Source of the DNA: Rhizophagus irregularis
Lineage: Eukaryota; Glomeromycota; Glomeromycetes; Glomerales; Glomeraceae
DNA length: 64,000 nucleotides
Direction of reading: 5' to 3'
NCBI RefSeq assembly: GCF_026210795.1
Contig: NC_089441.1
Location: 186,001 to 250,000, forward strand
The first letter of the stretch is position 1. The number at the start of each line of letters is the position of its first letter. Of this stretch, positions 1 to 64,000 are shown in pieces. The notes beneath the pieces were generated by a model. That model had not been told where the DNA came from, ran no database searches, and saw only the letters and a program-made list of their open reading frames with translations. Both the position numbers and the translations under genes were made by a program.

Positions 1-259
1 GTCAACAACAGCAACAAGAACACAACAAAAATCAAAAAATTCTTACCATACATCACAACCACCGACAGAATCAATGATTGAAGCAGCAAAAATTGATTAC
101 GCTACTCGTCTTTTCTTACATACTCAACAACAACTTCAACAAGTATATTCTTCACCATCAGAAGATAAAGAAAGGAAGAATAATAAAGGTTTTATGAGAA
201 AAGACTACGGTGAAATTCGTGATCAAAAAGTCAAGAAAACGAACAAAAGAAATTGGTGA
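1..259 (+). CDS. 3' end of a Q/N-rich protein, cut by window edge
   Basis: The frame is open from base 2 to the TGA at 257-259, so the gene enters from the left and only its last 85 or so codons are seen. The visible peptide is rich in Thr, Ser and Gln at first, then has an IDYATR stretch followed by a Gln run (HTQQQLQQVY), and ends in a strongly basic tail (KKTNKRNW). Composition suggests a disordered C-terminus of a nuclear protein, but no domain can be named. The ATG at 74 lies inside the longer open frame, so it is probably not the start. Function unknown. Confidence 0.55.
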   Translation, partial: STTATRTQQKSKNSYHTSQPPTESMIEAAKIDYATRLFLHTQQQLQQVYSSPSEDKERKNNKGFMRKDYGEIRDQKVKKTNKRNW

Positions 260-2128
260 CTAACCGCCCTTTGCGATAAATACGATAAATATTGTTGCAG
301 AAGAAATAAAACTGGTATTGATTCAAGCTAACTAAAAGAAGTGATGATGATCAAATGATCAAAATTACAAAATTAGTATTATAAAGTTAGTTATATATAT
401 TATATATATATTATATATATATAGATTTACTTTTTAGCTAGAATTTTTTTTACTTTTTTTTTTTTTTGTATTGATAATTAAAAAGTCGTTGCATTTATTA
501 TCCAGGGAATAATTTTTGACTAGCTCATTTAATTCCGCTAATTAATTTTACTTTAGCAATAAAAAAAAAATGTTCAGCTTTATAAGAATATGTTTTTTTT
601 TTAGATTTATAATATAATAATTCTGTGAGCGTTATTTTTATTTTTTTCTTAAAAAAAAATTCCAGATAATAATAATAAAAATACTTTTTCTTTTTTTCGT
701 TAAAATTATTTCGTTATTTTCTTTATTTGTGATATTACTTTTGCGTAATTTTTGTGTAATAACTTGGTGTTTTTTTTTTCGTAAGCCAATATAGGAAATA
801 TACTTCCCATTGATACCGAATTTTGGAATTTTGAGCCCACGCATGATTTAGAAGGCGTAAACAAAATACACAAATTCAAAAGGTAACTAAAAAATTTAAA
901 CAATTGTATTATAACTTATTGTTTGTATCTTTCATCTAATTTACGCCAATGTAAATCTACTAGAACTACTTTGAAACTATTACGCAAAGGGGATTGTGGA
1001 ATGATGAAACTTAAAACAACTTTGGAAACAATCACACTTTTGATCATAGTATGAATGATTTTTTCATCATATTTCGATTTTACTATTTTTATTTTTTTTT
1101 AATGATGATGAAATCTGATTTCATTTCAAAAATCTTACGACACATTCAGTGATTTCATAAGATTTTCATAATTTTTAACAAATTTGTTTGATGTTTATAT
1201 ATATCCATTTTTTTTTTTTTTAAAGTTGTAGATCTGAGATTACTCATAGTTCTGCACAAACATAATGACGCAATTACACAAATGATCATTCATTTTCACA
1301 CGTGTGGTTTGAAATTTATTCAGAGTTAGTTTGTTTTTTATAATATATCAATTTTCTTGTATATTAGATCTTTTAAAAAAAGGTGAGAATTTTTAATCAT
1401 ATATCAATTTTTTTTACTTTCATATAATTTATTTTTTTTAAAAAAAAAATATAATATAATGCTAATAAATCATCACGCCACATTTTAAAAGACGCCATTA
1501 CACAATATAACGCCATAATACTCTTTAATTCTTATTTGGTAAAAAAAAACAAATCTCAATTTTAAATGTTTGTAACTAATTCTGGGTAATCTGATTAGGT
1601 TTAGTATTAATGTTTAGTATCGTGTGATGTAAAAATTTCTTATTGATCTTGATAAAAAAGTTATGATTGTTCGATTGAACGAATCTTTATGGCGTAAATA
1701 GCGTAAATAATTCTAAAGTTCTAAGATAAGAAAAGTTTTCTTAGATATTAGGTACGAGAAATCTCTTTTTTTAATGGCGTAATTACATAAATATTTGTTA
1801 TCATTTTCACTATGATATATTATTTTACCACTAAATCATATCCTACTACTTTAGGTAAAGCCAATTTTTAGGTGTGAAATAAAGATGATTATATTTGATC
1901 TTAAAAAAGAATATTGACGCCTAAACTAAAAAAATTTATAATAGATCATTTTTTAAAGAATTGGGGTAAGAAAATAGAAATTCCGTTTATTGAAAGAATA
2001 ATTACTAAATTTTATTTTACTTTTATTATTATTTACGATGATATTATGATCATCACTTGATTCAAATATTAAAAAAAAAATTCTTACTGCGGTAGAAAGA
2101 TCACGTTACAAAAATTATTGGCTCAAAA
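260..2128. other. intergenic, AT-rich, no gene seen
   Basis: About 1.9 kb of A/T homopolymer runs and short AT dinucleotide tracts (e.g. 390-420). Short open frames on the minus strand at 638-903 are Lys/Asn/Phe-rich translations of poly-T runs and carry no recognisable motif. I see no RNA gene or mobile-element end here. Confidence 0.6.
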
Positions 2129-2786
2129 TTATTTTCCAACATTAGCTCCTAAGAAATATTTGCTTTTAGTATTCCATCTTTGATAAACCATTCTTGGTCC
2201 ACGTTCTGTAAGAGAAGAATCTTTTGAACACACGTCTTTCCATCTCCCATTAACAAATGATGTGACTGCATCGAATAACGCCTGATCCTCTTCCTTAGTC
2301 CAAAATGATTTCGGTCTTTTATTAAGAGATTTTTTATTACTAGACTTTTTGCGTTTTTTATTGGTTGATTCTTCGGTGGATGAGTTGAACTTTATATTGA
2401 TTTAATTATTAACGTTAATTTTTTTTTACAATTTATTAAATATATTTAGTTTTATACAATACCTCAAAGGAATCTTCGTTCTCTTCTTGTTTAATAACCA
2501 CGTCCTTTTCTTGTTTAATAATCACGTCCTTTTCTTGTTTAATAACCACGTCCTTTTCTTGTTTAATCACATCCTTCTCTTGTTTAATAATCACGTCCTT
2601 TTCTTTTTTAATCACGTCCTTCTCTTGTTTAATCACGTCCTTCTTTTTTTTAATTGAGTTCTTTTTTTTAATCACATCCTTTTCTTGTTTAATCACATCC
2701 TTCTTTTTTTTAATCGTGTCCATTTCTTGTCTAATCACATCCTTCTCTTTTTTAATTGCGACTTTTTTTTCTTCTTTAATCAACAT
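2129..2786 (-). CDS. Myb/SANT-like DNA-binding protein with repetitive charged N-terminus
   Basis: Two exons: 2463-2786 (ATG at 2786) and 2129-2389. The donor is GAG/GTATTG, the acceptor ATAAAG/TTC, both phase 0; about 194 residues. Exon 1 encodes some 14 imperfect copies of a 7-8 residue unit of the type KQEKDVI, a Lys/Glu-rich repeat expected to be helical or disordered. Exon 2 has a basic patch (TNKKRKKSSNKK) and then a SANT/Myb-like helix set: KSFWTKEEDQALFDAV, GRWKDV, RGPRMVYQRWNTK. The three spaced tryptophans are the Myb hallmark. It is probably a nuclear DNA- or chromatin-binding protein. One Myb repeat only, so a SANT adaptor is also possible. The repeat-bearing exon looks like a coding minisatellite and may vary in length between strains. 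Confidence 0.7.
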
Positions 2787-3926
2787 TTTTTAGATATGTG
2801 GAAATAGAGGTATCGACCACGAAGGATTTCAAAACGAAAAAATTACTATAGTAATAAAAATAAAATTATAATTCCAAAAAAAAGAAAAAAAAAAGAATGG
2901 GAATATTTGATAAATCAATCTTTGAGGGCTGAAAATAATGTGATTAACTATTGTGATTAAAATCAAAATAAGTTATCTGTTATGACGTTATTTTTCAAAG
3001 ATGTTTCAAATGATTTTTATGTTGTTTGATTTATATTTAATAAAAAATTTTTTTAATAAGAATTCATGTCAAATTATAATTTTAATTAAGTTAATAAATA
3101 TTTCGTTTTAATTTAACGTATTTCTTATAAGTACAAGTTATATAAACAAATTATATAAATATAATGTCAAAATTATATTATAATTTTAAGTTAATAAATA
3201 TCTCGTTTTAATTCAACGTATTTTTATAAGTACAAGTTATATAAACATGTATACAATAAATGATCTGATGAAGAACGATGTTCGACAAATGAATTGAAAC
3301 GAACAAATGAACAAATGACGCCATCAAATGCTGAGTTTGGGATTAATGTTGGTAGCACTATAATTATGGCCTACATTATATTAAATCATGTGATAAACGA
3401 ATAAATTGACAAATGATTATGACTGAAACTCATCCATTTTTTTTTTTTGAAATGAACGTCACTTGTCATTTGTCATTCAAACGCTATTATTAAAAATTCA
3501 TACTGGATGTAAAAAAATCAATGAATGAATAAATTCTTATTAAGCGCTCAAAATTATCATTAATAAAAATAATCTAGTTTAATCCTATTTACCTAGCAAT
3601 TGTTGCTTCAACCTAAAATGTAAATTATTGTATATTATCATCGAGGAATTTTTAGGAAATAAATATCGATAATTATTGATCTGTGGTTAAATGCAGACAA
3701 TTTACTATATTGATAATTATCAATAATAACCTCAAAATTAAATAAGTTAAGTGCAGACAATTTGCAATATTGATAATTATCGTAATTAATTATCATGTTA
3801 ATTAACGATATTGATAATTATCATAATTAATCATCATGAGATAAATTTCGATAAAGGGATAATTATCAATATTCATCCCCTAAAAAAAAAATTTCCCCTC
3901 AAAAAAATTAAAATACGATTGTCAAG
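2787..3926. repeat. intergenic with local duplications
   Basis: No gene is visible. A block of about 60 bp at 3087-3147 recurs as 3188-3246 (both contain GTTAATAAAT, CGTTTTAATT and TACAAGTTATATAAAC), a tandem duplication of about 100 bp. Near 3670-3830 a TGATAATTAT motif and a GTGCAGACAATTT motif recur two or more times, with partial inverted pairing. Confidence 0.5.
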
Positions 3927-3984
3927 ATCTTAGACTAGAATCGAACTAGTCAAAGCATAGACATGCTCTCCACCAGGATAAGAT
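3927..3984 (-). ncRNA. tRNA-like sequence (tRNA remnant or SINE head)
   Basis: Read on the minus strand, 3979-3984 (ATCTTA) pairs with 3927-3932 (TAAGAT) as an acceptor-like stem. Inside is a perfect T-arm (ACTAG, loop TTCGATT, CTAGT) matching a Pol III B box, and an A-box-like TGGTGGAGAGCA. The anticodon arm is reduced to AGCAT-GTCT-ATGCT, so the whole is only 58 nt and has no normal 7-nt anticodon loop. It looks like a degenerate tRNA or the head of a tRNA-derived SINE, not a working tRNA. Confidence 0.4.
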
Positions 3985-4258
3985 TTTAAAAAAATTCTGT
4001 TTTCTTAATCTTTTAAACACATAGGAGAAAGAAAAGAAACAGAAAAGAAGAGAAACACCTTAAAATATGGAAGAACTCTAGAGCTATGACCTCAAACACC
4101 AATCGGCAAACTCAGAGGGATGCTATGGCTGACCAGCCGGGAGACAGGGGCATATGCTATGGGTTTATCACGTTTCCAATAAACCAAGGTCGTCTACAGT
4201 CACATTATGTATATTATACTATACAATGGTCTAGAAAGTTCAACCATCTTTATTATAC

Positions 4259-4885
4259 TGGTGACCAGATGTAAAACCTAGACATCACCAGAAATAACGG
4301 GCGTTTTTACTAATAAAACTGCAAAACAAACTCCTTTTGTACGAGAGAGATACCTCGTTACGCGTGACGACCAGATGTAAAACCTAGACATCGTCAGGAA
4401 ATGGGCGTTTTTACTAATAAAACTGCAAAACAAACTCTTTTTGTACGAGAGAGATACCTCGGTATAAAAAAAATATATATATAAAACGTCATTATAAAAC
4501 AACGTTATAAAAAAACATCGTTATAAAACGTTGTAAAAAACGTCATTATAAAAAAAAAGAGAGATAAAAAAAAATATAAAAAAATATAAAAACGTCATTA
4601 TAAAACGTTGTAAAAACGTCGTTATAAAAAAAAAGAGAGAGATATTAAAAATGCGAGAGAAAAAAATGAGAGAGATATTATAAAGAAAATACGAAAGAGA
4701 TATTAAAAAACGCGAGAGATATTATAAAAAAGGGAGAGATATTATAGAGAAAATACGAGAAAGATATTAAAAACGCGAGATATATCATTAAAAAAAAATG
4801 AGAGAGATATTATAAAAAAAAAACGCGAGAGATATTATAAAGAAAATACGAGAGAGATTAAAAAATGAGAGAGATAAAAAAAAAT
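4259..4885. repeat. tandem duplication followed by purine-rich simple repeats
   Basis: Two copies of a ~106-bp unit (about 4259-4364 and 4365-4466) share GACCAGATGTAAAACCTAGA, GGGCGTTTTTACTAATAAAA and TACGAGAGAGATACCTCG. They run into 400 bp of interspersed AACGTCATTATAAAA and GAGAGATATTA motifs. Short open frames across it have no support as genes. Confidence 0.6.
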
Positions 4886-6686
4886 TCCAAAATGTGGTTT
4901 ATTTATAGAAAAAAAATAATCAGTGGGTATACACAAAATTACGTAACTATTACAAAAAGTTATTCAAAATATAAGTAACTCATTGATCTAGACCTAGCAC
5001 TTTTAAACGGAGATGTCTCAATAAATAATTATAGGAGTAAAATCAGTACAGTCTAACCTCATATTCTTAAAAACTTGATATACCGATAAAATTTTATTTT
5101 CAATATCGGTATAACTTTGATATAACGATGTTTCCTAAATATTTCATACATGTTTGACTGTAAAACTTTATTCCAACCAATAATCGAAGATTTGTAAGTT
5201 ATTAACAAAATAATGTCTGAAAGTTAGATTTATGATTATTTATCTCTAGAAACCGCTTCTATCTTTTTTTTTGTACTTCGTATAATTCTTTAAGTAAAAA
5301 TTAATGAACTCCAGCTACAATAACTTTTCGAACAGGAGAAATTCTCCTAGTCTATGGCCTACCATTCTAAAATATCGTACGAATTACTGTACGTTTCTTA
5401 TCTCTTTTTGTAAGAAAGGGATACGTGTACGTTGAAACGGTAAATTTCGAACGGTTAGTTTCGCGTTGCAAAACTTTGAATATTTTATTATTTTTTTTAA
5501 GAAACGCATTTAGTTTCGGTAAGTTTCGCAACTATTTAGTTGCGAAACTTTATATTTTGGTTTTTTTATTAATAGAAACGTTTTTAACGTTTCGTTTATT
5601 ATTACCCGTGGCGAATATGATATATATGATATATTCATTCAGCCAATCATTCACCGAGTTGAACGGTTAAAAATTTGAAATACTTATCCGTATTTTGTTT
5701 GATCGGTAATTGAAGTTTGTAATTGTGGTATCAATTAGTAATTTTGTTTCGGGAATTGTTTCAATTGTGAGAGATACTAAAGGTATAAATTTTCTTAAGT
5801 TCGTTTGGTTCAAAAAACTGGTGGTAAACTGAACCGACTGTACTGCGGTTTAAGCCACAGTTTGAACTTTTGGCTTCGAAAAAATTTTTTTAGAAAATTA
5901 TAATATTTACACTGCCATCCGTGAAATAATTAAATTATTGATATTATCTAAATAGATAATTTTTAGCTCATTATTGATCACTTAAGCAATCTCTTTTAAA
6001 TTAATTAACACTTCATATGTTTTTATCGGTCAATATTCCATTTAGGGGCAATTCAACCCAAATTGTACTGTACATATATTAGATAATAAGCAATTAATTT
6101 TATACTCATAAATTTTGAGTTAATCCACCCGTCCTATAAAAAAGAATGCCCAGAAATTGGTCATCGAAAATGTCCGGAAAATTAGTCACTTTCAGGACAC
6201 CAGTCCTAGACATTTTCTGGACATTTTCTGGAAATTCAAAATGTCTCGGCGTCCGGAATATTGCACCAGACATTTTCCGGACACCTGGACACATTTTTAA
6301 TGCCCTATAAAAAAAAGAATGTCCGGAAATTGTCATCGAAAAAACAGCTTTATATGTTTTATGCATGCAAGGATGATGATTTTAATTTTAATAAAACTTC
6401 GTAAAATTTATTTCTTCTATTTTCTTTATTTTCTTATTAATATACTGAATGTCCGTCTCATAAATTTCTATAGTGAATCAAAAAATTTAAATATGATATC
6501 CTTGATGTTTCAAAGTTAGATAAATGAATACTTTTTTATATTTTTAATATTTTAATAAATTCCAGGGTTCGGCCAAAAATTGTTTTCTGAGATTTTATTA
6601 CACGCTAATCTATCTAACCTTTTAAAAAAGATAAAAAATATAATTTTTAAGAATTTGTAATTTTTGTACTTTCTTTTATTATATTG
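4886..6686. other. intergenic; GTCCGGAAA-rich palindromic patch
   Basis: No gene found. Between about 6118 and 6350, CCTATAAAAAAGAATG followed by an MCCSGAAATTG-type motif occurs twice in the same orientation (6132 and 6302). Between them lie several direct and inverted copies of GACATTTTCYGGAC. This resembles a degenerate member of the CCCTRTAAAAA miniature elements found elsewhere in the window. Confidence 0.4.
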
Positions 6687-6804
6687 CCCTGTAGAAAATG
6701 TTTGATCCGTGTTTATATTTCCATGTTTTTTCCGTGAATGTATCATTTTCACGAAAATTACAGAGAAATAATGGAAATATTCGGATAAAAAATTTTTTAT
6801 AGGG
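6687..6804. mobile_element. MITE, CCCTRTAAAAA family, copy A
   Basis: A 118-bp element. Its left end CCCTGTAGAAAATGTTTGATCCG and right end GGATAAAAAATTTTTTATAGGG are imperfect inverted repeats. The middle carries the inverted pair CGTGAATGTATCA / TCATTTTCACG, so the whole folds back. Related copies are at 18039-18196 and 63811-63937, and a diverged one at about 26798-26942. No coding capacity. Confidence 0.6.
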
Positions 6805-7909
6805 TTGATATAAATTTATTAATACTTTTAATTAATTCCTTGTAAAATTTTACCCTAATTTGTATAATTCAAAATTCCGTTTAGGAGTGCAGAAACCCTA
6901 CAAAAAAAATTAATGAAACGTTTGTCAACGTTCCGTTTGAGTAAAAAAAATAATTTCAAAGTTACCTTCGAAATGGAGCCTGGGACCAGTACCTTCGTGT
7001 TCTGACCTACAAAAAAGTTAACGTTTGTTAAAATAAAAAATTTTTTTTTCAAAGTTTAGCTTCGAAATGGGCCCGGCGGTACAAAAGATAAAAAACGAAT
7101 GTTAGTTAATGTTTGTTAAATAAAATTAATAGTAAAGAAAAAATTAATTTTCGAAGCAAAATCTTATAATTAGCCGAACCCCATTTATCAAAGATTTAAA
7201 TTGTATTTGTACCATAACATTGTATAATTATCAGCGTGTTGGATTATGTATCTTTGCATGTAAATTCATAGAGTCTATATTTATAAAAACAGTAATTTAT
7301 TGAATCATTTGGATAATTTTACACAATCAAATGATATAAAATAGAAAAGAGGATAATTAATAATACATACGTTTATTTATACGTAAAAAAAATGAAAAGA
7401 CTAAAAAGAATTAGTCAAATAGAAAGAAAGAATAGTAAATAATATCGGCAATAAAAAAAATCATATTTCTATTTTATGAGAAACACCAGTCGAAATTACT
7501 TGAATTCACCAACTAATTATGTCTGTATTATTAAATTTTTTCTGTCGAATTTAAGTGATCAATAAAGTTTAAAAATTGTATGTGCGCGAGCGTAATGGAT
7601 GAATACTATTCGCTTCTTCATCTATTATTAGTGGATATTTCCGAGTTGTGAAACGTTTCCATATATCATTTAATAGAACGAGGAAGCTGGAAGCAATAAT
7701 ATTAAATGAAGTTGATATTAGTACATTGACTACATTAAGAATGATTACTTTGCAACGGGTTTATTTTCATTTATCCGAAGAGTACTCCTATATGTACGTG
7801 AGAAAAAAATCATAGAATTCATAGAACTCTATGCTTTCTTAGAATCGGGGAATTCTATATGAAAATAAATGTGTTTATCATGTTTGTTACGTTAGTTTTA
7901 AAAAGGACA
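6805..7909. other. intergenic, nothing recognised
   Basis: AT-rich sequence with no coding pattern. A CTTCGAAATGG motif occurs twice near 6966 and 7050, each followed by a purine/GC-rich patch, but no ends or frame support an element. Confidence 0.5.
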
Positions 7910-7928
7910 TTTTTATTCAGAAAGAATT

Positions 7929-8478
7929 TTATTTTTATTTTTATTAGCAGATGAACCAAATTGAAGTACAAGATGTAAAGACAACAATAAATTGAGTCTA
8001 AAACAAACATGGCTACAAACAAAAAAACCGCCACAACAGGCAGTGACATCTGATCATTAAAGGACAACAAAACGGAACAGTTCCACAAACTGTCCCAGAA
8101 TGCGCCGCCAAAGAACTTAAAATAAAATAAAAAAATTAGTAAAACTAAATTAGGATTATACACGACCACTAGGTGACCAGAAGTTTCAATAATTGGGTAA
8201 GCAAAGAACGTGTATCATCAGTCCTTTTGACATGTTGTAATTTGCCACGCGAACGAGTCGAAGGCTTAGGCTTACCGCCCACAGCTTTCCCTTTGCCTGA
8301 GGTCGTGTTTTTCTTTTTGTCGTTAGACGACTGTCTCGAAGGTCGAGTGAGCGAATGGGATTGGGCGACTTTCCAAAGATGCGGAGCCTCCAAACAACGG
8401 AGGAGGTGTTCATGCGATTCAAAGTAAAAGATCCCATATCTTTTGCTCTTGTCCATAACTTGCGTACAGGACCTGGCT
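7929..8478 (-). mobile_element. 5'-truncated non-LTR retrotransposon (LINE) or retrocopy
   Basis: A 550-bp insert is flanked by perfect 19-bp direct repeats at 7910-7928 and 8479-8497 (TTTTTATTCAGAAAGAATT). On the minus strand its 3' end is an (AAAAAT)n-type tail, AATAAAAATAAAAATAA. A target duplication plus 3' A-rich tail and an abrupt 5' end is the signature of target-primed reverse transcription. The minus frame 8169-8456 is open: it starts KRYGIFYFESHEHLLRCLE, continues with a basic Lys/Ser/Gly linker and ends TQLLKLLVT, plausibly the C-terminus of an element protein. I cannot name the LINE clade, and a processed cellular mRNA copy is the alternative. The GC content is above that of the flanks. 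Confidence 0.6.
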
Positions 8479-8497
8479 TTTTTATTCAGAAAGAATT

Positions 8498-8966
8498 ATT
8501 TTTGCGGAACGCTATTGCCAAAATGGAAATGACCGACATAGCCGTGAATTATAATTCAGGCCAGGATGGCCAGGATTATATATTGGCCTGAATAACTGCT
8601 GATCAATAGTAATCATGTAATCATGTAGTGATACGGATTATCTGACGGATGAACCTTTGGATTTGGATTTGGATTTTTCTTGACGTATGACGGATCAGAT
8701 GGTTCAAATTTTCCCGGATGACGGGTGACGGATGATTCGCGGATTGGAACAGATACAGAATGATGGAAATTCGAGGAATTTGTGGAAATAAAAAATAATT
8801 AACTATGTATGTGGGTAAGAACGTATAGACTAATTGGAACTCATCGTTTGTTCACATCACACGACAAAGTATATAGCAATGTTAAGTAAAAATGCGTCTT
8901 TGGTTTATTATTTGTTTAAAAGAAAAAAATACATATTGCGATAATAAAAAAAAATATTATAATTCA
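8498..8966. other. intergenic; GGATGA-rich patch
   Basis: Contains AGGCCAGGATGGCCAGGA near 8555 and repeated GACGGATGA / GACGGGTGA motifs at 8640-8745. No gene seen. Confidence 0.4.
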
Positions 8967-9242
8967 TTAGGGCTTATTGCCAGACATCTTATTAGTAAAG
9001 AATAGATTAAGAAATTGTGTATAAGAATCATGATTAGGGAAATACCCCAATCCCCTAAACCATCTTCCCACTATATGTCTTAACATTAAGTAATGCCCAT
9101 TTGGTAAAATCATTGCGTACATGTATGACTCCTTAGGAACGATATTATAAATGTCTAATTTTGATCCGATTAGCTCCATTCGATCACGTTTTTTATTATA
9201 TTTAAATTCTCTAACCACTCCAATAATATCACATCCAATCAC
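8967..9242 (-). CDS. orphan coding-like fragment
   Basis: An open minus-strand frame that starts just after an in-frame TGA near 9267 and ends at 8967. There is no ATG before an internal Met (DRMELIG). The peptide looks protein-like (VIGVVREFKYNKKRDR, SYMYAMILPNGHYLMLRHIV, WFRGLGYFPNHDSYTQFL), so it may be an exon or remnant of a gene. It sits directly downstream of the 9272-9783 gene. The VVREF...MELIG pattern faintly recalls an OB-fold strand pair, but this is not strong enough to assign. No function claimed. Confidence 0.3.
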   Translation of the reverse strand: MIGCDIIGVVREFKYNKKRDRMELIGSKLDIYNIVPKESYMYAMILPNGHYLMLRHIVGRWFRGLGYFPNHDSYTQFLNLFFTNKMSGNKP

Positions 9243-9271
9243 GTCGTTAAGAATATTGTCTTTTTTTAGAT

Positions 9272-9783
9272 CTAATCATCTGATTCGTATACCTCGCTAA
9301 CGTTGGGAACTCGTTTGAGTCCAGAAGCTTGACCACAATATTCACCTTCCTTACGGTTGGTGGTTTTGGTTCTTGTTGCGGAAGGAGTTCCATTGCTTGT
9401 TTTCCCGGCGTTTCGATCCGCATTCCTGGGGTTTCTCTGAGTACTAACTCCATTTCTGCATTCTCTTCCTCCGTCAGCATATTTTCTGGTTCCTTAAAAA
9501 GAATTTTATTTATAAGTTTGACTATATAACCAAACATATACATGAAAACGAAATAGTAGAATGAGTACAAATCAATAGACTTACCAACTGATCTTTTCTG
9601 AGATTCATATTCATGTTTCAGATTCATAAGTACTTCTTCGTGTTCCTCATACGGTCTTCCCGCTTCAACCCACTTATTGTATTTATTCCAATTCACAGGG
9701 CACTTGGAAATTTCTATTGCCTTTTTTAGTACTTCTTCCTTAAATTGAGGAAAAAGGGACCGGAGAGACTGATAATCAGACAT
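9272..9783 (-). CDS. lineage-specific hypothetical protein, two exons
   Basis: ATG at 9783 opens MSDYQSLRSLFPQFKEEV, followed by a helical acidic/basic stretch. A good intron, GTAAGTC to TTTTTAAG (9493-9584), joins exon 1 (9585-9783, phase 1) to exon 2 (9272-9492). The spliced product is about 139 residues and ends in a Thr/Asn/Arg-rich low-complexity region and the acidic tail SEVYESDD. Without splicing the first frame also stays open to 9247, reading LTEEENAEMELVLRETP and then a basic end, so two C-termini are possible. The splice signals favour the first; codon choice in the second is equally good. I do not recognise the family. GC content is higher than in the flanks. Confidence 0.5.
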
Positions 9784-10167
9784 ATTTACGAGTTTTTCTT
9801 AATAGTTTAAAAAAGTTTAAAGAGTAAGTGATGTAGTGATGTCATTTTGTGGTTTTTATTAAATTTAATGTAACACAAGCTCGGCATATTTGTGATTTGT
9901 AATGTCGCGAACAGATCTCACATGACCGACCTAGCTGCGGCACGTTATTATGAGAATTTACCCCACGTGATTTTGTGGCGTCTAAATTTTGATTGGCTTA
10001 ATTGATTTTCGCACATCTTAAGAGAAATTTATCGATGACATAATTAGTAATACTTTTTTACGATGGAATTATTTAATATTATATTGCGAATGTAAAGACT
10101 TTCAAAAATAAATATATATATCGGACGTTAAAATACAGGATCGGGACTTTGCCCATGATTTACTACG
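9784..10167. other. intergenic
   Basis: About 380 bp between two minus-strand genes. No element ends or coding pattern were found. Confidence 0.5.
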
Positions 10168-11105
10168 CTAAGAACTATCTGTAGTATCAGATTTTTCCGC
10201 AAGACTGCTCGATGACCCATGATTTTTTCTCCACTTTTGAGAATCTGAATCCGGTTTTTGTACCTCCTCTAATAACCATGCAATATGACCGAGAACTTTC
10301 CTAACCATATTTTCCATATTCTCGTCTTTGTATACAAAGACCACCGGTTCAGATAGTTTGAATTTCAGCCTATCTTGGTCGTCAAGCGAGCATTCCACAT
10401 TCCATAAAGTACTACTTTTCAGCATCTGTGACAATTCCGAATACCTTACCTACAAATACACTCTCTTCCTCCATCTCATTCGCCTTATGTTTACGGTTTG
10501 ATCGAGTTGAACGACATTCTGTTAAAAAAATCTTCGTCTTTTACCTCTGTCACACCGACAGTTTTTGCGGTTTGGAGTAAGTCTATTGCGAAATCGACTG
10601 ATCCGTGTCTATTTTGTCCTGTGATGTTTTTCTCTGGTCGGAGCTCAAACTTGCCTTCGTACAGATTTACCCGGCGACAAGATAGGAGAAGACATATTGT
10701 GATTTCGATGCTTCATTCTCGCTGATTGGAATGGACTTGAGACGAGCCTTCAGTAGTTCAGTTCAATTACAAGGTTGTTAAGTATTACCTTGGGAGAATC
10801 CTCTTTCAGTTCTTTATACTCGCAAGTGAGAGGCGGGAACACTGATAATGAGAGATCGTCTGATTCGCCAAGACCATAAAGCTGACACACCTTCGGAACG
10901 ACCAATCTGAAAATGATTTCGAGGGTGTTTCAATGAACACGGTAAACTTGAGATTGTTCTTTGATACGAATATGTGGAGCATATCATGAAGGCTCTGATC
11001 ATTTCGAGGAGAAAATTTTCCACTGTCATTTAACATGCTAAGTTCTGCTCCATTGGTTTCAAGTGCTGGTGCCTTGTACACTCCGTATGTGTTCTTTGAG
11101 GCCAT
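10168..11105 (-). pseudogene. broken PD-(D/E)XK nuclease-like (Crinkler-type) gene
   Basis: Starts at the ATG at 11105 (MASKNTYGVYKAPALETNG). Further blocks follow in order on the minus strand: DMLHIFVSKNNLKFTVFIE, KVCQLYGLGESDDLSL, KFELRPEKNITGQNRHG, then VDFAID and TVGVTEVKDEDF, VFGIVTDAEK, FKLSEPVVFVYKDEN and VLGHIAWLLEEVQKP. The D...(E)VK spacing is the PD-(D/E)XK catalytic pattern, and the later FGIVTDA..W block is typical of nuclease-like domains on fungal Crinkler-type proteins. The family assignment is from memory of such proteins. The blocks lie in different frames, so this copy is broken, by several changes. It is intronless, GC-richer than its surroundings and looks recent because the blocks are well kept. 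Confidence 0.6.
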
Positions 11106-11626
11106 CGAGGGTCGCAACCGGGTCAGTAAAAAATCATAACCTAAATTTCGTTTACCTCAGGTAAGGAAAAAATATGTACTATATTAAGTAATGGCGCAAT
11201 GTTGAGTATATTCTATAAGATTCTTTGGATTGTGATATCATTTATTCTCTACAGTATAACTCTAATTGGCAAGATTTGAAGCAAGACAATAATTAATTAC
11301 GTCATTTACGTGTTACTCTCTACTATTATGCTGTGTAATTTTTTTAAAATTTTTTTTTCTTTTAAGAGGTATGAATTAAATTGTGCAGCGCTTTTTTTGA
11401 GTTTTTGTAAAAGCTAAATAATTTATTATCTTCATAAAAAAAGTAAATGTTATAAATAGATGAAGTGAACTACCAACAAGTACCCATATAAAAATTTTTT
11501 AAAAAGATTACTCAATTTGTTTGTTTGTCACTTGCTCAGAATTATTTTCATCATCTATAGTTTAAATAAGACATTAAATATTTTAAGAATAAATATTACA
11601 AAGTAAGTAGTAGATTATATTACCTC
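11106..11626. other. intergenic between two minus-strand genes
   Basis: AT-rich, no gene seen. It would hold the 3' flank of the kinase copy at 11627-13195. Confidence 0.5.
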
Positions 11627-13195
11627 TTAATTAGGAACCTCCAAGTCAAGTATTTGAGAATCTTGACAATCTTTTAATAAAGCGACAAAATTAGAAATTA
11701 GGGAATTAATTATTTGATGATAAAAAACTTAAATACCTTACCGTTATTATTTTCTTCATCATTTAGGTATAAAGATGTAATAATCGATGAATTAATAGGT
11801 TTTGATAAATTGCTAAATGTAAATACTCTACTAGTATAAATAGCATCAGAATTCTTTTCATATGAAGTTGAAATATTTGGTATTTCTTTATCGGCTTCTT
11901 CAAACATAGCCTTGATTTGTTTTCTTTTATAACCAATTTTTTCTTCTTCTTGATTTTCATTACGTCTAGTACAACCATCCCAAACCGCTAATATATCCAA
12001 TAATTCATCTGCTGCTGGTCTTTGATCAGGGTTAGCATCCATACATCTATAAGCTAATTTTTTATAAATTTCAGGAGTTCCTTTTCCAAATTCTGGCCTG
12101 AGTCCATTACATATTTCTAATGCTAAGGTAGCATCATGTTTTCTTTTATGAAACGGTGATTTTCCAGATGATAATTCAGCCATAATTACACCAAAAACTG
12201 TAAATATCAGAGGATAATGTATATGGTTCTTCATTCAAAACTTCTGGAGCAATATATGGTAATACTCCACGTATTTTATTACATGATTTTTGTTCATTTG
12301 GTGACCCAGATAGTCCAAAATCTGAAACAAAAGCTCCTCCACTAATATTTTGTAATATATTTCCACTATGGAGGTCTCTATAAAAAAAACCTAATTTATG
12401 CAAACTATTGAGGTCATCTGCTAATCCACATAAATAAACAATTTTATCTTTCCATAAAAAGTTGCTGAAATTACTTGAAAGAAAACATTTCAAATTTCCT
12501 TTTTCTGCAAATTGTAAAATCATCATGAATTCTTTAGTTGCTGGATCTTTAGTCATTCCATAAAATTTTAATGATGATTTCAGCGATTTATTTAAATTCC
12601 AATGCGTTTGAAGCTATTATTTACATTAAATTGAATAAAGTAATAAGGTAGTTGTAATTAAAACATTTATAACTAAAAAATCATAAATGTAAAATTCGTT
12701 AGAAAATACCTCATTTAAATATTCAGCTGACATACTCTGCGATCCATTCAAATTTTTCAAAGCAACTTTCATAGGTTCGGGATCTAATTTTTTCCAACCC
12801 TCATCATCTTGTCTTTTATATTTTGCCCGACCATCAATCCATGTTGCGGAATACACTTTGGCAAATCCGCCTTCGCCAATTTTCTTTATATCTTCAAATC
12901 TATCAAATGATACCCATTCAAGAAATTCTGGATAATAATTACCATAATAATTTAATGCTTCATCATAAATCGTATTCTTGATAAATTCATCAATATCATG
13001 ATTTTCACTGGTCCATCCTTCAATCATTCTAAATGGATCACATTCTTTACACCATGATTCTTCAATAAATGGCTTATCGCATTGAGAACACTTTTTATGG
13101 TTGATAGTCATCGCTGAATTACAATCTTTATCAGAGACATTTAAATTTTTAGATACAAATTCTATTGTAACTTTAGTTTCGTTTTCTTTGTTCAT
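11627..13195 (-). pseudogene. TKL-type protein kinase with one frameshift
   Basis: Exon 1 12710-13195 (ATG 13195), exon 2 11742-12613, exon 3 11627-11670. Introns are GTATTT..AATAG (phase 0) and GTAAGG..AAAAG (phase 1). Domains in order: zinc ribbon (CSQCDKPF...CKECDP), the family motif WTSENHDIDEFI, glycine loop IGEGGFAKVYSA, VALK lysine, catalytic loop YRDLHSGN, SDFGLSG and YIAPEVL. The usual tail (ISTSYEKNSDAIYTSR) and a short end DLEVPN follow. The HRD histidine is Tyr. Just after DIYSF the T-run near 12190 has one base more than the paralogue at 16439-17933, which shifts the frame in subdomain IX; both sides remain open and well conserved. It is either a young pseudogene or a sequence error. 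An intact copy would be a cytoplasmic Ser/Thr/Tyr-kinase-like signalling protein. Confidence 0.75.
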
Positions 13196-14258
13196 ATTAA
13201 TTTAAATCGTACTTTTTTTAACGGGAATGAATTATTATTGGGCGTTATTTGCAATTAGGCGTTACTTTTATTTACTTTTTACGAAAAAGGAATTTGATTT
13301 TCAAAATTAGTTAGTCGTAGATCACAGATACGTCATTTTAACCATTGAATTGATCAAAGTGAAAAACAATCAATTTTTTCATAGTTTCCTATACGAATTT
13401 ATTATAATAATTAATTCATTAAGAACATAATTTGGATTATTGTTATTCAAATATTCCAAGTTTAAGCTTAAAATAAATTTATTTGTACGACATGTGATAT
13501 AAAAGTAGGAAAACGGTAACCGTTAAAGTCTGTTGTTACAACATTAAACAAAAAAAAATTGATTACGAAAAATAGCAAATTATCAGTATTACAAAAAAAG
13601 GAATATGATTTAAAGGATTTTTCAAAACATATAAAAAATCATTGTTTAAATTTGATCGTTAACAATTTTTTCAACATGTCAAATTATTTATTTAGTTATG
13701 TCCTAAATAGCTAATAAGCTAATAATAGCAAATGGCGTCTATAGAATTTGAATTATTATTTTTTTTAACGTACAATGTATTTTATTATATAACGTCTGAG
13801 TAAAATTCAAAAATAATCTTATGGAAAAAGACTCATAATTTTAAGTTTAAAATTTAAAATATCAATCCAGGGTTATAAATTGAGTGTTTAAAATGGATAA
13901 ATTCATACGAACTTTTATTGTATTATATTGCATCGATCATTATTTTTACATTTTTTTCTGTACAACGTTAAAAATTAAACAAACATTTTCTACTATACTA
14001 TTCTATTTTTGGTATTTATAATAGAATTTATACTTAAAAGAAACAGAAATTAAGAAAGAAGCTTGATCTTCGCAATTAACTAATTATGTGGTAACATAAA
14101 ATAACAAAAAATGTAAACTGAAAAGATTAGAACTGATTTAATTTCTTGAAGTCCTGGAATTCTCTTTGTTGCATTTCTTTCTGCCACAGGTTCCTATAAA
14201 TTAACATTAAAAGCTTACATTAGTTCTAGCTCATTCACTTCAGGCTATAATAGCGAAT
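13196..14258. other. intergenic, nothing recognised
   Basis: AT-rich upstream region of the kinase at 11627-13195. No RNA gene, element end or coding pattern noted. Confidence 0.5.
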
Positions 14259-15190
14259 ACCAAAATGGTATTGTAAACAGTGACCATTTTGACAAGTGGT
14301 TGTACACCACAACCCAACTACCTTAGGGATAAGCATACGTTTCGGGAGTGACTATATATATGGTATCCTTCACTACTATCTATGTCCTCCAGATTGGACA
14401 CCAAAATGGTATTGTAAACAGTGACCATTTTGACAAGTAGCCATACACCATAACCCAATTACCTTAGGGATAAGCATACATTTCAGGAGTGACTATATAT
14501 ATTATGGTATCCTTCACCACCATCTATATTCTCTATTATGACCATCAGATCCTTTGCAAGAGTGGCTCCAGAGCACTTGGCAGACCAACTACTATATCTT
14601 TAAGACGGTGAATTTGAACCTGATGACTTATATTCAGGTACCTTAACCAAGGCTCCACTTTCAAAGATATAACCTTGGGGTGGGTTCTCGTATGATGGGC
14701 CCCAGTCATCTGTTTGCAACCCTTTAAAGCCGTCCGGTCAGCCCTCATAAACCTTCGCACGTTGCTTTCGCGGTGTGCAGTCAAGGATTATGGCCAGTGG
14801 GTGATAGAATACTCTTTACCCACCTCTTTAAAATCCAGTTAGGTCGGAGGTAACATTATTATCTATAAAAGCCTTTTGTTGTTCGTCATCTTTTTTTTTT
14901 TAGGAGAGTTTAGTTTTATCCAAAAAAGCCTTCGTATGGAAGAGAAGGATAGACCTAAAAGGAAGACGAAAAAAAAGAAGTTATAACACCACCCACACAC
15001 AAACACACACAAACCCACACTCCCGACCCACATACCTAAAGGAAGACGTGAAGAAAAATCGTCTTTTTTTTTGTTAGAAGAGTTTAGAACTCGGAAACAA
15101 CTTTATTATCAACTTTTTGTTCATATTGTTCATGGTTTTTTTGTTAGGAGAGTAGGTAGTGACTTTTTTTTTTGTTAGGAAGGTGCCCCC
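14259..15190. repeat. tandem ~141-bp duplication and GC-richer repetitive block
   Basis: Two copies of a 141-bp unit (14259-14399, 14400-14540) share CAAAATGGTATTGTAAACAG, TGACCATTTTGACAAGT, CCTTAGGGATAAGCATA and GAGTGACTATATATA. The following GC-richer stretch to about 14830 holds a minus-strand segment of 75 nt (14595-14669). Its ends pair over 7-9 bp (TATCTTT/AAAGATA) and it has a GGTTCAAATTC B-box match, so a tRNA-derived SINE is possible. After that come three or four copies of a T-run followed by TTAGGAGAG (14886, 15075, 15145, 15175). The minus ORF at 14545-14784 has no family resemblance and is not called. Confidence 0.45.
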
Positions 15191-16438
15191 TTTTTATATT
15201 ATTTTCTTATCACGTGAAATAAGTCTACAATTACAACAATATTTATACTTTATAGTCTGAATATTGTTATCAACCATGATTAATAGTTTGTTTGATATAT
15301 GAGTCATCTTATATAGTAAATTAGATAATACAAAAATTTTCTGTATTCAGACGGACCTTTAAAAATACCCGTTCTAATAATTTACATCGTAACATCATTG
15401 TGATCAAATTTCCAATAAAAAAATAATCAGTCGGCATTTTTTTAACTATTATCTTTTCAACCAAATAGAAATATATAATCAAAAAAGGAAAATGCAGGGG
15501 TGAATAAGAATGATGTAGACGAAGGAAGGAATATTACATGGGTTAACTATCAAATCGAGAATGTCCTTCGCTACGCTACGCTCCAGACAATTATTCTTAA
15601 AAGCTGTATTATGAACTATTGGTGTGAGTCAGTTTTTGTCTAACCGGTGGATAAAACTTTAAATACTTTGTAAGACAGAATAAAATTTTCAAAAAAACTA
15701 TAAATAATACAAATACTAATCCTAAGAGAATAGAGTACTTTAATCATTTTACCCAAAAAAAAAAAATAATTAAAATTATTTTGATAATTCGATCTTGTCA
15801 TCCAATAAAAAGAAACAATTTCATCTCAAAAATACATTTATTATAAATAGATAATTAAAATAGTTTACTCTATTTATTTTTCATAATTGAAACGTCCAAA
15901 AGTAATTTTTCCAAGTCGATACCCAATTGTACTAGTGTTTCGATCCGTAACAGTTTTATCCGGTATCCAGTACGGCTAATTTAGGGTGGAACTACAGAAC
16001 AATTATATTAATTCCGGTCGAATTTATAGTCCATTCAGAGCTGAGGCTTATAATATTTTTTTTCAGCCATAATCTTATTTAATTACGAAATGACAAATCC
16101 TATATAAATTCTCATCATCGGCCGTGTCATGTTTGAGGAAAAAAATTTATTTGGTCGTGTGATGACGAGTTTGTCCGATCATAATAGTTAAGAAATGAAT
16201 CTATTCATTTATTAAATATTTAGATAAAGTATAATTTATATAAATTATAAAAGAATAGAAATAATATTACTAAATATATATCAGAAAATGCATGTTGTCT
16301 CAAATAAAAAGGAAGTTATAGGTAGATGAAAAGAACAAACAAAATCTCTAATCAATGAGATATTTAAAAAACGATACTACAATACTACATTTCTCATCGT
16401 CCTTAAATCGCAATTTGCTATAGCTTAAAAATCAATCA
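15191..16438. other. intergenic, nothing recognised
   Basis: About 1.2 kb of AT-rich sequence between the repeat block and the 3' end of the next kinase. CTACGCTACGCTCC at 15570 is a small direct repeat. No gene found. Confidence 0.5.
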
Positions 16439-17933
16439 TCAATCAGTATCATTTTCATGCGAGCTAGAAACTTCCAAGTTAAATAATTGAGAATCTTTAC
16501 AATCTATTAAAAATGTAACAAAGTTAGTAATTATAGGATTAATTATTCGATAATAAAAGCCTTTAAACAAAATACCTTTGTTATTTTCTTCATCATTTAA
16601 GTATAAAGAAGTAATAATAGGTGAATTAATAGGGTTTGACAAGTTTCTAAATGTAAATACTCTACTAGTATATATAGCATCAGGGTTTATCTCATATGAA
16701 GTTGAAATATTTTGTATTTCTTTATCAGCTTCTTTAAACATAAATTTAATCTCTTTTCCTTTATAACCAAAATTTTCTTTTTCTTGATAATTTATACTTT
16801 TGATACACTTATCCCAAAAATCAATTATTTCATATAATTCAATTGCCGTTGGTCTTTGATGAGGATTAGCATTCATACATTTATGAGCTAGTTTTTTATA
16901 AAATTCAGGAGTTCCTTTTCCAAATTCTGGTCTGAGTCCATTACATATTGCTAATGCTAAGGTAGTATCATGTTTTTTTTTATAAAATGGTGGTTTACCA
17001 GATGATAATTCACCCATAATTACACCAAAACTATAGATATCAGAGGATAGTGTGTATGGTTCTCCATTCAAAACTTCTGGAGCAATATATGGCAATACTC
17101 CGCATACTTTATTTGATATTTGTTCATTGGATGGTCTAGATAATCCAAAATCTGAAACAAAAGCTCCTCCACTAATATTTTGTAATATATTTCCACTATG
17201 AAAATCTCTATGAAAATATCCTAATTTATGTAAATTCTTGAGGTCATATGCTAACCCGTGTAAATTGAAAATTTTATCTTTCCATAAAATATTGTTGAAA
17301 TTACTTGAGAGAAAACATCTCAAATTTCCTTTTTCTGCAAATTCTAAAATCATCATAAATTCTTTAGTTTCAGGATCTTTTGTCATTCCATAAAATTTTA
17401 ATGAATCATCAAATGATTGATTTAAATCCCAATGTGTTTTAAGCTATTATTTAAAGTAAAAATTATAACTGAAATATTAATATTTAATACATAGAAAAAA
17501 AATAATAATTAATATGCAAAAAAGTCACCTCATTTAAATATTCAGCTGATATATTCTGTGATCCATTTAACCTTTTTAATGCAACTTTTATGGGTTTAGG
17601 ATCTAATTTTTTCCAATTTCCATCATCTTGTCTTTTATATATTGCTTGACCATCGATCCATATTGCAGTATATACTTTGGCAAATCCACCTACACCAATT
17701 TGTCTTATTTTCTTAAATCTTTCAAATGGTACCCATTCAAGAAATAATAGAGAATAATTATCAATACTAGTATGACGTAAATTTGTATTGTAAATCGTAT
17801 TCTTGATAAATTCATCAATATCGTGATTTCCACTGCTCCATCCTTCAATTATACAACAAGGAACACATTCTTTACACCATGGTATACCATCTTTTTCAGT
17901 AGAACAATTTTTATGGTTGATGGCTAATTTCAT
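16439..17933 (-). CDS. TKL-type protein kinase, intact
   Basis: Exons 17529-17933 (ATG 17933), 16576-17443 and 16439-16503. Introns are GTGACT..AATAG (phase 0) and GTATTT..AATAG (phase 1). It is close to the frameshifted copy at 11627-13195 but intact. Order: degenerate zinc ribbon (CSTEKD...WCKECVPC), WSSGNHDIDEFI, glycine loop IGVGGFAKVYTA, VALK, HRDFHSGN catalytic loop, SDFGLSR, YIAPEVL, HPQRPTA near the C-lobe end, then ISTSYEINPDAIYTSR and the tail CKDSQLFNLEVSSSH. The last intron (16504-16575, 72 nt) is a multiple of three and stop-free, so an unspliced form with 24 extra residues would also translate. The N-terminus is shorter than in the paralogue, and the zinc ribbon has lost one Cys pair spacing. 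Likely an active soluble kinase; substrate unknown. Confidence 0.8.
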
Positions 17934-18038
17934 GTTCAATTTTATTTCGGAAATAAATTGGAAATATTAAGGCGTTATTTTCTTTTATATTAATCAATCA
18001 GGACGAAAATGGTATCTAATTTCCAAATTTAGTTAGTG

Positions 18039-18196
18039 CCCTGTAAAAAAGTCGATCCGTTTTTATATTCCGTCTTTTTTCCGTAAAAGGCTCATTTCCG
18101 GAATTAAGAATAATTTACATTTTCCGTGAATGGATCCGTAAAAGGCTCATTTTTACGGAGTTTTTACAGAAATAACGGATAAAATTTTTTATAGGG
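18039..18196. mobile_element. MITE, CCCTRTAAAAA family, copy B
   Basis: 158 bp from CCCTGTAAAAAAGTCGATCCG to GGATAAAATTTTTTATAGGG, same termini as copy A. Inside are two direct copies of CCGTAAAAGGCTCATTT, which explains the greater length. It lies just upstream of the kinase at 16439-17933 and could contribute to its promoter region. Confidence 0.6.
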
Positions 18197-18329
18197 GCGG
18201 TGGAACATAATCGATTTTTTTTTTACCGCAGATTTTATACTATCATAATCAACCAGATTGAATTTATTAAAAATATTTATATTTTCAAATTAAGTAAAAT
18301 TTAACATAATCAAACATTGTGATATTTTG

Positions 18330-18645
18330 TTATATTTCACTGACATATTCTTTGATCCATTTAACGGTTCAGTCTTTTATATTTTGCTTTACCATCAAAT
18401 CCATATTACCACCTTCACCAATATGTTTTATATTTTCTTGATAAATTCATCAATATCATGATTTTCACTGGTCCATCCTTCAATTATGCAACAGGGAGCA
18501 CATTCTTTCACCATGATCTTATGTCTTTTTCGTTATAACAATTTTTATGGTTGATGATTACTTAATTAGAATCTTTATCAGAGGTATTTAAATTATTAAA
18601 TTTAGATTCTATTTTAACTTGAGTTTATTCAATTTATGTAATACT
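18330..18645 (-). pseudogene. decayed N-terminal kinase fragment
   Basis: On the minus strand this matches, in order, the start (IKNHxK), the cysteine ribbon, the WTSENHDIDEFI motif and the SDGSQN-type exon end of the kinases at 11627-13195 and 16439-17933. Deletions remove the glycine loop region, and the reading frame is lost. No catalytic domain remains. It is an old relic of the same tandem kinase array. Confidence 0.6.
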
Positions 18646-18924
18646 TTAGCAGGAATGAACTGCGCTATTTGCGATTAGGATAAGTGAAATCAATTATCAA
18701 GATATTACTATTGATTTTTTTTCCTATCACATGTTCACACCTAGATTATTAATAAACTAGTACAGTATAATTTATATAATTTATAAATCTACATGAAGAA
18801 ATAAATTGTAAAAAAGGTTGAACACAATGTTAATATTAATAATATGTAAATGTAATTACCAATATAAATAGCAGCAAATATACAGTATATATGTTACCAC
18901 ACAGTTGCAATGAGTTAGAGATAT

Positions 18925-19085
18925 TCATATTAAATAATTTAGAATCTTTGAAGTCTATTAGTAAAAAATAAAATTAATAATTATAGGATTAAATAAAAAT
19001 TACATACAAATTACCTTTATTATTTTCTTCGTTATTAAGGTAAGAAGTACAGTAATAATGGATAAATTAATGGGTTTTGATTTTT
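18925..19085 (-). pseudogene. decayed C-terminal kinase fragment
   Basis: The minus strand reads relics of the family's last exons: a GATTTCAAAGATTCTAAAT tail exon and, higher up, NDEENNKG-like and PINLSI-like codons with many changes. It lies upstream of the N-terminal relic, so it belongs to a different, now lost copy that stops at about 19085 where unrelated sequence begins. Confidence 0.5.
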
Positions 19086-20401
19086 ATGTTATACATATAT
19101 TCTCTCTTTATTGAAAATCACGCCTTAAGGCTCAACGTAGACGACGTAGACGTATTGAAATATACATGTACATCCACACAGTTATCGAACACCGCGTCAC
19201 GTGTCTAAAAAACTTAAACGAAAAAATAGAACGTAGATTAGAAAACTCTTTGCCCAAGTGACAACCGAATATCTCTCTTGATCTCATCAAGATGATGCTG
19301 CCGGCTGAATTTCCAATTTCTGGGTAGATATAGGTGTACAAAATCTGCAAGTTCCGTACTTCCGTCTCTCAATTGCCTCATCTCCTTGAAATTTCATCCG
19401 TTCCCTCCTTTGCCCTATACCTTCTTTTTTGATTACCACTAACGTGAGCATCTTATTTACTACTTCACCCTCAATTGTCTTCGAAGGTCGAAAATTATTT
19501 GTCAATAACTTTCGTATGCCTGTAGTCTTCATAAAATTTGCGTAGTGCATGCACTACTGTACTGGCGCTTAATAATCTTGTTGAATTTTGTATCGAAAGA
19601 AACGTGAAACCTTTTTTTCTTCTTGTAAAACGTCTTTGATCGATATTTCTCTATTTTTTTTTTCAAAACAAAACTTTAACAAGAATATATGTGAGTTATA
19701 ATAAAGGAGTGAAAAAAGACACAAGTATAGTTTTTAACTCTTTATAAAACCTTTGATCTTTTTTTTGACCATGATAAAGTTTTTGGTCGAATGATCGACA
19801 AAAAGAGTTTTTCTGATACCATTTTAATAATTTTAAGAGCATTTCGAATCTCTTGTTACCCAGTTAAATGAACTAATTCTGAAACTTGTACACGAACAAC
19901 TATTAACATACATGTGGCCGAAATTTTTTTCAATTTCGGCTACATCACGGCCCCAAAGTAAAGCTACTCCAGACCTGCAGCAATTTTTAGCAGTTTCGGC
20001 CAAATATACAATAATTTCGGCCAGGACTTTGAAATATCGGCCATATCAATCATATCAATATTTTATTAAATACAAGTTTACAAAAATCCCAGGCCGAAAC
20101 TCTTTCCAAGTGTTGTATAGACATAGCAGAAGCCTTATTTCATTCAGATCTACAAACTGCAGATGATTAATAGCCGACATATTTTCGCCCACAAACCCAT
20201 AAATGGGTAACAAGAGATCGGCACTCATATTACTATTAGTTCTACGCATCTCTTCGGGTAGAATTACATAATACCGCCGGCATTATCCAGCTCCGCATTC
20301 TACGCATTGTTACCTTACTCGAGGTTCTATATATATATACTCTAATAAAGGCGTTTGCCTTATTTTTTAGGAAAAATCTCAATATAATTTATTGTTCAGT
20401 A
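19086..20401. other. intergenic; CGGCC-rich patch and a dispersed repeat
   Basis: 19910-20050 has several TTTCGGCC / ATCGGCCA motifs in direct and inverted orientation. About 20190-20330 contains CAACAAGAGATCGGCACTCAT, and further on ATTGTTACCTT and CTCGAG, also found in the same order at 48320-48425, so a dispersed repeat is present in both places. The minus ORF at 19287-19550 is open but has no recognisable family and is left uncalled. A TATATATATA stretch at 20331 and AATAAA at 20345 lie just before the gene at 20402. Confidence 0.4.
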
Positions 20402-23400
20402 ATGGCTAATAGTAACGACGAAGGTAAAAGCATATAGAATTAACGTAGATATTAAATACAAAATTGGAATTCTAAATTTTTTTTATAACAAATTTGCAAT
20501 ATAATAAAACTAGTTTCAATAATTGAAGAAAATAAAGGTAGGCAAAAATACAATGATAATATTACAGCCTGTAAATTATAAATATATAATTTTAAAATTT
20601 TAAACTGCGTTTTAACTATTTTAGCTCGTAAGTTATAGTTTGAATAATAGTTGAATTACTTACTCCTATTATATTTTAAATAACCAAATAATTTATTCTA
20701 TTATTAATGTTATTATAGTTGGTAAGTTAATAGCCATATATTTTTTATTGTATTCTAAATAATATTTCAATTAACTAAATTCTTCACTAAACTAATTGTT
20801 TAATAATTAATGATGTTATAGAAAGTAAGTATTTAATTTTTTATATTAATTTAAAAATATTTACATATAATTCAAACTAATAATATTATTATTTAAATAA
20901 TTAGATTGTAAGTCACTGTATATATTCAATTTTTATATAAGATTATAATATTTTATTAATTGATTATAATTATATTACTTTAAAACTATTATTAATTAAT
21001 AATACTACAGGGTGTAAGTTACTTATTATTTATGTTTCTGTGACTTTTATATGCAAACTTAACTAAACCCTTTATTTAAAAATTTTAGTTGGTAAGTTAT
21101 AAATTATTTATTTTTAATTGAAAATTTCTAAATATACACGGGCATTTCAAGCACGGAACACGTGACCATATAACGAAAAAATAATGCGAAAAAAATTGAT
21201 AAATATACCTTAAAAAAATGTACAGTAAGTGTAGTTTACTTGAAGTGTCAAAGATGATTTTGAATGTTATTTTTGACTTAACTTAATTAACAGTTCTTTT
21301 TTCTTCGTTAAATTTAATAGTTACCTTTTGAGCCCCCCGTGTACAAATAGAAATATTGATTTTATTATTATATTCGTATAATATTTACTTATAATTTAAA
21401 CTAACTAAATTCAAAATATTTTAGATGGTAAGTTACAAGTTATTTATTTAATTCTATAAAATATTAAAATATGATTTAAACTAACTAAATTCTTTATTTA
21501 TTTAATAATATAGAACGTAAGATATTATTTATTCTATTATACTGTATTTATATAATTTTTGCAAGTAATTTAAACTAACTAAAATCTTTATTTTTAGTTG
21601 GCAAGTTATAATTTATTTATTTATATTTGTATAATATTTACATATTAACTAAATTCTTTATTTAAAATATGATTTATTTAATAATATAGAACGTAAGATA
21701 TTGTTTAATTTTATTACGTTTATGTTATATTTACAAACTAACTAAATTCTTTATTTATTATAGAATGTAAGATATTATTAAATTCTATTATGCTTATATA
21801 ATATATGCAGATAATTTAAAAACTAACTTTTTATTCAAATTATTTATTTAATTAATAATAGTGTGTAAGTTATTTGTTTAAATTTATATAAGGTTATATA
21901 TAAATTATACCAACTAAATTTTATATTTTATTTAATACTATAGGGAGTAAGTTATTTATATAATTCTATTATATATTTTTATATAATATTTGCATATGAT
22001 TAAACTAATTAAATTCTTTATTTGAAAATTATTCAAATCTTTTAGTCGGTAAGTTACAGTCATTTAACTAATTCTATTATATTTATATAATATTCACATA
22101 TAATTTAAACTAACTAATTTCTTTATTTAAATATTATTCAAATCTTTTAGCTGGTGTGTTAGAGCTAATTATTTCATTCTATTTATCATATTTATATAAT
22201 TTAAACTAACTAAATTCTTCAATTATTTAGATAGTAAGTTACAAGTACTATATTTATATAATATTTGTATATAATTTAAACTAACTAAATTTTTTATTAA
22301 AAAAATTATTCAATATTTCAGTTAGTAAGTCATAAGTTATTTGCTTAATTTCTATTGTATTATATAATATTTACATATAATTTAAAATAACTAAATTCTT
22401 TGTTTAAAAAATCATTTATTTAATAATATAGGAAGTAAGTTATTTATTTAATCCTATTATATTTGTATTATATTTGTATATAATTTAAACTAACTAACTG
22501 TGAAATTTTTTATTTAAAAAATTATTCAAATATTTTAGTTGGTAAGTTATAGTTTTTTATTTATTATATTTACATATAATTTAAATTAACTAAATGCTTA
22601 TTTTAAACCATTCAAATATTTTAGCTGGTAAGTTATAGTTATCTATCTGTTATATTTATATAATTTAAACTAACTAAATTTTTATTTTAAAAATCATTAA
22701 ATATTTTAGACGGTAAGTTATCTATTATATTTATATAATATTTACCTATAATTTATTCTAACTAAATTCTTTATTTTAAAAATTATTCAAATATTTTAGA
22801 TGGTAAGTCTATTATATATTTTTGTTTATACAATATTTACATATAATTTATACTAAATTCTTTACTTAAAACAATTATTCAAATATTTTAGATGGTAAAT
22901 TATTTAATTAATTTTATTTATGTTTATTCAATGATATTTACATATAATTTAACCTAAATTCTTTATCTAAAAAATTATTTGAATGTTTTAGTTGGTAAGT
23001 TATAACTATTATATTATATAAACATTTCCATATAATTTAAATTAACTAAATTCTTTATTTAAAAATTTATTTAAATATTTTATTAGTTTGTAAGTATAGT
23101 ACATTACATCATCCAATTATAAAAATCCTGAATTTAATTTATTATATATACTAATCTTTTTAAAAATTTTTGGTAATTTATTTTAGTTGGTAAGTTATAA
23201 GTTATTATATATTATTTGTATAAAAATTAATTAATTATTTATTGTATTAAACTTCTAAAAATTTATTTAGAGTAAGTATAATTAACATTATTTAATATTT
23301 AAATTTTCGCTTTTATGTTTTATTTTAAATTTTTAACTTATATAATTTTATTTTTTATATTTAAAGATCTGGTACTAGTGGAAGTGAAATTATGGATCAA

Positions 23401-25871
23401 TTTATTTCCGAAAATAAATTAAAATGGATTCCTTATAATAAATTTGAAAATATTAAATATCTTAATAAAGGTGGATTTGGTATTATTTATGAAGCTACAT
23501 ATAATAATTATAAAGTAATTCTTAAATCTCTTAATTATCTTAATAATTCATATGAAAGTTTAAATGAATTTTTAAATAAGGTATGATTAAATATTTTAAT
23601 TTTAATTACAATTTATTTATGCTAATATATATTCTAATATTATGTTTTTTATAGTGGAAAATTATTGATTCAAATAAAATTATTAAAATATATGGATTTA
23701 CAAAAGATCCAGATACTTTGAATTATATGTTAGCAATGGAATATGCAAATAAAGGTAATCTAAGAGGATGCTTAACAGAAATAACAAAAAATTGGGGACA
23801 GAAATTATATATGTTGTATAAAATTATTATTGGTCTTAAGGATATTCATGAAAAAGGTCTTATTCATTATAACTTTCATGATGGTAATATTTTATGTAAC
23901 AAATATTCAGAAAATGTATATGAAATTTATATTAGTGATTATTTAAGATCATATCAACTTGCAAAACCTTTCTCAAAAGAAAATAGTATTTATGGCATTA
24001 TACCATTTATGGCACCTGAAATTTTAAGAGGCAAACCTTATACTCAAGCTAGTGATATTTATAGTTTTTCTATGATTATGTGGGAATTTACATCTGGTAT
24101 TCCACCATTTAATGATAAGGCACATGATCTTCAACTTGCTTTAAGTATTTGTAAAGGTGAACGTCCTGAAGTCATTGAAAATACTCCACAATGTTTTATA
24201 GATTTGATGAAAAAATGTTGGGATGAAGATTCATTAAAAAGGCCATCTGCATCAGAAATTTTAGATACTATTGAAAAATGGATTTTCCTTTCTTCTAATA
24301 TAGAAAATAATAAAGTATTAAAAAGCAATATTATGGAATTTATAAATGCGCCAATTGGATACAATAACCTTATTGTAGAATCTCATTTACAAGCATATTA
24401 TACAAGTAAATTACTTGATTTTACTAGTAAAGAATTAAATAAAATTCTAAAAGAATCTCAAGGGTTAAAAGATGATGATGATATTGAGCAGGAACTACTC
24501 AAATTAGGAATGATTGCTGAAACCAGTTCTCAAAATGAGCTAAAAGAGGTATATCAAAATATTCAAATAAAATTAGTTGATTTACAACAAAAGAATTTTC
24601 AATTTGAGCAAGATAATCAAATTTTAAGGCTTAACTTAGCTGTACAAATTAAAGAATTTGCAGAAAAAGAAAATACTTTACAAACACAAATTACTCTCCT
24701 GCAAAAGCAAGCCTTACTAGCCAGTGATTTAACTGAAAATTTGGAACAAAATAAACTGATTAACCAGCAAATTCAAATTCAAATTGACCATTTAGAGCAA
24801 GAAAAAATTGGTTTGCAAGAAAAAATAATTCAAACAGAAGCTAATAATCAAGAATTAAAATTTCAGCAAGAAAGTCTAATTGAACAAAAAGAGCAATTAG
24901 AAAATAAAATAAGTCAACCTCAAGATAATTATAAGGCAATAGAACAAGGAAAAATCAAGTTGCACAATATGGGAAGAGGCCTCTCACAAGATCATAAATT
25001 GAAAGCCAAATTGGAAAAGGAAATTGCTCAATTGGAACAAAAATTGATTATTGAAGATCAAATCAAAATGCAATTAACTCAAGTTTTACAAATCAAAGAA
25101 GATAAAGTAAATGAACTAGAACAAAGATTAGTTGTCCTTGATTATGAACGCATTGAAAGGCTAAAAGACAAAGAAAAAGAATTGAGTAAAGTCATAGAGG
25201 AATTAGTAAACAAATTAACTAGTGGAGAAAATACTAAGGAAATTCATAAAGAAAAAGAATCTAAACAAAGGGAAATGGTTGAACTCCAACAAGAATTATC
25301 AAAAACTTCAGCTTTTTATTATTCCAATAAAAAGAAACAAGTTCTTAATCAAGCAAATAATTTTCTAAAAGCCAAGGATAATTTTTTAGCTTCACGAGAA
25401 GAAGCTATTAAAAAACTGCAAAATTGTTGCAATAATCTGGAAAGGTTTACTAATAAAGAGAGAAATACTATTGGTTCTATCAGTGATATGAAAATCTTCA
25501 AATTGGCTGATAAATATACTAAAGAGTTTCAAAATACTCTTGTAAAATATAGTGATGGATTACTACAGTTGAATAAAGTTTATGACTCTTTAGTGGATAT
25601 TGTTCAAAAAAATAAAGAGTTGGAAGTTAGTCTTGTTGTTGAAAATATGCTTAAGTTGAATTCTTTTAATCTTGACAAATACAATATTTTTAAATTTGTT
25701 ACTAATTCTCAGGAAGGAGCTAGAACTCAATTAAATTCTAACATGATGATGGAAGATATAGATTCATTAAGAAAGAATTTGAATGAATTGAAATCAGAAT
25801 TAAAACAAGAAAAAAAGGAATTGAAAAATTTAGCGGAGATTAGAATTAACTATATTGATGGAAGTTTATGA
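20402..25871 (+). CDS. pseudokinase-coiled-coil protein with a 26-fold single-codon exon array
   Basis: Exon 1 20402-20423 (MANSNDE), exon 2 20514-20570, then 26 exons of exactly 3 nt (first 20625, last 23187), a predicted 1-nt exon (A at 23271), 23367-23580 and 23655-25871; about 862 residues. All array introns are phase 1. The joined codons are stop-free (SLENWFDELEQLWIADIRIA, then DDDVVFE) and run in frame into SGTSGSEIMDQFI, the family motif before the kinase domain. Kinase marks: LNKGGFGIIYEA (about residue 86), VILK Lys (about 106), HYNFHDGN (about 195) where HRD has become HYN, SDYL in place of DFG, and FMAPEIL. The catalytic Asp is therefore Asn and a pseudokinase is predicted. Residues ~405-860 are a long Gln/Lys/Glu-rich coiled coil, so a scaffold role is likely. 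If the array is not spliced as read, the kinase part would have to start at the ATG at 23392. Confidence 0.75.
20571..23366 (+). other. micro-exon / intron array
   Basis: About 28 tandem intron units of mostly 70-110 bp. Each has a GTAAGTTA-like donor, a CTAACTAAA branch-point-like motif 30-45 bp before the acceptor, and TTTTAG or AATATAG. Between acceptor and donor there are always 3 nt: 20625, 20719, 20822, 20905, 21011, 21089, 21425, 21514, 21598, 21690, 21764, 21862, 21944, 22046, 22151, 22231, 22322, 22432, 22539, 22625, 22710, 22800, 22892, 22992, 23087, 23187. The triplets vary (TTG, AAC, GGA, TCG, ACG and others) while the splice signals are kept. Donors at 21601 (GCAAGT) and 22154 (GTGTGT) are non-standard. 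Confidence 0.75.
21117..21352. mobile_element. MITE, TACACGGGG family, copy 1 (inside an array intron)
   Basis: Left AAAATTTCTAAATATACACGGG and right CCCCCCGTGTACAAATAGAAAT are imperfect inverted repeats. The same ends bound 36214-36470. It accounts for the one over-long (333-bp) intron in the micro-exon array. No coding capacity. Confidence 0.55.
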
Positions 25872-28056
25872 ATGGCTATTGATTCATTGAAATGAACGTC
25901 TTAAGTATTTATTAGAACGTACAAATATACTCTAAAATTTATTAGAAATTTTGAGAATTTTTTTTTCATTGATCTATCATTATCTTATTATAATATTTGG
26001 ATACTTTCTTGTTTGGTTTATCAAAAGGTTTTAATAAAAGTGTATTAAAAACTTTTTTTTAAAATGTGGTAGAGGAAGAATTCTTTCTCGTTTATTTAAA
26101 ATAACCATTTTATATGGTGTAAATATTTTTCTTATATTTAAATTAAAACAAGTAAACTGTATACGATATATAAAATCATTTTTATCACGGTCAGTCATGG
26201 TCGATCATAGTTGGTCATAACCAGTCAGAGGCTTGACCGACCGTTTGTCTGACCTGCTAAAAAAAATTGGTCAAACGGTCAGTCAAATGGTCGATCGGTC
26301 AAACGGTCAGCCAGAAGTCTTTGACCGATGATATCAGTCACGGTCATGACCGGTTCCATCCCTATTCACTTCTAAAATTAACTGACTTCATTTTACTGAC
26401 TTACAATATTTCACTAACATGATTCATCTACCATTGAAATTTTACTCAAGAATACATGGATAACATTATGATAAATAAATATACACCAAATTCTGAACTT
26501 GTCCTGAAACCTTTCCAAAGGATTGACTATCCAGTAACTCTTACCAATTTTTTTAGATTTTCAATTATATCACCTGATAATTTTTTCGTACTTTGAGCTT
26601 CTTAAAAATCCATTAATTAATTGATTTATTGTCACTCGTCCAGTTTAGATCTTGAAAATGCTATTTATTGCACTAATACTCTTCAGTTACTCTCATATTT
26701 ATAATTAATAAAGAAAAATCCACTGCATTAAAATGATGTGATGTCGCAAGTTGGAGAGTTTGTACAAAAATAATGAGTAAGTTCTTCCTTTTCGCTGTAA
26801 AAAATTTTATCCGTAAATTTCTGTAAAAGCTTCGTGAGTATGATAATACATTTACAGAAAAATAACTAAAATCTAAGCAGCTTATAAATTATCTGAATAT
26901 GATACATTTTACGGAAATGACATGGAATAAAACACGTTATAGGATTTTTGGATAATGTCAGGTGGTATTACGTAATTCCGGCCTTAAAGAGCTAATAGTA
27001 AACGAGTGGTGGTCATGTTACCTATTTATAAGTAAGCAATTTTATGCATGTCGGATTGTTGGTAAAACAGGTGTCGGTAAAATATTTTATTGTATATGTT
27101 CTATGTAAGCACTGGACATTTTTCACGTATGTTATTGATCACTTTATAATAGTGATACACAAATTTTGGTCACTTTATAATTAGTGATATACAAAATTTT
27201 GATCACATTATTATAAAATAATAAATAAGATACGCGAAAAAGGTCTCAGTTGCTTTACGTCATACATATCCAATAACTTTATTATCAGTCATGTTTATGA
27301 TAACTGATTTACACTAGGATGCTACTCTATCATGTGGCCTTCGGCCATATGATATACATAGCAATTCTAGTGGTAAATCAGTTATCATCTACAACATGAC
27401 CGATAACAATTACGTATTTTATTAGTTTTATTATGCAGTTTGATATTTTTGACGTATTATAATCATTCAGATTAAACATGATCTCGCCTGTATAATAACA
27501 CAATTATTGGGTATGGTGGTTAAAATACCCTATAAAAAGTCCACATCCTTAAAATGTTCTAGTTTTATGGTTAAAATATCCTTATACAGTGATAATATTC
27601 TTAAAATATACTAAAAATTGAACAGACGGTTTATTTAAATAGAATTTTATAATAATAAATTATTTTAAATTATACAAAAAATATACTGAACTTTTGAATT
27701 GTAATATTAATGGATATTTAAAATATTCTTATTGGATATGCAAAATATCCTTAAAATTAATTTACCAATAATTTAAGTATGAAATATTTCGATATTAAAA
27801 TCGATCGGCAAAAAATATACTAAATATATTCTTAAAATAAAAATAAAAATGCCAACGTAATTAGATAATTTTTTTTTTTTTTATCTGATGTAGTTCGATT
27901 TTTTATTTCAGATTTTTTTTTTTAAAAAAGTCGAATTACGTATTACGATTAAAAAAATTTTATGAAAAATATTTAAAATTTCGTTTTTTTGGTTTCTCTT
28001 TTTTTTCAAATTACCGAATTTCTTTTACCAATTTTATTGCAATTTGAAAAAAAAAT
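25872..28056. other. intergenic with three repeat structures
   Basis: 26188-26360 is packed with GGTCAAACGGTC / GACCGWTTG motifs in both orientations and ends in ACCGGTTCCATCCCTA, which looks like one end of a hAT-type element. 26798-26942 is a diverged copy of the CCCTRTAAAAA MITE. 27282-27411 is a near-perfect foldback (arms GATAACTGATTTAC, centre GGCCTTCGGCC). 27130-27205 has two copies of GTGATAYACAAATTTTGGTCACTTTATAAT type. The remainder is AT-rich with AAAATATCCTTA-like motifs and no gene. Confidence 0.5.
27282..27411. repeat. foldback (hairpin) element
   Basis: TTATCAGTCATGTTTATGATAACTGATTTACACTAG on the left is matched by its inverse on the right, with CATGTGGCCTTCGGCCATATG at the centre. 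It is 130 bp, non-coding, and probably a MITE. Confidence 0.5.
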
Positions 28057-29585
28057 ATGGACTTCTCAAAACCAGTAAAAATACGAAATATTCACCTACT
28101 AAAAACAGCTATTTTACCTTTTCAATTTAATAATACTTCTGCTCAGTCTGAAGAACATCCTGAAACAGGTTTGCAAAGTTAACTAATTAGATATTCTATG
28201 ATTTCTATTTACGATTTTTTTTTTACTTTAATAGAAACATCGTCTCAACAATATGATCATGAATCATCATCTCGAGTAACTACTGAACAGGAGGAAAATT
28301 CGCAAGTAAATAATAAAAAATGTAAGTCAATACAATACCACTTTAATTTATGTTACTTTTTTTAAGCAAATGATAATAATGAAAATAATTTAATAATTCA
28401 GACAAAAGAGTCAAGACTAAGTCATCACCTCAAGAAACAGGTTTGCAATTAAAATTATTATTGACGTTTTATTAAATTTTATTATTCCTGCCCGCGTAAT
28501 AAATATTTGATATTTTCGCAGAAGATTCAAGAGAGATGGAACGAGAGATCAATAAATTTGGAACCAACTTTATCGATGTATTGTTTCATTATTTAGATAA
28601 TATGAAACAACATGGAGTCTTAAGTGTTACATTTAACATCTCTGAAGGCACCATATCAGTCGTTGATTCTGAGAGTACATTAATATTACGTTCAAATCAG
28701 TACGCTGATTATTTTCAGAAGAAAAAAATTAAAGAAATTTGTCCCAGCGCTATTAATGTTGGCAAAGATTTACATATCTTATTAGGTTTATTCTTGAGAC
28801 TTCCTCAAGAACCTCCTATGCGTGATAAGATCATATTTCCAAAAAAAGAGATTTATCGTAAAGCCTTACTAGACCATTTAAAGATCATTTCTCAAAATAA
28901 CCAAGAATTCAAATTCTTTAAAGGGACTTAGAGTGTAAATTTGAATCAAGTTGGAGGTAGTTTGGAATTGGTTACTAAAGTACCAATTAAGGTTCAACAA
29001 GGAGATAATTTTTCGGTTAATTTCAAATATATTGCAAAAAAATTAGCCGAAAATATTTATCAATCTGTTAATGGTGAAGTAAAGGAACAAATTAACAAAG
29101 AAATGTCCAGAAGGAAGGAATTAAGATTCCATGTTGAGGTGTTTAAGGCGTATACACGACTTCAAGCATTTTGTGCGTTAAATCTAAGTCGAAGTAAAAG
29201 CGAGACGGCAAGATCACAAGCAAAATCAATTGTTGTCAAATATTTTCCACAAATTTCTTTGCAAAATATGAGTTTAATGTTACAGCGGGCACCGAGAATA
29301 TACCGATTACTCTTACTTTCAAATGAAGACTGGCGTTTAATTGATTCTTTTGAAGAATTAAGCGCGTGTTTTTTTAAGAGTTCAATGAATTCTGCCGCCA
29401 ATTTTGAAATTTGGCTTAATTTGGTAAGGACGGGACAGATAGCTGATTACAAAAATGGTACAAGTATGTGCGAAGAAGGAAAGAAGTTCATGAAAGAAGT
29501 AAAGCTTAATATTATTAAAGAATATTTTGATGAAGTCGATGAAAAAAATCTAAAGGATTTTATTACTGATGATGACGATGAATAA
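28057..29585 (+). CDS. unrecognised paralogous family, member A (one in-frame stop)
   Basis: Exons 28057-28168 (MDFSKPVKIRNIHLL), 28235-28321, 28402-28440 and 28522-29585; all introns phase 1. Same architecture and ~50% similarity by eye to member B (34368-36637, minus). Shared blocks: DLHxLLG, RLPxxPPxRD, FxKKExYRxAL, RRKELRFHVxxFKxY, LMLQRAPRIYRLL, SFEELSACFFKS, NFEIWxNLVRTG, IIKEYFD, and an acidic C-terminus (DDDDE). At 28929-28931 a TAG stands where B has Gln, and the same frame then stays open for 218 codons. No other damage is seen, so it is a recent nonsense allele, a read-through, or an error. No catalytic motif is recognisable. The N-terminal third is low-complexity acidic; the C-terminal two thirds are probably a helical globular domain. 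Function unknown. Confidence 0.65.
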
Positions 29586-29996
29586 TAAATAATAATAATG
29601 TAGAAATTTGTATAATAATAATGTAGAAATTTGTATTTTAGATGTAAAAGAAACAATTTGTAGTATTCATTATAATGCTAATAATGCAATATGTTTAAAT
29701 AAAAAATTTGTTAAATTTGCTAAATTCGCTTTATTACATTTATCAAAAAGAAAATTTTACTTTTTGTATAATTTTTTTGATTGAAAATAATATACACGTA
29801 TTACAATAATCTTCATATATTATGGTACTTGTTCGCTATCAATAATAAATTATAGTTTTTTTTCTTTTAACTAATAATAAGTCTTTTTGGGATTATTCAT
29901 TTCGGGATTTTGCCTTTCAGGCTTATGAAGTATCGGTATTATGAAATTTTTCGAAATTATGGCAATTCAGGATATCATTGTGCAACCAAATAACGA
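29586..29996. other. intergenic between convergent genes
   Basis: A (TAATAATAA)-like run directly after the stop at 29585, then AT-rich 3' flanks of the plus gene and of the minus-strand heat-shock gene. Nothing else recognised. Confidence 0.5.
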
Positions 29997-30748
29997 TTAT
30001 TCAACATCAAGCTTTATTCGTTTATTTTCTTGTGATTTTTTTATTACAAATTTAAACATATTTGAATTTTCTATTTTTTCTATTTTTACTTTACTAGTTA
30101 ATTCAATTCTATCATATCAATAAAAGTTAGTGGATATGCATAATAATAAATATATAATTTATTAATTTAACAACTTACTTTGATGGTAATGTTATAACAT
30201 ATTCGAAATCGCCGACCGGTATCGATTTTTTTAAAATGCTTCCTGCAAAATCGAGTTCTTTATATTCTCCGGAAATTATTATATTTTCTTCGCCTTCCGT
30301 GAATAATTTGATTTCGTCCTTATTTGTAATAGAAGGAAGGCAAAGAACAATGATGAAATGGGAACTATATAATGAATATTAAAAGTAAACTATCAGTAAA
30401 TTTTTTAATTTATATATTAAAATTAAAATGAGAACGTTACCTATCATCATAAAGGTTATAATATGGTTGCCAAGTAGAACCCTATAAGTTAATAAATACT
30501 TTAATAATAATAACTTAATAACTTATGCTTTGATATTTCTTAAAAAATTATCAAATTACAGGTTTATTACGGTATTCGCTATGAAGAGATTCGTTACTCT
30601 TTCTCTTGATAGGTTGAAATTTAACAGTAATATTTTTCTCCTCTTCAATTTTAAATTTAGCTCCTCTTACACTGTAAAAGAAATTGTCTTTTTCTTGTAC
30701 ATTATTAAAATGTATAAACCCATAACTAAAAAGTTTAAAATTCTCCAT
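29997..30748 (-). CDS. small heat-shock protein (Hsp20/alpha-crystallin-like)
   Basis: Exons 30560-30748 (ATG 30748), 30441-30481, 30179-30364 and 29997-30108; phases 0, 2 and 2 agree across all joins; about 175 residues. The core reads WQPYYNLYDDSSHFIIVLCL, PSITNKDEIKLFTEG, NIIISGEYKELDF, SIPVGDFEYVITLPSK, then a beta-strand-rich end (MFKFVIKKSQENKRIKLDVE). This fits an alpha-crystallin domain: a hydrophobic strand, LP.I.KDEIK, EG..IIISGEY, and a late strand set. It would be an ATP-independent holdase chaperone. The start is uncertain: no clean acceptor precedes the ATG, and an extra upstream exon is possible. The C-terminal IxI/V motif is not evident. Confidence 0.65.
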
Positions 30749-30963
30749 TAGTTCATTAAAAATTTAAAATTTTAAACCATTATTAATAAGTTTATACATA
30801 CTCATCTTTTTTTTTTTACCACATGAACAAAATTTTGTGGAATCTCATCATTTTTTTTAATCAAATCTTCTAATGCTGAGGATTTAAGATCCTCAAGATT
30901 ACTTCCGCCAAGAAACAGCGCGCAAGTGTCGGGGTGGCAAGATTCTTAAGTGTAAATGAGAAA

Positions 30964-31790
30964 AGAAAGGCATCATAAAAAGCCTTTATCAGAAAAAGGC
31001 GACATAAAAACCTTTATCAGAAAAAGGCGACATAAAAACCTTTATCAGAAAAAGGCGACATAAAAAACCTTTATCAAAAAAGGTGGCATAAAAAACCTTT
31101 ATCAAAAAAGGCAACATAAAAAACCTTTATCAAAAAAGGTGGCATAAAAAACCTTTATCAAAAAAGGCAACATAAAAAACCTTTATCAAAAAAGGTGGCA
31201 TAAAAAACCTTTATCAAAAAAAGGCAACATAAAAAGAAAACGCGACATAAAAACCTTTATCAGAAAAAGGCGACATAAAAAACCTTTATCAAAAAAGGCG
31301 ACATCAAAAACCTTTATCAAAAAAGGCGACATAAAAAACCTTTATCAGAAAAAGGCGACATAAAAAACCTTTATCAAAAAAGGTGGCATAAAAAACCTTT
31401 ATCAAAAAAGGCAACATAAAAAACCTTTATCAAAAAAGGTGGCATAAAAAACCTTTATCAAAAAAAGGCAACATAAAAAGAAAACGCGACATAAAAACCT
31501 TTATCAAAAAAGGCGGCATAAAAAACCTTTATCAAAAAAGGCAACATAAAAAACCTTTATCAAAAAAGGTGGCATAAAAAACCTTTATCAAAAAAAGGCA
31601 ACATAAAAAGAAAACGCGACATAAAAACCTTTATCAAAAAAGGCGGCATAAAAAACCTTTATCAAAAAAGGCAACATAAAAAACCTTATCAACGAAGGTT
31701 AAAAACCTTTATTAAAAAGGCAACAGCGACATAAATGAAAAAGAGCAATATAAAAAACCTTATCAAAGAAGGTTAAAACCCTTTATACAA
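30964..31790. repeat. minisatellite, ~28-bp unit
   Basis: About 28 tandem copies of a unit like GGCGACATAAAAACCTTTATC plus an A-run. Variants GGTGGCAT, GGCAACAT and GGCGACAT alternate. A higher-order block ending in AAAACGCGACAT occurs about three times, so the array expanded in multi-unit steps. It lies upstream of the heat-shock gene. The last copies near 31690-31780 are degenerate. Confidence 0.85.
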
Positions 31791-32398
31791 AAAAACTCAC
31801 CACTCATTTTACTCTTTTTTCAAAAATAATAAAAATATTTACACGCTAGTTAAAAAGTTAAAACAATTGTGTATTTATTTGTGATGAAAACAGGGTGCAT
31901 AAGATCATTAGCATGTGTACCCCAAAATAAAAAATTTTTTTTTCAGATGATACTAGCGCAGCCCTGTCCGGGAATGGAAGCTGGCCATCAAATTAAGAAA
32001 GTAATGATATGCCTTATTTGCAATGTGAATAGGTCTAGTTTTTTACTGTTATTATCATAAACTAAGAAAGTAATTATGCCTTATTTGTCATGTGAATAGG
32101 TCTAGGTTTTTATTGTCATTATCATATAAAAGATAAATAGAGTAATGTTATATATAATTTATGCAAATATTAATGAATCGTGTGAATGTTACAATTGTTT
32201 AGCGATTCGTCACAAAAAAATTTGTCTCAAAATAATAAATACATTAGTGATCTATTTTACTTATTAGGATTAGTACAAATACGAGGTAATCTAAACGTTT
32301 ACATGTCTCACAATCTTTTTTTTAATTATATAGATTTAAGATATCGTTACATAATGTGATGTGAAAAAAAAAACTTCTAATTTACAGCTCTTATAATA
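31791..32398. repeat. intergenic with a ~70-bp tandem duplication
   Basis: TAAGAAAGTAATGATATGCC...GTGAATAGGTCTAG at 31993-32058 is repeated at 32063-32126. No gene; the rest is AT-rich upstream sequence of the transposase fragment at 32399. Confidence 0.5.
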
Positions 32399-33330
32399 AT
32401 GCAATATTTTTGCTCTTGCCGTACCTGTAAAATAAATCCTGGTGGTGGAAAGTGGTTGTCTACCAAAAAAACTTTTAAAAAACATCAAGAAAAAGAAAAA
32501 GCATGTATTGAAAAAATTAATGAATCAGAAACAGAAAGCAGTAGTGAATCAATTTCAAGTTATAATGTAGCTGAAAAAAGAAAGTTTGATGAATTAGATA
32601 AATCGGATATAAATTCGGTGAATAGTCTTTCAGATAATGAGAGGTAATTAATGAAATTATAACAAAAAGTAAATTTTACTTTTTGCTAATTATATTATTC
32701 ATCAAAGTAGTCTTGATAATGAAGACGATAATAATAATCCAAGTCAAGAAGATTATAATGGTGACAATGACAATCCAAGTCAAGATTATAACAATTATAA
32801 CGAAAATTATAATGGTGATAATGATAATTCAAGTCTTGATGAAGATAATGGTAATAATAACAATCCAAATCAAGATTATGATTGTGATGATAATCCAAGT
32901 CTTGATAATGATGAAAATGATAAAGTAGAAGATATGGAAACTGAAAGTGATGTTTCTGAAGAGAATGATGAATTTACAGAAATGGACAATTAATTTAATG
33001 ACATAGAAGACATAAACGATGGTATATATTTAATATTACATCGATAATTGTGATTACAATTTTTAATTACTTTTTTTTATTTATTTTAGACGAATTGATC
33101 AAAGGCTTACGCCTTTTACATACAAAAGTACTTCATTCGATATCCGATATTGCATTTAACAAAATACTCGATAATATTAATTCTAATTTAACAATTTATA
33201 AGTTGAAAAAAAATCAATAACATAATTCCTTTTAAACCGCAAAAATATGATACTTGCAAAAACAGTTGTATAGCGTTAAATATGAAAGAAAAGCATATTT
33301 TTGGAATGATGAACTTTCGGTAAGTTTCAT
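32399..33330 (+). pseudogene. truncated Tnp2-type transposase copy 1 (N-terminal part only)
   Basis: Exon 1 (32399-32646) begins MQYFCSCRTCKINPGGGKW and is clearly homologous to the start of the transposase at 41727-45326 (CSCRxCK, KTFKKHQ, KINESE). The next exon is an Asn/Asp/Ser-rich acidic repeat with NPSQDYN and NSSLDED units and an early TAA near 32990. The LIKGLRLLHTKVLHSISDIA exon (33091) and the start of the DTCKNSC zinc motif follow, and the homology ends near 33330. The catalytic domain is absent. This is a non-autonomous or decayed DNA transposon fragment. Confidence 0.65.
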
Positions 33331-33625
33331 CAATGGACGAAAGTTTTTTAAAATTTTTGTTTTACTGTTGTCTTACCATTATTTCTCCTATTGTCAGGGA
33401 CCTCTCGCTACACTAAATTGAGATTGTCAAAGTGAAAACCTTCCCTTATTTGTTAAAATTGCCCTTATTTAAAATCAGCATAGTCAATTTTTTTACTTTA
33501 TCTACGAATAATTAAAATTATCATTATACCTCCTAAAATATTAGCTAATATATCGTACTGTCATTGCTAAAAGTAAAAATTACTTTTACTAATTTACTAA
33601 TTGTTGTTATAATATGACTTTAGTG

Positions 33626-34097
33626 ACAGTAATAATCAAAGCTTTGATGTTCCATTTCCTTCAGTGTTAGAAGATACATCTAAAAGGTAATTGATCGATT
33701 ATTTATAATAAAAAATATAACTTACATTTTCCTAATAATTACAATTATTTTAGCGATGATCAAATTCTTGATGATTATGATTATGGACCTTTTAAGATCA
33801 TTGATAATTATGATAATGATAATTCAGAGACAGAAAGTGGTACTTCTGAAGAGTATGATGGTTTTGAGGAATTTGAAATAACAGCAGAAAAAGAGAATAA
33901 AATATGGGACGGTATGTTTAATATTATAAATTTAAAATTTTAAACTAGATCATTAATTAACATTTAATTTTTTAGATAAATTAATTCAAGGACTACGTCT
34001 TTTACATGTAAAAGTACTCCATTCTATATCTGATGAAGCGTTTAACAAAATATCGAACCAACTGGAACAATGTTCCAAACCATTAACAACAAATTGA
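33626..34097 (+). pseudogene. truncated Tnp2-type transposase copy 2
   Basis: Two or three exons corresponding to the acidic linker (DDYDYGPFK, SETESGTSEEYDGFEEFE) and the LIQGLRLLHVKVLHSISDEA exon of the transposase at 41727-45326. It then ends with SKPLTTN and a TGA at 34095-34097. The first cysteine-rich exon and the catalytic domain are missing. It sits 300 bp after copy 1, so both may derive from one nested or rearranged element. Confidence 0.55.
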
Positions 34098-34367
34098 TGT
34101 AAATAATAAATGTATTAAAAAAAAACGTTTTTAAATAAATACATAAAAACGTATACATAAATAACATATCGGAGTTTTTTTCATGTAAAAATAGGCTAAG
34201 CCACAAATTGATTTATTTATTTATTTATTTATGATAGTAAACGATAGCAATTATAGCAAGTTTATTTAGCAAATGTTAGAATGCGCAAACAATAAAAGAT
34301 TGCATATTATTTAGCCTTTTATTCATGTAAAATTACTAAATTACTTATAATGTTAATTTATAAATAC

Positions 34368-36637
34368 CTACTCATTACCAACCATCTCGTCAAAATTAAC
34401 CCCTGAAATATCAAAATATTCCTTAATAATTTCAATTTTAATCCTCTTGTTTTCCCTATTTCTTTCTTGAGTTTTTAATTCTTCGTCATAACTAATCAGC
34501 TTGCCTGTACGGACCAAATTGATCCATATTTCAAAGTTAATTGCCGTCTTTACTCCACTCTTAAAAAAACATGCGCTTAATTCTTCGAAAGAATCTAAAA
34601 GTCGCCAATCAAAATTGGCTACTTCTAGTAACCTGTATATACGTGGTGCTCTCTGAAGCATCAATTCCAAATTCGGTAAAGAAATTAAGGGGTAAAATTG
34701 AGCAATTAATATTTTTGCTTGAGATTTTGTCGTCTCTGATTGTTTTCTGTTTAAGTTTATCTCACAAAAAGCCTGTAATTGTATGTATGACTTAAAAAAC
34801 CCGACATGGAACCTTAGTTCCTTGCGTCTGGCCATTTCTTTATTTCCTTGCTCATTTGCTTCTCCCATTACGGATAAAAATATATCCTCCGATAAATCTT
34901 TTGCAATCTTCTTGAATTCATCGGATAATTCAGTAAGTGATGAAGTCTTTTCTTGCACACGAATTGGTAAAATTTTAAAAGAACTGCAACTTTTTTGATT
35001 GTCATCAGAAATCAAATTAATACGTTGAGTACCACGAAATAATTGAAAATCTTGTGTTGAATTAATCTTTTCCAAATGACTAATGAGGGCTTCTCTATAC
35101 TCTTCTTTTTTACTGAAGATTGACCTATCACGTATAGGTGGATTATTTGGCAATTTACCAATATAACCTAGCAGCTTATGCAAATCTTCCGCCAATCTTA
35201 TACTTGCCATATCCAATTCTTTGAATTTCTTTAATTCGATAATATTTGCCTCGAAGCTGAGATCCGAGGCTTGATTATAATCATAATGAGGAAAACTGGC
35301 ATTAATTGTTATATCATCGGAGTTAACGTGATTTGGCTTTATCACTAATGTTCCTGTGGAATCCATAAGTCGTATATTATTATTAACCAAGTTCATTGTT
35401 ACACTTTTAACTCCGGTATTTTTCAATTTGCTCAATGAATATAATAACGAATCTATTGTGGGACCTCCGATCTTATTAATGGCCAATAATATTTTTTCGT
35501 CTAAAGAAAAATATATATATTATTTCAAATTCAAGTTTCAGAGTTTACTTTCTGTGAATTATACAATACCCGGTTTAGCCCTTTTACGCATCGAGGTATC
35601 TAATATAATTTAAAATAACAAAAAGTAAGTATCTCTTTTGTTAATCAACAAGGTAAGAAAAAAAATGCGAAAATTTACCAATTTTCGTTCTTTTTTTATC
35701 ATTTTTTTGGGTTGAACCTTATACATTACAATAAATAGAAAATAATAAACATAAATTTAAATATTACTGTTTGCTCTAAATTACTAAGATTATAAGATAT
35801 AAATTGAAACTTACAAAAATCTTCGTTAGCATCATCAGTATTGGTATCCAATACTTTTACTTGATCATCTATAAAATATAAATAAGAAAAAAAGAATTTA
35901 CTTTTTGTAAATAACAAAAGAAAAAGACGAAACAACCTACAAAATCATATTAATTTTAAAACTAACCTTGACCATGATCCTGTTCTTCATTCCTATCATC
36001 ATTGTCAAAAAATTCATTATTTATATTTGGTTTTTTAGTGCCATTATTACTAAAAGTTTCAGAAACCCCAACCCCGACACTGGGAGAACCAGAAGAGCCA
36101 TCGTCACTTGTAACACTTGGAGAAATTATTAGGACCAATGGTTCTTGTTTATCTTTAAATATATCCAATTATGAAATATTGATTCAAAATTGAAGTAGAT
36201 ATTAATTGATTGAAAATTTCTAAGTTTACACGGGGTGTTTGCACACGGGTCATATAAATATAATTTTTAATAGACTAATTTTTTGTTTTTTAATTTGAAA
36301 TTGAATGCTACCGACATTATACTCTTTTACTTTTTATTCTTATTATATTACAGATAAATATATGTATTTTCACCTGCTCTGCAAGTTTACTTAAGGCATT
36401 AAAGGAGGTTTTGAATGCCGTTTTTAATCTACTAATATGACCCGTGTTTAAACACCCCGTGTACAAATAGAAATTGCCTAATTGATTTATTAGAATTAGA
36501 TACAAAATAAATAATTAACTTTGCAAACCTGTTGCAGGCTGTTCTGTTTCGGGTTGTTCTTCAGAATCAAAATTATAAGGTAAAATACTTTTTTGCAGCT
36601 GGATAATTGGTATTTTTACTGATCTTAAAGAGTCCAT
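34368..36637 (-). CDS. unrecognised paralogous family, member B (intact)
   Basis: Exons 36529-36637 (ATG 36637, MDSLRSVKIPIIQLQ), 35967-36152, 35815-35868, 35570-35599 and 34368-35500; every join is phase 1 and in frame; about 503 residues. N-terminal half: a Ser/Gly/Asn- and Asp-rich linker with a short basic patch (SMRKRAKP) that may be a nuclear signal. C-terminal domain (about 127-503): DLHKLLGYIGKLPNNPPIRD, RRKELRFHVGFFKSY, LMLQRAPRIYRLLEVANFDW and SFEELSACFFKSG. It pairs with member A at 28057-29585; the two lie in opposite orientation about 5 kb apart, suggesting an inverted local duplication. No known family recognised; the conserved RAPRIYR..DWR and SFEELSAC blocks are good search seeds. 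The first intron holds a MITE. Confidence 0.75.
36214..36470. mobile_element. MITE, TACACGGGG family, copy 2 (inside an intron)
   Basis: Terminal inverted repeats of about 38 bp: left starts AAATTTCTAAGTTTACACGG and continues GGTGTTTGCACACGGGTCAT; the right end is its inverse. It lies in intron 1 of the member-B gene. Copy 1 is at 21117-21352. Confidence 0.65.
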
Positions 36638-37682
36638 GTTTTAAAATTGCGATAAAGGTGGTAGAAAGAATTCAGTATTTTTTTAAAAAAAGAAGAGAAT
36701 TAGAGAAAGAAGAAAAACCAAAAAATGAATTTTTAATTTTTTTTTGATAAATTTATTAATCGTAATATGTAATTCTATTTCATGGCTTTTTTGCTGCGAC
36801 ATATTAATCGTAATATGTAATTCGATATTGAATTACATCTTTACATCTTTTAATGGAAGCGGTGTATTTATACTTTAATGGCAAAGTGGGATTTGATGAA
36901 CCAAAAATGGGTAAGATTTAATTGTGTTATAATAATGATGTTCCACCACCTTAGCGTGACACATTAAACTCTGTGCAACATCCACATTTCTCCCATTCGG
37001 TATTTTTTTTCGCAAATAAAAAATTTTCTCACTAAAAAAAAATGACAATTTTGATGGTAGCAGAATGTAACAGTTAGGATTGACAAAAAATTTTTTTTTC
37101 TCTTGTAAAAATAATTATTAGATATATAATAAATAAATAAAAAAAATAATAGGTGGGTTATTAAACTTGCGCAATGTGCAATGCGATCATAAATTGGAAT
37201 CATTACGTTAGACGTTTTCGTCTTACGAACCGAGAGACCTAAAAAAATCTTCAGGTAAAGAAAATTTATCATTCAGTTACACGTCGATTTTTTTATTAAG
37301 ATTTATTTGAAATATATATATATATTTGCTGATTGACTTTAATATCACAACAGTGTTCGTACAGTATAACATATAATGTATAACGTCAGGTTAGGTCTGC
37401 ATCATTTTCGTTTACATTCATTTATATCTTTCTTTTTTTCATTCTGTCTTTTGGCTCTTTAGTCATTTTATTCGCAATACCTGTAATTTTATTGCACTTT
37501 GTATTGTCACTACTCTTGCGCTAGATTTTATCCTTCATTCTTAAAACTAGTTTACCAAGCACGTCAATATTTACAACTTACAACAACGATAATAAACAAT
37601 TTGTAACATATTATATTATTAATATTTATTAACATATAGATGAAAAAATATATTAGGAATATAAATAACATTATACAAAAAT
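36638..37682. other. intergenic, nothing recognised
   Basis: Upstream of member B and downstream of the bZIP-like gene. TTAATCGTAATATGTAATTC occurs twice (36757, 36803). The minus ORF at 36964-37272 is Phe/Tyr-rich noise. Confidence 0.5.
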
Positions 37683-38296
37683 TTATTTTCCCCTTTTCCC
37701 TCGTCCCTGTCCCCTTCTTTGTCTTCTTTCTTGGCCTTCTTCATCCCTTTCCTCCCCTTCTAAACGAGTAATCCTAATAAAATAAAAGTGAAAAATTATA
37801 TTAATTTAAGGAACCTTATTAGCAAAAAAGTTGATTACTTACTTCCTCTCTGCCTTCTTTAATTCATTATGTACACGCAGCAATTCTCTCTGGTCATCTC
37901 TGTAAGCCCGATCCATACCATTCACTTGCTCTTGAAGTTCCTGCACCTTTTTTTCCAATTCCTTTATGTAATCTAATGGGGGAAAAAAATTGGTTAACTT
38001 GATCTATGCGCAGCTCGACCAAGCGGGTTTCTCCATCTTAGGTTGACACCGATACCGCTTAGACGTCCACAGATTCGTTTTAGAACAGACGTCCACAAGT
38101 CACCTTTAGAACAATCCAAAGACGTCCACAGGATCATTTCAGGACAAACGTCCACAAGCCCTCTTTAGAACAATCTAAGCCCCCAGGATATCATAGAGAG
38201 GAACCCACCTGCAACTACCTGACGAGCACTTCCTCTCTTGCTCTTAATGCGAGCAATTCGTTTTTCCTTCGAACGTTGAGAGCGGTGTCTGACCAT
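37683..38296 (-). CDS. small basic leucine-zipper-like (bZIP-like) protein
   Basis: Exons 38209-38296 (ATG 38296), 37843-37972 and 37683-37773; phases 1 and 2 agree; about 102 residues. A basic region (MVRHRSQRSKEKRIARIKSK, then RGSARQVVA) runs directly into a heptad-type coiled coil (DYIKELEKKVQELQEQV, LLRVHNELKKAERKITRLE) and a Gly/Arg/Gln tail (QRRGQGRGKRGK). The layout is that of a short bZIP, but the invariant Asn of the basic region is not evident, so DNA binding is inferred. It may act as a dimer partner. The first intron (236 bp) is GC-richer and carries four imperfect copies of GTCCACARxxxx...TTTAGAACA. A second, similar small gene follows at 38971-39485. Confidence 0.6.
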
Positions 38297-38970
38297 CGTG
38301 AATCTATTATATAAATTAAAAGTTATTCCTATCATTAAAACTATCTCGGCAGGCTAAAACCATCCAAGCAGCCAACCGGTTAAGCGCAGACTTACCTAAA
38401 GAGAGTACCACAGTTTTAGACGTTACGAAAACTTAAAATAATTTTTACGTAATTGGATTGTATATATAGGAAAAAATGCGTGAGAAAATACATGTTTCAA
38501 AAAGAAGGATTTTAGCAAATACACGAGAACGATAAGATTTTTTGTGAAATGGGAAAAATGGGGACAAAGAAAAGTACAAAATTAATTACAAACAACGTGC
38601 TAGAAACTTTAATCGGAATAGTACAGTATGCCGATCTGGTTGTTAACTGAAAGTAAAATTTACTTTTTGTCAGTATTCGTATTTTATTTTATAAATTATA
38701 CAAATATTAAATATGAGCTATTAGTAATTACGTAAAAGTAGCAGATCTTCAATGTAACAGGATTGTTTGACAAACTCCTTTTCTCGTGAAAAAATGATTT
38801 TTTTTCTCACAAAACTTGTTTCGTATGGGAAGATATATCATTTTTATTTCATATGGGAACATATCATTTTTTTCTCCCATGAAAAAAAAAATTTTTCACG
38901 TAGTTCTTTGGGGAACAGAATAGTTGGGAGAACTGAATTATAATAACATATAATTTATTAACAAAATTAT
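38297..38970. other. intergenic between two small minus-strand genes
   Basis: Contains one of the recurrent palindromes (AAAGTAAAATTTACTTTTT, 38651-38669) and three TTTTCTCNCATGAAA-like inverted motifs at 38790-38900. No gene seen. Confidence 0.5.
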
Positions 38971-39485
38971 TCATTTTCTATACATTTGCAATTTAATAGT
39001 TTCATTTTCTAATTTATTTTCTATTTCTATTATTTGGTTTAACTTTTGTTGATATAATTCAACGGCAAATGTTTTTTGCCGTTTTAATTGTGTAATTTCT
39101 AAATAAATGTTAGTAATTGATATATATTATTTATACAATAATAATTTATAATTACCTTTATCTTTATTTTCAATTGTTTCGTTTAAAGAGTTGACCTAAA
39201 CCAATTTTTTAATTAGAAACCAGATAACAACCGAATACAATTATATACTCCATCTTTTATTAAACCCTCCAAAAAAAAAATAAAAAAATAAAAAAATAAA
39301 AAATAGAAGAAAAAAAATAAAAAAAGCTATCTAAAAGATCTGAAAAACTACGGGCGAACCTAGTAACCACTCTAGGCGGTTCTCAAGTGTTCACTCACCT
39401 TATCTCTTTTTCTTTTATTATTCGAAAAGGATTTATTTTTTCGTTCTTGTAATTTATTTTGACTTCTTTTGTGAACCATCTTCAT
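38971..39485 (-). CDS. small bZIP-like coiled-coil protein
   Basis: Exons 39399-39485 (ATG 39485), 39156-39195 and 38971-39098; phases 0 and 1 agree; about 84 residues. The start MKMVHKRSQNKLQERKNK, followed by SFSNNKRKRDK, gives an N-x-x-F-S-x-x-x-R-x-R pattern, one position off the bZIP basic signature. The zipper-like helix is VNSLNETIENKDKEITQL, then KRQKTFAVELYQQ and NQIIEIENKLENE. Likely a nuclear DNA-binding homo- or heterodimer. An upstream in-frame extension exists but is Phe/Leu-rich and unlikely to be coding. Three minus-strand genes (37683, 38971, 39874) lie head-to-tail here. Confidence 0.6.
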
Positions 39486-39873
39486 TTGTAAGTTATCATA
39501 ATTGAAGGGAAAGGTATTTATAAGATTTAAGCGATTTTTTAGAACAAAAAAGATTAAATGTGTAAAATTTCTTATCAAAGTAATTTATAGTGTGTAGATT
39601 ATTTATTAATGATTAGAACAATTAAACATTGCGTAATGAGGCGTGGACAAATTACGCGTTACACAATTCAAATTATTTATGCGGAGGTAATCTAAACGTC
39701 TTCAAATTTTTAATTTAATTCGAATGAAATGCCGAATACTGATATAGTGTATGAGAAGATGAATTAACCAATAGTTTATCATAACAAGATTTATTGAACT
39801 AATTAAGTCAAAACTATGTATGATTCGTTTTATACAAGAACGAAGAAATTGTCATCTCCGAGATCAAGTTTAT
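39486..39873. other. intergenic
   Basis: Nearly 390 bp of AT-rich sequence upstream of the bZIP-like gene. Nothing recognised. Confidence 0.5.
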
Positions 39874-40820
39874 TTATTTACTTGATTTTGCTTTTCTTCC
39901 TCTTTTTTTGGGGACATTATTTTGATTTTCTTTGTCATTTACACGTTGTTTCCGGACCCTTTTTGGAGGATCACTTTGAACTTTTTCATTAGTACGTGGT
40001 TCTGGAGGCCGGACCTGAACTTGTTCATCAGTACGTGGTTCTGGAGGCCGGATCTGAACTTGTTCATCAGAAGGCTCAACTGGAGGCCGGATCTGAACTT
40101 GTTCATCAGAAGGCTCAACTGGAGAAGGAGGATCTTGTTGTGCTTGAGGAGATGGTGGAGGACGGTCCTGTAATGCTGGAGAATTTTGTGGTGGAACTCT
40201 TAAATTATTTTCTAATTCATTTTTTTTTTTCAGATAATAGCCTATTATAAATAAAATGAAATAATTAATTTCTACTATAAACCAACTAGGTATAAATAAA
40301 GTTATTATTAACTTACGTTTATTTTGTATAGTACTAACAAGCATCTCCTTTACAGCCCAATCGGCTGCGGTTATAGGGAAGTCAGGAGCCTTTTTTTTAA
40401 ACTATAATATAATAATTTTTAGTATACTTCAAAAAAAAAAGAAATGACGAAAATTAAAATTTAATATTTACAGAACGAACTATTTGTGCAGTTATTGTAT
40501 GCTTTTGACTCCTATAATCGGCGGTAAAATCTACATTCTTTTCGTAGAGACATTCTCGCATTATCTCCTATTACAAAAATTTACTATTAAAAAACAATTT
40601 TTATCTTTTATTAAAAATTAATAAATAGTTACCAAATAAGCAAGCCAGCGTTGCTTTTCATTTTTTAATCCTAACGCATCTTGTAAATTATATTTAGACG
40701 TAGGCTTATATATGGGCCTGAGCTATAATATAGTAATAAAGTAAGAATTTTTGATTATAGATTATTAAAAATATTTTTATATTTTTACTCTTATACCTCA
40801 GTTTCGGGTGTTTGTTCCAT
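39874..40820 (-). CDS. unrecognised protein with Pro-rich repeats and AT-hook-like tail
   Basis: Exons 40797-40820 (MEQTPETE), 40633-40722, 40472-40567, 40317-40401 and 39874-40241; phases 0, 0, 0 and 1 agree; about 220 residues. The N-terminal 100 residues form an unrecognised compact domain: YNLQDALGLKNEKQRWLAYL, EIMRECLYEKNVDFTADYR, HTITAQIVRSFKKKAPDFP, ITAADWAVKEMLVST. Next come four tandem units of the type RPPEPRTDEQVQV, then a strongly basic end KKRGRKAKSSK that fits an AT-hook (RGR core). A nuclear chromatin- or DNA-associated role is inferred from the tail only. An unspliced reading starting in the fourth exon would give a false hydrophobic segment from intron sequence. Confidence 0.65.
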
Positions 40821-41726
40821 TTTCTTAAATTTTTTTAAAAAAATGCGTAAAGAAATGAAGAATCACTAAAGATAGCATGTATTTATACTTTATACTTAAA
40901 CGTGACGCGACTGACGCGTTGTTTATTTTTATTTTTTATTGATCGCGAAATACCATTTATAGTTGTTCGACACCATTTTCTGATTTTCTGTCCTGATGGT
41001 CTGACAAAGTGCCTCTCCAAAAACTGACTCATTACCCCTGTGAATAATATATTACGACTCGTTTATGCATCAAAGCCCAGCTCGAGGACACTAAGGAGAC
41101 CAGTATCAAACATGTCTAATAACCGATATAACTTTATTTTAGGTTCTGACTGATTGAGAGCCTTGCGAACAATTGGTGAGAGGGAGTTACCTTTAAATAT
41201 AACTTTTGCATTTCACTGTAGTGTTGGTGTCATAAAGAAAAAAATATCATGAAAATTATATTATGAAATTATTAATGAAAGATTATTACAAGTATTAGGA
41301 CTACATTCTTGTCAGTATTAACACGGTTAAATTAACTTCATTGATAATAATACATAAAATATAATGATTCAATTTATCGGTCATCAGTACGAGCGTTGCT
41401 CATAACACAATCTCTTAATACAATTAGTATGGCTTTGTATGAACCGTTGCTCATAATAGGCTTTGAACAATTATTATGGCTTTTATATGAACCGTTGCTC
41501 ATAATAGGCTTTGAACAATTAGTATGGCTTTGTGTGAACCATTGCTCATAATACAATCAGTATAATTATTACGAATATTGTCATTATTATATCATCTCTA
41601 ATAACGATACACAATCTTGTAACACAACCTCTAACTTTAATGCGTAAATTTAATACAATCATGTAATACAAACTATGTGATTGTTTATAAAAATAGATCG
41701 TTACATAAATTCTATCACGTTTCAAA
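40821..41726. repeat. intergenic with a ~48-bp tandem repeat
   Basis: 41386-41570 holds about four units of GAACCGTTGCTCATAATAGG plus CTTTGAACAATTAGTATGG (spacing 47-51 bp), just upstream of the transposase gene. Subterminal repeats of this kind are common in CACTA elements, but no terminal CACTA repeat was found. Confidence 0.55.
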
Positions 41727-44700
41727 ATGCCATTTCTTTGTTCTTGTCGTATTTGTAAAATAAATTCTAAAGATGGTAACGGAAAGTGGTTGTCTACTAG
41801 AAAAACTTTTAAAAAACATCAAAAAAGAGAAAAAGCAAATATTGAAAAAATTAATGAATCTGAAGCAGAAAGCGGATCAGAAACAAAAAGCGATAGTGAA
41901 TCAATTTCAAGTTGTAACGCAGCTGAAAAAAGAAAGTTCGAAGACGATGAATCGGATAAATCAGATACAAGTTCAGAAAGCAATGTTTCAAATAACGATC
42001 ATGTTCCTGTAATTTTAAAAGACATACCAAAAAGGTAATTAATTAATTGTTTTATAAAAAAAGTAAATTTTACTTTTATTAAACATTATTGTTATAATAA
42101 TACTTTAATAATCATCAAAATCATGTTAATTGCAGATCAGAAGATTATGATGATGACGATAGCGATGAGCCATTTCTTGACAACGAAGATTATAATAATG
42201 GTAATCCAATTCCTAATAACGAAGATTACGATAAGAATAGTGATAGGCAAAGTCTTGATAATAAAGATTGTGATGAAGAAGATGATAAAGGAGACATAGA
42301 AACTGAAAGTGATTGTTCACAAACAAGTGCATATATTTCTGAAGAGAATGATGAATTAACAGATGATGATAAAGAATTTGAGGAATCTGAAATGACAAAC
42401 ATAAACGATGGTACAGTTAATACTATGTTTATTGATTTTAATTTTGATAGAATAATAATATTTATTTATTTTAGATGAATTGATTCAAGGTTTACGTCTT
42501 TTACATACAAAAGTACTCCATTCAATATCTGACATCGCATTCAACAAAATACTTGATAATGTTAATTCTAATTTAACAATCTATAAGTTGAAAAAAAAAT
42601 CAATAGCATAGTTCCTTTTGAACCTCATAGATACGATACTTGCAAAAACAGTTGTATTGCATTTACATCATCATATGAAAATTTAGCCAGTTGCCCTATT
42701 TGTGGTGAAAACAGATTTGATGATAATGGCAAACCTGTAAATACAACATTTTTTTTTCGGTAAAAGAACGCCTAATAATTCAATACAAGAATAAAGAAAG
42801 AGCCGAAGAATTACAATATAGAAGTAATTATTCCCAAAACAAAGGAGAGGAGGAAATATATGCTGATATCTTTGATGGATTGTGAGTATAATTTAATTAC
42901 TAAAGTAAATTTTTTTTAAAAAAAAGGCCATTAAAATATGTTTCTTTCAATAGGTTATATAAGGATTTATTACAAAGGGGTTTTTTTAAAGATGAACGGG
43001 ATATCGCACTATCTGGGACATGTGATGGATATCAGATCTTTGAACAACGAACCGATGATTGTTGGGTCATCTTATTAATAAATAATAATCTTCATCCTTC
43101 TATTCGTGTAAAAAAAGAAAATCTACTGGTAACAATGATAATACCAGGTCCCCGTTCGCCAAAGAATTTTAATTCTTTTTTATGCCCTCTTATAAAAGAA
43201 TTACAAGAACTCGAAGGTATAGCTAATTTTAATATCTAATAAAAATGTATTTTTTCTATAATTGAAATTTTATTTTGTTAAATATTATAGAAGGAGTTCA
43301 ATGTATAGATGGACGAACAAATGAACCTTTTATTTTACGCGCACATTTATTAACATGGACGGGGGATGTTCCAGCGTTAAGCAAAAGCTTAAACCTCTCT
43401 GGACACAATTCGTATAAAGGTTGTCGTTTTTGTATGATAAAAGGGACTTGTCACCCATCAAATAAACACATATACTATCCATCATCTGCTCTTTGCAATA
43501 TAAGAAATCATGATGACACGATCAATATGGGAAAATTAATTGAAGAAGAAACGAATAAAGATCGAAAAGATGAAATGATCAGAGAAACAGGTATGATTTT
43601 CTTGAGAAAAAAGTAAAAGTATACTTACATCTCTGTATTAATTATTATTACTTTACTATACAGGAATTAAAGGGTCCAGTGAATTGTTAAAATTACAAAC
43701 ATTATTATTTCCATGGTCTTTCCCAACAGATATAATGCATTTATTCTTCGAGAATGTGGCACCGTCAATGTATGCACATTGGAGTGGAAAATTTTTTTAT
43801 AACAATCTATTATTGTCTAGTGATTATGAGTTATCAAAATCACAGTGGGAAAGTATTGGCATACAAATGGAAAAAGTAAAAAAAGATATGCCTATTGAAA
43901 TTGGTCGCCCTCCACGTGACATATTTAAATATCATAATGGTTACAAAGCGGTAGAATGGAGAAATTGGATAATTTTATTTTCATTACCATTACTAAAGGT
44001 GTATCTGGATAAAAGGTATTTTAATAAAAAGTAAAAAGTTAAATTAATACATTTTTAAATTTTTTTAACTAATCAAAAAGTAAATTTTACTTTTCGTTAC
44101 ATAATAGGCATCTTCAAGGATGGGCAAACTTTGTGAAGGCTGTAAAGCTTTGTTTAGAACCTGAAATATCTGAAGAACAAATTGATGATGTACAAATTTT
44201 GCTTAAAAAATTTTCAGATTATTATGAAAGGTAATGATTTCTGTCTTATAATTTATAATTGTATAATAATTAAAATAATGATTAATTATTTTAGAGAGTA
44301 TTATCAGAACAATGGCCAACGTTTAGCAGCATGTAAGATAAGTTTCCATTACCTCTTACATGTAGCAGATTCTATTAAATATTGTGGCCCTAGTTGGACC
44401 CATTGGCAGTTTCCTATGGAAAGGGTGTGTGGTATATTACAACCACTCATTAAATCAAAGATCAAGCCATATAGCAACCTTGCAAATATGCTTACTTTGT
44501 TACAGCAATTTTATATGTTACCATTTTTTTCTATCTCAAAAGCTATTTTCAAAGAAAAACCGCTAAAACAATGGAGTAAGGAACGGGTCTTTAGTACTGA
44601 AGGGTATGACGAAGAATTTTATTCCCCTTCTACTCAATATTCTCTGCTAAGCCAAGAACACAAACATCTGATTAAATTTTACGAAGGATCAAGCAATATA

Positions 44701-45326
44701 AATCGTAATGATTTAGAAATGGTAATATAAAGCTTTATTTTATTTAATTTTAAATTCATCATTACAATAACAAAATAATTTCGTTTTTTAGGAGGTTAAT
44801 AATTATGGTGTAAGATATGGAAGATTAAGAACTTCAGATGGACAATATATTAGTAGCTGTTGTATAAAAAGAAATAATAAAATTGCAAGAAATAATTATT
44901 GTGCTCAGGTAAAATTTATAATCTTTGATTACTATCATTGCTATTTTTTTGATATAATTTTGATTTAATTTTGATTTTATATTTTATTTATAAATATTTT
45001 AGATAAGACGCACAATAGATAAACTTGCCCACAGACCCAATGCGCCTCCTCAACTCGTTATTGTAGATATATATGGAATCGTAAATTATTATCTTGTCCA
45101 TGAATTAAACCATCAGGTTTACATGTTAGCCTATGTACAATTAACATCAAAAATTGTAGAAGATGAATATGGATGTAAACATTTTACTCAATTCAGATCA
45201 AAAGAATTTATCGATGTAAGATGTTTAGATCATTGTATAGGTTTTGCTAAAATAGATAATAGATATTATATAATTGATAAAGAAAATGCATTTGATGACT
45301 CTAATTGGGAAAATATTGGGCATTGA
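41727..45326 (+). mobile_element. Tnp2-type (CACTA/EnSpm-like) transposase gene, nearly complete
   Basis: About ten exons: 41727-42034, 42136-42410, 42475-42881, 42954-43216, 43291-43590, 43664-44015, 44108-44230, 44295-44721, 44792-44908, 45003-45326. Order: CSCRICK start, acidic linker, LIQGLRLLHTKVLHSISDIA, zinc motif (CKNSC...CPICG), CDGYQIF, then PGPRSPKNFNSFLCPLIKEL, FILRAHLLTWTGDVPALSK and CRFCMIKG, which match the Tnp2 transposase core. LLFPWSFPTDIMHLFFENV follows. The segment with FHYLLHVADSI and GPSWTHWQFPMERVCG resembles DUF4218. Exon 42475-42881 appears shifted at two homopolymers (A-run near 42590, T-run near 42760), so this copy is probably inactive or misread; otherwise it is well kept. 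Family position is inferred; no terminal inverted repeats were identified. Confidence 0.75.
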
Positions 45327-45854
45327 TTTCTTGCAGCAGTTCGCACTTATAATAAAACTTTTTATGTTCTAGTAAAAAACCCGATAATTAAGAATATTTG
45401 TTGTATATTGATTAATTTCTAAAAATAGCTAAACACGAATAAGATTATCCCATTAACTTTATTTGTATCTAAAAATAGTTAAACACGGATAAGCGATGAT
45501 GAAATAGATGAAATAGCTATTATAAGCAAAACATTTCACTGTTTTTTTATTTTACCTTTTCTCTTTTCTGATAAAATATTGGTAACAAGTCTATGTTATT
45601 CTGGTAATAAGTCTATATTATTTATAAACTTACTGACGAAAAATATTTTACCAGGAATAAAGGATACAAGATACAAAACCTTGAATTTCTGGAATTAGAA
45701 AGTTTTAATTAACCCTACTTAGAAGAGAAGCTGACTATATTACAGGGAAAGACGGTATGAATACATAAATTTTCCACCACAATATCAATTATCCAATAGT
45801 TAGTTACTGTCGAAATTAATATTAACTGATTCTTTTATTTTTTCTATTTTAATG
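45327..45854. other. 3' flank of the transposase gene
   Basis: CTAAAAATAGYTAAACACGR occurs twice (45419, 45470). No convincing inverted repeat to the 41 kb side was seen. Confidence 0.4.
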
Positions 45855-46370
45855 TAGCCGTGTCAGGTGTTAACTGTAGAGTGTAGACGTGTATAAGTAT
45901 TTTTTTACTTAAAAATTATGTTTATTAACAGGTATGCATCAAACTTTATTGTATTGGATTTAAAATTAAATAATTAAATTACTAATATACCTTTTTTCCC
46001 TCTTTAACAAGTACATTAAATTAAATAGGTCCGTGTCGAGGTGTTAATTGTAGACGTGTATAAGTATTTTTTACTTAAAAATTATGTTTATTAAACAGGT
46101 ATGCATCAAACTTTATTGTATTGGATTTAAAATTAAATAACTAAATTACTAATATAACTTTTTCCCCTCTTTAACAAGTACATTAAATTAAATAGGTCCG
46201 TGTCGAGGTGTTAATTGTAGACGTGTATAAGTATTTTTTACTTAAAAATTATGTTTATTAAACAGGTATGCATCAAACTTTATTGTATTGGATTTAAAAT
46301 TAAATAACTAAATTACTAATATAACTTTTTCCCCTCTTTAATAAGTACATTAAATTAAATGGGTCTCGAG
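45855..46370. repeat. three tandem copies of a ~170-bp unit
   Basis: Units start at about 45858, 46031 and 46198 (spacing 173 and 167 bp), each with CCGTGTCRAGGTGTTAA, GACGTGTATAAGTATTTTTT, GGTATGCATCAAACTTTATT and a CCCTCTTTAAYAAGTACATT end. Units 2 and 3 are almost identical. Non-coding. Confidence 0.8.
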
Positions 46371-48620
46371 TTATTGTGTAATGGGTATGAAAAATAAGTT
46401 TTCCTAACTGTATCTTCTTTTCTTTATTTATTTTATTCTTTATTTAAAACATTTTACTTTACTATAGAAATTATTTGTATCATTGGTTATTAGCATAGCC
46501 TTTAAAATGTACACGAATTATTATTGAAATATAATCAAACCATATCGATATTGTATTTATATACTAAAAATATCATTATTATCAAATGTAAAAATGTAAT
46601 TAAAATAATCTTTAATGCAAGTAAAAATGTATGCTATTTTTAATTAAAAGATACATAAAATATTATTTTATTTGAACTAAATTGACCTTTAAAACTACTA
46701 AAAATATATGTTATTTCTAATTGAAATATTATTAAAATATATGCAAAATACAATTGAATCATATTTATAATACACTGAAAATGGGCTTTAAATATACTTA
46801 AATATATATAATAACACGAAATAAAATTATCCTGAAATTAAGTAGAAATTAATGACATAAAATTTGCACTGAAAATATACTTAAAGAGGCAAAATTTAAG
46901 GGTGTTTTATGAGCTTTTTACATATTAAATACAGTATATTTAAACATAATTTAAGCATTATTTATGGATATAAATATCTTACATAAAATATGCTAAAATT
47001 ATATTTAATTTATACTTATAATATACATGATTATATAGTTAAATATTCTTAAAATTCAGTATATTTTCAGTATATTTTCAGTATATTTTCAGTATGCGAA
47101 TTTTCTTACTGGGATACCATTCAAACTGCTTCGCGGTTTGGTGATATTTCAACCTTACACAATAACTATTATTTATACTATATTAAAAAGATTAAAGTCA
47201 AATATATTTGGTAAATTTGATACAAGTATCCTTATTCCAATATTTATTGGAAGCCAAATATGAAAGGCATTAATAATTGCTTACAATAATTACTTATTGT
47301 CTGAAGTGGAACGGGAGGACATTTCGTCTGTCCAGTCACGTGATCGAGAATCTTAATTACAAAAATTTAGTACAGAATTTGCTGTCAGCGGTGCCGATTT
47401 ATTTTAAAGAAATGGGTAAAAAGTCAATATTAGAATAAAAGTCTATCATTATTAGTCAAAATAAGTACGGTATTTTAGAAGGCTTATGGTATAGAACCGG
47501 GATATAAATCAGTTATTTCACAAAGTCACTTTGGAATATCATTATTTTTCACGGCGCAATAAAACAATATGTAAAATAGAAAATTTATATAGTTACAATA
47601 GCTATGAATATTTTAAAAGTATTTTAAAACTCAATGAATATTGTTTAAAAGTTTTTTTTATAATTTTTATAAATGGTCTATTTTTATATTTTTCAAGTCA
47701 TATAACTAATTTGCATTTATTTTACACATTATAGGAACTCTACACTCAAACTGATTGTTAAACATATACAGTATACTTTCAATCTCACAAAAAAAAATGC
47801 GCAAAGTGAGATCCCATAACGGATATTATCAATATTATCAGAATCATATATATTATATTTTTGGCTTAAAATAAGTATTTATCAAATTATTGTATAGCAA
47901 AACCAAATAAAAATTTTTTTAATGTTCGTCTCCAATCTTACTACGCTTATGTAATGTTTTGTGAAACACGTTGATTATAGGGTAATCAAATCCGCCGATA
48001 TGTATTAATGAAAACTTAAAGATATCTGTAAGTAATAATAGTTCACGAAATTTTGATTCAGTTCTCAAACCAACTAATTCTTTAAATGTTTTGGAATCCA
48101 ATCACGTGTCATATGATTTTGGCTAATTCATCGTGTTATAAAACATTATCCTTTGATCGGTACCACTTAAGTAAAATCTGACATAATAAAAAGTTTTCAA
48201 TATATATATATTTTTTATTGTGAAGTTAGATTTATTGACGTAGTTAATAGTATAATATTTATTAAAGCATCAAGGCATTTCGTGATAAATTACAAAAAAA
48301 TTCATACACAAAGAAAATAGGCAACAAGAGATCGGCACTCATTATCCTGTTATCCAAAAAAAGAAGGAACTACACATTATTTACGCAAAATCTGTATTGT
48401 TACCTTTTTATGTATTGCTCGAGGCCCTAAGAAAATCAGTGTATCACGATAATTATTACAGAAGCTGTTACTGCAACAATAATAATGCAGATTAATACAT
48501 CGGAAAAATTATGCCCCGAAATAAATTAACCAATAGTTGGAGTAAGGTACTTTTGGATAAAAAAAGATCAAGTACCCATAAAATATCGTAAATTTTTCTG
48601 TAAATAAAGAGGACTTCTTA
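46371..48620. other. intergenic, AT-rich; dispersed repeat near 48.3 kb
   Basis: 46400-47110 is full of ATATACT and AAAATAT motifs, ending in a 3.5-copy TTTTCAGTATA tandem at 47055-47095. 48320-48425 shares CAACAAGAGATCGGCACTCAT, ATTGTTACCTT and a CTCGAGG end with 20190-20330. Short ORFs at 47531 and 47919 have no support. Confidence 0.45.
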
Positions 48621-50224
48621 ATGGAAATCGAATTTGATAAATTAAATATCTTGGAAAGAAACTTCAATCTTGTAAACATTAAAAATTGTTCGTACTGCAA
48701 TGAACTTTTCACTGAAGAATTATGGTGTAAAGAGTGTGACCCATTTAGAATAATGGAAGGATGGACCAGTGGAAATTCTGATATTGATAAGTTTATAAAA
48801 GATACAATGTATAAGCCAAGATATAGTGATGAATTTCTTGAATGGGTGCCATTTGATAGATTTACAGATAAAAAAGAAATTGGCGAAGGTGGATTTGCCA
48901 AAGTATATTCTGCAATATGGATTGATGGTAAATCAAATTACTATATTAATAATGATGGAGATTACAAAAAAGTGGAGGCTGATCCTAAAAGAGTCGCTTT
49001 GAAAAGATTAAATGGATCACAGAATATGTCAGATAAATATTTAAATGAAGTATGTTTAATATTTATTATTTCTAATAAAAATTTGTTTCATCTATTTTGT
49101 TTAAATAATAAGGACTATTTAAAATTTTATTTTCAAATACAGCTTAAAATACATTGGAATTTATTTAGTAAAACATCAGGATTAAGTTTGTATGGAATTA
49201 CTAAAGATCCTGAAACTAAAGAATTTATGATGATTATAAAATTTGCTGATAAGGGAAATTTGAGGAGTAGTCTTATAAATAATTTCAACAACATTTTATG
49301 GAAAAATAAAATTGTTTTATTGTTCGATTTATCAGAAAATCTACAAGATTTACATAAATTAGGATATTTTCATAAAGATTTTCATAGTGGAAATATATTA
49401 CGAATTAATGATATTTTATCTTTCATTTCAGACTTTGGATTATCTGGACCGGTAAATGGACAAAAATCAGACGATAAAGTATACGGAGTGTTGCCATATA
49501 TTGCGCCAGAGGTCTTAAATGGAGAACATTATACAACATCATCTGATATTTATAGTTTTGGTGTTGTTATGGCTGAATTATCATCTGGAAAACCACCATT
49601 CTACAATAAAAAACATGATCTAAATTTGGCATTAGCCATATGTAATGGACTAAGACCAGAATTTGGAAAAGGAACTCCTGAATTTTATAAGAAATTGGCT
49701 TATAGATGTATGAACGCTAATTCAAATGAAAGACCGACAGCTAAGGAATTGAAAATCATACTTACTATTTGGCGGAATGCTATCTATGGCTATTATAGAA
49801 ATAAAGGAAAAGAAGGAAAAGAAATTAAAACAGCGTTTGAAGAAGCTGATAAGGAAATACCAAACATTTCAACTTCGTATGAAAAGAATTCTGATGCTGT
49901 ATATACTAGTAGAGCATTTAATTTCAGTAATCTATTATCGAAACCTGTTAATTCTTCTATTATTACTTCATATATTAATGAAGAGAGTAATGAAGGTATT
50001 TTTTTTATCTCCCAAAATTTATATTTAATTAAAATTTTTAACGGTCACTAATGATTTACTGTGGTAACTAATTTTGGCGTTTTAATAGTTCATGATTCTC
50101 AATTAGTCAACTTAGAAATTCCTGATTTAAAAGGTATATATTGTTAATTATAATTTACTATTTAAATTATACGTTTTAAAATTATATTCTAATGATATTT
50201 ATGTTATTTATAGATAAATTATGA
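48621..50224 (+). CDS. TKL-type protein kinase, intact
   Basis: Exons 48621-49049, 49143-49995, 50089-50133 and 50214-50224; phases 0, 1, 1; about 445 residues. Order: MEIEFDKLNI start, zinc ribbon (CSYCNELF...CKECDP), WTSGNSDIDKFI, glycine loop IGEGGFAKVYSA, VALK, HKDFHSGN (HRD Arg is Lys), SDFGLSG, YIAPEVL and the NERPTA C-lobe motif. The end is ISTSYEKNSDAVYTSR and a tail ending in NLEIPDLKDKL. It belongs to the same subfamily as the minus-strand kinases at 11.6-17.9 kb. Intron 1 (49050-49142, 93 nt) is a multiple of three and stop-free, so a retained-intron protein with 31 extra hydrophobic residues is possible. Probably an active cytoplasmic kinase; substrate unknown. Confidence 0.85.
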
Positions 50225-50561
50225 TGAGAATGTATATTATTATCGTTGAAATTTGTTAAAATTTGTTATTTATGCTTTTTATTTTCATTAATTTTTTACT
50301 TTATTTATATGTAGTTATAAGATAATTTTACGATAATTTAATAAATTATTCAATAATTTGCGGGAATAACTAAATTTGTGTTCTGATATATAAAGATCAA
50401 AATTATTATGAACTTGTTAAAAATTAATGACTTCATTCATTACAACATCAGATTTTGACAATTACAATTGGTTATTTTACAAATTAAATGATTTTCATTT
50501 TCAAGTACATCTGGGAATTATCTTAGATGTAAGAATTCGTAGCCTTGTTATTAGTCAAAAT
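50225..50561. other. intergenic
   Basis: 3' flank of the kinase; AT-rich, nothing recognised. Confidence 0.5.
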
Positions 50562-50983
50562 TAGTGATTGTATCCGGATTCATCATATCCGGTTAAGCTA
50601 AAAGGATATCCGATAAAAATGGATATCCGGATGAGTATCATGTGACCCGGATACACTCCGTTTTTGAATTGTGACTTAATTCTTACTTAACTCAAACTTT
50701 ATTAAACTCGTGACTGATTTCTTTTTTATTTTATTTAACTCTTACTAAACAATAATAATAATTAAATTACTTGGCTTTAAAATTTATACAATTGATACAT
50801 GATATTGACGGATTATTTTCAGATATCTGTTAAGAAACCCATTAAAAAATCCTTCAGCTGTCCGCGAAATTAACGGATTTATCCGGATGCTATCCGGATG
50901 TTATCCGGTTTATTTAAAACAGATATCCGGATATGAAAATCCACGGATTTTTTTATCCGGATACTTACCGGATACAATCACTA
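50562..50983. mobile_element. hAT-type MITE (TAGTGATTGTATCCGG)
   Basis: Begins TAGTGATTGTATCCGG and ends CCGGATACAATCACTA. It is flanked by 8-bp direct repeats GTCAAAAT (50554-50561) and CTCAAAAT (50984-50991), 7 of 8 identical. The TAGTG terminus and 8-bp duplication are hAT hallmarks. The interior has many TATCCGG / CCGGATA subterminal motifs and no coding capacity. A fragment with the same motifs is at about 60150-60220. Confidence 0.75.
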
Positions 50984-51648
50984 CTCAAAATAAGTACCGT
51001 AATCCCCTGTCCGGCCTGTTGCACTAAGTGTCACTCATGATCACCTTTATATAATGCGAGTGATTAGCTGAGTTTATAAATGACTGAGAATCGTTTACTT
51101 ATTTCCCGGCCTCATATAGATAGCCAGGAAATTACTAATTTAGTTTAAAATAGTCAAGTTTAAAATAGTTAATATTTAATGAGTGACACACTCCCCATTT
51201 ATTTCATGGGAAGAAGAAGGGTTTTTTTCCCTTCAGGAAAAGTCATTGTGAAATATCATGATTTTTCACGGCTGCGCCGTAAAAATCATTGTTATCCAAT
51301 ATCTGACTCGCTCACAAATATTAATTTATATCACTTTAATATAAATTGATCTAGAAATTTTAGTCCATTATTGTAAAATAATAATAATGTTTTTAATTAT
51401 ATAATAGTTGATTATGAAAATAACACCTAAAGTGAGTATTTTAGCGTTTTGAATATTTTATTTAGTATAAAAATGTTCTTCTATTTCTCCTAGCCTACCC
51501 CTGTGAAATATCCAAACCAACCCAAATCCCCGCACAAAAAAGTACGAATTTATATTGTTAAAATGTTTATGAGATGGTCCTTTGAATATAACGTCTATAT
51601 TGTAGAATCTAATTTGATACCAGATACCGTATTTATTGTATTCAATGA
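50984..51648. other. intergenic with a strong hairpin
   Basis: 51259-51292: ATGATTTTTCACGGC TGC GCCGTAAAAATCAT folds into a near-perfect hairpin, probably the centre of a small foldback element. TAGTTTAAAATAGTCAAGTTTAAAATAGT at 51140-51170 is a short direct repeat. No gene. Confidence 0.5.
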
Positions 51649-52353
51649 CTAATGAAATTTCAAGAGTTTTATTAATTTGTTAAGTGTTTCAACAAATTGA
51701 TTATCGTTGCAATTTAAATTAATGATAATTAAATCTTCTTGAGCTTCAACCAATTTAGTAATCTCATAATTATAACTATCCTTTTTAATAATAAGTTCCA
51801 ATTCTTTGATCGAATTACAAATATTTGTTAATCCAGTCAAAATATTACGATTCGTATTAGTGCTACAATTAAGGTATTCAATTTTTGAAAAACAACTTTT
51901 TGCTCCAGGTATAAGATGTATTTGATAATCAAATAAACTTGGAATATAAAGGTGTGTAAAATTTGCATCTTCATTAATGAAAAGTTTTAATATTTCTTTT
52001 TTAATAATTTTTAATTTTGACCTTTCATTAATTGTATTAATTAATTTTTGAATCACATTTAAATTTAAATGTTTACAAAAACTAATATAATTAAATAAAG
52101 GTTTTTGAGTTGAAATATCGATACATTTGATTTTTAATTCATTTTTTGATTCCTCTGAAAAATGTGAAATAATAACATTCAATAATATCTTTTCTTTATT
52201 CCTTTTTAAATATTTCCATGGATTTTTCCATAAAATTGGAATAATCATTTCGCACCAAGTTTTGTTAATTAAAAGACATGATGGAAGTGCCTCTTTATCA
52301 TCTTGTAATTTTTCAAATATCAAATAAAGAATATCTTTATTTAATTTGGACAT
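51649..52353 (-). CDS. F-box protein, short
   Basis: ATG at 52353 begins MSKLNKDILYLIFEKLQDDK, followed by LPSCLLINKTWCEMIIPILW: the F-box pattern (hydrophobic start, LxxLxxV..W). The rest, to residue 234, is leucine-rich and repeat-like (FSKIEYLNCS, IKELELIIKK, NQFVETLNKLIKLL), as in F-box/LRR adaptors of SCF ubiquitin ligases. It is about half the length usual for the fungal family (450-520 residues, from memory), so the C-terminus is probably lost. The longer upstream in-frame extension lies in the 5' flank. Single exon. Confidence 0.75.
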   Translation of the reverse strand: MSKLNKDILYLIFEKLQDDKEALPSCLLINKTWCEMIIPILWKNPWKYLKRNKEKILLNVIISHFSEESKNELKIKCIDISTQKPLFNYISFCKHLNLNVIQKLINTINERSKLKIIKKEILKLFINEDANFTHLYIPSLFDYQIHLIPGAKSCFSKIEYLNCSTNTNRNILTGLTNICNSIKELELIIKKDSYNYEITKLVEAQEDLIIINLNCNDNQFVETLNKLIKLLKFH

Positions 52354-53107
52354 TTTAAGAGACAAAGAGAAAAAGTGTTTTTTTTTCGTCCAACGGATCC
52401 CATTTGTTGCACATTTATAGTAAATGATCACGTTTGTGTAACTAAGCCTCAATGTCAAGCCTTTATAAAGAAATGTGGCTTGTTAGATTGTCATTTAAAT
52501 TAATCAAATACAGCACCGAGTTAATTGGTTGTAAAGTTAGTCACCTGACTTGCACCATATTTTTTTATGATAAGATGTCAACTAACACCATTGTAATGTT
52601 GAGATTAAATCAGACGCTAAAAAAAAAACAATTATTATTGTTATTTATAATATTAAAAAAAAACACTTTTATAGACTTATAATGGAGAATAATTAATATT
52701 TTACAATATTTCTTTACATACTATAATAAAATATGAATTCTTTTGAATTTTTTATTTTATTTTAGAAAAACATGAAATTTTTTACGGTTCGTTTTTTTGA
52801 GAATTATCGCTTGTTAATCTAAATTAATTTATCATAGTCATCAATCGTAATCAATGAGTCATATGTTGAGGTTTTCGAAATTTTCTTTTAAATATTTATT
52901 TTGTAGAACGCACGGGTCGCACGGTCGTACAGATTATTCGGCCGAAATTATAAATCGGAAATCGGCAACAAAATAATCCGGAAAAAGTATTCCTTATTCG
53001 TATAACTCAAACATTTCCGTTTGATCAACGTTACAGTCGTTACACGTACTAAATAAATTTAAATATTGAAACTTAAAATTCCCCAAAATTTCAAAAATTG
53101 CAAGAAA
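52354..53107. other. intergenic between divergent genes
   Basis: Bidirectional promoter region between the F-box gene (minus) and the BTB-TLDc gene (plus). A GC-richer patch with GCACGGGTCGCACGGTCGTAC at 52911-52931 stands out; no binding site can be named. Confidence 0.4.
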
Positions 53108-54702
53108 ATGTCTTTCGTGTTCCCTCGAGAAATTAGTAATGATTATGAAAAATTACTTGAAGTCGAAGAAGATCAAGATGTCATTATATATGCTGGTGAA
53201 AATGAAAATTTAAAAGAATTTCGTGCACACTCACTCATCTTATGTACTAGGTCTCAATATTTTTTTGCGGCTTTCTACAATGATTGGGTCGAAAAGAAAA
53301 ATGGAAATTTTATTTTGAAAAAACCAAACATTTCTCCTCAATTATTTAAAATTATTTTAAGGTAATGAAATGAACAAATTCATGAATGGTATTTATAGCC
53401 GTTTTCAAAATAGTTGAGGCAGTTTATTTGTGATAGTATATTCAAATATCAATATTCGTCCGGTTTTGATCCATTATTTGTCCGGTATTTGTCCGGTTTC
53501 GGGTTTCTTTTTTTTTCATTCATATATAACTGCATCAACCATTTTGAAAACGACGATAATTTTGATAAATGCGGAAATTTATATTTATTTATTTTTTTTT
53601 TAACATATCATCTAGATTTATTTATTGTGGGAAAATTGATTTAACAAATTTTCAAGGTCCTGAAATGTTAAAACTTTTAACGGCAGTAGATGAACTTAAT
53701 ATTCAAGCATTGATAAATTGTGTTCAAAAGTATTTAATCAATGACGATGAAAAATTTTTACAACAGAATTTTACGGAAATTCTTCAAATAGTTTATCATA
53801 ATGAACTCTTCACAGAGTTATTAAGTTATTGCCTTCATAAAATCGAAATATTATTTAATTCTGATAAAATTCTTAGTTTAGAAGCACATTTATTGGAATT
53901 TCTTTTAAAACAAGATGATTTAAATTTAGACGAGATTGAAGTTTGGGAGGGTTTAGTTAGATGGGGATTAGCTCAAGCACGAGAACTTGATTTATTTAAA
54001 GAGATTCTTTATAAATATATTCCTTTAATTAGATTTTATGCGATACCTCTTGAAGATTATAATAACAAAGTTAAATCTTATGAACAGATTTTACCTAAAG
54101 AATTACGTGAAGAAATTTCAAAATTTCATCTGGAACCCGAACCATCACTCAACTTTTTACCAAGACGTTTTGTTGATTCTACTATAATTAGTCGAAAACA
54201 TGTCGCAATTTTTGCAAATTGGATTGCTAAAAGAGATAGAGGCAAATACAAAAATTGTAAGGTTTCTTATAAATTTAATCTTTTATTTAGAGCTAGTAAA
54301 GATGGCAATACAGCTGAATCATTTCATGCTAAATGTGATAATAAGGGAGCTACTTTAGTAGTAGTAAAACTTAATGATTCAGAACGTTTAGTTGGAGGAT
54401 ATAATCCACTTTTTTGGGATTCAAGTAATAGTGGTAAAAATACAAAAGATAGTTTTATATTCACTTTTGAAAATAAAAAGAATTTTCGAACTGCGGAATT
54501 TGTTTATAGTTATAATGGTCAATTTTCTATATATTGTGGTTCTTTTAATGGTCCGGTATTCGGTTATAATGACTTATCTGTAAATTATAATCAGCCTGAT
54601 ACTTGGTACAGTTATTCGGGAAGTTATCCTAGACTTGACTTACCACACATTATGATCGCAAATGATTATGAAGTATTTCAAGTTATTAGAAAATGCGTAT
54701 AG
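53108..54702 (+). CDS. BTB-BACK-TLDc domain protein
   Basis: Exons 53108-53361 (ATG 53108) and 53616-54702, intron GTAATG..TCTAG in phase 2; about 446 residues. BTB/POZ: DVIIYAGENENLKEFRAHS, LILCTRSQYFFAAF, FKIILRFIYCGKIDL. A BACK-like helical part follows (LEFLLKQDDLNLDEIEVWEG, WGLAQARELD). The C-terminal TLDc domain has STIISRKHVAIFANWI, YKFNLLFRASKDG, ESFHAKCDNKGATLVVVK, GGYNPLFWDSS and FIFTFENK. BTB-BACK proteins typically serve as substrate adaptors for Cul3 ubiquitin ligases; TLDc domains are linked to oxidative-stress resistance and V-ATPase binding. The gene appears intact. The 254-bp intron is long for this window, and its frame-open stretches are not coding. Confidence 0.9.
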
Positions 54703-55023
54703 AGAGATATTAGCTGTACGCATTCTTTCAGGGTCAAAATTACGACAATTTCAGTCGGCATTAACAAGTCATAATTCCTGGCTGGAATTATAAATTATAT
54801 ACAAAAGTCATAGAAAGAAATGGATAGATTTTGTTAATTTGAATGAAATCATATTTTTATTTGTATTATTTAATAAATCTAATAAATTTAAATTAATTAT
54901 TATCATTAATAATATATTTAATTTTTATTTCTAATGAAAACTAATTGCTATTATTGTCCAATCGATTAGTAATGTGTGGGATTTTGCTGACCGGCTGACC
55001 GATATTTTTAGAGTGATACGGAA
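54703..55023. other. intergenic
   Basis: 3' flank of the BTB-TLDc gene; AT-rich, nothing recognised. Confidence 0.5.
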
Positions 55024-55220
55024 AGTTGTGGAGTCTGATGAGATTGATGAGTGGAGTACGGTCCCCTATGTGACAGTTTACTCAAGTGATAAATAACACG
55101 ACGGGCCAAACACGTGATTCAGAGTGGGCCGAAATACTATTCATCACTTGAGTACGCTTCATATCCATTATTTTACACGCCGCCAAATGTCACCGTACTC
55201 CTCCATCGGACTCCACAACT
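55024..55220. mobile_element. foldback MITE (AGTTGTGGAGTC)
   Basis: AGTTGTGGAGTCTGATG...GGAGTACGGT...TGACA on the left is inverted on the right as TGTCACCGTACTCC...CATCGGACTCCACAACT. A second inner inverted pair is CACTTGAGTA / TACTCAAGTG. 197 bp, non-coding; the ORF across it is not real. Confidence 0.6.
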
Positions 55221-55754
55221 ATTATATTTTTATTAGAGAAACCAGAATAAGTAGCATTAATTCTATTGGTCACTGCTATTCTAATGAACAAACTATAACT
55301 CAGTTATATCAGCCTTCAACTATAATAATTATATATGTTAAAGATTATACTTATAAACTAGGGTTGCATCACTGTTGCATTAAGCCACCTACTCACCCGT
55401 TCACAACCGCACTAAGTCAATTATTGATGCACAGAAATTATATATACTTATAAATAAAATTTATTTGTAAATTTTGTAAATTTGTTATAAATAATTTCAA
55501 TGATCAATTATTATGGTATTAAAAAATTTGAATATTTAAATAGTATACTAATTCATTAAATCAATATAGTAAGGTATTTATATATTTAATAATTTGAATA
55601 AATTTATTAAAATTATTTAAATTACAAACTAAGAATTTTGTAAAACATTTACTACTCTAGTCTTAGTGTTTAAATAATCCATGATAAATAAATAAGTTAT
55701 AATAATTTAAAATATAAAAAAAAATATTGTTAATTTGATTCATCAAAAGACAAT
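55221..55754. other. intergenic between convergent flanks
   Basis: AT-rich, nothing recognised; holds the 3' end flank of the kinase gene. Confidence 0.5.
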
Positions 55755-58700
55755 TTAAAATCCACCTAAAGATAATAAATAGATTAATTATTTGCTTTAT
55801 AAAGAAATTTATTTTTTCTACTTCATTTATTTTAAGAGCTTACCATCAGGAATTTCCAGTTCATCTTGTTCTTTTGAATGAAAGTTTGGATTATTATATA
55901 CTTCGTTATCATCTAAGTAAATAGAATTAAAATAGTATTAAAATTTATTATGTAAAATTTTCACCTACCATCGACATATTTTTGAGTTTTATCTTTTTCG
56001 TAAATAAAAGTCGCATTTAATAAATTAAATTGATATAGTAACTTTATTTGTTAGTAATTTACTTACTATTTGACTTTATTTGCAACTTTTTAAATAATTT
56101 AGACAATTATTCATTACTATCTAAAAATTAAGATATAAATTTAATATATAAATCAATCTCGATTTGACAATAATTGAAATATATTACCTCTAAAAATAGC
56201 AATTACTTTTGATGATTTGCTACTATTCTGCTCATTTGATTTATTAAAGTCGTTAACTAAAATAAAAATGAATCTTGCTAATTTGCTCTCCGGGTGAAAT
56301 CACCCAGGTGATTTCACTCATATATAAATTTATTAAAATCAGGTGATTTCACCCATAATAAATCATGTATAAAATTTTTATTTTGATTTGCATATAAAAA
56401 TAAATTTTTACGAACATTTATTGTGAATAGAAAAGTCTAGCTACACCATATATATGGTTTATATGATAACCCTTGATACCACCACTAAAGTTAAAAATAA
56501 TTGAAATTATACTAAATTATAATGAACTAAAGATAAAATTAAATGAGATTAAATGAATTCAGAAATAAAAATATACAAGATTAGAATGAACCAAAACCAA
56601 AGAGAAGATAAATGAAATCAAACACAAGTAAAAATGAAATCGTATAAAGAAAATAAAAAATCCCAACCAAAGGAAAAGTTGCCCAAGAAGAAACCCAAAA
56701 AAGAAACTCAAAGAAAAAATCAAAAAAAACCCGAAGAAGAACCACGAAAAGAAATCCAAAGAAAAACAAAAAAAATCCAAAGAAAAGACCCAAGAAGAAC
56801 CCCAAAAGAAACCCAATGAAACCCAGAAGAAATCCAAAGAAAAGACCCGAAAAAAAAATCCAAAAGAAATACAATGAAACCCAAGAAGAAATCCAAAGAA
56901 GAAGTCCAAGGAAAAATCCAGCCAAAATAGAAGAAACCCAAATGAAAAATGAAACTGGTTAGTTACTGTAAGGAAACTAGACTTCTGAAATTCTGAAAAA
57001 CTTGAAACTTACCATTTACTACATTTACTAGGATACCGAAGTTGAAAAATCTACAAAAAGAAAATGGGTAAGTAAGGAACAATAGCAAATAAAAAAGTAA
57101 ACAAATATTATAAAAAAAAGCTTACCTTCAAAAGTCTAAGAAAAAAGAAAAAGCGTTAAAGAGCGTTAAAAGACGTTAAAAATGTTAAAGGTTGTCAAAA
57201 AATGTTGAAGGATGTTAAAGAACGTTAAAAAAAGGTTATTCGTTATCTGATAAACAAATAAACAAAAGTGATATCACCTACGTTAAATAAATTTATTATC
57301 ATTATAAAAATAATAAAAATTAATAGGTGATATCACCTAGGCGATTTCACCCCAAGTGAAAATTAGTTATAATCAATAAAAGTTAATTATTAAACATTAT
57401 TATATGGTAATTAAACGTTATAATGTTATTAAATACTTACTATCGTTAGGAATGTTAAAATCATACAATTTACTATGAAGCACTATTAGCAATAAAATAA
57501 AGTATTTAAAACTAAATTATTATAGTAATCAAAAAATGGTAGAAATTATTATTTATACGGTTATACCTTCTTGTTCTTCTATTATATTAAAAAGATAACA
57601 TTAATAATGTATTTTAAAATAAATATATTCATTAATAAAATATTATACACTTATACCTTCTGTTGCATTTCTTGGTTCAGGTAAATTTCCAAAGTTGTAT
57701 AATCTGCTACTCGTATAATTTTCTTCTACTTTATTCATTTCTAAATTATCCATTTCTGATTTGAATAATTTATCTGACATATTTTGATAATATAAATTAA
57801 TTTTTTCCATTCTTTTCCCAAGTGCAAAAGCGTTAGGTCTTTTTAATGGATCAGCATCCCAACATTCTTTCATTAAATTTTTATATTCTAATGGAGTTCC
57901 TGGCACAATTTTTGGCCTTATACCGTTAATAATATTCATTACAATATCATTTTCATGTTCATAATTTATTAATGGTGTTTGTCCAGATGAAATTTCCCAC
58001 ATAAGAATTGCAATACTATAAATATCAGATGCAAAAGTATATTCTCTTCCAACAATAACTTCGGGTGCTATGTAAGGAAGATTTCCATATATACTTGTTG
58101 AAGATTTATCAGCAGGTCCACAAAATCCAAGGTCACTAATATACCAATGATCATTTAACTGTGAATATAATATATTTCCGGAATGTAAATCTCTATGTAT
58201 AGCTTTCTCTTTATGAATATAATAAAGTGAACGAATTATTACATTAATGATTTTCATTCTATCTTTCCATGTAAGTTGATTATGATTTTGTTGTAAATAT
58301 TTTCTTAAATCTATATCCATTTTCCCCATTACAAGCATATAATTTCCATTTGATGGATTTTGCGTTAAACCATAACATCGAACAACATTCGGCCATTTAT
58401 TACTTATAGTTAAATGCGATTTAGCCTAAAAGACAATAATTTGTAAAAATACTAGTGCTAATACAAGAATTATAACAATTTTATAAAATATAGAATACAA
58501 TAATACAAACCTCTTCAAACCAACTTTGGTTTGCACTTTCAACATTTTCTAATTCTTTAAGCACTATATCAAGATTTCCGAATCTCGTTAATTGTTTTTT
58601 TTCAGAATCCCATTCATCATATCTTCCATCGATCCAGCCTGCTGTATAGATTTTAGAAAATCCACCTTTTGTTAAATATTTAATATTTTCTAAATTACTA

Positions 58701-59101
58701 TATGGGATCCATTCAACTATTCTACTCGGCATAAGTGATTCCATTTGACATTTCTGTATTAAATTATCAATATCATCATTTCCAGATGTCCAATTTGAAA
58801 AATCTTCTTTTAAATAATTTCGAACACAATATTCACAATATAATGTGGCTAAACATTCTTGCTTACAATTTTCACAAATTCTTTTTGTTCCTGAATTAAT
58901 TCTAACTTTATTTCGATCATAACCTTTAGTTATCCATCTTATTGCATAAGTTTTTTCATCATTTATAAGAATATTATCAGCATGGACTGTTTGTTTTTTA
59001 AATTCAAATTGTTTGTGTATATCATTGTAAATTTTAGTATCTATTAATGATGTTGCTCTATTAATTGCTGCACCAATTAATTCATATCGAAGAGTGGACA
59101 T
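55755..59101 (-). CDS. TKL-type protein kinase with a tail of small exons
   Basis: Exons 58511-59101 (ATG 59101), 57657-58425, 57567-57578 (12 nt), 57441-57482 (42), 56188-56256 (69), 55969-55992 (24), 55844-55912 (69) and 55755-55765; phases 0, then all 1; 528 residues. Begins MSTLRYELIGAAINRAT, zinc ribbon (CENCKQEC...CEYC), WTSGNDDIDNLI, glycine loop LTKGGFSKIYTA, IVLK, HRDLHSGN, SDLGFCG (DFG is DLG), YIAPEVI and the KRPNA C-lobe motif. The tail codes short Asn/Ser/Glu-rich pieces (EEQE, VLHSKLYDFNIPND, DKTQKYVD, DDNEVYNNPNF), which read as a modular disordered tail. The ATG at 59149 lies upstream, but family proteins start MSTLRYEL. Intron 57440-56257 carries a 1.06-kb transposon-like insert. 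Probably an active kinase. Confidence 0.8.
56292..57353. mobile_element. non-autonomous DNA-transposon-like insert in a kinase intron
   Basis: The left end GGGTGAAATCACCCAGGTGA and the inverted right end GGGTGAAATCGCCTAGGTGA are inverted repeats. A second AGGTGATNTCAC motif lies about 45-90 bp inside each end. The interior (56590-56940) is a purine-rich minisatellite of AAGAAATCCAAAG type. No transposase frame; the long Phe-rich ORFs opposite the minisatellite are artefacts. Target duplication not identified. Confidence 0.6.
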
Positions 59102-61076
59102 AATGTAATCAATAAGAAAGAAAGAATGAATGAATTTAAGTTCATTCACTTGATAAGTTAGTAAAATTGTTGATCAAAATTTCATGTTGTCCCACATAAA
59201 TTTTGTGACCTTGAGGCGTAATATTTTACGCCTCATAACCTAAAAAAGAAAAATATTATCAATAATTTACGTTTTTTTATTTTTTATTTTTATTTTTATT
59301 TTTTTTTCAGAGAATATAATACAAATTTGATTAATGAATCAAATAATTTGATAAATAAAAATCAATGATTATTATTCAATAATTTTTTTGTAGTATTTTA
59401 CTCAAAAAAATCAATATTATTTTAGTGTAATAGGTATGTCATGGGTTTTCATGTTACACAATCCTATGAAGACTATTCTAAAGTTTAAACGTCAGACATA
59501 TTTTTTTTTGTTATATAGATAGAGTTTAAAAAAATTTACAAAAAAAAAATAACATATATGATTAAAAAAATACGAAATATAAATATATTAAATTATATTT
59601 CAATAATTTACTTGGTTTTGCTGTATTATTTTCATTTCTATTATTAAATTAAATTATGTTACAATAAATTTAATAATAAAAAAAATTCTTTTACATAGCG
59701 TTTAATTTTACTATAATAGGACTGAAGAATATATATAATATTAGGATCTAATTTTGTAATAAATAGACTTACTATATAATTTTCCAGTAAGTCAAATTAA
59801 AAGTGATTTATTGTAAGATTTTTTAATATTCATCTAAAATCTTTTTATTTAATAAAATTCATTTTTTAAAAAATCTTTTTTTAACGAGAAATTTTTTTTA
59901 TAAAGTCTATGGAAATTTTTTAATAAAATCCATTTGAATTTTTGATATAGATTTTTGTTTGAGAAAACTAATGTGAGAGATTTTTTTGAGAAATTTTTGC
60001 ATTAAGTATAAATTGATGCATTCGGAAAAATTTACAAAATTAATTTTAACTCTACGATTCATAGCTTGTTTGAAAGCTCTTAATACTACGAATGTGATCA
60101 TAGTACTGAAATTTAAAAATAATCAGTTTTAGCCCGAATTTTATTTTAATAACTATTTTCATCCGAATAAAATAATTTATCCGGATAACGGTTTTTATCC
60201 GGATCGAAGCACTAAATAAATAATACTACTTTTTATTATCATTTGCTTTTACTTTAGATAATTCGGCAAGTTAATGTTTATTATTTCTTAATTTCTTAAT
60301 TTATTAATTCAAAAGTTGGCTGGAAAAGGCTCATTCTAGTTGCATTGAAAATGAAAGTGCGAAAATATTTCCGATAATTTTACGCTTATTAAAGCTCAAA
60401 TTGTAACGTAAAAGATTTTACTATTATTAATGATTTAAAGTATTGAAAGTGACAAGTCATTATGGTCATTATGGTAATTATACGCTATATATAAAGGTTT
60501 ATTATGAATTATTTAAAGACAACAAGAATACAGTTATTGGCCAATACTAGAGTAGCGAAGTTGTTAGAATTTTAATTGCAATGTATAGATTAGCAAATTT
60601 TTTTTTGCAGACTGACATAACATGTGAGTGATTAGTCGTAAGAAATTGCAATTTATTCAGATTCATATTTTGATAATTATAATAGCATCCATTATAATTA
60701 CAAAATAAAAGGTTAATCTCCATATAAAAAAATTGGTTATTTAAATGCTGTATTACGATCATATAATTCATGAAAATTTTTTAATGAGCTCTTTAACATC
60801 TTATTTTGCTTCTTTTTATCGTCAATGAAACTAAGTACTATATTATAATATTATTTTGTGAACAGTAAAGTTGAAAATAGCAGTTTAGTTAAGATCATAT
60901 ATAATTTTTTTATTAAAGTATTAATAATATATATGTAAAAAAAGAAATTTTTGTCTCAAATAACGACAATAATATACATTAAATTATTTACTAAAGTGTC
61001 TTTATAAAATTCGTAACTAACAATGTTTTTATACTCCAAATCCAAATAATTTTATACGTGGTAAGCTTTTTAAAAT
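59102..61076. other. intergenic, nothing recognised
   Basis: Upstream region of the kinase and distal flank of the hAT element. About 60150-60220 has TTTTATCCGGAT-like motifs related to the hAT MITE at 50562. No gene found. Confidence 0.5.
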
Positions 61077-61907
61077 TAGAGGTTGGAACCGATTAACGTT
61101 AATCGATTAATTAATCGGTTAAGGCGGTTAATCGGTTAAAAGTATCAAAAAATCGGTTAATCGACTAATTAACCGACTAAATTAACCGATTAATTAACCG
61201 ACTAATTTAGTCGGTTAAAATAATATGCAGATCATTTTCTCAGATTAGATGATTTTTTATCCCGAAATTCCGATAAGAAGTTTTTTTTAATATACAGTAT
61301 TGACAAACTTGTCAAAAAAATAAACCCATTTAAACTTTTTATTAAAACTTGAGAAATTTTAATTTATTATAAAAAAAATTATACAATATGGGTGATAATG
61401 AAACAAATGACATTTTTTCAGAATATATTGATTATAGACCTATTGAAAATGAATCTCTATCTGGTCATTTATTATATATTTTTTTGTAACATATTTAAAT
61501 GCTTTTATAAGTATTTGTTTTTATTTTAAGTTATTTATGACGTAGCTAAATGTCATGTGATATATATTATGCAAAATATTCAAATGGGCGGCGGAATAAA
61601 AACATTCCTAAAAACTTGCAATTCAATTCCACTATCATTAATATTGTTAATTTCCCATTTAAGTAAACCTTGAATTAAAGTCAGTTCTCGTTTCCCATTA
61701 AAATTTGATATAACTTTTTGAAATAATACATGTATATTATCCATATAGGGTGCAAAATTTATATATTAACCGATTAATTAATCGGTTAACCTCATCACAA
61801 ATTAACCGATTAATTAACCGATTAATTAACCGATTATTATTCGGTTATGGTAACTGATTAGTCGATTATTAATCGGTTAAGGTTTTTTTGGTCGGTTCCA
61901 ACCTCTA
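61077..61907. mobile_element. hAT-type non-autonomous element (TAGAGGTTGGAACCGA)
   Basis: 831 bp with 16-bp terminal inverted repeats TAGAGGTTGGAACCGA / TCGGTTCCAACCTCTA and perfect 8-bp target duplications TTTAAAAT at 61069-61076 and 61908-61915. Many TTAACCGATTAATTAA subterminal motifs lie inside both ends. A short plus frame at 61388 (MGDNETNDIFSEYIDYRPIE) that stops after about 35 codons may be the start of the lost transposase. The perfect duplications suggest a recent insertion. Confidence 0.8.
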
Positions 61908-62060
61908 TTTAAAATTTCCATATCTAAATCATCATAATACCATTATAACTATAGATTTTCTTTACAATAAATAATTATTATAATTAATAATAAATAAATA
62001 AATATTATTTGCTAAATATTGTAACTCATCATAAATTTATATATAATTGATAGAATTTGA
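61908..62060. other. intergenic flank
   Basis: Target duplication of the hAT element followed by the 3' flank of the minus-strand gene. Confidence 0.4.
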
Positions 62061-64000
62061 TTAATTATCCAATATTCTTGAACGATTATTAATTAATTCA
62101 TTATAAGCTTTGTTCAAATCTATAATAAAGAATAAAAAAAGATCAATAAATGATTTAAGATATTAATTCATAAATTACTTACCATCTAAAGAAAATTCGT
62201 AGGTTTGTGTACTATATCTTGAATCTAACAATACTTAGATAGATGTCAATATACTTAAAATATTTATTAAAAAATCAATTACATTAAATATGTACCTTCT
62301 ACGTTGTCTTCTTTGGAGGTACCTTCAAAAGGAACTAGTTGTATTGGAGATTTTGCTTCTATAATACAAATTATTAATTATTTAAAGTTATTTCAAAGAA
62401 AAAATTAATTATTAAATTCGTACCAATTTTCTGTATTTTATCTATTATTGACAAATTATTTGTTAATAAAATAATTAATGTAATATTATTAATAATAAAT
62501 AAACTTACTGTAATTATCTTCGATTTCCTCTTTAAATTTAATATAAAAAATATCCCATTAATAATTTGTTGTTATCTTCAGTTAAGGAAAAAGACGTCAT
62601 TTGAACTTACCAATTTCTAATAAGTAAAGTTATTTAATTATTAAACAATAAAAATAAGGTTAATATTTTGCTATTAGTCAATAATTTGTTATTAACTTAC
62701 TATCATGATAACCTAATTAGTAATTAATAAAGTTATTAAATAAAAGATTTAATTATTATAATTATTATGCAATTAAGTAATGATAGAAATAAACTTACGT
62801 CCAACTTTAAAATTTGAATATTGTTTTGTTATTCAATAAGCGAAAGTTATTAAATATCGTTAGCGGATGATATAATTAATTTATAATGTGATAATGTAAA
62901 TTAACTTACTATCTTCACTTTCTTTAAATTATAGATATAAAAAATGAAAAGTTTTGATATAGTTATCAACAGTAATTTGTCATTAATATCCTAAAAAAAA
63001 TGATATAAACTAAAACTTACGATAATCTAATTAATTAAGCAAAATTATTTGATTATTGTTAGTAAATAATTTAGTTATATATAATTACCACTCACGGACC
63101 TTTTCCCGACAGGACATTTTCGACAGCCTAACGCTGGCCGTTTGATCACGTGTTCGTGCCAATGTCCTGTCGGGAAATCATCCGTCGGGAAGTCGTGCTG
63201 TAACCGTCATTACTGGATTATAATAAAATAGACTTACTTGCTTTAAATATAAATATAAGAAATATGATATCCAAATGTTAAAGATTAATACTTTGTTATT
63301 ATTTGATAATTTGCTATTATCATTAAGAAAATAATTTTAATAACTTACTTTCGTCTGATAACGTAAATTGATAAAGTTATTTAATAACAGTTAGCAAATG
63401 ATTCAATTATTATATAAGTTATTAATATAAATAAATATAAACTTACTTATCACTTTAAAATACAAATATAAATATATATTCAAATATTAAATATTTTGTT
63501 ATTATTTAATAATTTTCCAAAAAAATAATGTTATTAAATCCAATTTACTTACATTCGCCTAATAATGTAAATTAATAATGTTATTTAATAATTGTTTTGC
63601 AAACGATTTAATTATTATGTTAATATACTTACATTTAACTTTAAAATATAAATAAAAATATATATATTCGAATATTAAATATTTTGTTATTATTTAATAA
63701 TTTTCCAAAAAAAATAATGTTAATAAATCTGACTTACTTTCACCTAATAATGTAAATTAATAAAGTTATTTAATAACGGTTAATAAATGATTTAATTATT
63801 ATACAAATATCCCTATAAAAATTTTTATCCAATTATTTCCATTATTTCTTCGTGGCTTTCGTAAAAATTCCGTGAAAATGATACATTCACGGGAAAAACA
63901 TGGAAATATAAAACACGGATTAACATTTTTTACAGGGAAATATATAAATGAACTTACCAACTTTAAAGTGTAAATATAAAATTATATTCCAAAAGTTGTT
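62061..64000 (-). CDS. 3' part of a kinase-family-like gene built of 3- to 21-nt exons
   Basis: Read leftwards from the window edge the exons are 63958-63960 (3 nt), 63739-63744, 63633-63638, 63553-63558, 63447-63452, 63349-63354 (6 each), 63238-63240 (3), 63021-63026 (6), 62910-62921 (12), 62799-62804 (6), 62701-62712 (12), 62611-62616 (6), 62509-62529 (21), 62296-62358 (63), 62183-62233 (51) and 62061-62119. Donors are GTAAGT; acceptors are TTTAAAG or TTATTAG. All joins are phase 1, and the product is stop-free: GEIKCELINETNYQSED, IGRYHDKIEEIEDNYK, AKSPIQLVPFEGTSKEDNVE, YSTQTYEFSLDDLNKAYNEL, ending SRILDN. The last part resembles tails of the kinase family in this window; the catalytic domain would lie beyond base 64000. 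Function of the acidic tail is unknown. Confidence 0.65.
63095..63185. mobile_element. hairpin element (TTTCCCGACAGGACATT) in a micro-intron
   Basis: TTTCCCGACAGGACATT (63102-63118) is perfectly inverted as AATGTCCTGTCGGGAAA (63161-63177), with weaker pairing beyond (CACGGACC / GACGGATG-like). It enlarges the intron between exons 63238 and 63021. GC-rich against an AT-rich background. Confidence 0.6.
63811..63937. mobile_element. MITE, CCCTRTAAAAA family, copy C (in a micro-intron)
   Basis: CCCTATAAAAATTTTTATCC to GGATTAACATTTTTTACAGGG, 127 bp, reverse orientation to copy A. AAATAT abuts both ends (63805-63810, 63938-63943) and may be the target duplication, though low complexity weakens this. 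Confidence 0.6.

Follow-up and report, generated by a model that had tools for sequence, protein, structure and literature searches.

The 64,000-nt window of Rhizophagus irregularis DNA analysed here carries, on the forward strand, a kinase-family gene for which a structure of 31 exons (2 + 26 + 1 + 2) is predicted from sequence alone. Exon 1 (20402..20423) encodes MANSNDE plus the first nucleotide of a valine codon, with similar first exons at sister loci, and exon 2 (20514..20537) provides VSIIEENK with 1 nt left over (phase 1). These are followed by 26 single-codon (3-nt) exons (20625..23189), identified by a cassette scan, a chain search and codon-order tests, with introns that are all phase 1. 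The array extends on the + strand from 20625-20627 to 23187-23189, with exons starting at 20625 (CTC), 20719 (TTG), 20822 (AAA), 20905 (ATT), 21011 (GGT), 21089 (TTG), 21425 (ATG), 21514 (AAC), 21598 (TTG), 21690 (AAC), 21764 (AAT), 21862 (TGT), 21944 (GGA), 22046 (TCG), 22151 (CTG), 22231 (ATA), 22322 (TTA), 22432 (GAA), 22539 (TTG), 22625 (CTG), 22710 (ACG), 22800 (ATG), 22892 (ATG), 22992 (TTG), 23087 (TTT) and 23187 (TTG). A 1-nt exon, the A at 23271, then restores the frame by forming a glutamate codon (G|A|A), ahead of a first kinase exon (23367..23580; SGTSGSEIMDQF...) and a second that, with the C-terminal region, continues to the stop (23655..25871). The gene product has a kinase domain (PF07714, 4.4e-33; PF00069, 2e-30). 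The array very probably consists of genuine exons, 26 of one codon and one of 1 nt, that encode part of the N-terminal region of this protein, and the array exons are presumably spliced in as modelled.

A sequence-only reading of this region had proposed about 26 consecutive 3-nt exons. A scan of 20500-23400 (+ strand) for [CT]AG, k nt and a donor (GTAAG[TAC], GTAAAT, GCAAGT or GTGTGT, a list set after the sequence had been read) returns 28 cassettes, of which 27 have k=3 and one has k=1; no other k from 0 to 12 is represented. The zero count at k=0 applies also to recursive splice sites (zero-length exons, with AG directly before GT) inside the array. One k=3 cassette, CCT at 20568-20570, lies in the first array intron (20538..20624, at 87 nt close to the median of 89 nt); it was set aside as a 27th exon from comparison with paralogs and is probably a decoy. 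As an exon, CCT would need a preceding 30-nt 'intron' that has no branch-site match in the window. Because reading through the equivalent stretch at two sister loci, L051 and L058, meets a TAA (by eye), exon 2 most likely ends before CCT, at 20537; the alternative end at 20570 is in frame in the window. With CCT dropped, exactly the 26 claimed 3-nt exons remain, from 20625 to 23189, together with the 1-nt cassette. The remainder of the window has three (+) and five (-) k=3 matches, comparable to other values of k, and neither strand of the window has a further chain of three or more equal-sized cassettes, the single other chain having sizes of 16, 16 and 10. A stricter two-cassette pattern has five matches in the window, whereas 100 shuffles contain none.

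Introns between cassettes are 54-107 nt long (median 89 nt; 54 nt only if CCT is counted). The sole longer array intron (21092-21424, 333 nt) contains an insert of about 216 nt (21135..21350, ends approximate, no strand assigned) with imperfect terminal inverted repeats, TACACGGG...CCCGTGTA. Retention of any of the 28 introns would introduce an in-frame stop, and joining exon 2 (20537) directly to the kinase exon (23367) shifts the frame. For the kinase exon to be read in frame, the array must supply 3n+1 nt, as 26 triplets plus the 1-nt cassette do. All 26 array exons are frame-neutral and, because they are 3 nt long and flanked by phase 1 introns, any subset could be skipped without a frame shift. 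With CCT left out, the array peptide opens as A-LENWFDELEQL, the alanine codon being G|CT, rather than as S-LENW as had been read; the proposed ending, DDDVVFE, stands, with its final E obtained only through the 1-nt exon at 23271. Tryptic peptides predicted from the window array include ALENWFDELEQLWIADIR and IADDDVVFESGTSGSEIMDQFISENK. An amphipathic-helix test on the array peptide was not significant (P 0.16).

Arrays at sister loci

A strict one-unit pattern has 14 matches in the 146.7-Mb assembly, two of them inside the window, and the reversed control has none in the same assembly. The other 12 fall in nine 10-kb stretches, L051 to L059, all of which contain arrays; as this comes from one strict pattern, the resulting figure of at least 10 arrays in this genome is a lower bound. 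A chain search with exon length left free from 1 to 15 nt, and with splice profiles built from the window array, settled on 3 nt for all 26 exons of the window array and found 56, 64, 41, 30, 34, 25, 36, 51 and 10 3-nt exons in L051 to L059, respectively. One of the 36 in L057 lies inside the insert there and is doubtful. Over the ten loci, 373 of 396 exons are 3 nt, 8 are 1 nt and 15 have other lengths. Two of these 15 are TGCCG within a small inserted element, one (L054) reflects a choice between two AGs, for which the strict scan gives CTT, and the remaining 12 come from regions disrupted by long gaps. In L054, L057 and L059, long inserts divide the array.

Six loci (the window, L051, L052, L055, L056 and L058) could be joined from start codon to kinase exon, taking in only chain exons of 1 or 3 nt, and in all six the series exon 1, exon 2, array, 1-nt A and kinase exon is open. 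L054, joined on the same basis to the array end only, is also open, and in all seven joined loci exons 1 and 2 leave 1 nt (mod 3 = 1). The chain ends with a 1-nt A followed by the kinase exon in 8 of the 10 loci; in L054, a ninth, both are present behind the insert.

The arrays have a common, mostly conserved start, CTC xxx xxx ATT GGT, which gives A-L-x-[DN]-W. In an alignment of eight arrays anchored on the first GGT unit, so that GGT identity is true by construction, the unit preceding this W codon is ATT in all eight, and the unit four before it is CTC in all six arrays that have one. L051 has the CTC and lacks the conserved W, and L053 has ATT GGT and lacks the leading CTC; additional stretches contribute CTC in L057 and CTC TTT ATG ATT GGT in L059. 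Neighbouring intron cores near the array start are 67-71% identical, as compared with 66% for random inter-locus pairs. Beyond this start the peptides contain many aromatic and charged residues, with W, Y, F, R and D abundant, and usually have F, E before the kinase exon. The two-cassette pattern also occurs in 4 stretches of a viral contig collection and 27 of a genome contig collection, which we take as chance level, a 4-nt-exon control of the same pattern giving 11 stretches in the viral contigs.

Splice signals

GTAAGT was reported as the donor of the repeated units and is present in 21 of the 28 window cassettes and in 320 of 381 cassettes over the ten loci, but two of the 26 window exons have the weak donors GCAAGT and GTGTGT. 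The acceptor is TAG in 359 of the 381. The splice signals had been described as kept from unit to unit, and their columns are indeed near-invariant (see below), but a textbook branch site (YTAAY or CTGAY at -60..-8) is recognizable in 323 of 359 array introns over the ten loci and not in all. Beyond the first five units, the triplets have GC contents of 33, 34 and 54% at positions 1 to 3 versus 12% for the introns, and the last exon base is evenly divided among the four letters. The base before a donor is usually G.

Kinase family and database models

In the window, the split codon completed by the 1-nt exon is followed by an FGKSGN-like start of the kinase exon, ESGTSGSEIMDQF, and this junction is the same in eight arrays. 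The kinase exons have 980 hits among Rhizophagus proteins, with the closest, among the best 120 of the 980, being 76% identical. The start of exon 1 resembles MAQSNDKVS (P0110), MAHSNNKVS (P0108) and MALNNDKVS (P0049); for the exon 1+2 peptide as a whole, the local-alignment score was not significant (28 of 60 shuffles reach it). No similarity between the array peptide and the 120 family proteins was detectable, 53 of 60 shuffles scoring as well, and a search of limited sensitivity with residues 1-58, typed with the CCT residue included, found no protein at E <= 10. Among the best 120 models, sorted by a rough pattern that misplaces a few, the FGKSGN-like start is missing in 47, is the exact start of the model in 14 and is preceded by varied upstream sequence in 59. 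A protein search with a region of P0024 as query found only P0024 itself, and no relatives of P0001 were found in the viral and genome contig collections.

Reading frame and codon order

In the frame set by exons 1 and 2, each array codon takes one base from the end of an exon and two from the beginning of the following one, so that the bases of a single window codon sit 71-333 nt apart. The claim that this phase is stop-free is borne out, but in the window the absence of stops is weak as evidence, since shuffles are also stop-free with P 0.25, and the order of the triplets was therefore scored instead. With codon frequencies trained on 2872 codons from the other open frames of the window, leaving out the kinase gene, the array order scores -3.602 per codon, as compared with -3.577 (sd 0.146) for 26-codon chunks of the second kinase exon, and only 46 of 100,000 triplet-order shuffles reach this score. 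At the other offsets within +-6 that shuffling can test, 11 in number, P lies between 0.11 and 0.99, and the phase of exons 1 and 2 ranks first among 30 offsets and first among 26 rotations. Each half of the array is significant separately (0.002 and 0.018), and the result is unchanged with training on non-kinase frames only; counting distinct codons once each weakens it to P 0.005.

Pooling the ten loci, 369 exons give 347 codons, none of them a stop (after removal of stretches with fewer than four units, non-3-nt exons and joins across gaps >150 nt), whereas other offsets within +-5 contain 12-21 stops and 5000 within-locus shuffles contain a mean of 16.6 and a minimum of 6. None of these 5000 shuffles reaches the observed pooled likelihood (z 6.1). 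The variable part of the arrays (units 1 to 5 omitted throughout, and unit 42 onwards in L051) has no stops in 287 codons versus a shuffle mean of 14 and minimum of 5. This avoidance can be seen at the junctions; an exon ending in T is never followed by one starting with AA, AG or GA (0 of 89), as compared with 66 of 258 after other exons (Fisher P 3e-10). Taken singly, L052 (0.12), L054 (0.24), L056 (0.065) and L059 (0.29, 9 codons) are not significant in the order test at 0.05.

Read as codons in their own right (phase 0), the triplets are also stop-free (0 of 369), and stop absence alone cannot therefore choose the phase, a choice made by the order test. Triplets spliced in the other phase, with a 5-nt exon (AGTAA, donor GTATAA) replacing the 1-nt exon, would fit this second stop-free frame, and also some of the database proteins: strings in six models (P0024, P0034, P0053, P0104, P0110 and P0010) fit the phase-0 triplet spectrum with log2 odds of +0.27 to +1.51 per residue, and SK directly precedes the FGKSGN-like start in 15 of the 59 upstream pieces (best 120 of 980). 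These strings were, however, picked by eye and matched by composition, not to their own DNA, and the string from P0012 (-0.26) and six other N-termini (-0.57 to -1.28) do not fit. The order signal is present in phase 1 only, the 1 nt left by exons 1 and 2 in the seven joined loci allows phase 1 only, and GTAAGT, next to the 1-nt exon, is a stronger donor than GTATAA. With these results, splicing in the other phase has a barely credible place among the explanations. Several database models nevertheless appear to hold mis-phased array strings and, we think, a gene finder that disallowed 1-nt exons joined the array triplets in the wrong phase.

Evolution of the array units

On a tree of the window's 26 units, built from intron interiors, seven splice-signal columns change 0, 0, 0, 1, 1, 1 and 1 times, a count biased by the cassettes having been found by their splice signals. 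Interior intron columns change 6.5 times on average (80 columns, minimum 1) and the triplet columns 12, 9 and 12 times. Units are more alike between near than between far neighbours (r = -0.27, P = 0.0004, window), L051 has a recent block copy of about eight units, and its units have been copied in blocks mostly together with their triplets. Both the decay of similarity and the block copy support the earlier suggestion that the arrays grew by duplication of an intron plus a codon. A history in which introns were inserted into a pre-existing exon was set aside as the main one on the same two grounds, the fall of similarity with distance and the copying of units in blocks.

As the units are tandem copies, their constant 3-nt spacing could simply be inherited, and the array might be a tandem repeat within one long intron, or within untranslated sequence, with triplets that never enter an mRNA. 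About half of the best 120 family models, those lacking the FGKSGN-like start (47) or beginning exactly at it (14), carry nothing upstream, which would also be consistent with such an intron. Against this, ordered, stop-free and codon-like pairing of the triplets occurs only in the frame of the flanking exons, and the splice columns have stayed nearly constant while the intron interiors diverged. The window has no gap as long as two units, the length that a decayed unit would leave, other than the insert-bearing 333-nt intron. Related introns differ by 0.028 indels per site, a rate that predicts about nine frame-breaking changes in the 3-nt exons of 95 pairs, although units were picked for this estimate as having 3-nt exons and the observed count is not independent. 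In the window, a transcript without any of the array would have a shifted frame, and neither a long intron nor transcription starting near 23392 explains the in-frame order or the exon order that the paralogs have in common. That the triplets are excluded from the mRNA is therefore very improbable, though less so than splicing in the other phase, and tandem units with expressed codons are the preferred reading.

The turnover of the triplets is fast. In 54 non-overlapping nearest pairs from across the loci, the flanks differ at 169 of 3780 sites (4.5%) and the triplets at 67 of 162 (41%), a ninefold ratio that is an upper estimate because a limit of <=6 differences per 70 flanking sites was set in choosing the pairs, so that flank divergence is understated. 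Random flanking 3-mers from the same 54 pairs have 7.5 differences on average and at most 18 in 2000 draws. In L051, without pair selection, introns that are 100% identical lie beside changed triplets (e.g. ATA and AAC). Among close pairs, triplet position 1 changes least.

The usual rule of exon and intron divergence is inverted in these close pairs, with triplets diverging several times faster than the introns around them, which may reflect diversifying selection. This step, and not the reality of the exons, competes with the possibility that gene conversion or intron copying homogenises the introns and leaves the triplets behind. The end regions of introns in nearest pairs share about 95% identity, and triplet identity climbs only slowly with intron identity, to 0.58 (5' side) and 0.67 (3' side) at >= 97% intron identity, in pairs that are non-independent and mostly from L051. 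A conversion tract that stopped exactly at a 3-nt exon would, however, need selection against changed codons, and selection on the triplets is still implied since the tract has no other reason to stop there; moreover, the block copies in L051 mostly include the triplets. Intron-limited homogenisation is an appreciable possibility, well short of an even chance, and we consider selection a likelier driver of triplet turnover than a mutational process.

Proposed mechanism and significance

The anatomy of the array, its recurrence at other loci, the in-frame order of its codons, its near-invariant splice signals and its fast triplet turnover are computational observations, and the reading that best accommodates them is that tandem repeats of an intron plus one codon encode a fast-changing N-terminal peptide of a kinase family. 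The repeat unit would be one short, AT-rich intron (median 89 nt in the window) with one codon. Tandem duplication would multiply such units, each adding one residue. Since the array has only phase 1 introns and 3-nt exons, a unit would leave the frame unchanged, providing a concrete route by which a protein could grow by one residue per duplication without risk to its frame.

Expression of the array would rely on ordinary spliceosomal splicing, probably by intron definition with strong donors, each intron removal adding one codon to a growing exon. Factors bound on either side of an exon of only 3 nt should be mutually exclusive, so that the introns would presumably be removed in sequence. 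The family seems to require dozens of successive tiny exons, 26 in the window and up to 64 at a sister locus, and because 3-nt exons leave almost no room for exon-bound factors, these arrays would constitute a severe natural test of splice-site pairing under conditions that preclude exon definition. They also suggest that standard annotation may miss or mis-phase whole protein segments in this plant-symbiotic, arbuscular mycorrhizal fungus.

The array peptide may be a recognition or regulatory segment. More tentatively, with a likelihood approaching but not reaching an even chance, the arrays could form an intron-built system of peptide diversification, with one free codon per unit, in which duplication, loss and shuffling of units, and perhaps variable exon inclusion, rewrite a peptide of roughly 25-64 residues for recognition. 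In a multinucleate fungus, such recognition might serve, for example, to sense partners or to tell self from non-self, the A-L-x-[DN]-W start acting as an anchor before a multigene kinase family.

Comparison with known systems

The Rhizophagus kinases of the FGKSGN type (P0001-P0120) resemble the product predicted here in their kinase domain, their FGKSGN-like motif and, in some models, an MA.SNDKVS-like start, and differ in that no database protein was found with the array peptide. In fungal recognition repeats such as the WD40 repeats of het-d and het-e of Podospora, tandem units remain similar to one another although a few of the codons in each change rapidly; there, however, the repeat is coding, whereas in Rhizophagus it is nearly all intron, with one codon per unit. 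In searches of openly licensed literature, the papers listed included none on arrays of single-codon exons and none on micro-exons in Rhizophagus, in agreement with the earlier view that the array is undescribed. It is confirmed as a real feature of the sequence, larger than first noted and, within the literature searched, new.

Isolated exons of this size are documented. Single 3-nt or 1-nt exons have been described in Drosophila homothorax, Arabidopsis APC11 and Fusarium CYP621A (PMC12940212, PMC4674806, PMC7392893), with the 1-nt exons in Arabidopsis (PMC4674806) and Fusarium, where CYP621A keeps its frame through such an exon (PMC12940212). As far as the passages cited describe them, these exons are as small as those predicted here and are accurately spliced, but they are isolated and do not form arrays. 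The bicycle genes of aphids, putative effectors with about 17 exons on average, have many small internal exons, almost all of which start at codon position 2 (PMC9168663). The Rhizophagus array exons also start at codon position 2; in contrast to the bicycle genes, as they are outlined in that source, they form arrays of 25 to 64 exact 3-nt exons, where followed to the kinase exon, in a kinase family.

The micro-exon genes (MEGs) of schistosomes and tapeworms have series of very short exons whose lengths are multiples of three, so that skipping can change the protein residue by residue and keep the frame (PMC7653826, PMC10399815). Up to 75% of a MEG consists of exons of 3 to 36 bp, and alternative splicing occurs (PMC10399815). 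The schistosome MEG proteins, of 7 to 20 kDa, are among the secreted molecules. By an operational definition a MEG has at least seven exons (PMC7653826), and the model predicted here has 31. In the portions of these reports drawn on here, the likeness lies in the runs of frame-neutral tiny exons, predicted in Rhizophagus from the DNA only. The differences are that micro-exon sizes vary in MEGs, whereas the Rhizophagus array exons are all exactly one codon, and that in Rhizophagus the array introns are tandem copies and the array precedes a kinase domain. No homology was found, residues 1-58 having no match to a schistosome MEG protein, or to any other, at the threshold given above. On this comparison, the micro-exon genes of flatworms are the nearest known kind, and the Rhizophagus array appears to be a new and extreme variant of that architecture.

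Near-identical blocks and triplet change

In the array of the sister locus L051, units 28-35 and 42-50, where a unit comprises an array intron and its triplet, are near-identical copies of a block of ~8 units, within which some introns are 100% identical, yet the adjoining triplets differ. In the closest unit pairs from ten array loci, the second and third positions of the triplet take most of the changes, and the first very few.

Inserts within the arrays

One array intron in the window contains an insert with imperfect terminal inverted repeats (21135-21350), to which the rest of the window offers a 24-nt partial match and nothing more. Small, related elements with CACCGG-type inverted repeats are located within array introns at two sister loci, L058 (~5855-6070) and L052 (~3070-3309, reverse strand), and the 3-nt cassettes on either side of both are undamaged. 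Long inserts interrupt the arrays of the paired stretches L054 and L060 (~8.4 kb), L062 and L057 (~3.6 kb) and L061 and L059 (~4.4 kb). Separately, a long tandem array of a 28-nt unit (AAAGGCGACATAAAAAACCTTTATCAAA) occupies window positions 30966-31772.

Database protein models and the kinase domain

Six database proteins of the kinase family (P0010, P0024, P0034, P0053, P0104 and P0110), and models starting MSKFGKSGN, have unusual L/I/G/M-rich N-termini that may represent mis-phased strings of single-codon exons. A pseudo-exon of 5 nt (AGTAA), located where the 1-nt exon lies, would be the source of 'SK'. The window kinase (23655-24120) has HYN (LIHYNFHDGNIL) as its HRD-type motif, as do P0001-P0003, P0009, P0010 and P0012, and SDYL as its DFG-type motif, and, from these motifs, looks like a pseudokinase.
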